From assembly GCA_002737365.1 (NCBI GenBank), contig NSIL01000020.1:1-47953 (forward strand): a stretch of 47,953 nt of DNA, in the 5' to 3' direction. Positions 1 to 47,953 of the stretch are shown here, in pieces (the first letter of the stretch is position 1; every line of letters starts with the position of its first letter). The notes below the pieces were generated by a model. That model saw only the letters and a list, made by a program, of their open reading frames with translations. It was not told where the DNA came from and ran no database searches. Source of the stretch: Acidobacterium sp. (lineage in GTDB: Bacteria; Acidobacteriota; Vicinamibacteria; Vicinamibacterales; UBA2999). Position numbers and translations under genes: made by a program.

Positions 1-72
1 TTCGACGTGAAGAACCTGCTGAAGACCGATGCCGAGGTCAGGGCGGCAATGGAACCGAGAAAGACGAACTAA
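1..72 (+). CDS. C-terminal end of an unidentified protein (partial)
   Basis: The frame is open from the first base and ends at TAA (70-72), giving the last 23 residues (FDVKNLLKTDAEVRAAMEPR then KTN). The piece is too short to assign to a family. It converges on the lipoprotein gene at 100-816, and a hairpin at 79-99 lies between the two stop codons. It could be a chance open frame, but the compositional pattern and the position before a convergent hairpin favour a real gene end. Confidence 0.5.
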   Translation, partial: FDVKNLLKTDAEVRAAMEPRKTN

Positions 73-78
73 CCGGAT

Positions 79-103
79 GGACCCCCGTAAAGGGGGGCCC
101 TAC
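79..103. repeat. Hairpin element, copy A (AAA loop, CTAC tail), between convergent genes
   Basis: CCCCC at 82-86 pairs with GGGGG at 92-96 and GG at 79-80 with CC at 98-99, around a GTAAA loop (87-91). The tail CCTAC follows at 99-103. The minus-strand lipoprotein stop codon (CTA at 100-102 on the plus strand) lies in the tail. The same layout with different stem sequence recurs at 30979, 34846 and 43258. It could act as a bidirectional terminator, though no T-tract is visible. Confidence 0.6.
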
Positions 104-816
104 GTGGCCTTTCGAGATTTCACGAACCAGATGGCCGCGGCGAAGGTGAGGGCCGCGGCCACCATCATCATCCCGAACAGGGTCAGCGTGCGGAACAGGA
201 TCGACTCGGTCTGCATCTGCACGGTGAGCTCGAGCGGCGTCCCCTTCTGGCGTTGGACGAACGGCTGCTCCCACACAATGATGTTGCCGCGCTCGATGGT
301 GCGCGACGGCGAGTTGTGGAACTCCACCTTACTGGGCAGGTGCACGCGAATGGCCACCAGCTCGTTGCCTTCCCAGCCGATGTGGCCCACCTCCTTGCCG
401 GCCGAGTCTTGAACGGTCTGGCTGTACTCGAACAGGCCGTCCTTGTCCTGGTAGCGATACTGCGACCAGGCAAACGGCGCCGCGTCACCCAGCTTACGGA
501 TGTCGGCTACGTTGACCCGCAGGTGGACATAGCGCCGGCCATCGCGCCGCGAGGTCGTGACGTTGGCAACCTCGGTCACTGGCGAGGTGTAGATCTCGCG
601 GACGACCTGTCGATCGAGTCGCGCGGCCGGATCCAGCGGCAGGTTCATGCCGCGTAACGCCACCAGCGCCGGCACCGACGCGTTGACATACACACTGGCC
701 GAGCCATCCAGGGCGAGAAAAATCTCTTCCTCGTACTCGTACTTGCGCGCGACGATGCCGCCGCACGCAGTGGACAGCAGGACCGAGACGAGGACCAGGC
801 CAAAAGCAAGGCGCAC
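100..816 (-). CDS. Predicted lipoprotein with C-terminal membrane anchor
   Basis: A 238-residue protein of unknown function. The N-terminus is a type II signal peptide with a lipobox ending in LSTAC, so Cys18 is probably lipidated. The middle is a soluble, probably periplasmic domain rich in beta-type sequence. Residues about 208-230 (FGMMMVAAALTFAAAIWFV) form a hydrophobic helix followed by a basic SRKAT end, so the protein seems anchored at both ends. The start is a GTG only 20 bp from the divergent polA start. A TATTAT hexamer sits 6 nt upstream of this GTG, consistent with a leaderless transcript. I do not recognise the family. Confidence 0.75.
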   Translation of the reverse strand: MRLAFGLVLVSVLLSTACGGIVARKYEYEEEIFLALDGSASVYVNASVPALVALRGMNLPLDPAARLDRQVVREIYTSPVTEVANVTTSRRDGRRYVHLRVNVADIRKLGDAAPFAWSQYRYQDKDGLFEYSQTVQDSAGKEVGHIGWEGNELVAIRVHLPSKVEFHNSPSRTIERGNIIVWEQPFVQRQKGTPLELTVQMQTESILFRTLTLFGMMMVAAALTFAAAIWFVKSRKAT

Positions 817-821
817 TTAGG

Positions 822-830
822 AATAATATA
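822..830. promoter_or_regulatory. Putative bidirectional -10 region between the lipoprotein gene and polA
   Basis: The 20-bp spacer between two divergent GTG starts holds an AT-only run, AATAATATA. Read leftward it gives TATTAT (828-823), 6 nt before the GTG at 816. Read rightward it gives TAATAT (824-829), 7 nt before the GTG at 837. The near-symmetry suggests one shared promoter core driving two leaderless transcripts. This is inference from spacing. Confidence 0.45.
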
Positions 831-836
831 CGGACG

Positions 837-3521
837 GTGCCTCAACCCACGCTCTTCCTGATCGACGGTAGCAACCAGATGTATCGCGCCTACCACGCGA
901 TTCGCGGCTTGACCGGACCCGACGGCAAGTCTACCAATGCCGTCTACGGCTTCATCAACATGCTCCGCAAGCTGATTGCCGATCATCAGCCGGAGTACAT
1001 CGCCGCCTCGTTCGACGTGCGCGGCCAGACCTTCCGCTCGAAGATGTCGGCGGACTACAAGGCCAACCGCGCGCCCATGCCGAGCGACCTGGCCGAACAG
1101 ATTCCGTGGGTGTTCGAGGCGTGCGAAGCACTGGGAGTCCCCATCTTCACGTCCGAGGGGTTTGAGGCGGACGATGTGATTGGGACACTGGCGAGCAAGG
1201 CGGCGGGACATGGCTTGCACGCGGCGATCGTGACGGGCGACAAGGACTTCTTCCAGCTCGTCAACGACGTGATCAAGGTCTATAACCCAAAAGACGAGGG
1301 CACCTGGCTCGACGCCGAGGGCGTGGTGCAGAAGTTTGGCGTGCCGCCGTCGCAGGTGATCGACGTGCTGGCGCTGATGGGCGACTCCAGCGACAACGTC
1401 AAGGGCGTGCCCGGCATTGGCGACAAGGGCGCACGCGAACTGATCGCGCAGTACGGGTCGCTCGATGCGCTGCTGGAGCATGCCGGCGAGATCAAGCAGA
1501 AAAAGTATCGTGAGGGCCTGCTCGAGCACGCCGACGAGGCGCGGCAGAGCAAGGTGCTGGTGACCATCCGCACCGACGTGGAGGTGCCGTTCGACGTCGA
1601 GGCGTTTCGCTATCGTGGTCCCTCGCGCGAGCGCTGTTATGAGTTGTTCTCGCGGCTCGGCTTCCGCACGCTGGTGCCCGAATTCGCGCCGACCGCTTCG
1701 TCGGTGGCGAAGGATTACGCGCTGGTCGGATCCACCGACGAGCTCACCGCGCTGGTCGAGCAACTGCGCGTTGCGAAGCGGTTCAGCATGAAGGTGATCA
1801 CCGACGGCACGGCGCCGGTGCGCGCGACGCTGGTCGGCATTGCCGTTTCCACTGGCCCGGGAAGGGCCCGCTACATCCCGCTTGGCCACGAAGGCTTCGG
1901 CGGCGGCTTCTCGCTGGCCAAATCCGAGGCGCTGGCGCTGCTGGCGCCGGTGCTGATCGATCCAGCCATCGAGAAGATCGGCCACGACATCAAGGCCGAC
2001 CTGATTGTGCTCGGCCGGCACGGGGTCGACCTCAAGAACCCGAAGGCGTTTGACACCATGCTCGCCAGCTATTTGATCGACGCCAACAAGTCGAGCCAAG
2101 AGCTGGAGCCGATTGCACTCGAGCAGCTGGGATACAAGGCGCTGACTGAAGACGAGGTGCGGGGGAAGGGCGCCAAGGCTATTCCGTTCGCGCAGGTGCC
2201 GGTCGATAGCGTGCTGGACTACGCCGGCGAGCGCGCCGACCTGGCGTGGCAACTGGCCGAGCATTTCCGGCCGCGGCTCGAGCGCGATGGCTTGCTGCCG
2301 GTCTACCTGGACCTGGAACTGCCGCTGGTGCCGATCCTGGCCGAGATAGAACGCACCGGCGTGAAGGTCGACGTGCGATCGCTGGCGGCACAATCGACGC
2401 TGCTCGATCGCGAGATGAGCGACCTCGGCCGGCAGATCTTCGAGCTGGCTGGGGGCGAGTTCAACATCAACTCGCCGAAGCAACTGGCGGAGATCCTGTT
2501 CGACAAGCTGCAGTTGCCGGTGCTGAAGCGGACCGGCACGACGCGGACGCCATCGACGGCCGTCGAGGTGCTCGAAGAGCTCGCCGCGCAGCACGACATT
2601 TGCCGGCTGATTCTCGACTGGCGCGGGCTGGCCAAGTTAAAAGGCACCTACATCGACGCGCTGCCAACGCTGGTGAATCCCGAGACCGGGCGCGTCCATA
2701 CGCAGATCAGCCAGGCCGTGGCGGCCACGGGGCGACTGAGCAGCAGCGACCCCAATCTGCAGAACATCCCGATCCGCACCGAGATCGGCCGGCAGATTCG
2801 CGGCGCCTTCATCGCGGAGCCGGGCCACGTGCTGATCTCCGCCGACTACTCGCAAATCGAACTGCGGGTGCTGGCGCACTTGTCAGGCGACGAGACGCTG
2901 ATTGCCGCGTTCGAGCGCGGCGACGACATTCACGATCAGACGGCGGCAAAGGTGTTTGGCGCCGACAGCACCCTCGATCCACACGAACTCAGGCGTCGGG
3001 CCAAGATCGTCAACTACGCCCTGCTCTACGGCAAGACCGCGTTCACGCTGGCCAAGGACATCGGCGTGACGCAGCAGGCGGCGCAGACGTTTATTGATGC
3101 CTACTTCTCGGGCTTCCCGATGGTTCGCGCGTTCATCGACAAGACGCTTGAAGAGGCGCGCGTCAGTGGCTTTGTGCAGACCATCTTCGGTCGCCGCCGG
3201 CCAGTGCCTGAGCTGACCAGCCGCAACGGCATGATCCGCGCGGCGTCGGAGCGCGTCGCCGTCAACATGCCGATCCAGGGCACGGCCGCAGACATCCTCA
3301 AGAAGGCGATGATCGACGTGCACGCGGCGCTGGCGGAGAGTCATCCGCGCGCGAGGATGATTCTCACGGTGCACGACGAGTTGCTGTTTGAATCGCCGAG
3401 GGACGAGGCCGAGGCCGTCGCCGCCATCGTCAAGCAGAAGATGTCGGCCGCGGTCCCGTTGCGGGTGCCGCTCGATGTCGATGTGGGGATTGGCGAGAAC
3501 TGGAAAGAAGCGAAGAGCTAG
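837..3521 (+). CDS. polA: DNA polymerase I, proofreading residues lost
   Basis: An 894-residue family A polymerase for Okazaki fragment maturation and repair synthesis. Residues about 1-290 are the 5'-3' nuclease domain (FLIDGSN, TGDKDFFQLV, LMGDSSDNVKGVPGIG). Residues about 300-490 are the 3'-5' exonuclease fold. Compared with E. coli, Asp355 is Ser317, Glu357 is Lys319 and Asp501 is Arg466; only the Asp424 equivalent (Asp388) remains, so proofreading is probably absent. The polymerase domain is intact: motif A with Asp670 (ADYSQIEL), motif B RRRAKIVNYALLYG with Lys723, and motif C VHDELL with Asp847. The E. coli Phe762 position is Tyr727. The GTG start is close to the divergent lipoprotein start. 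The stop abuts the convergent gene with no spacer. Confidence 0.97.
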   Translation: MPQPTLFLIDGSNQMYRAYHAIRGLTGPDGKSTNAVYGFINMLRKLIADHQPEYIAASFDVRGQTFRSKMSADYKANRAPMPSDLAEQIPWVFEACEALGVPIFTSEGFEADDVIGTLASKAAGHGLHAAIVTGDKDFFQLVNDVIKVYNPKDEGTWLDAEGVVQKFGVPPSQVIDVLALMGDSSDNVKGVPGIGDKGARELIAQYGSLDALLEHAGEIKQKKYREGLLEHADEARQSKVLVTIRTDVEVPFDVEAFRYRGPSRERCYELFSRLGFRTLVPEFAPTASSVAKDYALVGSTDELTALVEQLRVAKRFSMKVITDGTAPVRATLVGIAVSTGPGRARYIPLGHEGFGGGFSLAKSEALALLAPVLIDPAIEKIGHDIKADLIVLGRHGVDLKNPKAFDTMLASYLIDANKSSQELEPIALEQLGYKALTEDEVRGKGAKAIPFAQVPVDSVLDYAGERADLAWQLAEHFRPRLERDGLLPVYLDLELPLVPILAEIERTGVKVDVRSLAAQSTLLDREMSDLGRQIFELAGGEFNINSPKQLAEILFDKLQLPVLKRTGTTRTPSTAVEVLEELAAQHDICRLILDWRGLAKLKGTYIDALPTLVNPETGRVHTQISQAVAATGRLSSSDPNLQNIPIRTEIGRQIRGAFIAEPGHVLISADYSQIELRVLAHLSGDETLIAAFERGDDIHDQTAAKVFGADSTLDPHELRRRAKIVNYALLYGKTAFTLAKDIGVTQQAAQTFIDAYFSGFPMVRAFIDKTLEEARVSGFVQTIFGRRRPVPELTSRNGMIRAASERVAVNMPIQGTAADILKKAMIDVHAALAESHPRARMILTVHDELLFESPRDEAEAVAAIVKQKMSAAVPLRVPLDVDVGIGENWKEAKS

Positions 3522-4346
3522 CTACTTCCAGCGCTCCTTGACCACGGCCCAATCAGCGCGGAGATCGGATTCAGCCTGGGCGCGCCGATCGGGCGCGAGC
3601 AGGCGGACGCGGTCCGGGATAATTCCTTCCAGCATCAACTTGTCGAGATCGGCGCGCAGGGTGGCGGAACGGCCGCTGGCGAGCCGCGCACGCACCCAGC
3701 CGGCGATGGCAGCATCCCAGGCTGCAGCAGGATCGCCGGCACCGCGGGTAGCGACAGCTACCCAGTAACCCGCAGCTGCGGAGCCAGGATTCTTCGCGAG
3801 CTCTTCTGTCATGCGATCGCGCAAGCGGGTGAACGCGCTAATCCGCGCCTCGCGACCCAGGCTGTCGGCGTGGCGTTCGACCGCACTGCCCCACCAATCA
3901 AGCATCGCTTCAGCGGCCACCGGGCCATGAGCGATCGCGCCGTCGAGACCGCTTTCAAAGAGCAACGCGGCCGCACCGTAGTCGTCTTCAAAAAACAACG
4001 CTTCGCCGAGGGCGAGCTGAAAGTCGATGTGGTCGCGGGCATCGAGGTTGGCCACGCGCACGGTGCCAAGGGCGGTGCGAGCCGCCGATAGATCCGCAGG
4101 ATCAGCGCGCTCGCGATAGCGCTCGAGGTGAGCCAGCGCCAGCACGACCGTCGCGGCATCCATGGTGGCCGGCGTCTTCTGGGCCGCAAGAGCAGCTTCG
4201 ATGGCGGGGCCGAATTGCCGCTGATTGAACAGCGCCCGCGCGCGAGCGAGATCCGCCCGTGTCGCCAACACCGAGGTGGAGGCGAGCGCGACGGCCAGGG
4301 CCACCGATAGCGTGAACTTTAATACGGCCACAGACCTGTCCACCAT
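3522..4346 (-). CDS. Secreted helical (TPR-like) protein of unknown function
   Basis: A 274-residue exported protein. I chose the ATG at 4346, which begins directly with a signal peptide (MVDRSVAVLKF then a hydrophobic run ending near ASTSVLATRA), over a TTG 48 bp upstream. The mature part is Ala-rich and helical: ADLARARALFNQRQFGPAIE resembles one TPR helix pair, and similar helices follow, so a repeat scaffold is likely. No catalytic motif is visible. The stop is immediately next to the polA stop. A TCTAAT hexamer lies about 21 nt upstream of the ATG, which would give a short leader. Confidence 0.75.
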   Translation of the reverse strand: MVDRSVAVLKFTLSVALAVALASTSVLATRADLARARALFNQRQFGPAIEAALAAQKTPATMDAATVVLALAHLERYRERADPADLSAARTALGTVRVANLDARDHIDFQLALGEALFFEDDYGAAALLFESGLDGAIAHGPVAAEAMLDWWGSAVERHADSLGREARISAFTRLRDRMTEELAKNPGSAAAGYWVAVATRGAGDPAAAWDAAIAGWVRARLASGRSATLRADLDKLMLEGIIPDRVRLLAPDRRAQAESDLRADWAVVKERWK

Positions 4347-4433
4347 AGCGCGAAAGCGCGACCGTGGATTAGACTCAGATTTACACAGATTCAAGATGGG
4401 TGGCGCGACTAAGATTCGCGGGACTGGTGGCCC

Positions 4434-4922
4434 GTGGCCAAGCTAATTTTCTTCTGCGGCAAGATGGCCGCCGGCAAGTCCACGCTCGCGAATGAGCTGG
4501 CCGTGCGGGAGCAGGCCGTCGTACTGAACCAGGACGGGCTGCTCGAACGCCTCTTCCCCGGCGAGGTCGTTGACGTTGCCAGCTACACCAAGCATGCCGG
4601 CCGATTGAACCGCGCGATCGGGCCGCACGCGGTCGCGCTCCTGACCCTGGGCACCTCCGTCGTCCTCGACTTTCCCGGCAACACGCGGTCGCAACGAGCC
4701 TGGTTTCGGGAACTGTTCGAGGAGGCCGGCGTCGCGCACGAACTGCATTTCATCGACGCGTCGGATGCGTTGTGCAAGCGTCAACTGAAAGAGCGCAGCA
4801 AGGCTCTGCCGCCGGGTACGCCGTGGACATCAGAGGCGGAGTTCGACATGATCATGGCTCACTTTCTGCCGCCAGCCGAGGATGAGCGGTTCAATGTCAT
4901 CCGCCATCACCGCGATGCTTGA
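4434..4922 (+). CDS. P-loop kinase-like ATPase (AAA_33 / zeta-like fold)
   Basis: A 162-residue protein beginning with a P-loop (GKMAAGKST, residues 9-17). The DxD-like segment LNQDGLLERLFPGE and VVLDFPGNTRSQRAW resemble small-molecule or zeta-type kinases, in which the Asp positions the acceptor. HFIDASDALCKRQLKERSK looks like the lid with its Arg/Lys residues. The substrate cannot be read from sequence, and a zeta-toxin role is unsupported because no antitoxin is adjacent. The GTG start is preceded by TAAGAT at 4410-4415. Its 3' end overlaps the start of the DUF2161 gene, so the two are translationally coupled. Confidence 0.8.
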   Translation: MAKLIFFCGKMAAGKSTLANELAVREQAVVLNQDGLLERLFPGEVVDVASYTKHAGRLNRAIGPHAVALLTLGTSVVLDFPGNTRSQRAWFRELFEEAGVAHELHFIDASDALCKRQLKERSKALPPGTPWTSEAEFDMIMAHFLPPAEDERFNVIRHHRDA

Positions 4923-5586
4923 AACGGATCTTTATGCGCCCATCAAGCGCTTCCTCGAGCGGCAAGGCTACGAGGTGAAAGCCGAAATCGGTTCGGCGGA
5001 TGTCGTCGCCGTCCGCGGCAATGAGCCGCCGCTGATCATCGAGACCAAGACCGGGTTCTCGCTGTCGCTGTTTCACCAGGGCACCGAGCGGCAAGCGGTC
5101 ACCGACCTGGTCTACCTGGCCGTGCCCCTCGGCCGCGGCCAGGCCTTCAGGAAGGCGCTGCAGCGGAACCTGAAGCTATGCCGGCTTCTCGGACTCGGCC
5201 TGCTCACGGTGAGCGCGGGCGACCCGCAGGTCCAGGTGCATGCCGACCCCGCTCCCTATCGGCCGCGACCGTCGAAGACAAAGAAGGCCCGGTTGCTTGG
5301 CGAGTTCGCCCGCCGGGTTGGCGACCCGAATGTTGGCGGCGCCACGCGTCAGGGCCTCGTGACCGCCTATCGCCAGGAAGCGATGCGGTGTGCCCAGTTC
5401 CTGTCGGCACACGGCGCCACCAAGGCGGCCCTCGTGGCGAAGGACTGCGGGGTTCCGCATGCCAGACGAATCATGGCAGACAACCACTACGGATGGTTTC
5501 AGCGCCTCGGGACCGGTATTTACGGCCTCACTACGGAATACAATCAAAGGCTGGATGACAGAGCCGGTAATCGTCCCGCGGGCTGA
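4915..5586 (+). CDS. DUF2161 family, PD-(D/E)XK nuclease-like protein
   Basis: A 223-residue protein. I chose the ATG at 4915, because MLETDLYAPIKRFLERQGYE matches the usual family beginning; in-frame ATGs at 4894 and 4882 extend further back into the kinase gene. The nuclease-type core is visible: Asp29 in SADVVAVRG and Glu43-x-Lys45 in IIETKTG, followed by a conserved-looking Gln helix (HQGTERQAVTD). The C-terminal part (CAQFLSAHGATKAALVAKDC, then a YGWFQRLGTGIYGL segment) resembles a winged-helix module. The family is described as a putative phosphodiesterase and the substrate is unknown. The gene overlaps both the kinase gene (8 bp) and pcnB (32 bp). Confidence 0.85.
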   Translation: MLETDLYAPIKRFLERQGYEVKAEIGSADVVAVRGNEPPLIIETKTGFSLSLFHQGTERQAVTDLVYLAVPLGRGQAFRKALQRNLKLCRLLGLGLLTVSAGDPQVQVHADPAPYRPRPSKTKKARLLGEFARRVGDPNVGGATRQGLVTAYRQEAMRCAQFLSAHGATKAALVAKDCGVPHARRIMADNHYGWFQRLGTGIYGLTTEYNQRLDDRAGNRPAG

Positions 5587-7003
5587 GCACCCGATCTCGC
5601 GGCGGGACATCGATGCAGATGCCCTTAAAGTTTTGTACCGCCTGCAGGAATCAGGCTACACGGCCTATCTTGTTGGCGGCAGCGTCCGCGACCTGCTGCT
5701 AAGCCGCCGGCCCAAGGACTTCGACATCGGCACTTCGGCCCATCCCTACCAGGTCAAGAAGCTCTTTCGGAACTGTTGGATCATTGGCCGCCGCTTCCGC
5801 CTGGCCCACGTCCGCTTCGGGATGAAGGCGATTGAGGTCGCGACCTTCCGCAAGAATATCCCGGCCGGCTCAGAAGCCGAGCCTGCCGAGGCGCCGCCCT
5901 CGCCGCACGCCACCGACGCCGCCGACCTGCTGATCAAGCACGACAACACTTTCGGCACCTCTGAAGAAGACGCCTTCCGCCGCGACTTCACCATCAACGC
6001 GCTGTTCTACGACATCGCCAACTTCTCGATCATCGACTATGTCGGCGGCCTGAAGGATCTGAAGGACGGCCTGCTGCGCTGCATCGGCGATCCCAACGAT
6101 CGCTTTCAGGAAGATCCCGTCCGCATGCTCCGCGCCATTGTCATGGCGTCGCGGCTGGGGTTTCGGATCGATGAGCCGGTGATCAAGGCCATCGTGAAGC
6201 ATCGGCAGTTGATGGCCACGGCATCGCCGGCGCGATTGATCGAGGAGTACTACAAGATCCTCCGCTCGGGCGCGGCGGAAGTGACCTTTCGCGCGCTCGT
6301 CGAGCACCGGTTGCTGGAACCGGTGACGCCCGAGATTCAGCGCGGCGCGAAGAACGTGTCGCTGTGGGAAAGCCTGGCGGCGCTCGATGCGTATCGCCGC
6401 AAGTTCGAATCGGCGCCGGCCACGTTGCGCAATCCGATCCTGCTGGGGTCCCTGCTGATCCCGCTGGGGCTGATGCCGAAGCAGTCGCACAGCAAGTTTG
6501 ATGACGCTGTCGACGACGAGGACGCGGGCGGCAACAGTGAGGAGGCGGAGGACGGCGCGGTTGAGGGCGCGTCCAACGACGCGCTTCTACACCAGGCAGC
6601 CAAGGCTCACAAGTCGCGGTTCAAGCGTCCGCCGAAGGAGCCGATTCTCAAGATCGGATCGCTGCCGATCGCGCGTGGCGATACGGAGCGGCTGCGCCAG
6701 ATCCTGTCGCTGCAAGGCCGCATCGCCGACCTTGAGATGTCGCCGAAGGCCAAACGAACGCTGATGCATCGCGGACCGTTTGAAGACTCGCTGACGTGGT
6801 TCGAAATTCACGGCAACGCGCCGACGGTACTTGAACACTGGAAAGGGTTCATCGAGGCGCTGGGCCCCGACGCCCTGCGCCCACCCGCAGCCGAACCGGG
6901 CGCGCCATCGGCCGACGGCCACGCGCCAGGCGAGGGCCGACGCCGCCGTGGCCGGCGCCGCCGTGGCCGGCGCGGCGGTTTTAGCAAACCACCCGAAAGC
7001 TAA
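5555..7003 (+). CDS. pcnB: Poly(A) polymerase I
   Basis: A 482-residue nucleotidyltransferase that adds 3' A-tails to RNA and so promotes decay. The start is the ATG at 5555, within the end of the DUF2161 gene; an in-frame extension upstream is out-of-frame shadow. The N-terminal domain shows GGSVRDLLL (41-49) and the metal-binding pair Asp55-Phe-Asp57. RRFRLAHV (79-86) is the segment that separates poly(A) polymerases from CCA-adding enzymes. EDAFRRDFTINALFYD and DRFQEDPVRMLRAI follow. An acidic insert (about 310-345) and a very basic Arg/Gly tail (RRRRGRRRRGRRGGF) probably bind RNA. The 3' end overlaps the convergent serC gene by 4 bp. Confidence 0.93.
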   Translation: MTEPVIVPRAEHPISRRDIDADALKVLYRLQESGYTAYLVGGSVRDLLLSRRPKDFDIGTSAHPYQVKKLFRNCWIIGRRFRLAHVRFGMKAIEVATFRKNIPAGSEAEPAEAPPSPHATDAADLLIKHDNTFGTSEEDAFRRDFTINALFYDIANFSIIDYVGGLKDLKDGLLRCIGDPNDRFQEDPVRMLRAIVMASRLGFRIDEPVIKAIVKHRQLMATASPARLIEEYYKILRSGAAEVTFRALVEHRLLEPVTPEIQRGAKNVSLWESLAALDAYRRKFESAPATLRNPILLGSLLIPLGLMPKQSHSKFDDAVDDEDAGGNSEEAEDGAVEGASNDALLHQAAKAHKSRFKRPPKEPILKIGSLPIARGDTERLRQILSLQGRIADLEMSPKAKRTLMHRGPFEDSLTWFEIHGNAPTVLEHWKGFIEALGPDALRPPAAEPGAPSADGHAPGEGRRRRGRRRRGRRGGFSKPPES

Positions 7004-8082
7004 CCGTTGTTCTTCTCGAACTCCTGCATGAACGCGACCAGCGCGTCGAGGCCGGCTTCCGGGAACGCGTTGTAGATCGAGGCGCGCATACCACCAACCG
7101 AGCGGTGACCCTTCAGGCCGTCGAGGCCTGCCGCGGTTGATTCCTTCACGAACACCTTTTCGAGGTCCTCGCTCGGCAGGCGGAACGTGATGTTCATGCG
7201 CGACCGGCCGGCCTTGTCAGCGGTGCCGCGGTAGAAGCCGCTGCGGTCGATCTCCGCATACAGTTTGTCGGCCTTGCGCTGGTTGACGGCGTTGATGGCA
7301 TCGAGCCCGCCCTGCGCCAGGCCCCACTTCATCACCAGACCCATCAGGTAAATGCCGAAGCACGGCGGCGTGTTGTACATCGAGCCGTTCTCGGCATGCA
7401 CGGCGTAGTTCAGCATGGTGTGCAGCGACTTCTGCGAACGTGCCAGCAGGTCTTCGCGAATGATCACCAGCGTCACGCCTGACGGCCCCAGGTTCTTCTG
7501 CGCGCCCGCGTAGAGCAGGCCGTACTTCGACACGTCGATCGGACGGCTGAACATATCCGAGGACGTGTCAGCCACCAGCGGCGCATCACCAACAGCCGGC
7601 TCGGACGGCCACTCGGTGCCAAACAGCGTGTTATTGGTGGTCAGGTGGACGTACGCGGCACCGGGCGTGAGCTCGATCTCCTCCGGCTTTGGGAGGCGCG
7701 AGAAATTGTCGCTCTCGGTCGTGGCGGCAATGTTCACGGTGCCGACGCGCTGCGCTTCTTTCACGGCCTTCTGCGCCCAGGCGCCAGTGACGATGTAGTC
7801 GGCGGTGGCGCCGGGGGTGAGCAGGTTGAGCGGCACCATCGAGAACTGCATCGACGCGCCGCCCTGCAGGAACAGCACCTTATAATTCGCCGGCACCTTG
7901 CCGAGGGTGCGCACGTCGGCCTCGGTCCTGGCCAGCATGTCCTCAAAGGTCTTCGAGCGGTGGCTAATCTCGAGCACCGACATGCCGACGCCGGGGAGTT
8001 CAACCAGGTTGCGCTGGGCTTCTTCAAGCACGGGGACCGGCAACACGGCCGGACCAGCGGAAAAATTGAAGATGCGATTCAT
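7000..8082 (-). CDS. serC: Phosphoserine aminotransferase
   Basis: A 360-residue PLP enzyme converting 3-phosphohydroxypyruvate and glutamate to phosphoserine, the second step of serine synthesis. The length is typical. The start MNRIFNFSAGPAVLP is the family signature. The PLP lysine is Lys196 in YAGAQKNLGPSG, and the C-terminal HRSVGGMRASIYNAFP is conserved. An AAGAG stretch a few bases before the ATG may serve as ribosome binding site. The gene is 20 bp downstream of serA, so the order serA-serC gives consecutive steps of one pathway in one transcript. Its last 4 bp overlap the end of pcnB. Confidence 0.97.
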   Translation of the reverse strand: MNRIFNFSAGPAVLPVPVLEEAQRNLVELPGVGMSVLEISHRSKTFEDMLARTEADVRTLGKVPANYKVLFLQGGASMQFSMVPLNLLTPGATADYIVTGAWAQKAVKEAQRVGTVNIAATTESDNFSRLPKPEEIELTPGAAYVHLTTNNTLFGTEWPSEPAVGDAPLVADTSSDMFSRPIDVSKYGLLYAGAQKNLGPSGVTLVIIREDLLARSQKSLHTMLNYAVHAENGSMYNTPPCFGIYLMGLVMKWGLAQGGLDAINAVNQRKADKLYAEIDRSGFYRGTADKAGRSRMNITFRLPSEDLEKVFVKESTAAGLDGLKGHRSVGGMRASIYNAFPEAGLDALVAFMQEFEKNNG

Positions 8083-8102
8083 GGGTTCTCTTGATTCTGC
8101 GG

Positions 8103-9326
8103 TTATGACAGTTTGACGAGTTGAAGATCGAGGATGTCGGCGTTGCCAGACTTCATGGCGTCGAGCGCGCGTGGCGACGGGGTGCCGTCGAGGTTGATGC
8201 GAGCGACGGCGGCCTGGGCGCCTTCGAAGATGATGTTCTCGGTTTCCTGCACGTTCAGGTGCGCGATGCGCAAGTACTCGAACACGTGCGCGAGCACGCC
8301 GGGCTTGTCACGGTGGCGCACCACCAGCATGTGAGTGGCCGGCGTCAGCTTGGCCAGGTTCACGACATTGGGCACCTTGCCGGTGTCCTTGAAGGTGGTG
8401 ATGATGCGCACGGTTTCGGCGGCAATCGCTTCTTGCGCCTGGTCGGTTGACGCGCCGATGTGGTGCGTGCCGTAGACGTTCGGCTGCGCCAACAGCGAGT
8501 CGGTGAAATCCGCGGTAGCGTCGGCCGGCTCGTTGGCGAACACGTCCAGGCCGATGCGCAAGCCCTTCTCCTTGGCCGCCGCCTCGAGAGCGGCGTAGTC
8601 CACCACTTCGCCGCGAGCGGTGTTGATGAAGCAGGCGCCCTGCTTCGCATGCGCCAGCAGCTCGGCGTTCACAAATCCGCGGGTCTCTGTGGTCAGCGCC
8701 AGGTGCACGCTCAGAATGTCGGCGTTCGCGACCAGCTCTGCCGCAGTAGCCACCACGTGAATGCCGAAGTTCTTCTCCGCCCTCGCTCGCGAAGAGGCAT
8801 CGTCACTAAAGCGACGGCTCCACACCAGCACCGGCATGCCGAACGCGCGGGCACGAGACGCGACTTCCTGGCCGATGTGGCCGAAGCCGATCAGGCCCAG
8901 CGTCTGTCCCGCCAGGCCCCTGGCCTGCGAGTATTCCTTCTTGTTCCACTTCCCCGCCCGCAGTTCGGCGACATTGTCGGGGATGCGGCGGTCGACCGAC
9001 AGGATCAACCCCATGGTCAGCTCCGCTACCGCCACCGAGTTCTTGCCGGGACAATTCGACACGTAGATGCCGCGCTTCGACGCGCCGGCCACATCAATGG
9101 TGTTTACGCCTGCGCCGGCTCGCACGATCAGCGACAAGGCGCCGGCATCGAGCATCGGCTCGGTCACCTTGTTGGAACGCACCACCAACACCGGCGCGCC
9201 GGTCTCTTTGATGGCTGCGACCAGGGTCTCGCCCTTGGCGTCGGGCTGGAAGATCACTTCGCAGCCGGCCGCTTTCAGACCCTCAATGCCAGACTTCTCA
9301 AACTTGTCGGCGATTAATACTTTCAT
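8103..9326 (-). CDS. serA: D-3-phosphoglycerate dehydrogenase with ACT domain
   Basis: About 407 residues; oxidises 3-phosphoglycerate to phosphohydroxypyruvate, the first step of serine synthesis. The start is taken as the ATG at 9326; a GTG directly before it is possible. The nucleotide-binding motif is GFGHIGQEV (about 149-157). The catalytic Arg (INTARGE), Glu (ANEPAD) and His (GTHHIGAST) are present. The last 75 or so residues (HMLVVRHRDKPGVLAHVFEY) are an ACT domain, which in this family binds serine for feedback control. The length matches the short ACT-containing type without the ASB domain. It is followed by serC. Confidence 0.97.
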   Translation of the reverse strand: MKVLIADKFEKSGIEGLKAAGCEVIFQPDAKGETLVAAIKETGAPVLVVRSNKVTEPMLDAGALSLIVRAGAGVNTIDVAGASKRGIYVSNCPGKNSVAVAELTMGLILSVDRRIPDNVAELRAGKWNKKEYSQARGLAGQTLGLIGFGHIGQEVASRARAFGMPVLVWSRRFSDDASSRARAEKNFGIHVVATAAELVANADILSVHLALTTETRGFVNAELLAHAKQGACFINTARGEVVDYAALEAAAKEKGLRIGLDVFANEPADATADFTDSLLAQPNVYGTHHIGASTDQAQEAIAAETVRIITTFKDTGKVPNVVNLAKLTPATHMLVVRHRDKPGVLAHVFEYLRIAHLNVQETENIIFEGAQAAVARINLDGTPSPRALDAMKSGNADILDLQLVKLS

Positions 9327-9359
9327 CACTGCCTACGACTCCAAGCCTCAAGCCCCAGA

Positions 9360-10556
9360 TCAGATTAAGTGTGACAGCAGACCGTCGCGGAGCTTGGGCT
9401 CGAACCAGGTCGACTTGGGCGGCATGGTCTCACCGGCGTCCGAGACCCGCAGCAGGTCCGCGACCGAGACCGGGAACATCGAGAAGGCCACCGCAAACGA
9501 TTTGCTGGTGACCAATTGCTCGAGGGCCGAGGTGCCGCGGATGCCACCGACGAAATCAATCCGCTTGTCGGTGCGGACGTCGTAGATGCCCAGCACCGGC
9601 TCGAGAATCGTGTTCTCCAGGATGTCGACGTCGAGCGCTTGGGCGCTGGCGGGCAGCGTCAGCGTGTGCCACGCCCCAGCGAGATACATCGCCACGTCGC
9701 CCTTGCGGGCCGGGGTAGCGGGACCGCCCTCGGTCACGGTCAGGCGCCGCTTCAACGAGCCCAGGAACTCGTTGGCCGTCAGGCCGTGCAGGTCGCGCAC
9801 CACGCGGTTGTAGGGCAGCACCTGCATCTGGTTATCCGGAAAGGCAACGGCGAGCACGCGATCGTGGTCGCCGGCACCTTTTTCCGCGAGCGAGCGGCGG
9901 GTTCGTGCCGCACTAGCAGCGCGGTGGTGGCCGTCGGCGATGTAGAGGCTGTCGAGAGCGGCGAAGGCATCAATGATCGACTGATTCATCGCCACCGGCA
10001 CACGCCACAATTGGTGACGCACGTCATCTGGCGCGACGAGATCGTACAGGGGATCGGCTGCGGTGGCCTTGGCCACCACCGCATCGATTGTTGTGGAGGC
10101 GCGATAGGTCAGGAAGACGGGACCGGTCTGCGCGCCAATGGCAAGCATGTGACGAGTGCGATCGTCTTCCTTGTCGGGCCGGGTCTTCTCGTGCTTCTTG
10201 ATCAGGCCGCGATCGTATTCATCGATCGAAAAGCACGCGGCCACGCCCGACTGCACGTGCGTCCCCATGTGGAGGCGGTAGACATAGAAGCTGGCTTCGT
10301 CTTCGACCACCAGCAGCGCCAGTTCCTTCAGCCGGGCGAAGTTCTTCGCGGCCAGGTCGTAGACGCCGTCGCCGTGGGAGTTGGTCCCCGGCGGCAGCTC
10401 GATCTCGGGCCGCGAGACGCGGAGAAAGCTCAGTGGGTTCCCCTCGGCCAGCACGCGGGCCTCTTCGGTATTGACGACGTCGTAGGGCACAGATGCCACG
10501 GCGGCTGCCGACGGGGGCGCCGGCCGCAAGGCCCTGAAGGGGTAGATGGCAGACAT
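9360..10556 (-). CDS. DUF1015 family protein
   Basis: A 398-residue protein of the DUF1015 family (also called SerB-neighbour type because it often accompanies serA/serC). Typical segments are visible: the start IYPFRALRPAP, VPYDVVNTEEA, NPLSFLRVSRPE, LLKKHEKT-like LIKKHEKTRPDKEDDRT, and IADGHHRAASA with its His pair. The biochemical function is not established; it may be linked to serine or other amino acid metabolism. The 33-bp spacing before serA suggests one operon. A GATAAT hexamer is 9 nt upstream of the ATG, so this is probably the first gene of the DUF1015-serA-serC transcript. Confidence 0.9.
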   Translation of the reverse strand: MSAIYPFRALRPAPPSAAAVASVPYDVVNTEEARVLAEGNPLSFLRVSRPEIELPPGTNSHGDGVYDLAAKNFARLKELALLVVEDEASFYVYRLHMGTHVQSGVAACFSIDEYDRGLIKKHEKTRPDKEDDRTRHMLAIGAQTGPVFLTYRASTTIDAVVAKATAADPLYDLVAPDDVRHQLWRVPVAMNQSIIDAFAALDSLYIADGHHRAASAARTRRSLAEKGAGDHDRVLAVAFPDNQMQVLPYNRVVRDLHGLTANEFLGSLKRRLTVTEGGPATPARKGDVAMYLAGAWHTLTLPASAQALDVDILENTILEPVLGIYDVRTDKRIDFVGGIRGTSALEQLVTSKSFAVAFSMFPVSVADLLRVSDAGETMPPKSTWFEPKLRDGLLSHLI

Positions 10557-10565
10557 GCTTAGTAA

Positions 10566-10571
10566 ATTATC
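10566..10571 (-). promoter_or_regulatory. Putative -10 hexamer GATAAT for the DUF1015-serA-serC operon
   Basis: Read on the minus strand, GATAAT lies 9 nt before the ATG at 10556 in an AT-rich 41-bp gap (10557-10597). A start site 7 nt downstream of it would leave a leader of only 2 nt. No good -35 is obvious. Inference from position. Confidence 0.35.
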
Positions 10572-10597
10572 GAACAGGAGTATGAGGAGTTCAGGAA

Positions 10598-11854
10598 TTA
10601 GTTATTGTTGGCAGCTCGAGCGAGAGGTGGGGTGAACAGCAGCGACAGGTAACGGTCGCGCTCGGACGAGAACACGTTCATCAGCGCGGCCGCCACCGGA
10701 TCGCCGGGCGGCATGTTGCGGTGTTCGAGGATCGGGTTCACGTAACGCCCGTTCTTCTTCAGCCCATAATGCAGATGCGGACCGGTCGCGAGTCCGGTCT
10801 GGCCGACCTTGCCGACGAGCTCGCCCTGGCCAATCCGCGAACCCTGCTTCACCGAGATGGCCGACAGGTGCAGGTATTCGGTTTCGTAGCCGTTCGGGTG
10901 TCGCACCTTCACCGTGCGTCCGCCGCCGCTGGTCCAGCCGGCGAGGGTCACCACACCGGGGGCCACCGAGACGACGGGGGTGCCCGTGCCGGCGTGGTAA
11001 TCGACGCCGTTGTGCGCGCGGGCATAGCCGAGGATGGGGTGCTTGCGCGAGGTGGAGAAACGCGACGTCACGCGCGGCTCGAACTTGAGCGGCGACTTCA
11101 GGAAGAAGTGCTTGAGCGACCGGCCCTGGTCGTCGTAATACGCCGCCGGCCCGCCCTCGGGCGTAAAGCGAATGGCGCGCAACTCGCGGCCCTCGTTGAC
11201 GAACTCGGCAGCCAGGATCGGGCCGTAGCCGGTCAGCTTGCCTTCGCGCGTGTGCCGCTCGACCAGCAGGCGGAAGCGATCGCCCGGCTGCAGATCCGAG
11301 TTGAAGTCGATTTCTCCGGAGAAGACATCGGCCAGGCCGAGCGCCAGGTCAATTCGCTCGCCGGCCTTGTCGAGCGCCGCCGACAGCGAGTTGGTCTCGC
11401 GATCGATGGCACCTGCGACGGTCACGACCGAGGTCTCCTTGGGAATGCGTTCGATCGCGGTGTGGAACCGCGGGGTGCCATCGAGCGAACCGCGGGTCGC
11501 GGTCAGCCGGCGATCGGCGTCAATCTCGTACTCGAACCGGCGCACGCGACCGTCGAGCATGCGATCGATCAGGTAGGGCTGTCCGGCGCGGATGCGCCGC
11601 AGGTCGAAGACATCGCCAAGCGATGCCACCAGCACGGCCTTCTCCGGCCCCTCGATCAGGTGACGGTCGAAGACCGAGCCGATGGTGGTGCGCGTGGGGA
11701 CAAATCCGGTCAGGTAGTCGGCATCGCGTTCGAGCGAGACATCGGCGGCCAGGTGCGCCATCGACACCGGGTCAGCGGCCGATACCAGCCACAGGGGCGA
11801 TGATGCGGCCCCCACGAGCAGGGCGATAGCCGGAATCAGGACTCTTTTACGCAT
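10598..11854 (-). CDS. Secreted M23 (LytM-type) metallopeptidase
   Basis: A 418-residue exported murein endopeptidase-like protein. I chose the ATG at 11854 because MRKRVLIPAIALLVGAASSP is a good signal peptide or anchor; an upstream TTG adds 17 residues without merit. The N-terminal half resembles the OapA/Csd3-type regulatory domains (LASLGDVFDLRRIRAGQPYL and SLSAALDKAGERIDLALGLADV). The C-terminal LytM domain has the zinc ligands in AHNGVDYHAG (HxxxD) and GPHLHYGL (HxH), so it should be active. Expected role: cleavage of peptidoglycan cross-links in the periplasm. A TAGGAT hexamer lies 16 nt upstream of the ATG. Confidence 0.9.
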   Translation of the reverse strand: MRKRVLIPAIALLVGAASSPLWLVSAADPVSMAHLAADVSLERDADYLTGFVPTRTTIGSVFDRHLIEGPEKAVLVASLGDVFDLRRIRAGQPYLIDRMLDGRVRRFEYEIDADRRLTATRGSLDGTPRFHTAIERIPKETSVVTVAGAIDRETNSLSAALDKAGERIDLALGLADVFSGEIDFNSDLQPGDRFRLLVERHTREGKLTGYGPILAAEFVNEGRELRAIRFTPEGGPAAYYDDQGRSLKHFFLKSPLKFEPRVTSRFSTSRKHPILGYARAHNGVDYHAGTGTPVVSVAPGVVTLAGWTSGGGRTVKVRHPNGYETEYLHLSAISVKQGSRIGQGELVGKVGQTGLATGPHLHYGLKKNGRYVNPILEHRNMPPGDPVAAALMNVFSSERDRYLSLLFTPPLARAANNN

Positions 11855-12150
11855 GAACCGAGGACGGTCGATCCTAGCAAAACTCGACGCGCAAAAATAT
11901 GCCAAAAGAGGAGTTCGCGACGTGGCAAGGGCACGACAAGCTGCGCAGTTACGCCCTCACGGACGATCTGGTGGTCCCCCGGACCTGCCCTCGAGAAACT
12001 GAACCTCGGCCGCGACGGATCAATCCCACGCGTTCGACGGCCAAAGCCATCGACTTCAGCCATCGCGGGTCGCTGGCAGCAGGGGGCACTCGGGTCATGC
12101 TGTAACGGGTGGCCTCGGTTCGGTAATCATCGGGTAACATCCGAAGTGAA
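11855..12150. other. Intergenic region between divergent M23 peptidase and rmuC genes
   Basis: 296 bp with no convincing gene. A 68-codon open frame at 11899-12105 (plus) has poor composition and no family resemblance. Promoters for both neighbours should lie here: TAGGAT before the peptidase gene and TAACAT (12135-12140) before rmuC. I see no clear repeat or hairpin. Confidence 0.5.
12135..12140 (+). promoter_or_regulatory. Putative -10 hexamer TAACAT for rmuC
   Basis: TAACAT lies 10 nt before the TTG start at 12151. A start site about 7 nt downstream would leave a leader of about 3 nt. Inference from position only. Confidence 0.3.
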
Positions 12151-13365
12151 TTGGAACTCGCCCTCGCGGTCGTCGCTGCTCTCGTCCTTGGTTTCACCGC
12201 CGGCTGGATGCTGGCCTCGCGCACGCGCGTGTCACAGGACGCGCAGTTGCGTGAGTCGTTCGCGGCGCTCGCCGCGGCCACCCTCAAGTCCAGCACCGAT
12301 GAGTTCCTCAAGCTGGCCGACCAGAAAATCGGCAATGTCCACAAGGAGGCCGCCATCGACCTCACGCGGCGCCAGCAGGAGCTGGGGTCGCTGGTCGCGC
12401 CGATCAAGGACTCGCTGCTCCAGGTCGATGCCAAGCTGAAAGAGGTCGAGAAGAACCGCGTCGACGATAGCGCCAGCATGCGGACCATGTTGAGCCTGGT
12501 CGGCCAGACACAGCAGCAACTGCAATTGGAAACGCAGAACCTGACCCGCGCGCTGCGGTCACCGGGTGTGCGCGGCCAGTGGGGTGAAGTGCAGTTGCGC
12601 AAGGTGGTGGAGTTGGCCGGCATGATGGCCCACTGCGACTTCGACGAGCAGCGCACGATCTTCTCCGAGTCCGGACGCCTGCGTCCTGACATGATCATCA
12701 ATCTCCCCGGCGGCCGCTCGATCGTCGTCGATGCCAAGGTGCCGCTCGAAGCGTTTCTGGATGCGCAGGCGACGACGGACGAGGGAGTGAGGAGCGGAAA
12801 ACTGGCGGACCATGTGCGCCAGGTGCGCGACCACGTCACCAAGCTCGGCGCCAAGGTCTACTGGGATCAGTTCCCCTCGTCTCCCGAACTCGTGGTCTTG
12901 TTCCTGCCCGCCGAAGCCATCTACATGGCCGCGCTCGAGCAGGATGCCCTGTTGATCGATCACGGCGTGAAGCAGAACGTGTTGATCGCCAGTCCGCTGA
13001 CACTGATCGCGCTGCTCAAGGCAGCGGCGTTCGGATGGCGCGAAGAGAAGCTCACCATCAACGCCGAAGAGATCAGCCGCCTCGGCCGGGCCCTGCATGA
13101 AAGCGTCGCCACTCTGGCGGAACACCTCGAAGACCTGCGCAAACGCATGGACGGTACGTTCTCGACGTTCAATCGGGTGGTGGGATCGTTCGAGAACAAC
13201 GTGCTGGTGAAGGCGCGGCGCTTCCGTGAACTCGGCGCCGGCAGCGCCAAGGAGATTCCGCTGATCGAGCCACTGGAGACCGTCGCGCGCAAGTTGGACG
13301 CGCCCACACAACAAGGTTTACTCGATTCGGAAGAGACCGAAGTCAGTCCAGGAGAGCGTTCATGA
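12151..13365 (+). CDS. rmuC: DNA recombination protein RmuC
   Basis: A 404-residue RmuC family protein, linked genetically to limiting DNA inversion and believed to act as a nuclease on recombination structures. An N-terminal membrane helix (about 2-20) is followed by a coiled coil (about 30-130; LKEVEKNRVDDSASMRTMLS). The RmuC core spans about 130-370: SPGVRGQWGEVQLRKVVELAG, LRPDMIINLPGGRSIVVDAK and ASPLTLIALLKAAAFGWREE are the conserved blocks, including the Asp/Lys pair of a restriction-endonuclease-like fold. The start is TTG, the only sensible one before the membrane helix. A large antisense frame covers the same DNA and is a shadow. It overlaps the next gene by ATGA. Confidence 0.93.
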   Translation: MELALAVVAALVLGFTAGWMLASRTRVSQDAQLRESFAALAAATLKSSTDEFLKLADQKIGNVHKEAAIDLTRRQQELGSLVAPIKDSLLQVDAKLKEVEKNRVDDSASMRTMLSLVGQTQQQLQLETQNLTRALRSPGVRGQWGEVQLRKVVELAGMMAHCDFDEQRTIFSESGRLRPDMIINLPGGRSIVVDAKVPLEAFLDAQATTDEGVRSGKLADHVRQVRDHVTKLGAKVYWDQFPSSPELVVLFLPAEAIYMAALEQDALLIDHGVKQNVLIASPLTLIALLKAAAFGWREEKLTINAEEISRLGRALHESVATLAEHLEDLRKRMDGTFSTFNRVVGSFENNVLVKARRFRELGAGSAKEIPLIEPLETVARKLDAPTQQGLLDSEETEVSPGERS

Positions 13366-14282
13366 AGCCAATTGCATTCGTCCTCGCCGCGGCCATCGCG
13401 GCAACCACGATGACCGGTGCGGCCCAGAGCGGCAAGCCCGAGGCGACCTCACTCGCCGGCCAGCCGTTGATGGTGCCGGCGGCGATCCCCAACCAGCAGA
13501 AGCTCGACGCCGACCTGGCGCAGGCCGAGAAGATCCTGGCCGCCAATCCCAGGGACGCCGAAGCGATCATCTGGGTCGGCCGACGGCTGGGATACCTGTG
13601 GCGCTACCACGACGCGATCGCGATGTTCAGCAAGGGCATCGAGATGTATCCGAGCAATCCGAAGTTCTATCGCCACCGGGCACATCGCTTCATCACCATC
13701 CGCCAGTTCGCCAAGGCGCAGGCCGACTTCGAGAAGGCCGCGCAGTTGATCAAGGGCCAGCCTGACGAGATCGAGCCCGATGGTGCGCCGAACCCGGCCG
13801 GCAAGCCGCGCAGCACGCTGCAGTTCAATATCTGGTATCACCTCGGCCTGTCGTACTACCTGCAGGGCAACTACGCGAAAGCCTACGACGCCTACGTCGA
13901 GTGCATGAAGGTGTCGAACAATGACGACTCGGTGGCAGCGACCAGCGACTGGATGTGGATGACGCTGATGCGCCTGAACCGCAAGGCCGATGCCGCCAAG
14001 GTGCTGGAGCGCATCACGCCGACGATGGACATCCTGGAGAACGGCTCGTATCACCGCCGCTTGCTGATGTACAAGGGCCTCGACAAACCCGAGGCGCTGC
14101 TCGACACCACCAAGGCGGACGACACGACCATTGCCACGCAGGGCTACGGCGTGGGCAACTACTACTTCGTCACCGGTAACACGGCCAAGGCGCGTGAAGT
14201 GTTCCAGAAGGTGACGTCTGGCGGCGGCTGGAATGCGTTCGGCTTCATCGCGGCCGAAGCCGATTTGCAGCGCATCAAGTAG
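13362..14282 (+). CDS. Secreted tetratricopeptide-repeat protein
   Basis: A 306-residue exported protein with a clear signal peptide (MKPIAFVLAAAIAATTMTGA, cleavage near AAQS). TPR-type helix pairs are recognisable: AEAIIWVGRRLGYLWRYHDA, NPKFYRHRAHRFITIRQFAK, and NIWYHLGLSYYLQGNYAKAY around residues 150-180, with another near 260 (GVGNYYFVTGNTAKAREVFQ). TPR proteins mediate protein contacts; the partner is unknown. The ATGA overlap with the rmuC stop shows translational coupling, although a functional link between an exported TPR protein and RmuC is not known. Confidence 0.85.
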   Translation: MKPIAFVLAAAIAATTMTGAAQSGKPEATSLAGQPLMVPAAIPNQQKLDADLAQAEKILAANPRDAEAIIWVGRRLGYLWRYHDAIAMFSKGIEMYPSNPKFYRHRAHRFITIRQFAKAQADFEKAAQLIKGQPDEIEPDGAPNPAGKPRSTLQFNIWYHLGLSYYLQGNYAKAYDAYVECMKVSNNDDSVAATSDWMWMTLMRLNRKADAAKVLERITPTMDILENGSYHRRLLMYKGLDKPEALLDTTKADDTTIATQGYGVGNYYFVTGNTAKAREVFQKVTSGGGWNAFGFIAAEADLQRIK

Positions 14283-14447
14283 TACCAGCAAGCCGGCGCT
14301 GCCGAACCAGGGCGCCTTGTGGCGCGGCGGCATCATCGATCGCGGCCAGGCGGTGAAGTCCGAGATCGCGTGGAGCCGATTCATCCAGACCGCGCCCACG
14401 GTGGCAGGGTGGCCTGAATCCGCAGAACTTGATGACACACACTCGGG

Positions 14448-14465
14448 CTGACGGAATGCCGTCAG
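14448..14465. terminator. Hairpin, probable terminator between convergent genes
   Basis: CTGACGG (14448-14454) pairs perfectly with CCGTCAG (14459-14465) around an AATG loop. There is no T-tract. Its position between converging stop codons supports a terminator role. Confidence 0.45.
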
Positions 14466-14478
14466 CTCGAGAGAGGGT

Positions 14479-14497
14479 GCGAACTCGTGAGGTTCGC
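14479..14497. terminator. Second hairpin, probable terminator
   Basis: GCGAAC (14479-14484) pairs with GTTCGC (14492-14497) around a 7-nt loop, 10 bp after the stop of the minus-strand membrane protein. No T-tract is seen. Weak support from position only. Confidence 0.35.
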
Positions 14498-14506
14498 GGT
14501 GACGCG

Positions 14507-15217
14507 CTAGGTCGCGAACTTCGTCTGCGGCGCCTGCGCCGGCCGCACGCTCATGCGATAGCCCGTCCAGGTCAGGAGCAGCCCCATGAGTTCCGTGACG
14601 TACAGCACCTCGACATAGCCCATGCGGGTGGCCGTGCCGCCAATGCCTGGGAGGATGGCACCCGCCGCGATCGGGACATTGGCGTAGACGCGATGACGCG
14701 TCGACGGATCGGCGCTGTAGCGAAGGGCCGACAGAATGGCGCCCCCGATCAGAAACACGACGGCGTAGAGGTTGACCACCGGGCTGAAGGCGCGAACCCA
14801 TTGCCACTGCATGACACGGCCCGTCAGTCGGTGGGCCTCGACCTGCGAGTAATCGATCGGCGACAACACGACGAACACCGACGCGATGACGACGTAGACG
14901 ATCAGGGATGCCGTCAACACATGCGCGGTCTTGCGGCCGAGCAACAGGTAGACGGTTCCCTGGGCGAGGGGGGCGCCGCCCAGCAGCGCCCCCGAGATGT
15001 ACCACGCCCGAAAAGTCGGCTCATTCCATCCCACCAACGTCGTCGTCGCCTCGGTGAAGGTCCCCACCCCATAGGTCGCAATCCCGATCGCCCACCACAA
15101 CAGGTGCAGGCGGTCGGGGTGTTCGCGATAGCGGCGGTAGATCTCGAGTGCAAACGGCACCGCGAGAATGGTGGTCACTACCGGCACGTAGTGAACGAGC
15201 GACGCGGAGCCGCCCAT
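14507..15217 (-). CDS. Polytopic membrane protein, probably seven helices
   Basis: A 236-residue integral membrane protein. Hydrophobic segments are at about 8-25, 40-58, 72-92, 102-122, 148-168, 182-200 and 205-222, so about seven helices. Acidic and polar residues occur within helices (FTEATTTLVGWNEPTFRAW), but no known motif was recognised. Its ATG overlaps the stop of the TonB receptor gene by one base (TAATG), so it is translationally coupled to the receptor. It may therefore help handle what the receptor imports; this is inference. Confidence 0.75.
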   Translation of the reverse strand: MGGSASLVHYVPVVTTILAVPFALEIYRRYREHPDRLHLLWWAIGIATYGVGTFTEATTTLVGWNEPTFRAWYISGALLGGAPLAQGTVYLLLGRKTAHVLTASLIVYVVIASVFVVLSPIDYSQVEAHRLTGRVMQWQWVRAFSPVVNLYAVVFLIGGAILSALRYSADPSTRHRVYANVPIAAGAILPGIGGTATRMGYVEVLYVTELMGLLLTWTGYRMSVRPAQAPQTKFAT

Positions 15218-17859
15218 TAGAATGCCCCCACGTTGAGGCCGATGGTAAAGCTACGGCCACGGGCCGGTGCGAACTGGAACTGTTCGCGATAGAAGTCGTC
15301 GGTCAAGTTCTCGACGGCAAACACCAGGCTGGCTCGCTCGCGGCCGCGACCCAGATTGATGCCGAAGCCAACGCGCTGAACGTTGAAACCGGCGAGCGAC
15401 TGCAGGTCCTGCGCGATCAGGAACGGCGAGTCGAGCAACGTCTCGGCTACGCGCGTAACCTCGGCCTGGCTGCGAAGGCCGTACTCCGCCCACCACCGTC
15501 CACTCGACTTGGTGAAGCGGGCGTTGACGACCAGCTTCGCGGGCGTGATGTTGTCGAACGGCGTGCCGGCCAGCGAGCTGTCATCGAGCGGGTTGACGCC
15601 ATCCGTGATGGTGCCGCGGGTAAACGCCGCCGCACCCGTCACCGTCAGCACACCGGGCCGGAACACCATCGGCGCCGCCGCCGACACCTCAATCCCGGTG
15701 ACGCGAACGTCGCCGTAGTTGGTCGCCTGCGTCAGCGCGCCCGAGGCGTTGGTTGCCACCACCAGATCCTGGGCGATGAAGTTCTGATACTGGTTCAGAA
15801 AGTAGTAAGCGCCGCCCGAGACGTTGCCGGCACGGAACTTCACACCAGCATCGAAGTTGTTGCCAGTCTCAGGCTCCACGGTGATGTTCGGAATGATCGT
15901 GCCGGCGGTCGCTGGTCCCGCGAACAACATCTCCTCCAGATTGGGATGACGGTAGCTGCGGCCGAAGCGCACGAACGGATTGATTGCGCCGTCGGTGTTC
16001 GCGACGATCCCGATGTCGCCGGTAAGGGCGTTACGCGAGGTGGTCGTGCCCGCCGGGTTGGGCAACGTCGCCGGGTCGATCGCCGGCTTGGCATTGCCGA
16101 CCACGCTGGCGACGTCGTAGCCGGGGGTGTTCTCGGTAATCACGGTGTAGAAATCACCGCGCAGGCCGGCGATCACCGACACCGTGGGGCGCACGTGCCA
16201 TTCGTCCTGGGCAAACACCGCAACGTCGCGCAGGCTCGCGTCCGGCACGCGGACGGGACGCGCAATTGACGCCGGCCCCAGCACCACCGGCGCCGGCAGC
16301 ACCACGGGCGCTGGCCCGCGCGGCCCCAACACTACCTGGCCAACGAGCGAGGTCGTCGTCGAGGTCGTGCGCTGGTCGCTGCTGCGGTCGCGATAGGAGG
16401 TCGTGCCCGCGGTCAGCAGGTGGTTCTTCGCCGGCACAAACACGGCGTGGAGGTCGATGCCAGGCGTCGAGACGCGCTGTTCGGTGTCCGACAGGATGTC
16501 GAGGCGCAAGACCGAGATCGGGAGGAGCGCCACCGGTGTTGGCGCCGGGAACTGCACCGGCAAGGTCGTCCGCAGCAGGCGCTCGGTGCGCTGGAAATGG
16601 GCTGACAACGAGAGATTGGCGAGCCAGGGCGTGACCGCCTGCGCTTCATAGCGCGCCGAAACGCGGTCGAGGTTGCTGTACGGCAACGAGGTGTCGTTGA
16701 AGAAGTACGGCTGCTCGAAGTCGGGGAAGCCCACGTCTGTCATGCGGCGGCTCTGGTAGCGGATGCGCAGCGAGCGGCGATCGCCGAGCTTGATCAAAGA
16801 CGAGGCGTTGACAAACTTGCCTTCCGCCTGCGAGTTCAGGATTTCGTTATCGGTGCGGACGTACGGCGCGTTGAACGGATCGGGGAACGCCTTGAAGGCG
16901 AAGCCGAAGTTGGTGTCAATGGTATCGGCCTGCTTCAGCGTGCCGGCGGCGAAGTAGGGCCGCGTGTCTTCGACGTCGAACTTTCCGGCCTTGTAGTTGT
17001 CGTAATTCTCGGCGCCGGCCTGCACGCGGAACGTGAAGCGCGGCGTCGTCGCACCGATCGTCGCGGTGCCGCGCATGCCCGACTCGTTCGAGCTGTAGAA
17101 ACCGTTAAAGCCGTAGACCAACTGCCTGGTCGGAGTGAACACCGGTTCGTTGGTGATGATGTTGATGGTGCCGGCGAGCGCGTCGGAGCCGTACATCACC
17201 GTGCCCGCGCCGTTAATGATCTCCATGCGCTCGATCGAGTCGGGCGAGACCAGGCCTACTTCGGCGCCGGTGCGGTCAGTCGCCTGGCGGGCGGTGTTCA
17301 GACGTTCGCCGTCCACCAGCACCAGCAGGCGCGTGGAATCAAGGCCGCGCAGACGGGGACGGACCCCAAACGGGCCACTGCCCACCGGCGTGACGTTGGC
17401 AGCCGTCGCCAGGGCGTCGCCCGTCGACAGCGTGTTCGCCTGCTCAATCGCCGCGTTCGAGATGGTTTCTACATGCAGCGGAATCTGCCGCACTTCGCGT
17501 TCCGACAGGCTGGCCGTCACGCTTACTTCCGCGCTGAGCACGCCAACTTCCAGCGACATCGGCACGTCGAGATCCGACTCCACCTGTTCGACGATGACGG
17601 TGCGCGCAACCTGGGAGAAACCGCCGCGGGTCACGATCAGCAGATACGTGCCGACCGCGGGCGCATCAAAGCGATAGCGCCCTTCCTGGTCGGTCTCGGC
17701 CACGGTCTCCTGGCCAGTGGCGACGACGTGAAGGACGACGCGGGCGGCCGGGACGGCGGCGCCGGTGGAATCTGAAACGGTGCCGCGAATGGTGCCGGCA
17801 AGTACTGGGGTGGCAGCAAACAACGCCGCCGCAAACAAGAAGACAGGAATCCTGCGCAT
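15217..17859 (-). CDS. TonB-dependent outer membrane receptor with N-terminal Ig-like regulatory domain
   Basis: An 880-residue outer-membrane receptor for active uptake of a ligand that cannot be named from sequence. The start is the ATG at 17859, preceded by GGAG about 10 nt upstream and starting a signal peptide (MRRIPVFLFAAALFAATPVL). A carboxypeptidase-regulatory-like domain (TIRGTVSDSTGAAVPAARVV, residues about 22-105) comes first. The plug (about 115-240) includes RPRLRGLDSTRLLVLVDGER and SPDSIERMEIINGAGTVMYG. The beta-barrel fills the rest and ends with Phe (FTIGLNVGAF), as is usual. An odd Pro-rich stretch (GPRGPAPVVLPAPVVLGP) is probably an extracellular loop. Membrane proteins lie on both sides. 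Confidence 0.93.
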   Translation of the reverse strand: MRRIPVFLFAAALFAATPVLAGTIRGTVSDSTGAAVPAARVVLHVVATGQETVAETDQEGRYRFDAPAVGTYLLIVTRGGFSQVARTVIVEQVESDLDVPMSLEVGVLSAEVSVTASLSEREVRQIPLHVETISNAAIEQANTLSTGDALATAANVTPVGSGPFGVRPRLRGLDSTRLLVLVDGERLNTARQATDRTGAEVGLVSPDSIERMEIINGAGTVMYGSDALAGTINIITNEPVFTPTRQLVYGFNGFYSSNESGMRGTATIGATTPRFTFRVQAGAENYDNYKAGKFDVEDTRPYFAAGTLKQADTIDTNFGFAFKAFPDPFNAPYVRTDNEILNSQAEGKFVNASSLIKLGDRRSLRIRYQSRRMTDVGFPDFEQPYFFNDTSLPYSNLDRVSARYEAQAVTPWLANLSLSAHFQRTERLLRTTLPVQFPAPTPVALLPISVLRLDILSDTEQRVSTPGIDLHAVFVPAKNHLLTAGTTSYRDRSSDQRTTSTTTSLVGQVVLGPRGPAPVVLPAPVVLGPASIARPVRVPDASLRDVAVFAQDEWHVRPTVSVIAGLRGDFYTVITENTPGYDVASVVGNAKPAIDPATLPNPAGTTTSRNALTGDIGIVANTDGAINPFVRFGRSYRHPNLEEMLFAGPATAGTIIPNITVEPETGNNFDAGVKFRAGNVSGGAYYFLNQYQNFIAQDLVVATNASGALTQATNYGDVRVTGIEVSAAAPMVFRPGVLTVTGAAAFTRGTITDGVNPLDDSSLAGTPFDNITPAKLVVNARFTKSSGRWWAEYGLRSQAEVTRVAETLLDSPFLIAQDLQSLAGFNVQRVGFGINLGRGRERASLVFAVENLTDDFYREQFQFAPARGRSFTIGLNVGAF

Positions 17860-17943
17860 GACAATAGCTCCGCGGACTCGGGAACAGCAGTCCAAGAGTC
17901 CAGAAAACAGATCGAGATTAAGAGTTAGAAGTGGAGCGAGCTC

Positions 17944-18477
17944 TTAGATCTGTCGCGGAGGCGGTCGAGAGGAGTACTGCGGCGAGAAACCGGCGCCGAA
18001 AATCCCGGTGAGGGACGAGGCGGCGACGAGGCCGGGGTAGAGGCGCGCGTGGCGATCGCGGCGCGCCAGCACGCCGGCGAGCATCCACAGCGTGATGGCC
18101 AGGACCGTCGTCGATGCCAACTGCAGGACGACGGCCGTCACCGTTTCGGGCAGCGCCATTGAGTGGATGGAATCGCTGAAGTCGGTGGCCACCGCGGGGC
18201 CGTGCAGCAGCGCCGCCAGCACCCAGATGGCAATGCCCTGGCGGCTCCATACCGAGGCGCCGCCGCGGCGGATGGCCCCAAGAGCGGCGACCAGGCCGGC
18301 CGCAACCATCCAGCGGAAGACCAGCCAGGGATCGTCGAGGCGGCCCGCCGCGATCTGCGAGGCAAACAGCCAGCCGTGGAAGGCGACCAGCACTGCTCCC
18401 GCCACGACGGCCGACGTCCGGGCCAACGAGCGGCAGCGCTCGAGGCTCGTCGGCCACGCGATGTGACGTGAAGACAT
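17944..18477 (-). CDS. Small membrane protein upstream of the TonB receptor
   Basis: A 177-residue protein with about four membrane helices (roughly 22-42, 52-70, 80-98 and 112-135) and a polar tail ending SPQYSSRPPPRQI. I chose the ATG at 18477: a TACAAT hexamer at 18490-18485 lies exactly 7 nt upstream, so the alternative ATG at 18486, which overlaps this hexamer, would not be in a transcript made from it. No family is recognised. It is 84 bp upstream of the TonB receptor on the same strand and may form part of the same uptake system. Confidence 0.65.
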   Translation of the reverse strand: MSSRHIAWPTSLERCRSLARTSAVVAGAVLVAFHGWLFASQIAAGRLDDPWLVFRWMVAAGLVAALGAIRRGGASVWSRQGIAIWVLAALLHGPAVATDFSDSIHSMALPETVTAVVLQLASTTVLAITLWMLAGVLARRDRHARLYPGLVAASSLTGIFGAGFSPQYSSRPPPRQI

Positions 18478-18484
18478 CACAGCC

Positions 18485-18490
18485 ATTGTA
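18485..18490 (-). promoter_or_regulatory. Putative -10 hexamer TACAAT for the membrane protein gene
   Basis: TACAAT matches the -10 consensus at 5 of 6 positions and sits 7 nt before the ATG at 18477, predicting a leaderless transcript. It overlaps an alternative ATG at 18486, which argues against that start. Confidence 0.45.
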
Positions 18491-18513
18491 GCTGATGTCC
18501 GAAAACCAGCGGC

Positions 18514-19482
18514 TTACGGCCGGTGATCCGGCTTGCGGTCCCACCGGAACGCGCGGAGGGCGGCGATCTGAGCGGCCGGCAACGGCCTTCCGCTGACCGC
18601 CAGATTGGCCTCCACGTTCGCCAACGCGCGCATGCCGGGAATGACGGTCGTGACGGCCGGGTGCGCCAGGATGAATCGCAGCGCGACGCTCGGCAGCGAC
18701 TCGCCCCACTCGTCTACCAGCGCCTTGAGCGGTGCCACGCGAGTCAGCGTCTCCTGCAGCTTGGGCGCCTGGAAGTAGATGTTGCGGAAGTCGCCGTCAG
18801 GCCACCGCGTCGCGGCGGTCAGCGTGCCCGTGAGGCTGCCTTCATCGAACGGCACACGCGCGATCACGCCAATGCCCTTCTTCGCGCACACGTCAAACAG
18901 CGCGTCCTCGGGTGCCTGGTCGAAGATGTTGTGAACCACTTGCACGGTATCAACGAGGCCGGTTTCGAGTGCGTGGAGCACGTTTTCGGGCTCCCACCGA
19001 TTCACACTGATCCCGAACGCGCGAATCTTTCCAGCGCGCTTCAAGTCCTCAACCGCCCGCTTCCACCCATCGTCGGTAGCCCAGCGGTCGTCCCACACAT
19101 GGAGTTGCTGAAGGTCCACGACGTCGGTTCCGAGGTCGGCCAGGCTGCGATCGGTGTATTCGACGATGTGCTCGTAGGGGAACACTTGATCGACCGGCTT
19201 AGTCCCCTTGCCCGGCCACACGCGATCCTTTGGTGGCACCTTGGTGGCCGTGAACAGCCGCGCCCCGGCGTGACGACGAACGAGGTCGCCCAGCAGGCGC
19301 TCGCTGCGCCCCTCGCCGTAGGCCCAGGCCGTGTCAAAGAAGTTGCAGCCGAGCGCCACCGCGCGATCGAGCGACGCGGACGAAGCGGCATCGTCCGAAC
19401 CCGTCCAACCGCCCATGCCCCACATGCCGTAACCGATGTCGGTCACGTCCCAGCCGAGGCGGGTAATGCGTCGCGTGTTCAC
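18514..19482 (-). CDS. Aldo/keto reductase
   Basis: A 322-residue NADPH-dependent oxidoreductase with a TIM-barrel fold. The start is a GTG at 19482 that overlaps the MFS gene stop as GTGA; the frame further upstream is a shadow of the MFS gene. The catalytic tetrad is present: Asp50 (NFFDTAWAYGEG), Tyr55, Lys81 (ATKVPP) and His128 (LQQLHVWDD). The C-terminal VIPGMRALANVEANLAVSGR is the usual NADP-binding end. The substrate is unknown. Translational coupling to the transporter suggests that it reduces an imported carbonyl compound, which is inference. Confidence 0.93.
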   Translation of the reverse strand: MNTRRITRLGWDVTDIGYGMWGMGGWTGSDDAASSASLDRAVALGCNFFDTAWAYGEGRSERLLGDLVRRHAGARLFTATKVPPKDRVWPGKGTKPVDQVFPYEHIVEYTDRSLADLGTDVVDLQQLHVWDDRWATDDGWKRAVEDLKRAGKIRAFGISVNRWEPENVLHALETGLVDTVQVVHNIFDQAPEDALFDVCAKKGIGVIARVPFDEGSLTGTLTAATRWPDGDFRNIYFQAPKLQETLTRVAPLKALVDEWGESLPSVALRFILAHPAVTTVIPGMRALANVEANLAVSGRPLPAAQIAALRAFRWDRKPDHRP

Positions 19483-20789
19483 GAGTGAGCCTTCATCATC
19501 ACGTTGCCGCCATAGCGTTCGACCCACAGGCTGCCGACCAGCGCGATCAGCGCACAGGCCATCATCAGGAACGCGGGCGAGGCCATTTGCCCGGTGCCGC
19601 CGATCAGGGAGGTCGCAACCAGCGGCGCGGTGCCGCTGAACAGCGTGAAGCTGACGTTGAAGCCCAGCGCGACGCCGGTGAAGCGAATGCGCGTCGGGAA
19701 CAGGTCGGTTAGCAACACGGCGAAGGACCCGTTGGTGAGGCCAGCCGCCAGTCCCGCCAGGACCAGAAGCAGGGTCAGATTGACTGACCGGGACTCGAGC
19801 GCGAGATAGAACGGATATGCGAATACCAGCAACAAGGTGACGCCGGTGCGTAGCAGGTAGCGCGGCGGGATGCGGTCGCCAATCCAACCGGTCGCCAGAA
19901 TGCCGATGGCTGACGCGATCACACCGACCGTCTGTGAAAACACGGCCTGCTTCGGATCGTACTGCAGCACCCCCGCCAGGTAGGCCGGCAGGTGAGAGAA
20001 GAACAGCCCGTTGAAGCAGCCGGTGCCGGCCAGTAGCGCGCAGCCGACGAGCACGTGAGTCCGGTGCGTGCGCAGCAGTTCGACAAACGGCTGGCGCGAC
20101 GCCAGGCTCCGCATCTTCTCGAACTCAGACGATTCCTCGAGCGAGCGGCGCAGCACGAAGCTGAGCACGCCGCTGAGGCCGCCGATCACAAACGCGATCC
20201 GCCAGCCATAGACCAGTACCAGCGCCGGGTCGAGCCACGTCCGCACCGATAAGCTCACGGCCGTCGCCGCCGCCACCCCCATCGTCACGCACGCGAACAC
20301 CACGCCGCACACGAGCGGAGCAATTCGGGGCGCCGTCTCAACAACGTAGGTCAGGGCGCCTGGCAGCTCACCACCGAGGCAGAACCCTTGCAGCAGCCTG
20401 AGCACCACCATCAAGAGACTGGCGGCCACACCCCACTGCGCATATGACGGCACCAGGCCCATGCCCAAAGTCGCCGCCGACATCACGAACACCGACCACA
20501 GGAACACTTTCCGGCGCCCGTAGCGATCGCCGTAATGGGCGAGGACGATGCCACCGAATGGGCGGGCCAGGTAGCCGACCGCAAACGTGGCAAACGATGC
20601 CATCAGCGACGCGATCGGCGAGGCGTTGGGAAACACCGCGGCGGCGATGTCCCTGGCGAAGACCCCGAAGATGACGAAGTCGTAAAACTCAAGCGTGCCG
20701 CCAAGGCTGGCCAGCAGCACGATGCGCCATCCGGCAGCGGTGATGCGATCGGACGCGGGACTGGTCGGAGCAGGTGTCGTGGTCACCAT
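19479..20789 (-). CDS. MFS transporter, metabolite:proton symporter type
   Basis: A 436-residue permease with 12 predicted helices. LEFYDFVIFGVFARDIAAAV in helix 1 and the loop 2-3 motif HYGDRYGRRKVF are typical of the metabolite:H+ symporter group (ProP, ShiA, KgtP). RLLQGFCLGGELPGA and a long central loop (about 215-235) also fit. The group carries organic acids, betaine or shikimate; the substrate here is not evident. It lies 3 bp after the phosphodiesterase-like gene and overlaps the aldo/keto reductase gene, so all three are probably one transcript. Confidence 0.93.
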   Translation of the reverse strand: MVTTTPAPTSPASDRITAAGWRIVLLASLGGTLEFYDFVIFGVFARDIAAAVFPNASPIASLMASFATFAVGYLARPFGGIVLAHYGDRYGRRKVFLWSVFVMSAATLGMGLVPSYAQWGVAASLLMVVLRLLQGFCLGGELPGALTYVVETAPRIAPLVCGVVFACVTMGVAAATAVSLSVRTWLDPALVLVYGWRIAFVIGGLSGVLSFVLRRSLEESSEFEKMRSLASRQPFVELLRTHRTHVLVGCALLAGTGCFNGLFFSHLPAYLAGVLQYDPKQAVFSQTVGVIASAIGILATGWIGDRIPPRYLLRTGVTLLLVFAYPFYLALESRSVNLTLLLVLAGLAAGLTNGSFAVLLTDLFPTRIRFTGVALGFNVSFTLFSGTAPLVATSLIGGTGQMASPAFLMMACALIALVGSLWVERYGGNVMMKAHS

Positions 20790-20792
20790 GGG

Positions 20793-22028
20793 TTATCGCA
20801 ACATGTCCTTGACGACAGCGAAGTCGCCGTCGTTCGGTGAGGGTTGAATGCCAGTCACGGCGCACATCAGGTTGTAGACGTGGATATTCTCAAACGGCTT
20901 GACGAGGAGTCCGCGCCGAAAGCGCGAGCCCGCGGCAATGAACAGTCCCTGCATTGACTTCGCGCGCGCGTCGTAGCCGTGCGTGCCGCCGGGCGGGTCG
21001 CGCTCGTGTCGATCCCAGCGGTCTGTTTCGGTCCGCGAGGTGATGTACCAGCCTTCGTCGGCAATCCCGATGATCGGCGACACTCGCGGATGGCCCGCGA
21101 GCCCATACTCGGCTGGAATCTCGTCGCGCCGATACACCTGCAGATGCGGGTGCTGGTCTTTGAGCGCGGCGTACATCTTCTCGACGTCGCCATCCTTCGG
21201 CGTCAGCCCGAGTACCGGCGCCCAGTCGATGATATCGGCGGTGTCTGGCGCGAGGTAGTCGTCCAGCACGATCATCCGGCCGCGGCTGAGGGCCGCCATG
21301 CCGTGGTCACTGACAATGACGTAGTTGACGCGATCGGTGAGCCCCGCGGCTGAGACTCCGGCCACCAGTTCGCCGACCGAGCGGTCCACGTCGAGCGCCG
21401 CGGCGCGTGTCTGCTCGGCATCCGGACCAAAGCTGTGGCCGGCGTTGTCGACATCGCTGAAATACAGGGTGAGAAACGATGGCCGCTGGCCGTCGGGCAA
21501 CTTCAACCACTCGAGCAACTGGTTCACGCGAGCGCTGTTCGGCAGGTCGTCATCGAAGTCGCGCCAGAAGGTGGCCTGCCGTCCGCCGATCCTGGTTTCC
21601 GAGCCAGGCCAGAACATCGCGGCAGCCACCTTGCCCTGGCGCTCGGCGGTGTTCCAAATCGGATCGCCTCCCCACCAGCGGGGATCGGCCAGCACGTCGC
21701 GGTTCGACATCGAGTACCGGCCCGGTATGACCGGGTCGCGCATGTTGTTCGAGACAATGCCGTGGTGAGCCGGCGTGAGGCCGGTCACCAGCGTGTAGTG
21801 ATTGGGGAACGTCTTGGAGGGGAACTGCGGAATCAGTCCCTCGGCGCGAACACCCTCAGCCGCCAATCGCGACAGCGTCGGTGGGGCGAACCGCGCCAGG
21901 TAATCCCAGCGCCATCCATCGATCGAGATCAGTATGACGATCGCCGCATCGGCGGGCGGCACGGGTGCGGGACGGCAACCAATGGCCGTGATGACAGCCA
22001 GCAGGCCCAGCGCAAGTCGGCGGAACAC
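20793..22028 (-). CDS. Lipoprotein phosphodiesterase/nucleotide pyrophosphatase, alkaline phosphatase superfamily
   Basis: About 411 residues. The start is taken as GTG at 22028 because TACACT lies 7 nt upstream; an in-frame TTG at 22034 is possible. A lipobox (ITAIGC) gives a lipidated N-terminus. The ectonucleotide pyrophosphatase pattern is clear: metal-binding Asp in ILISIDGWRWDYL, nucleophile Thr in FPSKTFPNHYTLVTGLTP, the second metal site in DVDNAGHSFGPD, and VSDHGMAAL. The C-terminal GTHGYDARAKSMQGLFIAAG is typical. It should hydrolyse phosphodiester or pyrophosphate bonds in the periplasm; the natural substrate is unknown. It leads the MFS-AKR operon. Confidence 0.92.
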   Translation of the reverse strand: MFRRLALGLLAVITAIGCRPAPVPPADAAIVILISIDGWRWDYLARFAPPTLSRLAAEGVRAEGLIPQFPSKTFPNHYTLVTGLTPAHHGIVSNNMRDPVIPGRYSMSNRDVLADPRWWGGDPIWNTAERQGKVAAAMFWPGSETRIGGRQATFWRDFDDDLPNSARVNQLLEWLKLPDGQRPSFLTLYFSDVDNAGHSFGPDAEQTRAAALDVDRSVGELVAGVSAAGLTDRVNYVIVSDHGMAALSRGRMIVLDDYLAPDTADIIDWAPVLGLTPKDGDVEKMYAALKDQHPHLQVYRRDEIPAEYGLAGHPRVSPIIGIADEGWYITSRTETDRWDRHERDPPGGTHGYDARAKSMQGLFIAAGSRFRRGLLVKPFENIHVYNLMCAVTGIQPSPNDGDFAVVKDMLR

Positions 22029-22035
22029 GATCAAG

Positions 22036-22041
22036 AGTGTA
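22036..22041 (-). promoter_or_regulatory. Putative -10 hexamer TACACT for the phosphodiesterase-MFS-AKR operon
   Basis: TACACT is 7 nt before the GTG at 22028, predicting a leaderless transcript and deciding between the GTG and an upstream TTG. Inference from spacing. Confidence 0.4.
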
Positions 22042-22058
22042 ATGCGAGAACGGCCACG

Positions 22059-23600
22059 CTAAGTGGTGCGCCGCAGGTAACTCCAGGTCGGCGGTGGTGT
22101 CAGCCCCTCGATGGTCAGCGTGGCGACGAGCTTCGTGCCGAGATCGATCGTCCGGATCGCGTGGTTGTTGGTATCGGCGATGTACAGGGTGTCGCCGGAC
22201 ACCGACAGGCCGCCGGGCTCGAAGAACTGCGCGGTCTTCGCCGCGCCGTCCACGTGGCCGGCCGTGCCGGTGCCAGCAAAGGTCGTGACCTGCCTGGTGG
22301 CGGGGTGGAGCATCTTGATCTTGTGGTTATAGGTGTCGGCAATGAACACGCGGCCAGCGGAGATCGCGACCCCGAGCGGATGTTGCAGCCGCGCCGCATC
22401 GCCCGTGCCATCCTCATCACCAAACTTGAACAGGTCGCCGCCGGCGATGGTCGTCACCGCATTGCCGGGCGGCAAATCGAGCGCGCGGATGATGTTGGCT
22501 TCGGCGTCGGCGACATACAGCGTGTTGCCATCAAGGGCGAGGCCGGACGGCTGCGCGAAGGTCGCGGTGTTGACGGGACCATCCTTCCGCGCCTCTTCGC
22601 CGGTGCCGGCGTAGGGATACGCGCGGTCGTGCAGCAGATCGACCACCCAGATCTGGTGCGGCCCTGCCATCGCGATGATCAGGATGCCGGGCTTAATCGC
22701 CAGGTCCCACGGCGAGTTGAGGTCAATGCGCATGGCCTCGCCCCCTTCACCGCTCCACGCGCCTTGTTTGCCGGTGCCCGCCACGGTGTGGACCGCGCGC
22801 GCTGGGAAATCGACGACGCGCACCTCGTGATTCTCGGTGTCGGCGACATACAGCTCGCCGTCGGAGCCAAGCACCATTCCTTGCGGACGATAAAACCGCG
22901 CCTGGGTGAAGATGCCGTCGTTGTCGCCCTGCAAGCCCGAGCCGATGGTTTCAACCAGTTGGCCATCGAGGGCGGCCACCACAATGCGGTTGTGATTCGA
23001 GTCGGCGATGAACAGGCGGCCAGACGCCTCGTCTGCCAGCACCTTGCCCGGATACAGCAACGGGCGGTCGGCGTGTCGCGCGCGTTCGAGATCGAGTGCC
23101 AGCGGCGCGCGGTTGATTTGACCTTGTTCATCAAAGACCCGCACGACCGTGCGAATGGCGCTGATGAACCCGTCGAGATTGCCCTCGCCCATGGCGGTGC
23201 CGACGAGATTGCCGGCCGGGTCGATGATCACGCGCGTCGGCCAGGCCTGCACGCCGTAGCGGCGCCAGATCTCGTGACCGGCGTCGTTCGCGACCGGATG
23301 CTCGATCTCGTAGCGCACGAGGATGCGCTTGAGGTTCTCGGTGTCCTTCTCGTTTGTGAACTTGGGCGAGTGAACGCCGATCACGACGAGTTCTTCGGGG
23401 AAGCGCTGCTCGAGCGTCTTCAGATCCCGAAGAATGTGCATGCAGTTGATGCAGCCGTAGGTCCAGAAGTCGAGGACTACGACCTTGCCACGCAACTGCG
23501 CCAACGACACCGGCGAGGCGACATTCAACCACGCGACCGCGCCGTCAAGACTTGGTGCGGGAATAGGGACTTCGGCGACAGGCGTTTCGTTCTCACTCAT
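22059..23600 (-). CDS. Thioredoxin-like protein with NHL-repeat propeller (NHLRC2-like)
   Basis: A 513-residue protein. Residues about 10-170 are a thioredoxin/TlpA-like domain with the redox pair Cys50 and Cys53 (WTYGCINCMH). From about 185 to 510 come NHL repeats forming a beta-propeller: phrases such as LFIADSNHNRIVV, LYVADTENHEVRV, LYVADAEANIIRAL, VFIADTYNHKIKML and LYIADTNNHAIRTI recur about every 50-60 residues. The architecture matches animal NHLRC2 and its bacterial relatives. No signal peptide is evident, so it is probably cytoplasmic. The partner is unknown. It lies 34 bp after malQ on the same strand. Confidence 0.93.
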   Translation of the reverse strand: MSENETPVAEVPIPAPSLDGAVAWLNVASPVSLAQLRGKVVVLDFWTYGCINCMHILRDLKTLEQRFPEELVVIGVHSPKFTNEKDTENLKRILVRYEIEHPVANDAGHEIWRRYGVQAWPTRVIIDPAGNLVGTAMGEGNLDGFISAIRTVVRVFDEQGQINRAPLALDLERARHADRPLLYPGKVLADEASGRLFIADSNHNRIVVAALDGQLVETIGSGLQGDNDGIFTQARFYRPQGMVLGSDGELYVADTENHEVRVVDFPARAVHTVAGTGKQGAWSGEGGEAMRIDLNSPWDLAIKPGILIIAMAGPHQIWVVDLLHDRAYPYAGTGEEARKDGPVNTATFAQPSGLALDGNTLYVADAEANIIRALDLPPGNAVTTIAGGDLFKFGDEDGTGDAARLQHPLGVAISAGRVFIADTYNHKIKMLHPATRQVTTFAGTGTAGHVDGAAKTAQFFEPGGLSVSGDTLYIADTNNHAIRTIDLGTKLVATLTIEGLTPPPTWSYLRRTT

Positions 23601-23634
23601 CGGTCGTGCGCTTGGCGTCCTTCGTGGTTACGGC

Positions 23635-25125
23635 CTATCGGCCGGCGTCGCGCGTCCAGGCGCGCAGGCGATCAGCGGGCTCGACGGTGACCGGACCAGC
23701 AAGCCATTTATCGACCGGCCACGGCACGCGCCAGGTCCAGTTGAGGTCGTCGACGATGGCCGGCGTGTTGATGCGGTCGGTCCAGCCAAACACGTCTTGC
23801 AACGGTATCAGGGTCAGCCGCGAGCCGGCAGCCAACAACGACCGGAGGACGGCGGCGCGTTGCGCATCGGTCGTGATCGCCTCGGTCGCCGCCAGTGGCT
23901 CAATATCGTGGGTCCCGGTCGTTGCCACCGACTGTTCGGGAAATTCGGTGGGATCGATCAGCGGCTGGCCAGGCTCGTCCCAGTGCCGTTCCCAACGCAG
24001 CACCTTCAGGCCCGGCAGCTCCAGCCGCGCCATCGATTCGCGGACAAAGCCGGGGATCACACCGAGGTCTTCGGCAATCAACGCCGGCGCCGGCGAGCGG
24101 GAGCCGAGCACGGCAATCATGGTCTCGCCGAGCCGGATCTGGCCGGGTTCGTCACCAGGTTCGAAAAACGCCGGCCGCGTTTTGTCGATGGGACGGATGA
24201 ACATGCGGTACAGGCCGACCAGGTGATCGATGCGGAAGCCGTCGTAAAGGGCCGCGTAGCGGCGGGCGCGGGCGCGCATCCACGCGAAGTCAGACTTCGC
24301 CATCTCCTCCCAACGCCAGGGCGGTAAACCCCAATCCTGGCCGGTCTCGCTGAAGGCATCAGGCGGCACGCCGATGGTGGCGTCGAAGCGGAACTCGTGC
24401 TGCCGGGCCCACACGTCCGGGCTGTCGACGGAATTCATGAACGGCAAGTCGCCGAATACGCGTACGGGCCACGCCAGCCGCTTGGCGTCGGCCCACTGCT
24501 CGGCGGCAATCCACTGCAGGTACATTCGATAGCGAATCTCCGAGTGCAGAGCCGGGCGGGCGGCTGCGACGGTGGTGGCGTCGGCCCGGGCCAGTGGTTC
24601 AGGCCACAGGTGCCACGGCAGGTCGTCGTGCAACGCGTGCAAGGCGCGGAACACCGCGTACTCGTCGAGCCACCAGGCTTCGTCGGCGATGAACTGATCG
24701 AAGCGGACGGCCCGTGGTGAGCCTCGCGACACCTCGAGGTGAAGGAAGCGCTCGAACGAACGCCGCAGCCAGCGCTCCTTGAACGGACGGACCTGCGCGT
24801 ACTGGATGCGAGGCGACTGCCGCAGCGACCGCAGCGTGGCCTGATCGTCTTCGTGCAGCGCCAGCTCGCCGCCGAGACCAGCGAAGTCCACCAACTGCGG
24901 CAGCGAGATGTAGATCGGATCCAGCGCCATCGCCGACATCGCCGAGTATGGCGACCGTTCGGTCGGCGGCATCTCGTTGATCGGCAGGATCTGCAGCAGC
25001 GACTGCCCGGCTTCGGCCGCCCACCGGGCGAACATCGGCAGGTCGTGGAACTCGCCGATGCCCCAGCTTTCGGTCGAGGTCAGCGCGAACAGGGGCACGC
25101 TGATGCCGCTTTGCCGCCGCATCAT
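23635..25125 (-). CDS. malQ: 4-alpha-glucanotransferase (amylomaltase)
   Basis: A 496-residue GH77 enzyme that transfers alpha-1,4-glucan segments during maltodextrin or glycogen metabolism. The start MMRRQSGISVPLFALTSTES leads into SWGIGEFHDLP, a family hallmark. The catalytic residues are visible: Asp in FRIDHLVGLYR, Glu in IAEDLGVIP, and Asp in TGTHDIEP. The RSPYSAMSAMALDPIYI segment shapes the active site. The length is typical of the compact bacterial type without a starch-binding extension. The ATGATG start overlaps the stop of the aminotransferase gene by 4 bp. No other glycogen gene is nearby. Confidence 0.95.
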   Translation of the reverse strand: MMRRQSGISVPLFALTSTESWGIGEFHDLPMFARWAAEAGQSLLQILPINEMPPTERSPYSAMSAMALDPIYISLPQLVDFAGLGGELALHEDDQATLRSLRQSPRIQYAQVRPFKERWLRRSFERFLHLEVSRGSPRAVRFDQFIADEAWWLDEYAVFRALHALHDDLPWHLWPEPLARADATTVAAARPALHSEIRYRMYLQWIAAEQWADAKRLAWPVRVFGDLPFMNSVDSPDVWARQHEFRFDATIGVPPDAFSETGQDWGLPPWRWEEMAKSDFAWMRARARRYAALYDGFRIDHLVGLYRMFIRPIDKTRPAFFEPGDEPGQIRLGETMIAVLGSRSPAPALIAEDLGVIPGFVRESMARLELPGLKVLRWERHWDEPGQPLIDPTEFPEQSVATTGTHDIEPLAATEAITTDAQRAAVLRSLLAAGSRLTLIPLQDVFGWTDRINTPAIVDDLNWTWRVPWPVDKWLAGPVTVEPADRLRAWTRDAGR

Positions 25126-26297
25126 GCCGCGGCTCCGGTCGACGCACGGCGCAGCAAGCGAGTGATGGCCGGCGCGAAGACCGCCGGCGCTGGCAGCAGG
25201 CTGGTCACGAGATACGCCTCGCGCGGGAAGTCAAAAAAATATCCGGGATGCACCAGCACGTCGTCCTGGTCCAGCAGCTCGAGCACGAGCGCATCTTCAG
25301 AGCGGACGGCGGGCACCTGGAGTACCGCGGACCAGCCACCTTCGACGGTGAGCACCGCGATTGACGGAGAGGCAGCCGTCAACGATCGCAATGTCGCCAG
25401 GTTGTCCTGGACCCGTGCGAGGATTTGCGCGCGCACGAGGGCGCCCTGCTCGATCAGCGATGCCGCCGCCATCTGCACCGGCGTGGAGACCGATAAGTAC
25501 GTGTCGGCGATGATCTCGTAGGCCGCCAGTGCCGCATCAACCTTCGCGGCGGGCCCGCCGAAGCCAATCCATCCCAGCTTCACCTGCGGCAGGCCCGCCG
25601 ACTTCGACAGGCCGCCGAGGCTGAAAGTCAACACGTCGCCGGCCGCCATCACCGGCGTCGCCGCCGGTGACGGCTCGAGGCGGTAGTCGGCGAACACCTC
25701 GTCGCCGATGATCGGCCAGTCATGGGCCACGCAGATCTCGGACAAGGCCGCGAGATCATCGCGGTGCAGGAACGAGCCGGTCGGATTGTTCGGCGATACG
25801 ATCAGCAACGCCTTGACGCGCGGACTGACAGCTCGCCGCACCGAGTCGATGTCGATCCGCCAGGCCCCGTGATACTCGAGATCGTAGGTCAGCGCGGTGA
25901 CGGATTCGAGACGGGCGAGGTGCTCGAACAGCGGATAGCTGGGACGCGGCACCAGGATGGCGTCACCGGCGTCGCAGAATAGCTTGAACAGCAGCGCATA
26001 CGCTTCGCTCGTGCTCGAGGTGAGCGCCACGCGGTCGGCGGAGATCACGATGCCGCGGCGGCGGAAGTCGGCGGCCACCGCCGCGCGCGCCGGCCATTGT
26101 CCAAGCGGCAGCGGGTCGTAGGCCAAGCCCTGCGGGTCCGCCAGCGAGGCGAGCAGATCCGGTGGATACGACAGGCCGACGCGGGTCGGGTTCGACTCGG
26201 TCAGATCGGCGATGGCGGTGCCACGGCGGCGCTTGGCCTCAACGGCCCGCGCGAGCGCGTTTGGTTCCAGATTGACTGGCAGACGGGCCGACGTCAT
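25122..26297 (-). CDS. Class I/II pyridoxal-phosphate aminotransferase
   Basis: A 391-residue fold-type I PLP enzyme. Visible features: DLTESNPTRVGL at the substrate arm, ALTSSTSEAYALLFKLFCD for the phosphate site, SPNNPTGSFL with the Asn that contacts PLP, GDEVFADYRL with the ring-binding Asp and Tyr, and the PLP lysine in GGLSKSAGLPQVKLGW. The ADLTESNPT beginning is seen in aspartate/DapC-like aminotransferases, but the substrate cannot be fixed. It is directly next to the HEAT-cyclophilin gene (stop and start adjacent) and overlaps malQ, so it is in the same transcript. Confidence 0.93.
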   Translation of the reverse strand: MTSARLPVNLEPNALARAVEAKRRRGTAIADLTESNPTRVGLSYPPDLLASLADPQGLAYDPLPLGQWPARAAVAADFRRRGIVISADRVALTSSTSEAYALLFKLFCDAGDAILVPRPSYPLFEHLARLESVTALTYDLEYHGAWRIDIDSVRRAVSPRVKALLIVSPNNPTGSFLHRDDLAALSEICVAHDWPIIGDEVFADYRLEPSPAATPVMAAGDVLTFSLGGLSKSAGLPQVKLGWIGFGGPAAKVDAALAAYEIIADTYLSVSTPVQMAAASLIEQGALVRAQILARVQDNLATLRSLTAASPSIAVLTVEGGWSAVLQVPAVRSEDALVLELLDQDDVLVHPGYFFDFPREAYLVTSLLPAPAVFAPAITRLLRRASTGAAA

Positions 26298-28337
26298 TCA
26301 GCGGGTGACCAGCTCGACGCGCTGAATGACATCCCCTTCGCGCACGCCATCGACCACGTCCATGCCGGCCGTGACGGTGCCGAACACGGTGTAGGTGTGA
26401 TCGAGGCGCGGCGAGTCGACCGTGTTGACGAAGATCTGCGCGTCGCCGGTGTCGCGGCCCCGCGTGGAAATGCCGACGGTGCCGCGCAGATGCAAGCCCA
26501 CCTCATCGCGCATGAAGAACGAATCGCCGGTGTATTCGTTGGCGCCGGGGCTGCCGCCTTGGATCACGAAGTTCAGGGCAATGCGGTGGAACGTGAGGCC
26601 ATTGTAATAGCCTTCACCGGCACGACGGGCCACGCGTAGCACCGACAGCGGCGCGGCATCCACATCCAGGGCGATGTCAAACGAGCCAGTGCCGGTCATG
26701 TGGAAGCGGAGCGCCTTGCCGCGCAGCGCGTTGACCGCGGCCACGGTCACGCCGGGACCGATGAGCGGCTGCGCCGACGCCATACGGGGACGGCCGGTCC
26801 AGGCGGTCAGAATTTCAGCAGCCTTGGCGGCGACGGCCGGATCGAAGTCCTTGAGATAGCCCTCGAGATTCACAGCCTGCGAGGCATCACCGTAACCCTG
26901 CAGGCGATTGAGGATCGCCAGGCGCGGGTCGCGCGAGGGGTCCTTGCTTTCCTTGGTGATGCGGCCGAGGGCGGTCACGAGCGGCGTGGTCGCTTTCGGT
27001 GCGAGGGCGTTGTCTGCGAGTGCGCGGACGGCTGTCAGCACCAACTGGTAATCGCTGCGGTTCAGCGAATCGAGCGCCGCCGCCACGGCCTCGGGCCGCT
27101 GCAACTCGATCAACGCCGAGAGGGCGGCCTCGCGCACGTTATCGACCGGGTCGGCCATCAGTGCCGTCAACGTGTCAACGGCACCGAGCGCGCTGGCCGC
27201 ACGTGCGGCATACATGCGGACCTGCCAGGTGGGATGCGCCACGAACAGTGGCAGGACCTTGGTCGCATCGGCCGGTTGTGTGCGCGCGAGCGAGACCAGG
27301 GCATGCGCAGGCGCGTGCCAGGCGCGCGGCTGCGTCGACAGCGTGCTGGCAATCGCGCCCAGTTCCGCTGAGCCTTCCACCGCCGGGCATCCGGCGCCCA
27401 ACTGATCGATCGCCTGCGTCCGAACGTGGACGTCGGCGTCCTTCAGGGCCGCGCGCACCGGTGCGCACGACGTCTTCTGCAGGTGACGGCCCCATCCGCG
27501 CAGTGCCTCCAGGCGCACGCGGGCGTCCGTGTCGGCCATCCCCTTCTTCAGCAGCACGTCGCGGTCGCTGATGGCGGCATCGGTCGCGAGACCCGCCGCC
27601 GCGAAGCGACGCACTTCCCGATCGGCATCCAGCAGGCCGCGTTCGATCACCGACGCCGTCACCTGATTGCCGGTGACGAGGGCGGCCATCGCCAGGCGGC
27701 GCGTCAGGACCGACCGTGGATCGGCCGCGGGCCGCTGCGCCGTGGCCGCCCATCGCAGCAAGTCCCACGTCCGCGAGCCGAGCGCCGCCAGCTTCTTCGC
27801 GCGAACGGTCCGCGCCAGGGATTCGAAGCCGCGCGCTGATCCGACGAGCGCCGCCGAATCGACGTCGTTCATCGAGTCGGGCGACGGCAAGCCGATCGTC
27901 AAGACCGCCTCGGTGGCGGCCACCTGTTCAGCGGTGTCGTACGGCAGGCGGCCGAGGGCGGCGGCGATCTCGCCCCATGGTTCCCAGGTGTTGAGGTTGG
28001 CATCGATGGCCGCGCGAGTGAGCAGCAGCTTCTGGACCTCGACCACCGCCGCCGGCGTCCGCGCCATCTGCGCCAGCGCATTGGCGGCTTCGGCGCGAAT
28101 GCCGACACCGTCATCGAGCGCCGGCGCGATCAGTGGAATCATCGCCGGCCGCTCGAGGCGGCCGATGGCACGAATCGCCGTGCGCCGGCCATTGCCCTTC
28201 AGGCCCTCCAGCAGCGGCGCCAGGCCGGCCTCGGTCGTCGGCCTGGCATCTTCGGCCTGCAGCATCCGCTCTTGGAGGGATTGCGCCGCCGCCGGCGTCG
28301 CCATGCAGATCAAGAGGATCAGTATTTTGTGTGTCAT
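26298..28337 (-). CDS. Secreted HEAT-repeat protein with C-terminal cyclophilin (peptidyl-prolyl isomerase) domain
   Basis: A 679-residue exported protein with signal peptide MTHKILILLICMATPAAAQS. Residues about 35-500 are helical HEAT-type repeats (for example RRTAIRAIGRLERPAMIPLI and VRMYAARAASALGAVDTLTA). Residues about 525-679 are a cyclophilin domain: GLTFHRIALNFVIQGGSPGA, RGTVGISTRGRDTGDAQIFV and HTYTVFGTVTAGMDVVD carry the catalytic Arg and Gln positions. The HEAT part presumably presents clients to the isomerase. The alpha-solenoid plus cyclophilin fusion is uncommon. It is followed directly by the aminotransferase and preceded by the M49 peptidase 16 bp away. Confidence 0.92.
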   Translation of the reverse strand: MTHKILILLICMATPAAAQSLQERMLQAEDARPTTEAGLAPLLEGLKGNGRRTAIRAIGRLERPAMIPLIAPALDDGVGIRAEAANALAQMARTPAAVVEVQKLLLTRAAIDANLNTWEPWGEIAAALGRLPYDTAEQVAATEAVLTIGLPSPDSMNDVDSAALVGSARGFESLARTVRAKKLAALGSRTWDLLRWAATAQRPAADPRSVLTRRLAMAALVTGNQVTASVIERGLLDADREVRRFAAAGLATDAAISDRDVLLKKGMADTDARVRLEALRGWGRHLQKTSCAPVRAALKDADVHVRTQAIDQLGAGCPAVEGSAELGAIASTLSTQPRAWHAPAHALVSLARTQPADATKVLPLFVAHPTWQVRMYAARAASALGAVDTLTALMADPVDNVREAALSALIELQRPEAVAAALDSLNRSDYQLVLTAVRALADNALAPKATTPLVTALGRITKESKDPSRDPRLAILNRLQGYGDASQAVNLEGYLKDFDPAVAAKAAEILTAWTGRPRMASAQPLIGPGVTVAAVNALRGKALRFHMTGTGSFDIALDVDAAPLSVLRVARRAGEGYYNGLTFHRIALNFVIQGGSPGANEYTGDSFFMRDEVGLHLRGTVGISTRGRDTGDAQIFVNTVDSPRLDHTYTVFGTVTAGMDVVDGVREGDVIQRVELVTR

Positions 28338-28353
28338 GGGTGTCCTGATCTCT

Positions 28354-30288
28354 TCAACTCCTGTTTGCTGCTGACCTCGAATACTCGAGCATCTGCTTCG
28401 ACAAGTCGCAAGGATACGAGATCCTCACGTCCGTGATGGTGCCCGATCCGTCGATGATCGGCTCGAGTTGCGGCATCACGAAGCCGGTGTACGACGGCAG
28501 CTTCAGGTGGTCGACCCGCGCCACCACTTCGTCCCTGAGATCCGGGTCGAAATGTACGCCGTAGGCTTCAAACAGCTCGCGCGCGGCCGCGTAGTCGCCT
28601 TCGGACTTGATCCGCTGGACTTCGGCCAGCAGCCGCGCCACGCCGGTCCGGAACGCATCCGTGTCGGTCACCACGAAATACGTCTTGTCGTCGCGGCGCC
28701 GCACGTCGATGGACTTGCTGTTGGCCAGCAGCCAGTGGACGATCGCCTGGCGGTTGCGCATGTGATCTTCTTCGAGCTGCGCGCCCTCGCGGACGCGCCG
28801 CAACTGGACCAGGGCATTGCGGGCATACGCCTCGTACTCGGTCTGCACGACAGCCTGCTGCTGGTCCGCCGGTACCAGGCCCAGCGTCGCCAGGTACGGG
28901 TCGGCGACGAAATACAACGCCACCAGGTCGGCGCGAGACTCTTCGAGTGCCGAGTACTGCTCCTGCAGCAATTCCTGGGGTGTGACCGTGATCTGATCAG
29001 CCATGCGGCCAGAACCGTGGCCCAACACCTCGTGAATCTCGGTGGTCAGCTCGCTCGCAAACGCACCCCACGTCTTCGCCCGCTCCATCTCCGCGTCGTC
29101 CCACGCAAACTCCTGGCGAAACGTGCTGGGCAGGGACTTCTCGTACGCTTCGAGGGCGTTCGACAGCGAGACGGACTTGCTGCCGTGCACCTCGCGGATG
29201 CGTTGGTCGTTCGGCAGGTTGACGCCGATCGGGGTGATGGGGCCCGATTCGCCGATCTCAATCACGACTTCAATGGCCATCGCCGACACCCCTTTCACCG
29301 TGGGCTTGCGATACTTCGGATCGATCGGCAGGTGATCTTCGAACCACTGCGCATGCGTGGCCAGCGCCTTGATCTTTTCGGTCCGTTCATGGTTCGCGTA
29401 GTAGACCAGCGCCTCCCAGGCGCCCTTGATGCCGCGGGCGTCCATGTAGACCTCGATGAACCCGTTCATGGTGTCGACCGCGGCGTCGCGATTCTGGACC
29501 CAGGCAATGTCGAAGGCCTCGCGGTCGGCGTCTTCGCCGGTCTCGTAGAACTGGACCAGGGCCGTCAGTGCCTTGCCGAGCGCCGGTGGCGCAAACGGCA
29601 GCGCGTCGCGCAGGTGACCGACGATGCGGCGAATCTGGGCGTCGTAGAGACCGCCGACCTTGTAGACCTCTTCCACCAGCGCGCCATTGCGCATGGCCAG
29701 CCGGGAATTCAACGGGTGGCGCTCGGTGAAGCCCTTGAGGTCGGCCATGGTCACGCCGTCGTAGAGGTTGTTGGTGCTCGAGGCGAGAATGTCTTGGCCC
29801 TCGCCCGGGGTCTTGTTGGTGACCATGGGCTCGAAGTCCGGATCAAAAAACATCCGGGCATACTTGTCGACGCGATCGGCGATCGATTCGCCCTTGGCCA
29901 GCGTGAAGTCGGCGCCGTTGCGCGTGGCGATCTCCATCGCTTCCGTCACGCGCGCGCGATCGAGATTGAGCAGGAACTTGCGGGCGGTCAGGTTGTTGTA
30001 GGGCCCAGTATTGAGCCAGAACAACTTGGTGTAGCGCGTCAGTTCCGCGAGGGTGTCTCCCGGCACACCATCGGCGTGTCTCAAGACGCCTTCGAGCAGG
30101 GCGCGCATGCCCAGGTTATGGCGATGACGTTGGTCGTAGTAGATGTCGCGACCGGCGATCGCGGCCCGGCACAGGTGCCAGACCAGCGTCTTCTCCTTGA
30201 GCGTCAGCCTGTCAAAGCCATCGGCATACAACTGGACGACCGCGGCGTCGTCGATCTGTTCGAGCAAGTAGGGGCGAGTGTCAGTCAT
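28354..30288 (-). CDS. Dipeptidyl peptidase III (M49 metallopeptidase)
   Basis: A 644-residue zinc peptidase releasing dipeptides from the N-terminus of short peptides. The six-residue zinc motif is HEVLGH (His419, Glu420, His424), and the third ligand lies in [12 protein letters not shown] (Glu449 or Glu450), which corresponds to the family's [21 protein letters not shown] is the diagnostic stretch. There is no signal peptide, so it is cytoplasmic. Its ATG lies 7 bp beyond the stop of the degraded MBL-fold gene (30295), and the remnant's shifted frame runs into it. It probably opens the M49-HEAT/PPIase-aminotransferase-malQ run. Confidence 0.95.
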
Positions 30289-30294
30289 GTGAAA

Positions 30295-30523
30295 CTACAA
30301 AGGCAAGTCGACGGTCTGGCCGTGGCTGGGAATCTCCACGCTCCACGACAGTTCGTTCTGGATGCGTGCTTGCAGCGCCGTCTGGACCGGCAGCTCGCCG
30401 TGCACGTTGCTTGAGTCCCTGGAAGAGACCGCAATCGAACAGGATTCGCTGCCCGTCAAGCTCGAGCAGGTGCTTGGAGCCAGTGACCGTGCGCGCGGCC
30501 CCTAGAAATGTCAGCGAGGACAT
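30295..30523 (-). pseudogene. Internally deleted MBL-fold RNase/hydrolase gene remnant
   Basis: The first 38 codons ([20 protein letters not shown], then the segment ending [11 protein letters not shown]) match the N-terminus of metallo-beta-lactamase/beta-CASP-type hydrolases of about 450-470 residues. After that, the C-terminus of the same family appears in another frame: [20 protein letters not shown], then [16 protein letters not shown] and TAG at 30297-30295. All metal-binding motifs (HxHxDH and others) are missing. Thus roughly 380 codons were lost, with a frame change, near position 30405-30412. In the original frame translation runs on to a TGA at 30281-30283. An assembly error is an alternative. 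Confidence 0.85.
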
Positions 30524-30529
30524 GGACCA

Positions 30530-30535
30530 ATCATA
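30530..30535 (-). promoter_or_regulatory. Putative -10 hexamer TATGAT before the MBL-fold remnant
   Basis: TATGAT (5 of 6 consensus positions) lies 6 nt before the ATG at 30523. The promoter appears intact although the gene is destroyed; it may now serve the M49 peptidase gene downstream. Confidence 0.45.
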
Positions 30536-30545
30536 GACCCCGGGG

Positions 30546-30551
30546 TATCCT
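30546..30551 (+). promoter_or_regulatory. Putative -10 hexamer TATCCT for the YciI gene
   Basis: TATCCT is 7 nt before the ATG at 30559 and back-to-back with the TATGAT for the opposite strand, all within a 35-bp divergent spacer. Predicts a leaderless transcript. Confidence 0.4.
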
Positions 30552-30558
30552 CTGTGGC

Positions 30559-30852
30559 ATGTACGCCATGGTGATTGTCCGCTACCGCCGCCCGATCGAA
30601 GAGGTGCTCGTCCACCAGGAGGCCCACCGGGCATTCCTAGGCAAGCTCAGAGCCGAAGGCACGGTGCTCGCCGCCGGGCCTCACGAGCCGCGCTTCGGCG
30701 GCATGTTCCTGGTGCGGGTGCCCGATGAGAACCCCCAGAAGGCCCTCGACGCGATCCGCGACGCCGACCCGTACTACATTGGCGGCGTGGCCCAGTACGA
30801 ACTGATCCCGTGGAATGTCGTCATAGGGAAAGAGGACCTGGACAAGCTGTAG
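30559..30852 (+). CDS. YciI-like (YCII domain) protein
   Basis: A 97-residue protein with a ferredoxin-like YCII fold. The ATG at 30559 is chosen: TATCCT lies 7 nt upstream and [20 protein letters not shown] fits the family start. The conserved His ([10 protein letters not shown]) and the segments [17 protein letters not shown] and [17 protein letters not shown] are visible. YCII proteins resemble chloromuconolactone-dehalogenase-like folds; most have no known role. It is a single plus-strand gene divergent from the MBL-fold remnant and convergent with the symporter operon. Confidence 0.88.
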
Positions 30853-30853
30853 T

Positions 30854-30870
30854 CCGGGATCAGGGATCCG
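30854..30870. repeat. GGGATC heptamer-type repeat (two units)
   Basis: CCGGGATC-A-GGGATCCG between the YciI stop and the stop of the small membrane ORF contains two GGGATC units 7 bp apart. Three perfect GGGATCC units occur at 34283-34303. Short tandem heptamers of this kind are probably neutral slippage repeats. Confidence 0.4.
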
Positions 30871-30969
30871 TCACTTGTCTTTGCGCTGCCGGATCCACTC
30901 GCCGAGCGCCCACGACGCGACCATCAGCGCGATCACGGATAAGAGTGCGACGAGGAGTGGCCGGGCCAT
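30871..30969 (-). CDS. Candidate 32-residue single-span membrane peptide
   Basis: MARPLLVALLSVIALMVASW continues as ALGEWIRQRKDK and TGA: one hydrophobic helix followed by a basic end. It lies 17 bp after the symporter stop on the same strand and ends at the heptamer repeat. The frame is clean and ends at the expected gene boundary, but at 32 codons it is only a candidate. It could be an accessory subunit of the symporter, since an even shorter membrane peptide is encoded on the symporter's other side. Confidence 0.45.
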   Translation of the reverse strand: MARPLLVALLSVIALMVASWALGEWIRQRKDK

Positions 30970-30978
30970 GGGTGCGGT

Positions 30979-31019
30979 GGACAAACCTAAAGGTTTGTCC
31001 CCACTTGGTTTGTCCCTAC
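30979..31019. repeat. Hairpin element, copy D, with duplicated right arm
   Basis: GGACAAACC (30979-30987) pairs perfectly over 9 bp with GGTTTGTCC (30992-31000) around a TAAA loop. A second GGTTTGTCC follows at 31007-31015 and the CTAC tail at 31016-31019. The symporter gene reads into the element, taking its last 12 or so residues and its TAG (loop, 30987-30989) from it. Same layout as the copies at 79, 34846 and 43258. Confidence 0.65.
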
Positions 31020-32717
31020 TCTGCTCGGTCCCTTGCTGGGGCCGGTGAGTTCGCTCACGACCATCCCGACCACGAACACCACGACGGCGCCGATCAGGTT
31101 GTGCCAGAGGAAGGCGATCGAGGTGTTGATGGTGACCCACGCCACCACGCCCATGCCGGCCAACAGCCCGACGAACGCCCCGGTCGAATTGGCGCGCTGC
31201 CAGCCAATCGCCAGCAGGAACACGCCCAGGATCGATCCGTAGAAGAACGACCCGAACCGGTTCACCACTTCGATCAGCGAACCCAACTCCGACGCCCAAA
31301 TGGCGACGACCGACGCAAACAGCGCCCAGAACAGGGTCGCCAGCTTCGACACCCACAGCAGGTGCGCCTGGTCGCCATCGTCTCTCACCCAGCGGCGATA
31401 GAAGTCGATCACCGTCGACGTGGACAACGCCGACAGTTCGCCCGACACCGTCGACATCGCGGCCGCGAAGATCGCCGCCATCAGCAGTCCGATTAATCCG
31501 ACGGGCAAGTGCGTGACGATGAAGGTTGGGAAGACGTAGTTGATGTCGTTGTAGGACGAGTCGCCCGTGACGTCCTTGACGAGCGACACGGCTTCGGTAC
31601 GCAGGCCGGTCACCCGCTGTTCCTCGGCGTTGAACGCCGCCGAGCGCGCCGCCTTCACCGCCGCAGCGCCCGAGCGTTGTGCTTCCGCCAACTGCTCGGC
31701 GGCCAGTTTGCGCGCCGCCACGGCCTCGCCAAACTTTTGCTCGAGCGACGCATACTCCCCGGCGCGTGCGCTGTCCCGCACCTGCTGGTCGTGGGCGCGG
31801 TTGAACAGCATGGGCGGCGGCGTGAACAGGTAGAACAGGAACATGAATACGCCGATGATCATCACCAGCGCCTGCAGCGGAATCTTCCAGTAGGCGCTCA
31901 TGAACAGCGAGGTGCGGGCATCGTCGATCGACTTGGCGGTCAGGTAGCGCTGCACCTGGCTCTGGTCGGTGCCGAAGTACGACAGGAACAGGAACAGGGC
32001 GCCGATGGTGCCGGTCCAGAAGGTGTAGCGGACACTGGGATCGGTCGAGAAATCAAACACCTGCAAGCGGCCGGTGGTCCCGGCAATGTGCAAGGCTTCG
32101 CCGACGCTGACGTTATCTGGCAGGCCGAGCATCAGCGCGATGCAGGCGGCTGCCAGCCCGAACACGATCAGGTACATCTGCTTGACGTCGGTCCACGCCA
32201 CGGCCTGCACGCCGCCGAACATCGTGTAGACCGCGGTCGGCAGCGCCAGCAGCAGGCAGGTCGTGGTGACGTCGAGACCGATCATCACCGACAAGACAAC
32301 AGCGGGCGCTGAAATCACGGCGCCGGTCGCCATGCCGCGCGAGAACAGGAACAACAGGGCAGTAAACGACCGTGTCTTGGCGTCGAAGCGCTTCTCCAGG
32401 TATTCGTAGGCCGTGAAGATCCGGGCGTTGTGAAAGAACGGCACGAACGTGACCGCGAGAATGATCATTGCGATCGGCAGCGCGTAGTACTGCTGCAACA
32501 GCCCCATGCCGACGGCGTAGCCCTGGCCGGTGGTGCCGATCATCGTGATCGCCGACAATTGCGTCGCCATTACCGACAGGCCCACGGCCCACCACGGCAG
32601 GCTGCGGCTGGCTAGAAAATAGCCCTCGATCTCGTTGGTGTGCTTGCTGAGACGAATGCCGTCCCAGATGACCCACACCAGGTAAACCGCAATGATCGTC
32701 CAGTCGATGGCAGACAT
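30987..32717 (-). CDS. Sodium:solute symporter (SSS family)
   Basis: A 576-residue permease of the SSS family. The early segment GYFLASRSLPWWAVGLSVMA and later YFGTDQSQVQRYLTAKS with AAMSTVSGELSALST are characteristic and include Na+-site Ser/Thr residues. About 13 helices are predicted. Unusually, about residues 318-385 hold a long charged helical insertion between membrane helices (EQKFGEAVAARKLAAEQLAE). The C-terminal tail repeats VGTN because it is encoded by a hairpin element. The ATG overlaps the TAA of a 28-residue membrane peptide (TAATG). Downstream of an argH-like lyase, so the solute may be an amino acid or related acid. Confidence 0.92.
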   Translation of the reverse strand: MSAIDWTIIAVYLVWVIWDGIRLSKHTNEIEGYFLASRSLPWWAVGLSVMATQLSAITMIGTTGQGYAVGMGLLQQYYALPIAMIILAVTFVPFFHNARIFTAYEYLEKRFDAKTRSFTALLFLFSRGMATGAVISAPAVVLSVMIGLDVTTTCLLLALPTAVYTMFGGVQAVAWTDVKQMYLIVFGLAAACIALMLGLPDNVSVGEALHIAGTTGRLQVFDFSTDPSVRYTFWTGTIGALFLFLSYFGTDQSQVQRYLTAKSIDDARTSLFMSAYWKIPLQALVMIIGVFMFLFYLFTPPPMLFNRAHDQQVRDSARAGEYASLEQKFGEAVAARKLAAEQLAEAQRSGAAAVKAARSAAFNAEEQRVTGLRTEAVSLVKDVTGDSSYNDINYVFPTFIVTHLPVGLIGLLMAAIFAAAMSTVSGELSALSTSTVIDFYRRWVRDDGDQAHLLWVSKLATLFWALFASVVAIWASELGSLIEVVNRFGSFFYGSILGVFLLAIGWQRANSTGAFVGLLAGMGVVAWVTINTSIAFLWHNLIGAVVVFVVGMVVSELTGPSKGPSRVGTNQVGTNL

Positions 32718-32803
32718 TAGCGGGTGAAGTAGACCTGGAATGCGTAAAGGGTGGCCAGGGTGGCCACCCAGACGACGGCGACCTTGAGGTAGGTCTTGCC
32801 CAT
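32717..32803 (-). CDS. 28-residue membrane peptide between argH-like lyase and symporter
   Basis: ATG at 32803 begins MGKTYLKVAVVWVATLATLY, continues AFQVYFTR and stops with TAA. One hydrophobic helix has a basic N-terminus and a short polar C-terminus. It starts 5 bp after the lyase stop, and its TAA overlaps the symporter ATG (TAATG), so the space between two real genes is exactly filled by it. That tight fit is the main evidence. Probably a small symporter subunit or a translation-coupling leader; function unknown. Confidence 0.65.
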   Translation of the reverse strand: MGKTYLKVAVVWVATLATLYAFQVYFTR

Positions 32804-32808
32804 GGCGG

Positions 32809-34263
32809 TCACAGTTGCTTCACCCGGGCCTGCAGGTTGGCCTCGGCGCGATCGAGCGCCTCGCGCCGCAGGGTCCAGCTCTCGCGATCGGTGTCGAGCA
32901 GCCGGCGCGACGCGGCGATGGCGCGGCCGGTTTCTTCGGGCGCAGGACCGCCGTAGGTCTTGCGGACGCTGACGAAGTGGGCGGGGCTCATCACGGTCTG
33001 CAAGTCGGCCTCCGTGTACTCGAGCGGCCGGCCCAGGATGGCGCTTGACGCGCTGCGCAGCGCCGCCGACAGCAATACATTCGGATCCTCGGTTTGGGCC
33101 TTCAGCAACAATGCGGCAATCGCGTGGGCCGAGCTGAACGGCAGACCGTGATCGCGAACCAGCGTGTCGGCCAGTTCCGTGAGCGTCGTGCCGCCATAGG
33201 CGGCCCGCGATGCCAGGTGCGCCACGTTGAAGTCCGCCAGCTTCATGGCCGCGGCTACCAGCGTCACCATGCGGATGGCATCGCCGAACATCGACGCGAC
33301 CAGCGGCTGCAGGTCGTCTTCAGTATCGACAATGTCGCCGAAGGGGGTGTTGTGGACGGTGGTGGTGATGGCCTGCGCCTGGCCGACGGCCTTGCTGCCG
33401 ATGGCGCGGGCGTGCTCGAGCGCCACGGGGTTACGCTTCTGCGGCATGATGCTGCTGCCCTGGACGAAGCCATCGCTGAGGCGCAGGTAACCGAATTCCA
33501 TCGTGCACCACAGCAGGAAGTCCTGGACGACGCGGCCAAGGCCGACAATCAACGTGCTGGTGGCGTTGACGCTCTCCAACAAGTAGTCGACCGTGGCAAT
33601 GCTGCCGTAGGTGTTGCAGGTCGGACCGCTGAAGCCCAGCAGTTCACTGGTGCGATTGCGATCGATCGGGAAGCCAGTGCCGGTGATGGCGCAAGCGCCG
33701 AGCGGGTTGCGGTTGGTCGACTCAAATGCCGCGGCCAGGCGCGTAGTGTCACGTTCAAGTTGTTCGATCACCGCGAGCAGATAGTGCGCAATCGTTGACG
33801 GCTGTGCCGGCTGGGTGTGCGTGTGGGCGCCGTAGACCGTGTGCTTGTGGCGGTCGGCCAGCGCCAGCAGCGCGTCGCGCAGCTCGAGCGTCGCCGCCGC
33901 CAGCGTCGCGATGAAATCGCGCTGCAGCATGCGGTACATCGTCATGTCGATGTCGTTGCGGCTGCGGGCGGTGTGCAGGCGGCCGGCCACGTCTTCGTCG
34001 CACGCCTGCTTGATCGAGCGCTCGATGTAGAAGAACAGGTCTTCGTAGGTGCCGTCGTAGAGAACCTGGCGGATGCGGTCGAGCGCGATGCCGTCGAGCG
34101 CGGTGCGCAGCGCGCGGGCGTCGCCGTTGGTGATGATGCCCTGCTCGGTCAACATCACGAGGTGAGCGTAGTTGATGGCCATCAAGGGCTTGAGCAGCAG
34201 CGCCTTGGCGTCTTCGAAGTTCTCGTTGAGTACGTTGGTCACGTACTCGGGGGCGAATCTCAT
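32809..34263 (-). CDS. Argininosuccinate lyase-like enzyme
   Basis: A 484-residue member of the fumarase/aspartase superfamily of the ArgH type. The signature GSSIMPQKRNP (269-279) contains the catalytic Ser of the mobile loop, and AHTHTQPAQP carries the general-acid/base His region. LHTARSRNDIDMTMYRML is the ArgH-specific block. Enzymes of this type cleave argininosuccinate to arginine and fumarate. No other arginine gene is near; instead the gene is coupled to a symporter, so the true substrate could be another amino-acid-fumarate type compound. TATACT is 8 nt upstream of the ATG. GGAG, 4 nt upstream, could be a ribosome binding site. Confidence 0.85.
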   Translation of the reverse strand: MRFAPEYVTNVLNENFEDAKALLLKPLMAINYAHLVMLTEQGIITNGDARALRTALDGIALDRIRQVLYDGTYEDLFFYIERSIKQACDEDVAGRLHTARSRNDIDMTMYRMLQRDFIATLAAATLELRDALLALADRHKHTVYGAHTHTQPAQPSTIAHYLLAVIEQLERDTTRLAAAFESTNRNPLGACAITGTGFPIDRNRTSELLGFSGPTCNTYGSIATVDYLLESVNATSTLIVGLGRVVQDFLLWCTMEFGYLRLSDGFVQGSSIMPQKRNPVALEHARAIGSKAVGQAQAITTTVHNTPFGDIVDTEDDLQPLVASMFGDAIRMVTLVAAAMKLADFNVAHLASRAAYGGTTLTELADTLVRDHGLPFSSAHAIAALLLKAQTEDPNVLLSAALRSASSAILGRPLEYTEADLQTVMSPAHFVSVRKTYGGPAPEETGRAIAASRRLLDTDRESWTLRREALDRAEANLQARVKQL

Positions 34264-34271
34264 TTGGCTCC

Positions 34272-34277
34272 AGTATA
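34272..34277 (-). promoter_or_regulatory. Putative -10 hexamer TATACT for the lyase-symporter operon
   Basis: TATACT (5 of 6 consensus positions) lies 8 nt before the ATG at 34263. The heptamer repeats at 34283-34303 fall where the -35 region would be. Confidence 0.45.
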
Positions 34278-34280
34278 TGA

Positions 34281-34306
34281 CCGGGATCCGGGATCCGGGA
34301 TCCCGG
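34281..34306. repeat. Three tandem GGGATCC heptamers
   Basis: GGGATCC units at 34283-34289, 34290-34296 and 34297-34303 fill the gap between the DinB stop and the argH-like promoter. The run is also largely palindromic (CCGGGATC, GATCCCGG). Likely a slippage repeat; a regulatory role is possible because of its position. Confidence 0.6.
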
Positions 34307-34828
34307 CTACGAGCCCAGGTTGTATCTCTCGGCGAGAATCCCCAGGTGATGCTGCGCGTGGCCGGGGACGATCCAGCAGATGGCGCGGCCGGTCACCGGG
34401 TTGTTGTTGGCGACGCCGACGTTGGCGACGGCCGTCTCGTCCAGCGACTCGACCAGCGTGATGGTGGCGCGGCGCACGGCGATCAGGTCGTCCACCACCT
34501 GGACCATGGTGCGCCTGCCGTGCGGCGCAACTTCGGCCCACGCGTTTTCGTCGAACCCGGCCAGCGCGGTCTTGTCGGCCCGGGCAATGCGCAGCAGGCG
34601 GTAGGCAAACACGCGCTCGGCATCGGCCAGATGGCCCAGCACCTCTTTCACGCTCCATTTGCCGTCGGCATAGCGGAAATCGCCCTTGGCCTCTGGCAGG
34701 CCACGCAGTTGTTCAAACTCGGCCACCTGGGCGGTGAGGAACGCCAGCGGGCCGCGGTCGCCAACCGTGGCGATGTAGCCGGCGTAGAAGGGCGCGCACT
34801 CAGTTTCGGCGGGACGGGCAATGGTCAT
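34307..34828 (-). CDS. DinB family putative metalloenzyme
   Basis: A 173-residue four-helix-bundle protein of the DinB/DUF664 type. The metal-binding His pattern is visible: His in KWSVKEVLGHLADAER (helix 2), and the pair in WIVPGHAQHHLGILAERYN (helix 4). Relatives include mycothiol- and bacillithiol-dependent transferases, but many have no known substrate. It lies 38 bp after the ArsA-like gene on the same strand, with hairpin copy B between them, so it may or may not be cotranscribed with the cory-ArsA pair. Confidence 0.9.
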   Translation of the reverse strand: MTIARPAETECAPFYAGYIATVGDRGPLAFLTAQVAEFEQLRGLPEAKGDFRYADGKWSVKEVLGHLADAERVFAYRLLRIARADKTALAGFDENAWAEVAPHGRRTMVQVVDDLIAVRRATITLVESLDETAVANVGVANNNPVTGRAICWIVPGHAQHHLGILAERYNLGS

Positions 34829-34845
34829 GGCAGGGGTCCATTTCA

Positions 34846-34870
34846 GGCGGGTCCAAAGACCTGCCTCTAC
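34846..34870. repeat. Hairpin element, copy B
   Basis: GGCGGGTC (34846-34853) pairs with GACCTGCC (34858-34865), with one G-T wobble, around a CAAA loop; the TCTAC tail is at 34866-34870. The ArsA-like gene takes its TAG from the tail (34867-34869). Same layout as at 79, 30979 and 43258. Confidence 0.65.
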
Positions 34871-35799
34871 GTTGCTACCTGTGAGCGAGACACGAGCATT
34901 TCAGACAAGGCTTCGAGGGTTTGGACGCCGTGCACATCCGAAGGTAACTGCGGCACGCGCACCCGGGACAACTTCGAGAATCGCCGGTCAATCTCGTCGA
35001 GGTAAATCACTTCCTGGGAATGGCGTGATTGCAGGAACGGGTCGGGGCTGCTGGCGGGCAGCACGCGGTTGACGATCAAACCGCCCACGGTCACGCCGGC
35101 TTCGTCCAGTTGCACGATGGCGCGCGCGGTTTCTTCGATCGGCAGGCGCTCGGCGACCAGCACCAGCATGAACGCACTGACGCGCGGACTGAGCAGCCGC
35201 GCCCGGAACTCGCGCAGGCCCTCGAGCCGGCCCGTGAGCGAGATCAACACCGGATCGGTCTTGTCGTCCTGCTCAATGCCCAGCATCGCCTGTCGCGACC
35301 GCGATAGCGCACGAATCCAGGCCTCCATCAACTCGGGCATGCGGATCAGCCGCAGCGTGTGTCCCGTCGGCGCGGTATCGAAGACGATCAGGTCGAAGCG
35401 CGTGTCCTCACCGCGGATCAATCCGCCGATGCGATCGAACAGCGCCATCTCCTCGGCCCCCGGCATGCTGGCGGCCAGGTCGATCTGCTTGTTCGCCTCC
35501 TGGAGGATGTGGTGGCCGAACAGCCCCTGGATGTTCTGCTTGACGTTGGCGACATAGCGCTGCGACTCGAGTGCGCCGTCAATCTCCAGGCCCCACAAGT
35601 TCGCCAGCAACTCGATCGGCTCTGGGCCAATCTCGCGTTCGAAGATGTCCGAGGTCGAGTGCGCCGGGTCGGTCGACACCAGCAGCACACGCTTGCCGGC
35701 ATGACTCGCCGCCAGCGCCGTCGCCGACGCACACGTCGTCTTGCCAACGCCGCCCTTGCCGCCAAAAAACAGGACTTTCTTTTCGAGCAAGTGGCGCAT
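34867..35799 (-). CDS. ArsA/Get3-like ATPase, single domain
   Basis: A 310-residue deviant-Walker ATPase. The ATG at 35799 is chosen because MRHLLEKKVLFFGGKGGVGK begins directly with the nucleotide-binding strand; in-frame codons upstream overlap the cory-CC gene. The P-loop is GGKGGVGKTT (13-22) with the signature Lys, switch I is STDPAHS (42-48), and switch II is DTAPTGHTLRL (141-151). It has one ATPase domain, whereas classic arsenite pumps have two, and no arsB lies nearby. Its constant-looking partner is the adjacent small CC-ending protein, 2 bp upstream. Probable role: dimeric ATPase driving a targeting or metal-handling step. Confidence 0.92.
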   Translation of the reverse strand: MRHLLEKKVLFFGGKGGVGKTTCASATALAASHAGKRVLLVSTDPAHSTSDIFEREIGPEPIELLANLWGLEIDGALESQRYVANVKQNIQGLFGHHILQEANKQIDLAASMPGAEEMALFDRIGGLIRGEDTRFDLIVFDTAPTGHTLRLIRMPELMEAWIRALSRSRQAMLGIEQDDKTDPVLISLTGRLEGLREFRARLLSPRVSAFMLVLVAERLPIEETARAIVQLDEAGVTVGGLIVNRVLPASSPDPFLQSRHSQEVIYLDEIDRRFSKLSRVRVPQLPSDVHGVQTLEALSEMLVSRSQVAT

Positions 35800-35801
35800 G
35801 G

Positions 35802-36056
35802 TCAGCAGCACGGAAGATTGCCGAGCGGCGAACGGTCCATCCCCATTCGCTTGTGCCAGGTGTGGAACTGCTCGAGCAGGTAGGGATAAACGTCGAGGAG
35901 ATACAGCGTCGCCGGGTTCGGCAGGCCGACAATTTCCAGGTAACACAGCAGCAGGAACAAATCATTCAACTCCGCCGCCTGCATCCGCAATTCGCGCTCG
36001 TAGGCGCCGTAGGCAGCGCCGTGAAAGAAGTCGCGGAGGTTCTGACGAACCGACAT
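35802..36056 (-). CDS. Cory-CC-star-like small protein, partner of ArsA-like ATPase
   Basis: An 84-residue, mostly helical protein ending in Cys-Cys immediately before the stop (DRSPLGNLPCC). The N-terminal part is rich in Tyr and charged residues (FFHGAAYGAYERELRMQAAE), and the middle LNDLFLLLCYLEIVGLPNPA is hydrophobic. The terminal CC and the location 2 bp before an ArsA-family ATPase match what I recall of the cory-CC-star family; the name is from memory and the family's role is not established. The two terminal Cys could bind a metal or be modified. TATGAT lies 6 nt before the ATG, so it leads the operon. Confidence 0.8.
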   Translation of the reverse strand: MSVRQNLRDFFHGAAYGAYERELRMQAAELNDLFLLLCYLEIVGLPNPATLYLLDVYPYLLEQFHTWHKRMGMDRSPLGNLPCC

Positions 36057-36062
36057 GGCCCG

Positions 36063-36068
36063 ATCATA
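36063..36068 (-). promoter_or_regulatory. Putative -10 hexamer TATGAT for the cory-ArsA operon
   Basis: TATGAT (5 of 6 consensus positions) lies 6 nt before the ATG at 36056, predicting a leaderless transcript. Confidence 0.45.
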
Positions 36069-36125
36069 GTGCCGGACGGTTCCAGACGGGAGGCAGCAGC
36101 GGCTTGCCCGCCCAGGACCCCAAAG

Positions 36126-36225
36126 AAATCATTTCAAAATCGTTTCACTCTTGCCTGAGAAAACGTCGAGGAATGCCAATTTACGGTGAATTTCTTGCGA
36201 TCTTTGGCCTTCAGGAATCGTTTCA
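36126..36225. repeat. Three copies of an 11-bp AT-rich direct repeat upstream of the cory-ArsA operon
   Basis: AAATCATTTCA (36126-36136) is followed directly by AAATCGTTTCA (36137-36147), and GAATCGTTTCA recurs at 36215-36225. The segment is markedly AT-richer than its surroundings. They could be binding sites of a regulator for the operon starting at 36056, or remnants of coding sequence: read on the minus strand, part gives a Lys-rich frame with VKRF twice. Confidence 0.45.
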
Positions 36226-36281
36226 CAGCCGCGGCCGGCTGCGGTGCAGGCCAATGCCAGCACACTCGCGGGCTAGCATCC

Positions 36282-36311
36282 GGAGGGCGGAGGCTAAAGC
36301 CGTCGCCCTCC
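36282..36311. repeat. Hairpin element, divergent copy E (TAAA loop, no CTAC tail)
   Basis: GGAGGGCG (36282-36289) pairs perfectly with CGCCCTCC (36304-36311); inside, GGC pairs with GCC around a TAAA loop (36295-36298), with a 2x2 mismatch between the two stems. It lies 10 bp beyond the stop of the beta-lactamase-like gene. The TAAA loop links it to the other copies, but the CTAC tail is missing. Confidence 0.5.
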
Positions 36312-36321
36312 TCGCGATCGG

Positions 36322-37227
36322 TTAGCGGGCGAGCCCTGCCATCAGGACCTTCGAAATCTCCCAGATCAACTCTTCGCCGGCGTTGTCGGGTGAGTAGTCG
36401 ATGGCGGGCATGTCGTCGACGGTAATGGCCATGGCGATGCGGCCGCCCTTGGTATGGGCAATCCCCACATCGCTGCGCAGCGCATCGAGCGCGCCCGATT
36501 TGCTCGCCACCTGCACATCGCCTCCGACGCGACGGCCGATGCCCGTCTTGAACTGCTGGCGCTTCAGCAGATCGAGCACATTTTTCGACGCGGTCGGGCT
36601 GACGACCTGACCCTGCTCGAGCAGTTCGAGCAGTCTGACCATTTCTCGCGGGGTCGAGGAGCCGATGCCGAAGCGCTGGTTCTCGGGCTGTTGGCCGGCA
36701 CGGCTCCAGCCTTCGGCGGGCTTCAGGGCGGTGCCGTCGCCGCGCACTTTTCTCATCGAGCGAGTCGCGGTGAGGCCAAGCGTGTCCAGGTAGTCGTTCA
36801 CCGCGTCGGCCGTGATGCGGTCGATCACCAGGTTGGTGGCGGTGTTGTCGCTGACGATGATCATCAGCGTGGCGACGTCGCGCAGCGGCAGCGTGGCACC
36901 GGGCGACAGTTCGGCCAGCACGCCCGAGCCCGAGACGCGGTCTTCCGCACGCACGGGCACCGGCAGCGTCCATGCGATGCGGCCCTTGGCGACCAGGTCT
37001 TCGAGCGCGCACAGGATGGGCAGCTTGATGGTGCTGGCGGTCCGCACCCTGGTATCAGCGCCGACCGCAAAGTCCTGTCCGGTGTCCAGGTTCCTCGCGT
37101 AGATGGCGACCGTGCCGTTGAAGCCGCGGGTGAGCGCGGCGATTCGATCGGACAAAGTGTCGGCCGCGGCCGGCCGCGGGATGGCAAGAGTTAGAACGAG
37201 GCAAACCATCAGCGCAACGAATCGCAT
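36322..37227 (-). CDS. Class A beta-lactamase-like serine hydrolase
   Basis: A 301-residue exported protein. The ATG at 37227 is chosen; it starts a signal peptide (MRFVALMVCLVLTLAIPRPA) and has GAGG about 8 nt upstream. Class A motifs are present: STIK with the nucleophile Ser65 and Lys68, SDN (126-128), and KSG (243-245) in place of KTG. The omega-loop Glu166 motif (ExxLN) is not obvious; the corresponding stretch is AEGWSRAGQQPENQRFG. It could therefore be a weak or non-hydrolysing penicillin-binding hydrolase and not a resistance enzyme. No regulator of the BlaI or AmpR type is adjacent. Confidence 0.88.
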   Translation of the reverse strand: MRFVALMVCLVLTLAIPRPAAADTLSDRIAALTRGFNGTVAIYARNLDTGQDFAVGADTRVRTASTIKLPILCALEDLVAKGRIAWTLPVPVRAEDRVSGSGVLAELSPGATLPLRDVATLMIIVSDNTATNLVIDRITADAVNDYLDTLGLTATRSMRKVRGDGTALKPAEGWSRAGQQPENQRFGIGSSTPREMVRLLELLEQGQVVSPTASKNVLDLLKRQQFKTGIGRRVGGDVQVASKSGALDALRSDVGIAHTKGGRIAMAITVDDMPAIDYSPDNAGEELIWEISKVLMAGLAR

Positions 37228-37344
37228 GGGGCACCTCAAGAAGTATCGTTGGCCGCTCACAGAATGACTCCAGCTGATCGCGCCGCTACGGCTTCGCCCG
37301 CGGCCGCCAATTCATCAACAGTGTAACCGGCGGTCTGGCAGGGT

Positions 37345-39147
37345 TTACTGACCGGCCCAGGCCGCCAGTCGGGTCTTCTGCTCGGCCGTGGCGGTGGGCG
37401 ACACTTCAAGCCGCCACGCGCGGCCAGGTTCGGTCCCGAGCATCACGTCGATCTTCGTCAGCTTGTCCCGGCGGGCCACGAGCACCGCGATCTGGTCGCC
37501 CGGCTTATATTGATCGAGTCGCGCCGCCAGGCCATCGGCCCGCACGCGCACATCATCGATCGCCAGGATCTCATCGTCCACGTTGAGGCCCGCCTCGATG
37601 GCCGGCGTGCCGCGACGGACCGACGTGATCACCAAACGACCGCCATCGTTGCGCGTGCCGCTGCCGATGAAGGCGCGGGCACCGCGCGGATCAGTGGGAC
37701 GGAACCGCAGGCCGAAGTAGTCGAGCGCCTCGGTGTAGTCCAGTTCGTCGGTCGACTCGGCCGCCTTGCCAAACCAGCCCTTGAGATCCGTACCGGCAGC
37801 CTCGCTCATGACGTCGTAAAACTGCGTCGGCGTGTAACCCTTGTCGCCGGAGTAGCGCTGCATGGCCCACTGCATGCCGGTGTCGAGCGTGCGCGCCTCG
37901 TTGCTCGACTTGCGGATCTTGGCGTCGAGCAGGAACGCAATCACCGCCCCCTTGGGGTAGTAGTTGATGCTGGTGTTGGCCGTGTTCTCGTCGGGACGGT
38001 ACTGCTTGATCCAGGTGTCGTACGACGACATGTTCACGGGCGTCACCAGCCGGCCTGGCGTGGTCTGCACCGCCTCGATTTGGTTCGACAGGCCGTCCAG
38101 GAACTCTTCGCGGGTCGCAATGCCGGCGCGCCGAGGCAGCACGTCGCCGTAGTAGTCAGTAAAGCCCTCGGCCACCCACAGCATCTTCACGTAGTTCTCA
38201 TTCTCGTAGTCGAAGGGGCCGAGTTCCACGGGACGCAACCGCTTAACGTTCCAGTTGTGGAAATACTCGTGGGCAATCAAGCCGAGCCATCCCATGTAGG
38301 AGCGGTGCGTGCGGGTGGTGAAGCGGCCCGACATGCCGAGGAAGCTGTTTTTGTGTTCAAGACCGCCACCGGATTCGGTGACCATGTTTAGAAAGTAGTA
38401 GTGCGGATACGGCAGCGGGCCCATCACGTTGCGGCCGGCCTCGACGATCTTCTTCACATCGGCAGCAGCGCGGTCGGCATCAAACAACGACGGGTCGCCT
38501 TCGAGCACCAGCGCGTGCTTCTTGCCGTCGACCGTGAACTCGCGCACGACCGGGTTGCCGATGATGATGGGGCTGTCGACGAGCGTGTCGAAGTCGTCCG
38601 CACGAAAGGTGGTGGCGGTGCCGGCCACCGGCATCAGCGGCGTCTGCACACCCTTCCAGGCCGCAGGCAGTTCCACCTTCACTTCGTGCGGCCGCTTGCC
38701 GCCATCGGGCAGCGTCACGAACGTCGGTGCGCCGTTCAGCATAGCGAAACCGGCCTCGACCCAGTTGTTGCGGACGGTCAGCTCGCGGCTGTAGACCCGG
38801 TAACGGAACATGACCGTGCGCGCCCCGCCAGTGGTGATCCGCCAGCGGTTCTTGCGCGACTTCTCCACCGCCAGCGCGGTCGTGCCATTGCTGGCGGTCA
38901 CGGCCTCGACGTTTCGCTCGTACTCGCGAATCAGGTACGACCCTGGCGTCCACGTCGCCATGTAGACCTCGACGTCGGGGCGGCCAGCCGTCGGGATACT
39001 CGCCTCCACTTCGACGTAGTGGGTCTGAGGCGCCGGAAAGCGCAACGTGTAGCGAATCGGCTCCACCGCCTGGGCGCTCAGCGGGTGCGAACTTGAGACA
39101 GTGAGCGCAAGCGCGCACAAAACGGCAGCAAGATTGGAACGGCTCAT
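37345..39147 (-). CDS. Secreted M61 family aminopeptidase with PDZ domain (first copy)
   Basis: A 600-residue exported metallopeptidase. The ATG at 39147 is chosen (MSRSNLAAVLCALALTVSSS signal peptide); an upstream in-frame GTG adds nothing. The zinc motif is HEYFHNWN (His293, Glu294, His297) with the third ligand Glu327 in WVAEGFTDYY. The N-terminal half is the M61 beta domain. A PDZ domain occupies about 490-565 (GLNVDDEILAIDDVRVRADG). M61 enzymes are glycyl- or broad aminopeptidases. TAGAAT lies 10 nt upstream of the ATG. The gene is divergent from the cox operon with 67 bp between start codons. Confidence 0.93.
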   Translation of the reverse strand: MSRSNLAAVLCALALTVSSSHPLSAQAVEPIRYTLRFPAPQTHYVEVEASIPTAGRPDVEVYMATWTPGSYLIREYERNVEAVTASNGTTALAVEKSRKNRWRITTGGARTVMFRYRVYSRELTVRNNWVEAGFAMLNGAPTFVTLPDGGKRPHEVKVELPAAWKGVQTPLMPVAGTATTFRADDFDTLVDSPIIIGNPVVREFTVDGKKHALVLEGDPSLFDADRAAADVKKIVEAGRNVMGPLPYPHYYFLNMVTESGGGLEHKNSFLGMSGRFTTRTHRSYMGWLGLIAHEYFHNWNVKRLRPVELGPFDYENENYVKMLWVAEGFTDYYGDVLPRRAGIATREEFLDGLSNQIEAVQTTPGRLVTPVNMSSYDTWIKQYRPDENTANTSINYYPKGAVIAFLLDAKIRKSSNEARTLDTGMQWAMQRYSGDKGYTPTQFYDVMSEAAGTDLKGWFGKAAESTDELDYTEALDYFGLRFRPTDPRGARAFIGSGTRNDGGRLVITSVRRGTPAIEAGLNVDDEILAIDDVRVRADGLAARLDQYKPGDQIAVLVARRDKLTKIDVMLGTEPGRAWRLEVSPTATAEQKTRLAAWAGQ

Positions 39148-39157
39148 GGTGGTTGTT

Positions 39158-39163
39158 ATTCTA
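39158..39163 (-). promoter_or_regulatory. Putative -10 hexamer TAGAAT for the first M61 gene
   Basis: TAGAAT (5 of 6 consensus positions) lies 10 nt before the ATG at 39147; the leader would be about 3 nt. Confidence 0.4.
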
Positions 39164-39202
39164 CCCACCTTCGCTAAGGCTACGGCGGGCAGGGCGAGCC
39201 TG

Positions 39203-39208
39203 TAGAAT
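39203..39208 (+). promoter_or_regulatory. Putative -10 hexamer TAGAAT for the cox operon
   Basis: TAGAAT lies 6 nt before the GTG at 39215, predicting a leaderless transcript. The identical hexamer drives the divergent M61 gene 40 bp away. Confidence 0.45.
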
Positions 39209-39214
39209 CATCTT

Positions 39215-41338
39215 GTGCGCTGGACCGATCACAAGACGGTGGGGCTGCAGTATGGCCTGACCGCCCTTTTCTTTCTCCTGGTCGGGTTCCTCCTGATGAT
39301 CCTGATGCGGTGGCAACTGGCCTGGCCCGGCCAGCCGCTGCCGGCGTGGCTGGTGCCGATGCTGGGCGAGGCCAACGCGCCCGGCGGCATCATGCTGCCC
39401 GAGTTCTATAACCAGCTGGTCGCTATGCACGGCTCGGTGATGGTCTTCCTGGCGGTGGTGCCGCTGGCCGCCAGCGCGTTCGGCACCTACCTCGTCCCGC
39501 TGCAGATCGGCGCCAACGGCGTCGCGTTCCCGCGGGTGAGTGCGCTCAGCTACTGGCTGTATCTCGCCGGGGGCCTCGTCATGCTCGCGAGCTTCTTCGT
39601 CGAGGGCGGCGCGCCGAATTCAGGCTGGACGTCGTACGTGCCGCTGGCGGTCATTGCCTCGGCAGGACAGAACTTCTGGCTCGTCGGCATCTTCCTGATC
39701 GGGTTGTCATCCACGCTCGGCGCCATCACCATGCTGGCCACCATCGTCCAGGGCCGCGCGCCCGGCATGACGTGGATGAAGCTACCGTTCTTCGTCTGGT
39801 CGCAGCTGGTCACGGCGCTGCTGTTGTTGCTGGCGTTCCCCGCTCTTCAGGCGGCGGCAATCTTCCAGTTGATGGACCGCGTCGCCGGCACCAGCTTCTT
39901 CCTGCCAACCGGCCTCGTGATTGGCGGTGCACCGCTGCTCGGACCGACCGGCGGCGGCAACCCGCTGCTGTGGCAGCATCTGTTCTGGTTCCTCGCGCAT
40001 CCCGAGGTCTACGTCCTGATCCTCCCCGCCATGGGCATTGTCGCCGAGGTGATCACCACCAACGCGCGGCGGCCGCTGTGGGGCTACGGGCTGATGGTCG
40101 GCGCAGTGCTGTTCATGGGCGGCATGTCGATGGTGGTGTGGGCGCATCACATGTTCCTGAGCGGCATGGGCACGACGCTCAGCCTGTTCTTCCAGGTGAC
40201 GACGATGATCATCTCGATTCCGTCGGTGATCTTGATCTCGTCGCTGGTGATGTCGCTATGGGGCGGATCGATTCGCTTCACCACGCCGATGCTGTTCGCG
40301 CTGGCGTTCCTGCCGATGTTTGGCATCGGCGGCCTGACCGGGCTGCCACTCGGTCTCGCGGCCAGCGATGTCTCGTTGCACGACACCTACTATGTCGTCG
40401 CGCACTTCCACTACCTGGTGGCGCCGGGCACGATGTTCGCGCTGTTCGCCGGCATCTACCACTGGTTCCCGCGCATCACCGGCCGGATGCTCGACGAGCG
40501 GCTCGGCAAGGTGCATTTCTGGGGATCGTTCATCTGCATGAACCTGATCTTCATGCCGATGTTCGTGGTCGGACTGATGGGCGTGAACCGCCGCCTGTAT
40601 GACGCCGGTGCGAGCTACGCACTGGCTCAGCCGACGCTGATGTGGCAGACGCACATGACGTATGCCGCCGTCCTGCTCGGCGTGTTCCAACTGCCTTTCC
40701 TTTGGAATCTGTGGTCAAGCAGCCGCAAGCCGGATCAGTGCGTCGACAACCCATGGCAAGCAAGCACCCGTGAGTGGCAACTGCCATTGGCGGCTGTGAG
40801 CAGAGCGGAATCTGCGGCGGTGATTAGACCCGACACCGGCACATCGGCGTCGGCGCTGGGAACCTGGCTGCTGCTCGCCTCGCTGACGATGTTCTTTGGG
40901 TCGCTGTTTTCGGCCTACGTCATGCTCCGCGCCGGATCGCTCGAATGGCCGGGACCGCTCGCCCAGTTCCCGTGGCTCGAGACGGCGCTGCTGCTCGGCG
41001 CCGCCGCGGTGTTCAGCGAAGCGCGCATCCGCCTGATCAGTTCACATGCGCTCGGGCTCGCCTTTGTCGCCATCAGGCTGATGAACGACGCGCTCATGAT
41101 TCGCCAGGGCCTGGCGCCCTCGGCCAGCGTGCAGTTGGCGTGCTGGTACACCCTGGGCGCCGTGCACACCACCTTGGTGTTTGGCGCAGCCGTATTCTCT
41201 GGTTGGCTGGCGGGTCCATCGTTCGCAATGAAAGCCAGTCAGCGCGAACGCTGGCTGGCGCGCATCGAGACGACGCGGCAATACTGGATCTTCGTGGACA
41301 TCGTGTGGCTCGCGCTGGTGGGCGCGTTCTTCATATGA
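39215..41338 (+). CDS. Cytochrome c oxidase subunit I-III fusion
   Basis: A 707-residue integral membrane protein of the terminal oxidase. Residues about 1-500 are subunit I: low-spin heme ligand His72 (MHGSVM), CuB ligands His262 (AHPEVY), His311 and His312, crosslinked Tyr266, high-spin heme ligand His397 and His399 (AHFHYLV). Residues about 545-707 are a shortened subunit III with about five helices. Glu264 in HPEVY is kept, but the D-channel Asp is Gly102 (LQIGANGVAFPR) and the K-channel Lys is Leu340 (IPSVILISS), with Ser337 at the Thr position. The GTG start has TAGAAT 6 nt upstream. The stop overlaps the next ATG. Confidence 0.94.
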   Translation: MRWTDHKTVGLQYGLTALFFLLVGFLLMILMRWQLAWPGQPLPAWLVPMLGEANAPGGIMLPEFYNQLVAMHGSVMVFLAVVPLAASAFGTYLVPLQIGANGVAFPRVSALSYWLYLAGGLVMLASFFVEGGAPNSGWTSYVPLAVIASAGQNFWLVGIFLIGLSSTLGAITMLATIVQGRAPGMTWMKLPFFVWSQLVTALLLLLAFPALQAAAIFQLMDRVAGTSFFLPTGLVIGGAPLLGPTGGGNPLLWQHLFWFLAHPEVYVLILPAMGIVAEVITTNARRPLWGYGLMVGAVLFMGGMSMVVWAHHMFLSGMGTTLSLFFQVTTMIISIPSVILISSLVMSLWGGSIRFTTPMLFALAFLPMFGIGGLTGLPLGLAASDVSLHDTYYVVAHFHYLVAPGTMFALFAGIYHWFPRITGRMLDERLGKVHFWGSFICMNLIFMPMFVVGLMGVNRRLYDAGASYALAQPTLMWQTHMTYAAVLLGVFQLPFLWNLWSSSRKPDQCVDNPWQASTREWQLPLAAVSRAESAAVIRPDTGTSASALGTWLLLASLTMFFGSLFSAYVMLRAGSLEWPGPLAQFPWLETALLLGAAAVFSEARIRLISSHALGLAFVAIRLMNDALMIRQGLAPSASVQLACWYTLGAVHTTLVFGAAVFSGWLAGPSFAMKASQRERWLARIETTRQYWIFVDIVWLALVGAFFI

Positions 41339-41490
41339 GCTGCTCCATCTGCGGACCTTCTGAAAGCGCGGCCATTGCCGCCGGCATTCGCGCCGGTGTC
41401 GGCACACTGGTCATCGTCACGGCGATCGTCGTGCTGGGGATCGCGCGCTTGGCGTGGCGCCTGTGGGTGCTCAGGAATCGCAACGCATGA
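41335..41490 (+). CDS. 51-residue membrane protein with N-terminal CxxC inside the cox operon
   Basis: MSCSICGPSESAAIAAGIRA is followed by one hydrophobic helix (GVGTLVIVTAIVVLGIARLA) and a basic end WRLWVLRNRNA. It overlaps the coxAC stop (ATGA) and its own stop overlaps the coxB start (ATGA), so it is a real link in the operon. The Cys3-x-x-Cys6 pair near the membrane face could bind copper or be redox-active. Small subunit-IV-like proteins occur in oxidase operons, but I do not recognise this one. Confidence 0.75.
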   Translation: MSCSICGPSESAAIAAGIRAGVGTLVIVTAIVVLGIARLAWRLWVLRNRNA

Positions 41491-42227
41491 TCGAGCGCTG
41501 GCTGCCCGCGGCCGCCTCGGCCCACGCGTGCGCACTGGATGCCGTGCTGTTCGGCATCCACTGGCACATGCTGCTGATCTTCACCGCGTGGCTGGCGCTG
41601 TTGGTCGTGATCCTGATCAAATTCCGTCAGGGCGCGAACCCGGAGCCGCGACCGACCGAAGCAAGACGCTTATGGCCCGCCATCGCGATCGGCTGTGTGG
41701 TCATCGGCGACGCCGTCATTCTCACGACGCTAGCCTTGCCGGCCTGGTCGGCCCGAATCGCGCCGCCACCGGCCAATGTGACGCCAATCGAAGTACGCGT
41801 CACCGGCGAGCAGTTCGCCTGGAACATCCACTACCCGGGACCAGACCGAGTGTTCGGACGCATCGACAACTCGTTGATCAGCGCGTCAAACCCCGTGGGG
41901 ATCGACCGTGACGACGCGGCCGCCAGGGACGACATCGGACTGCTGAACATCCTCACGCTGCCCGTCGGGCGGACGATCGTGATTCAACTGGCCAGCCGCG
42001 ATGTCGTCCACAGCTTTACCCTCCACGAGATGCGCGTGAAGCAGGACGCCATGCCAGGCATGACCACGCGGACGTGGTTTACGCCGACCAGGACCGGGGA
42101 TTGGGAGATTGCGTGTTCACAGTTATGTGGGCTGGGGCACTACCGAATGCGCGGTGAGCTTCACGTGGTGACCGCGGCCGGCTGGGACCAGTGGATGAAG
42201 GACGAGCAAGTGCGATTAACTCGATGA
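41487..42227 (+). CDS. coxB: Cytochrome c oxidase subunit II
   Basis: A 246-residue subunit that takes electrons from the donor at its CuA centre. Two N-terminal membrane helices (about 20-45 and 62-85) precede a cupredoxin domain. CuA ligands are all present: His175 (RDVVHSFTLHEM), Cys210, Cys214, His218 and Met221 (CSQLCGLGHYRM). Gln212 replaces the usual Glu, whose backbone carbonyl binds copper, so the site should still form. There is no fused cytochrome c domain, unlike caa3 types. ATGA overlaps join it to the 51-residue protein and to the S66 gene. Confidence 0.94.
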   Translation: MIERWLPAAASAHACALDAVLFGIHWHMLLIFTAWLALLVVILIKFRQGANPEPRPTEARRLWPAIAIGCVVIGDAVILTTLALPAWSARIAPPPANVTPIEVRVTGEQFAWNIHYPGPDRVFGRIDNSLISASNPVGIDRDDAAARDDIGLLNILTLPVGRTIVIQLASRDVVHSFTLHEMRVKQDAMPGMTTRTWFTPTRTGDWEIACSQLCGLGHYRMRGELHVVTAAGWDQWMKDEQVRLTR

Positions 42228-43255
42228 CCACACGAAGAGACTTTCTGGCCCTCGGCGGCATGGCCACGGCGGCACTGGGCGGCCGGCTCACCGCTCAGGC
42301 AGTGCCGGTCAAGCCGGCGCGGCTTAAGGCCGGTGACACCATCAGCTTGATCAATCCCGCCGGCGCCACCTACAACGGCGTCGACCTCGACATCGTCCGC
42401 GAGACCTTCGAGGCCCTCGACCTCAAGGTGAAGGTCGGCGCGCATGTGCTCGATCGCTACGGCTACCTCGCCGGCCGCGACGAGGACCGCGCCGCCGATG
42501 TCAACGCGATGTTCGCGGATCGCGACGTCCGCGGCATTGTCTGCATCCGCGGCGGCTGGGGCTGCGCCCGCATCATCCCGCGCCTCGACTACGACCTGAT
42601 TCGTCGCAACCCCAAGGTCCTGCTCGGCTACAGCGACATCACTGCGCTGCACTCGGCGATCCACGCGCGCACCGGACTCGTCACCTTCCATGGACCGGTC
42701 GGTATCTCGCAGTGGAACGCGTTTAACGTCGGCTGGCTTCGGCGTGTGTTATTCGATGGCGAGGCCGTCACCTTCGAGAACGACAAGTCGTTCGACAAGG
42801 ACGATACCCTGGTGCAGCGCCAGAACCGCATCCGCACGCTGACGCCCGGGGTCGCGCGCGGCCGGCTGCTGGGCGGTAACCTGACGGTGCTGACGGCGAT
42901 TGTCGGCTCGTCGTACCTGCCGGACTTCTCGAAGTGCGTCTTGTTTCTGGAAGACGTCGAAGAGGCGCCGTATCGCATCGATCGCATGCTGACGCAGTTG
43001 AAGCTGGCTGGGATTCTGGCCAAGGCCAGCGCGGTGGTGTTCGGTAACTGCACGGATTGCGAGCCGGGCAGCGGCTTCGGCTCACTAACCGTTGAGGATG
43101 CCCTGGTGGAGCATGTCAAGCCGCTCGGCGTGCCCGCGTGGCACGGCGCGCAGATCGGTCACATCGACCAGCAATTCACGCTGCCGTATGGTGCGGAGGT
43201 TGAAGTCGATGCGGCGAAGGGAACGATTCGAATGATCGAGCCGGCGGTTGGCTGA
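42224..43255 (+). CDS. Tat-exported LD-carboxypeptidase (S66 family)
   Basis: A 343-residue serine peptidase that in known members removes the terminal D-Ala from murein tetrapeptides. The ATG at 42224 overlaps the coxB stop. A twin-arginine signal is clear (TTRRDFLALGGMATAALGG). The family blocks are RGGWGCARIIPRLDYD and LLGYSDITALHSA, with nucleophile Ser137; Glu in LFLEDVEEAPYRIDRML and His in HGAQIGHID complete the triad. LdcA is usually cytoplasmic, so an exported form points to a periplasmic role. Why it is coupled to an oxidase operon is not clear. Confidence 0.92.
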   Translation: MTTRRDFLALGGMATAALGGRLTAQAVPVKPARLKAGDTISLINPAGATYNGVDLDIVRETFEALDLKVKVGAHVLDRYGYLAGRDEDRAADVNAMFADRDVRGIVCIRGGWGCARIIPRLDYDLIRRNPKVLLGYSDITALHSAIHARTGLVTFHGPVGISQWNAFNVGWLRRVLFDGEAVTFENDKSFDKDDTLVQRQNRIRTLTPGVARGRLLGGNLTVLTAIVGSSYLPDFSKCVLFLEDVEEAPYRIDRMLTQLKLAGILAKASAVVFGNCTDCEPGSGFGSLTVEDALVEHVKPLGVPAWHGAQIGHIDQQFTLPYGAEVEVDAAKGTIRMIEPAVG

Positions 43256-43257
43256 GG

Positions 43258-43283
43258 GGCGGGTCTCAAAGACCCGCCTCTAC
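43258..43283. repeat. Hairpin element, copy C
   Basis: GGCGGGTC (43258-43265) pairs perfectly with GACCCGCC (43271-43278) around TCAAA; the TCTAC tail is at 43279-43283. It lies between the convergent S66 and second M61 genes, with the M61 stop at 43291. Its stem is nearly that of copy B (34846). Confidence 0.7.
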
Positions 43284-43290
43284 TATGCGA

Positions 43291-45171
43291 CTACCGTCGT
43301 TGCGAGTTGAGCCAGGACTCCCTGAACTTCCGCTGGTCGTCGGTGAGTGTGCCGCCGGTTTTTTCGACCGGCACGATCTCAATTCGCGGGTCCTCAACCA
43401 GCGTGATGGTGCCGTTCACCACTTCGCCGCTGCGACGGATGAACCGCAGCGGCACGGCCGCGCCCGGCTTCTGCTTCGAGAGAGCCGCTTCAAACGCCGC
43501 CATTGACGTCAGGTCGACGCCGCCGAGACTCGCCAGCTGATCGTCTTGCGCGACGCCCGCCTGGTAGAGCGGCGATTCCCACGGCACGAGGCCCGACACT
43601 CGCAAGGCACTGCCGCCACCCTGCAACTGCACCTGGCCGGCGAACGCCTTGCCCGCGGCGCGCTTGCGCAACACCATACCGGCCCTACCCAGCAGGTGCG
43701 TGTAGTCCACCAGCTCGCGGCCCTCGACGTACTTGGCGAAGAAGTCGTTGGCGTAGCCGCGATCACCGGCCACCTTGGCCAGCGACTCCTTCAGCCCGTC
43801 GATGGTGTAGGGCGTGCTCACCTTGCCAGGGGTCTTCTGTCCCGGCCGGCCAAACTGGGTCCACAGTGCCTTCATGAACTGATCGCCGGTGACTTGCGCG
43901 TTCGACCGATCACGCAGCGACAGGTCGAGTCCCAGCCCGATCACCGAACCGTAGGTGTAGTACGAGATGAAGAGGTTCGGAAAGGCGGTGCGATCGATCG
44001 CCGCGGCCGCATCCACGAACGGTGCCATCCGGCTCATGTCCACGGCGCTGCGGAACTGGCGGCCGGGCCCGAGCGTGACAGCGTTGATGGAGCCCGCCAG
44101 TTCGCCCAGCAGCCCATCGAGCGGCAGCAGGCCGGCGCGATACAGGATCAGGCTGTCGAAGTAGCTCGTGAAGCCCTCGCCCAGCCACAGGTCGTCGCTC
44201 ATATCGGCCTGCTCGAAGTCGAAGGGCTCGACGCCCGCCGAGCGCAGGCGCTCCATGTTCCAGGCGTGGAAGAACTCGTGCGAGACGGTGCCGAGAATGC
44301 CCTGGCGCTGGCCGGGGTTGCGGAGCGCACCGGGGCTGGTCAACGACGTGCTGTTGCGATGCTCCATGCCATCGCCGCTGGCCCACGGCAGGTAGGTGCT
44401 GAGGAACGTGTAGGTGTTGGTTTCAAACTGCGGCAACTCGCCAAAGATGGGAATGGTCTCGCGGACGATGCGCTCGACGTCCCTGGCAAAGGCGTCGGCT
44501 TCAGCCTCGGTGCCGTCATGCGTCAGGGCGATGCGGAAGGTTGGCGGCGGCCCCGTCCGCTTCTGACCATCGTCGACCGTGAACGCGCGCAGCGTGAACG
44601 CGCTGAAATCGGTGGGGCTGTCCATCAGGTAGTGGATGTTCGGCGCCGTGAAAACGAGCGGATCCGGCGTCGGGAACAACTGGGTCGCGACTTTCCAGGT
44701 CTTGCCTGACGGCTGCACGAACGTCACCCTGGCCGGCCGCTCGAACCAGCCGCGCGCGAACATCAGCGCTGCGGGGATGTTGATGTGCGCGTGCATCGAG
44801 TCGATGCCGAGGTAGGTGCCGTCGGTGCGGTCACCGAAGACCTTATAGGTCACGACGACGGTGCCGTCGTGAGTGGCGAAGTCCCACTGGTGAGGATCCG
44901 GCCTGGTCGCCGTGAGCGGCTGGCCCTTGCTGTTCACCGCCGTGACGTCGAACACGTTCTTGGCGAACTCGTGGAGCGCATAGCGCCCAGGAGATGTCCG
45001 CGCCATCCGCAACTGCAGCACGCCCACAGGCACGGCGGCGAATTTGGCTTCAACCTGCATCCACCGGTGTTCGGGGGACGGGAACGAGAACTTGTACTCC
45101 ACCGGGGCCTGCGCCCACGCGGTGCTGGCCACCAGCACCAAAATGAAAACGGCGACGAAACGTTTGACCAT
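43291..45171 (-). CDS. Secreted M61 family aminopeptidase with PDZ domain (second copy)
   Basis: A 626-residue exported metallopeptidase starting at ATG 45171 (signal peptide MVKRFVAVFILVLVASTAWA). The zinc motif is HEFFHAWN (His298, Glu299, His302), and the third ligand is Glu332 in LWLGEGFTSYF. EHRNSTSLTSPG is the substrate-region block. A PDZ domain near residues 505-585 (GVAQDDQLASLGGVDLTSMA) follows. It is a diverged paralogue of the enzyme at 37345 with the same architecture. TATGCT lies 7 nt upstream of the ATG, and the divergent M20 gene starts 18 bp away. Confidence 0.93.
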   Translation of the reverse strand: MVKRFVAVFILVLVASTAWAQAPVEYKFSFPSPEHRWMQVEAKFAAVPVGVLQLRMARTSPGRYALHEFAKNVFDVTAVNSKGQPLTATRPDPHQWDFATHDGTVVVTYKVFGDRTDGTYLGIDSMHAHINIPAALMFARGWFERPARVTFVQPSGKTWKVATQLFPTPDPLVFTAPNIHYLMDSPTDFSAFTLRAFTVDDGQKRTGPPPTFRIALTHDGTEAEADAFARDVERIVRETIPIFGELPQFETNTYTFLSTYLPWASGDGMEHRNSTSLTSPGALRNPGQRQGILGTVSHEFFHAWNMERLRSAGVEPFDFEQADMSDDLWLGEGFTSYFDSLILYRAGLLPLDGLLGELAGSINAVTLGPGRQFRSAVDMSRMAPFVDAAAAIDRTAFPNLFISYYTYGSVIGLGLDLSLRDRSNAQVTGDQFMKALWTQFGRPGQKTPGKVSTPYTIDGLKESLAKVAGDRGYANDFFAKYVEGRELVDYTHLLGRAGMVLRKRAAGKAFAGQVQLQGGGSALRVSGLVPWESPLYQAGVAQDDQLASLGGVDLTSMAAFEAALSKQKPGAAVPLRFIRRSGEVVNGTITLVEDPRIEIVPVEKTGGTLTDDQRKFRESWLNSQRR

Positions 45172-45177
45172 TCCGGC

Positions 45178-45184
45178 TAGCATA
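45178..45184. promoter_or_regulatory. Overlapping divergent -10 hexamers for the second M61 gene and the M20 gene
   Basis: TAGCAT (45178-45183, plus) is 6 nt before the ATG at 45190, and TATGCT (45184-45179, minus) is 7 nt before the ATG at 45171. The two hexamers share five bases within an 18-bp spacer, so the two promoters should compete or fire from one open complex. Confidence 0.45.
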
Positions 45185-45189
45185 CATCC

Positions 45190-46626
45190 ATGAGAAGACT
45201 CGCGATTCTGCCGCTGTTCGCCGTGGTTCTACTGGCCCAACCGTCAGCTCAGTCGGATCCCAAGACGGCCGCGTTCAGCTGGGTCGATGCGAACGGCACG
45301 GTGCTCAATCGCGTCAATCGCAACATCTGGACCTGGGCGGAAACCGGCCTCGAGGAAACCAAGTCATCCGAAGAGCTGCAGACGCTGCTGAAGGCGAACG
45401 GCTTCACGGTGGAAGCCAGCGTGGCCGGCATGCCGACCGCCTTTGTGGCGAGCTACGGCACGGGCCAGCCGGTGATCGGCATCCTCGCCGAGTACGACGC
45501 GCTGCCGGGGCTATCGCAGGATGCCTCACCCGAGCGCGCCAATCGCGCCGGCGCCACCGCCGGACACGGCTGCGGCCACAGCGTGTTCGGCACGGCCAGC
45601 AGCGGCGCCGCCATTGCGGTCAAGCAGGCGCTCGCGTCGGGCGCCATCAAGGGAACGGTCAAGCTGTTCGGCACGCCCGCCGAAGAGACCGGCATCGGCA
45701 AGACCTACATGCTGCGCGAAGGCATCTTCAAGGACGTGGACACCATTCTCGCGTGGCACGCCGGCGACCTGACGGCCGCGGCCTGGGATTATTCCAAGGC
45801 CATGGTCTCGGTGAAATTCAAGTTCGAGGGCCTGCCGTCGCATGCCTCGGTGTCGCCGCACCAGGGCAAGAGCGCGCTCGACGCCGTCGAGCTGATGAAC
45901 GTCGGCGTCAACTTCATGCGCGAGCACGTCAAGGAAGACACGCGCATTCACTACGTGATCACCAACGGCGGCGGCCAGCCCAACGTGGTGCCGCCTTCAG
46001 CAGAGGTCTGGTACTACCTGCGCGCCAACAAGCACACCGACGTCGAAGAGTACTTCGTGTGGCTCACCGAAATTGCCCGCGCCGCGGCGGCAATGAGCCG
46101 GACGAAACTGATCGAAACCCGCATCGACGCCGACATGCATGAAGTGCTGCCCAACCGCACGCTGGTGGAAGTGATCCAGAAAAACCTGGAGCTGGTCGGC
46201 GCGCCGAAGTTCGACGAGCGCGAGAAGGCCTTCGCGCGCGCGACGCAGAAGGACCTGAAGCCGATGCCGGCCCTGGCCCTCTCAGAACGGGTCGAACCGC
46301 TGCCCTCGACGCCGCCGCGGCAAGGCACACACTCCACGGACGTCGGCGACCTCACCTGGCTCTTCCCGGTCGGCCAGTTCACCGCGGCCACATATTCCTA
46401 CGGTGCGCCGGGCCACAGCTGGCAGATCGTGGCTTGCACCGGCACGAGCATTGGCGAGAAGGGGATGATGGTAGCCGCCAAGACCATCGCCGGCACGGCG
46501 ATCGATCTATTCCGCTCACCGGAACTGATCCAGCGAGCGCGCGAAGATCTCAAGAAGACGATGGCGGATCAGCAATACACGACGCTGATCCCAGAAGGAC
46601 AGAAAGCTCCGAAGACTATTCGGTAA
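45190..46626 (+). CDS. Secreted M20 family amidohydrolase (AbgB-like)
   Basis: A 478-residue exported metallohydrolase with signal peptide MRRLAILPLFAVVLLAQPSA. The M20 core is intact: AEYDALPGLS, metal-binding His/Cys in AGHGCGHSVFG, the acidic pair in FGTPAEETGIGK, and AWHAGDLTAAA; the lid domain begins near SVKFKFEGLPSHASVSPHQG. The late GTHSTDVGDLTWLFP supplies the last His and resembles p-aminobenzoyl-glutamate hydrolase subunit B (AbgB). It probably cleaves N-acyl amino acids or dipeptide-like amides in the periplasm. The plus-strand start shares its promoter spacer with the M61 gene. Confidence 0.93.
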   Translation: MRRLAILPLFAVVLLAQPSAQSDPKTAAFSWVDANGTVLNRVNRNIWTWAETGLEETKSSEELQTLLKANGFTVEASVAGMPTAFVASYGTGQPVIGILAEYDALPGLSQDASPERANRAGATAGHGCGHSVFGTASSGAAIAVKQALASGAIKGTVKLFGTPAEETGIGKTYMLREGIFKDVDTILAWHAGDLTAAAWDYSKAMVSVKFKFEGLPSHASVSPHQGKSALDAVELMNVGVNFMREHVKEDTRIHYVITNGGGQPNVVPPSAEVWYYLRANKHTDVEEYFVWLTEIARAAAAMSRTKLIETRIDADMHEVLPNRTLVEVIQKNLELVGAPKFDEREKAFARATQKDLKPMPALALSERVEPLPSTPPRQGTHSTDVGDLTWLFPVGQFTAATYSYGAPGHSWQIVACTGTSIGEKGMMVAAKTIAGTAIDLFRSPELIQRAREDLKKTMADQQYTTLIPEGQKAPKTIR

Positions 46627-46663
46627 GCTTCAAGGACTCGAAGAACGCTTGGTCGCCGGATAA

Positions 46664-46682
46664 CGCCATCGTGGCGATGGCG
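46664..46682. terminator. Perfect hairpin between convergent genes, probable terminator
   Basis: CGCCATCG (46664-46671) pairs perfectly with CGATGGCG (46675-46682) around a TGG loop. A pyrimidine-rich stretch (CTCTCTTCATCTGGTCTT and onward) follows on the plus strand, consistent with termination of the M20 transcript. It also lies beyond the stop of the MetX-like gene. Confidence 0.55.
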
Positions 46683-46708
46683 GCTCTCTTCATCTGGTCT
46701 TGGTCTTT

Positions 46709-47854
46709 CTATTTCAGATTCAAGAACGCTGCGATGCGATCGTTGAGGAACCGCAGGTCTGCCGGATTGCTCGCGGCCCCAGCCGTGTGCCCCCACAACG
46801 ATGGAATCGGCGTGAACGTGACTCGAGGAATGAGCGCTTGTTCGTAGCGCGCGTCGGTGATCGGAAAGTAGAGATCGGTTTCAGACGGCAAGTACAACAC
46901 GCGCGCCTTGATCGATCGCAGCGCCTTCTCAACGTTGCCGTCGAATCCAGGCGTAGCGCCCACGTCGTGACGCTGCCAGGTTCGCGCCTGCAGGATGTAG
47001 TTGTTCGCGTCGGCGCTGAAGCGCTTCCGGTATCCCTCCACCGCCTGTTCGAAAGTGGTGCCGGCCGGTGACGTCGTGCGCCAGAGTTCCTGACGCCACC
47101 ACTCTTGCGAGTACAGCCATCCGGCCCACACCATGCTGAACGCCTCGAGGCCCTTTGTCGGTGGCGTCGTGTAATCACCGCTCTGCCACGACGGATCAGT
47201 AGTCAGCGCCGCGATCTGGCCCTCCAGCCTGACGATACCGTGGCCATAACATTTGGCGGTCCCGGAGGTCGCGACGATCGCATCCATGAAATCGGGATGG
47301 CTCACCGCCCACTGAAACGCCTGTTCCGCTCCCATCGAAAATCCGACGACGGCGCGCAGATGCTTGATACGCAAATCCGTGGTGATGAGGCGATAGACGG
47401 CCTCAACATTGTCGCGGATCGTCATAACCGGGAAGCGCGGGCCGTGAAACGGTTCCGGCGTGTTGCTGGGAGACGAGGAGCGGCCGTTGCCGAAGAGCTC
47501 CGTCAGGATCAGGAAATCGCGAGCCGGATCGAACACGCGGTTAGGGTCACTGCCTTTGATCAGCCAGTTGTAGCCGTTGAAGTTCGCCATGTAGTGCGAC
47601 GGCAACAAGATGGCGTTGTCGCCATTGGCGTTCAACTTGCCAAGCGTTGAGTAGACGACTCGGGCTTCGGGCAAGACGATTCCGCTTTCGGTGCGGAAGT
47701 CACGAATGACGAATTCGTGGCGCTCGAGAGCGGCGCCGGCTGGGGGCGCCGGCTGGGCTCCGGACACGGTGTCGGCGACCAACGGCAGGAAGGCCGCGAG
47801 GGTGAACCAAACCAAGCAGCGTCTTTTTATCGTGGCAGAGTCTAGCTCATCCAT
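46709..47854 (-). CDS. Secreted alpha/beta hydrolase of the MetX (homoserine O-acyltransferase) type
   Basis: A 381-residue protein with a signal peptide after a polar start (MDELDSATIKRRCLVWFTLA, cleavage near SGAQ). The fold matches MetX: ILLPSHYMANFNGYNWLIKG, FLILTELFGNGRSSSPSNTP in the oxyanion region, nucleophile Ser173 in VVGFSMGAEQAF, Asp327 in SETDLYFP and His356 in PSLWGHTAG. True MetX is cytoplasmic and acylates homoserine; an exported relative more likely acts as a hydrolase on an unknown ester or amide. The gene lies 10 bp from the tRNA-like sequence. An AATTAT stretch lies 5 nt upstream of the ATG. Confidence 0.9.
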   Translation of the reverse strand: MDELDSATIKRRCLVWFTLAAFLPLVADTVSGAQPAPPAGAALERHEFVIRDFRTESGIVLPEARVVYSTLGKLNANGDNAILLPSHYMANFNGYNWLIKGSDPNRVFDPARDFLILTELFGNGRSSSPSNTPEPFHGPRFPVMTIRDNVEAVYRLITTDLRIKHLRAVVGFSMGAEQAFQWAVSHPDFMDAIVATSGTAKCYGHGIVRLEGQIAALTTDPSWQSGDYTTPPTKGLEAFSMVWAGWLYSQEWWRQELWRTTSPAGTTFEQAVEGYRKRFSADANNYILQARTWQRHDVGATPGFDGNVEKALRSIKARVLYLPSETDLYFPITDARYEQALIPRVTFTPIPSLWGHTAGAASNPADLRFLNDRIAAFLNLK

Positions 47855-47864
47855 TTTGGATAAT

Positions 47865-47953
47865 TGGCGGTGAGGCAGGGATTCGAACCCTGCCCTCTAG
47901 CGTTTCGTAAGTGGCTGATGGCGCAGCGGTTCTGGTCCTAAGCGTCTGACCAC
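47865..47953 (-). tRNA. tRNA or tRNA-like 3' part with encoded CCA, runs off the window
   Basis: On the minus strand the T-arm is perfect (CAGGG, TTCGAAT, CCCTG; 47892-47876), followed by acceptor strand CCTCACC, discriminator G and CCA (47865-47867). A CCTCACC-G-CCA end is typical of tRNA-Ser. Upstream of the T-arm a normal anticodon arm could not be folded: a Leu-like CTTAGGACCAG (anticodon TAG) occurs but lies about 39 nt before the T-arm and lacks its 5' stem partner. The 5' acceptor half is outside the window. This could be a truncated tRNA left at an integration site. Confidence 0.45.

Follow-up and report, generated by a model that had tools for sequence, protein, structure and literature searches.

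How does a cytochrome c oxidase with the intact metal site of the A family take up its protons, and can it still pump them, when the canonical residues of both proton channels are missing? This question is raised by a CoxA-CoxC fusion gene on a 47,953-nucleotide stretch of acidobacterial DNA (the window). A preliminary description had aligned D124 and N131 of the D-channel (Paracoccus numbering) with G102 and S109 of the fusion protein, and K354 and T351 of the K-channel with L340 and S337, and had reported E264, Y266 and all metal ligands as intact. Each of these assignments was reproduced when the protein was aligned to Paracoccus CoxI together with relatives.

The oxidase locus and its family

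The oxidase genes and the residues discussed below are located as follows, with residue equivalences taken from the alignment.

39215..41338, + strand: CoxA-CoxC fusion (subunits I and III of an A-family cytochrome c oxidase), 707 aa, GTG start
39485..39487, + strand: codon of T91, Paracoccus N113 (D-channel), lost
39518..39520, + strand: codon of G102, Paracoccus D124 (D-channel entry), lost
39539..39541, + strand: codon of S109, Paracoccus N131, lost
39728..39730, + strand: codon of T172, Paracoccus N199 (D-channel), lost
40004..40012, + strand: codons of E264, V265 and Y266, Paracoccus E278, V279 and Y280 (HPEVY), kept
40232..40234, + strand: codon of L340, Paracoccus K354 (K-channel), lost
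40883..40885, + strand: codon of L557, position of the conserved CoxIII carboxylate, lost
41335..41490, + strand: 51-aa ORF (MSCSICG...) with one hydrophobic stretch, ATGA overlap with both neighbours
41487..42227, + strand: CoxB (subunit II), intact CuA motif H175, C210, C214, H218, M221
41709..41711, + strand: CoxB D75, carboxylate within transmembrane helix 2 (TM2; helix 62-91 of the AF2 model), proposed new K-side proton relay

Residues 9-480 of the fusion protein matched COX1 (PF00115; 446.5 bits) and residues 545-704 matched CoxIII models with scores under their cut-offs; the conserved CoxIII carboxylate, at L557 of the window, is presumably the counterpart of bovine E90. The 51-aa ORF had no match in Pfam or NCBIfam. 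It starts with a CxxC and is possibly an unnamed oxidase subunit, and a loose-pattern scan found small ORFs resembling it at 10 of 14 related loci. Judged by eye, the operon is flanked by M61-type peptidase-like genes with a PDZ domain (37345-39168 and 43291-45183, both on the - strand), and similar peptidase-like genes lie near the oxidase operon in some relatives too.

The fusion protein carries the A-family ligand set, namely the six His of the hemes and CuB and the helix VI Tyr in HPEVY, and its sequence was nearest to that family (E 1.2e-107 to aa3 chain 7rh6_R versus 1e-06 to ba3 chain 1ehk_A). Structure prediction, suggested as a check in the preliminary description, returned an A-family fold: the AF2 model of CoxA (mean pLDDT 71.9, pTM 0.74, CoxIII part of low confidence) aligned with R. 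sphaeroides subunit I (3omi_C) at Z 47.3 and rmsd 2.5 over 506 residues. In the model, G102 falls within the loop that joins helices 62-97 and 106-126 and L340 within helix 320-347; both placements are those to be expected of D124 and K354. The list of fold matches also included eukaryotic oxidases from Euglena, Tetrahymena and Perkinsus. Since CoxB keeps the CuA ligands (His, CxxxC, His and Met), the enzyme was assigned as a cytochrome c oxidase. Thermus caa3 (2yev; chain 2yev_A, Z 43.8) and other CoxI-III fusions likewise hold subunits I and III in one chain. Both proton channels are present in Thermus caa3, whereas the window fusion has neither.

According to the available text of PMC3084760, the D-channel of type A1 consists of Asp124, Asn199, Asn113, Asn131, Tyr35, Ser134, Ser193 and Glu278, and the K-channel of Lys354, Thr351, Ser291 and Tyr280. 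The window CoxA departs from the former by D124G, N113T, N131S and N199T, keeping Y35, S134, S193 and E278, and from the latter by K354L, S291A and T351S, keeping Y280. The changes of N113 to T91, N199 to T172 and S291 to A277 add to those described earlier. T351S probably means little, because Ser occupies this position in many K354-bearing oxidases, including the other oxidase of the window genome. Also kept were H94, H276, H325, H326, H411, H413, R473, R474 and the equivalent of T203. Sequencing error was excluded as the source of the channel changes, since residue 124 was G, A, A and Q, and residue 354 was L, in the four nearest relatives, all of them with open frames.

Two other identities were rejected. 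In its accessible part, PMC3084760 ascribes to type B an alternative K-channel, in which Thr, Ser and Tyr occupy the K-channel positions; the window enzyme has Leu, Ser and Ala there, and its similarity to ba3 is weak. The same text characterizes nitric oxide reductases by the motif H-X-Arom-X-E and no cross-linking Tyr, whereas the window enzyme has HPEVY with its Tyr and lacks that motif. The enzyme therefore resembles A1-type aa3 oxidases (Paracoccus, Rhodobacter, mitochondria) in fold, metal ligands, HPEVY with E278 and Y280, and a CuA-bearing subunit II, but differs from them by lacking D124, N131, N113, N199, K354, S291, the CoxB entry Glu and the CoxIII carboxylate, and by having an acid in CoxB TM2.

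Distribution of the channel losses

Loci for comparison were picked by likeness to the window protein, not randomly. Within the phylum, 107 of 396 genomes matched at E <= 1e-130, a set that takes in K354-bearing enzymes and K-less groups outside the clade described next. A contig scan contributed the best 80 of 586 matches, and 17 records were used out of 60 listed among the 887 plasmid records with a match. In a 120-row CoxA tree, obtained by a quick search with the nine channel columns excluded, the 66 rows with Ile, Val or Leu at 354 formed one clade (SH-aLRT 100). Besides genomes of the window's phylum, this K-less clade includes records under the titles Marinimicrobia, Planctomycetota, Omnitrophota, Verrucomicrobia, Deltaproteobacteria and Hydrogenedentota, and most of its members kept D124, N131, N113 and N199.

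Around the window, at least 12 of the 43 family genomes (G000, G004, G005, G006, G008, G028, G035, G036, G426, G427, G428 and G430) had a CoxA with a non-acidic residue at 124 (hereafter D-less). D-less enzymes outside the family were those of a Hydrogenedentota MAG (L104), located beside the D124 row L081 (SH-aLRT 96), and of a Thermoanaerobaculia MAG (L120) on a long branch of unsure placement. Near relatives had E124 with the three Asn intact (L007, L037), D124 (L010), or D124 with the three Asn lost (L042). Forks within the D-less sub-clade were partly unsupported, and the losses of D124 there were therefore left uncounted. The D-less enzymes L028, L029 and L104 additionally had Asn at Paracoccus D399. 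The absence of both channels put forward in the preliminary description thus stands, but not as one event, as K354 loss marks a multi-phylum clade and D-channel loss is local. The tree indicates two nested events, in which K354 was lost first and the D-channel residues later, in a sub-clade and in two other MAGs.

CoxA-CoxC fusion does not track channel loss and was rejected as a cause, since L013 is fused with D124 present and L011 and L012 are D-less and unfused.

The conserved CoxIII carboxylate was replaced by L, C, I or V in 10 of the 11 D-less enzymes read (the window, L004, L006, L008, L009, L011, L012, L242, L243 and L244) and kept in L104. The corresponding residue was L in L042, and E in L007 and L037 (E124) and in L010 (D124); Glu was also kept in the Q354 enzymes L053 and L055, which have N and T at 124. 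Among rows labelled D124, the position held E or D in 165, another residue in six (L042, L152, L170, L179, L180 and L196) and a gap in two, with same-gene loci repeated, rows of no readable state wrongly labelled and only the longest CoxIII-like match per locus counted, so that some loci may hold a second CoxIII gene. We read the joint loss of the D-channel and the CoxIII carboxylate as abandonment of the D-side machinery.

In a column scan for polar gains, 11 D-less rows, of which one repeats the window sequence, were compared with 77 K-less D124 rows. No new conserved acid was found near the old D-channel entry of the D-less rows, and window His480 was present in 8 of the 11. Two hydroxyls near L340, S334 (A348S) and S342 (F356S), proved to be common to the K-less clade: position 348 was Ser in 75 and position 356 Thr or Ser in 74 of the 77 K-less D124 rows, and both hydroxyls occurred in all 11 D-less rows.

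The D-channel might instead survive in altered form, its small or hydroxyl residues (G or A at 124; S or T at 113, 131 and 199) lining a water pore that feeds E278 from another surface collector, for example the N-terminal D5/H6. The window keeps the equivalents of Y35, S134, S193, T203 and E278, and most substitutes are small or hydroxylated. E278 was retained in every D-less enzyme read, which would be unexplained if the D route were dead and which leaves a modified D route open. Activity of the R. sphaeroides D132A mutant is partly restored by external fatty acids, which we count for this reading as well. Nevertheless, residue 124 is variable among D-less enzymes (G, A, Q and R), the CoxIII carboxylate is mostly gone and the column scan revealed no conserved entry acid, so that an altered D-channel is considered unlikely, though a serious contender.

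A carboxylate in CoxB helix 2

Each CoxA was paired with the nearest CoxB on its strand, giving 186 scoreable pairs from 217 readable CoxA (30 without CoxB, one too short), with the duplicates L003 and L219 and the fragment or split rows L218, L037 and L162 dropped. The TM2 acid was scored as Glu or Asp 11-12 residues before the position of window CoxB Trp87 (W-11 or W-12). It was present in none of the 89 pairs with K354 and in 89 of the 97 without, and 178 of the 186 pairs fitted the rule of K354 or acid. The usual CoxB entry acid (W-22) occurred, in an earlier pair set, in 81 of 82 pairs with K354 and 1 of 89 without. When TM2 was chosen by hydropathy alone, the result was weaker than the alignment-based count, with an acid in 73 of 89 K354-lacking and 1 of 82 K354-bearing pairs. 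Apart from the Q354 enzymes, the acid was kept in all 13 enzymes with a non-acidic residue 124 and a readable CoxB. By hand count from the alignment, window D75 follows the position of R. sphaeroides Glu101 by about ten residues. The window CoxB has no counterpart of the further TM2 acid (W-19) seen in many K-less relatives, which speaks against the proposed route at its cytoplasmic start. The preliminary description had named equivalent protonatable residues in shifted positions as the finding that would overturn it; on the K side such a residue was found, the TM2 carboxylate of the 89 K-less pairs, and on the D side the column scan disclosed none.

In a 101-row tree, which holds the misread row L037 and no plasmid loci (and hence no plasmid exceptions), the K354 state changed six times and the acid state four times, each acid change together with K354. 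Among six independent pairs differing in K354, the acid went with K loss in four, ran opposite in none and did not differ in two; a sign test on the four changes was not significant (p = 0.125). The same pairing was shown by lineages among the K354-bearing relatives, namely L169, L152 with L200, and the group of L043, L045-L047, L172, L178, L179, L184 and L206. The acid stood at W-12 in the main clade (W-11 in its member L116) and in L152, L200 and L204, while the L043 group, the M354 group and L169 had it at W-11. Its position was not relied on as a mark of separate origin. With the K354-bearing A2 enzymes as outgroup, the changes are read as K losses accompanied by acid gains, although counts alone cannot separate gain from loss. 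The covariation of K354 and the TM2 acid may be called a strong pattern, not a proven one.

Eight K354-lacking pairs had no TM2 acid: L053, L055, L232, L233 and L239 (Q354), L236 (M354), L228 (A354, E278W) and L148 (V354, H276Q/H325Q). Loss of the lysine is hence possible without it. The Q354 and M354 exceptions had Glu at N199 in five of six cases (not L055) and a hydrophobic residue at N113 in most, perhaps a different solution. L232, L233, L236 and L239 are alphaproteobacterial plasmids with ORFs of 842-872 aa, probably CoxI-III fusions. Other plasmid CoxA had lost E278, with E278W beside A354 in Methylocystis (L228) and E278L in Natrinema (L235). The proteobacterial MAG CoxA at L148:5908-7665, in which the CuB ligands are changed (H276Q and H325Q) beside E124 and V354, is perhaps no longer an oxidase.

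The acid could also mark some other trait of these lineages, such as assembly, a lipid or a partner subunit, and merely accompany the loss of K354. Only four changes on the tree and the eight exceptions speak for such hitchhiking, but the fit of 178 pairs and the recurrence of the pairing in L169, in L152 with L200 and in the L043 group make it improbable in our judgement.

Proposed working of the enzyme

It is established at the level of sequence that neither member of the canonical K pair, CoxA K354 and the entry Glu of CoxB, remains, that a TM2 carboxylate is present, and that the D-channel residues and the CoxIII carboxylate are lost. The K channel looks relocated rather than deleted. In its available text, PMC8239185 identifies the ionisable groups of the K-channel as Lys362 and, in subunit II, Glu101, and an excerpt of PMC12901375 reports that K319M essentially blocks heme a3 reduction. 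A lysine-less enzyme should therefore need another donor, for which the CoxB carboxylate is the candidate. We give an even chance to the reading of the window enzyme as an A-family cytochrome c oxidase with one rebuilt K-like input and with pumping lost or reduced. Fed by CuA, a normal heme-copper-tyrosine centre would still reduce oxygen to water. The active-site tyrosine would receive its protons by a rebuilt K-like route at the interface of CoxA helix VIII and CoxB TM2, with D75 as the putative relay in place of Lys354 and the helix VIII hydroxyls (348 and 356) perhaps aiding this route.

With no D-channel, the protons consumed in chemistry would all come by the K-like route. B- and C-family oxidases work in this way, and the accessible part of PMC8079940 describes a single K-like channel for them. 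The window enzyme nevertheless differs from these families in being A-family by sequence and fold, in having E278 and in lacking the B-type Thr and Tyr at the K-channel positions. The same part of PMC8079940 states that the D-channel carries all pumped protons, and the excerpt of PMC12901375 lists bovine N98S as decoupled and N98S/T/D as active but non-pumping. Pumping should thus be lost or reduced in an enzyme without a D-channel and with Ser at N131, equated here with bovine N98 through the offset between D91 and D124. PMC12901375, as far as available, argues that all families possess an H-pathway and that pumping runs through it; if this is right, loss of the D-channel need not end pumping. 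The earlier expectation of intact oxygen reduction, with protons entering elsewhere or pumping lost, held for the intact site without canonical channels, but it considered subunit I only and missed the CoxB acid.

Very improbable, in contrast, is a supply of the chemistry protons from the periplasmic side, which would make the enzyme non-electrogenic like cNOR, a reductase that in the available text of PMC3084760 is non-electrogenic and has no cytoplasmic channel in its structure: here the NOR motif is absent, and each of the 13 D-less enzymes whose CoxB could be read retains the TM2 acid.

The CoxA dN/dS between the window and the three nearest enzymes compared was 0.092 (L024), 0.125 (L026) and 0.143 (L023), and was 0.204, 0.256 and 0.281 for the more distant L035, L025 and L027, with L219 left out of the comparison; the CoxC part had dN of 0.20-0.25 and dS of 0.90-1.05. 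The window genome (3.05 Mb, 54 contigs) contained two COX1 matches in total, and a search of it for cytochrome bd found none. Its other oxidase is of the A2 type (YSHPAVY) with D124, N131 and K354, and the CoxB of that oxidase has a CSTCH heme c motif. All eight D-less genomes checked, out of the 12 in the family, possess such an A2 oxidase in which D124 and K354 are present (L001, L211-L217). The relative G005 carries, besides its open D-less copy, a second K-less CoxA with D124 that is split and contains a TAG (L218, G005:C168). That the window enzyme is a decaying duplicate, its channels lost as it stopped working, is barely credible: the split copy in G005 and the other oxidase in the window genome would suit it, but the low dN/dS to the nearest enzymes, the intact heme, CuB, tyrosine and CuA residues, and open D124-less CoxA in at least 12 family genomes do not. 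On the preferred reading of a single rebuilt K-like input, the enzyme would be a poorly coupled oxidase beside an ordinary two-channel one, and such a second oxidase would be affordable because those eight genomes also carry the A2 oxidase.

K-channel variants of A-family enzymes have been published by Degli Esposti and others in 2021 (PMC8239418), the available text of which weighs seven K losses as one of two scenarios. The window enzyme is likewise an A-family oxidase without the canonical K channel, but that text mentions neither an added absence of the D-channel residues nor a CoxB carboxylate accompanying the K loss, both of which are seen here. In the consulted part of PMC3084760, 4 oxidases out of 1216 did not have the channel residues of their type, and these were all B-like. 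In the open-licence literature searched, no account was found of an A-family oxidase without both channels or of the CoxB TM2 carboxylate exchange. We tentatively propose, at somewhat under even likelihood, that the A family repeatedly moved the ionisable group of the K-channel from Lys354 of subunit I to a buried carboxylate on subunit II helix 2, and that some lineages then dropped the D-channel and became single-channel enzymes, converging functionally on the B and C families.

The need for two channels and the indispensability of the D-channel for pumping have been debated largely from laboratory mutants. Here, the K-channel lysine has disappeared from natural enzymes under purifying selection, and from some of these the D-channel too, with the oxygen-reducing site complete. 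Their relatives provide a graded series for tests of coupling, from D124 through E124 to G, A or Q, and the exchange of a subunit I Lys for a subunit II Asp or Glu is a specific swap that can be tested.
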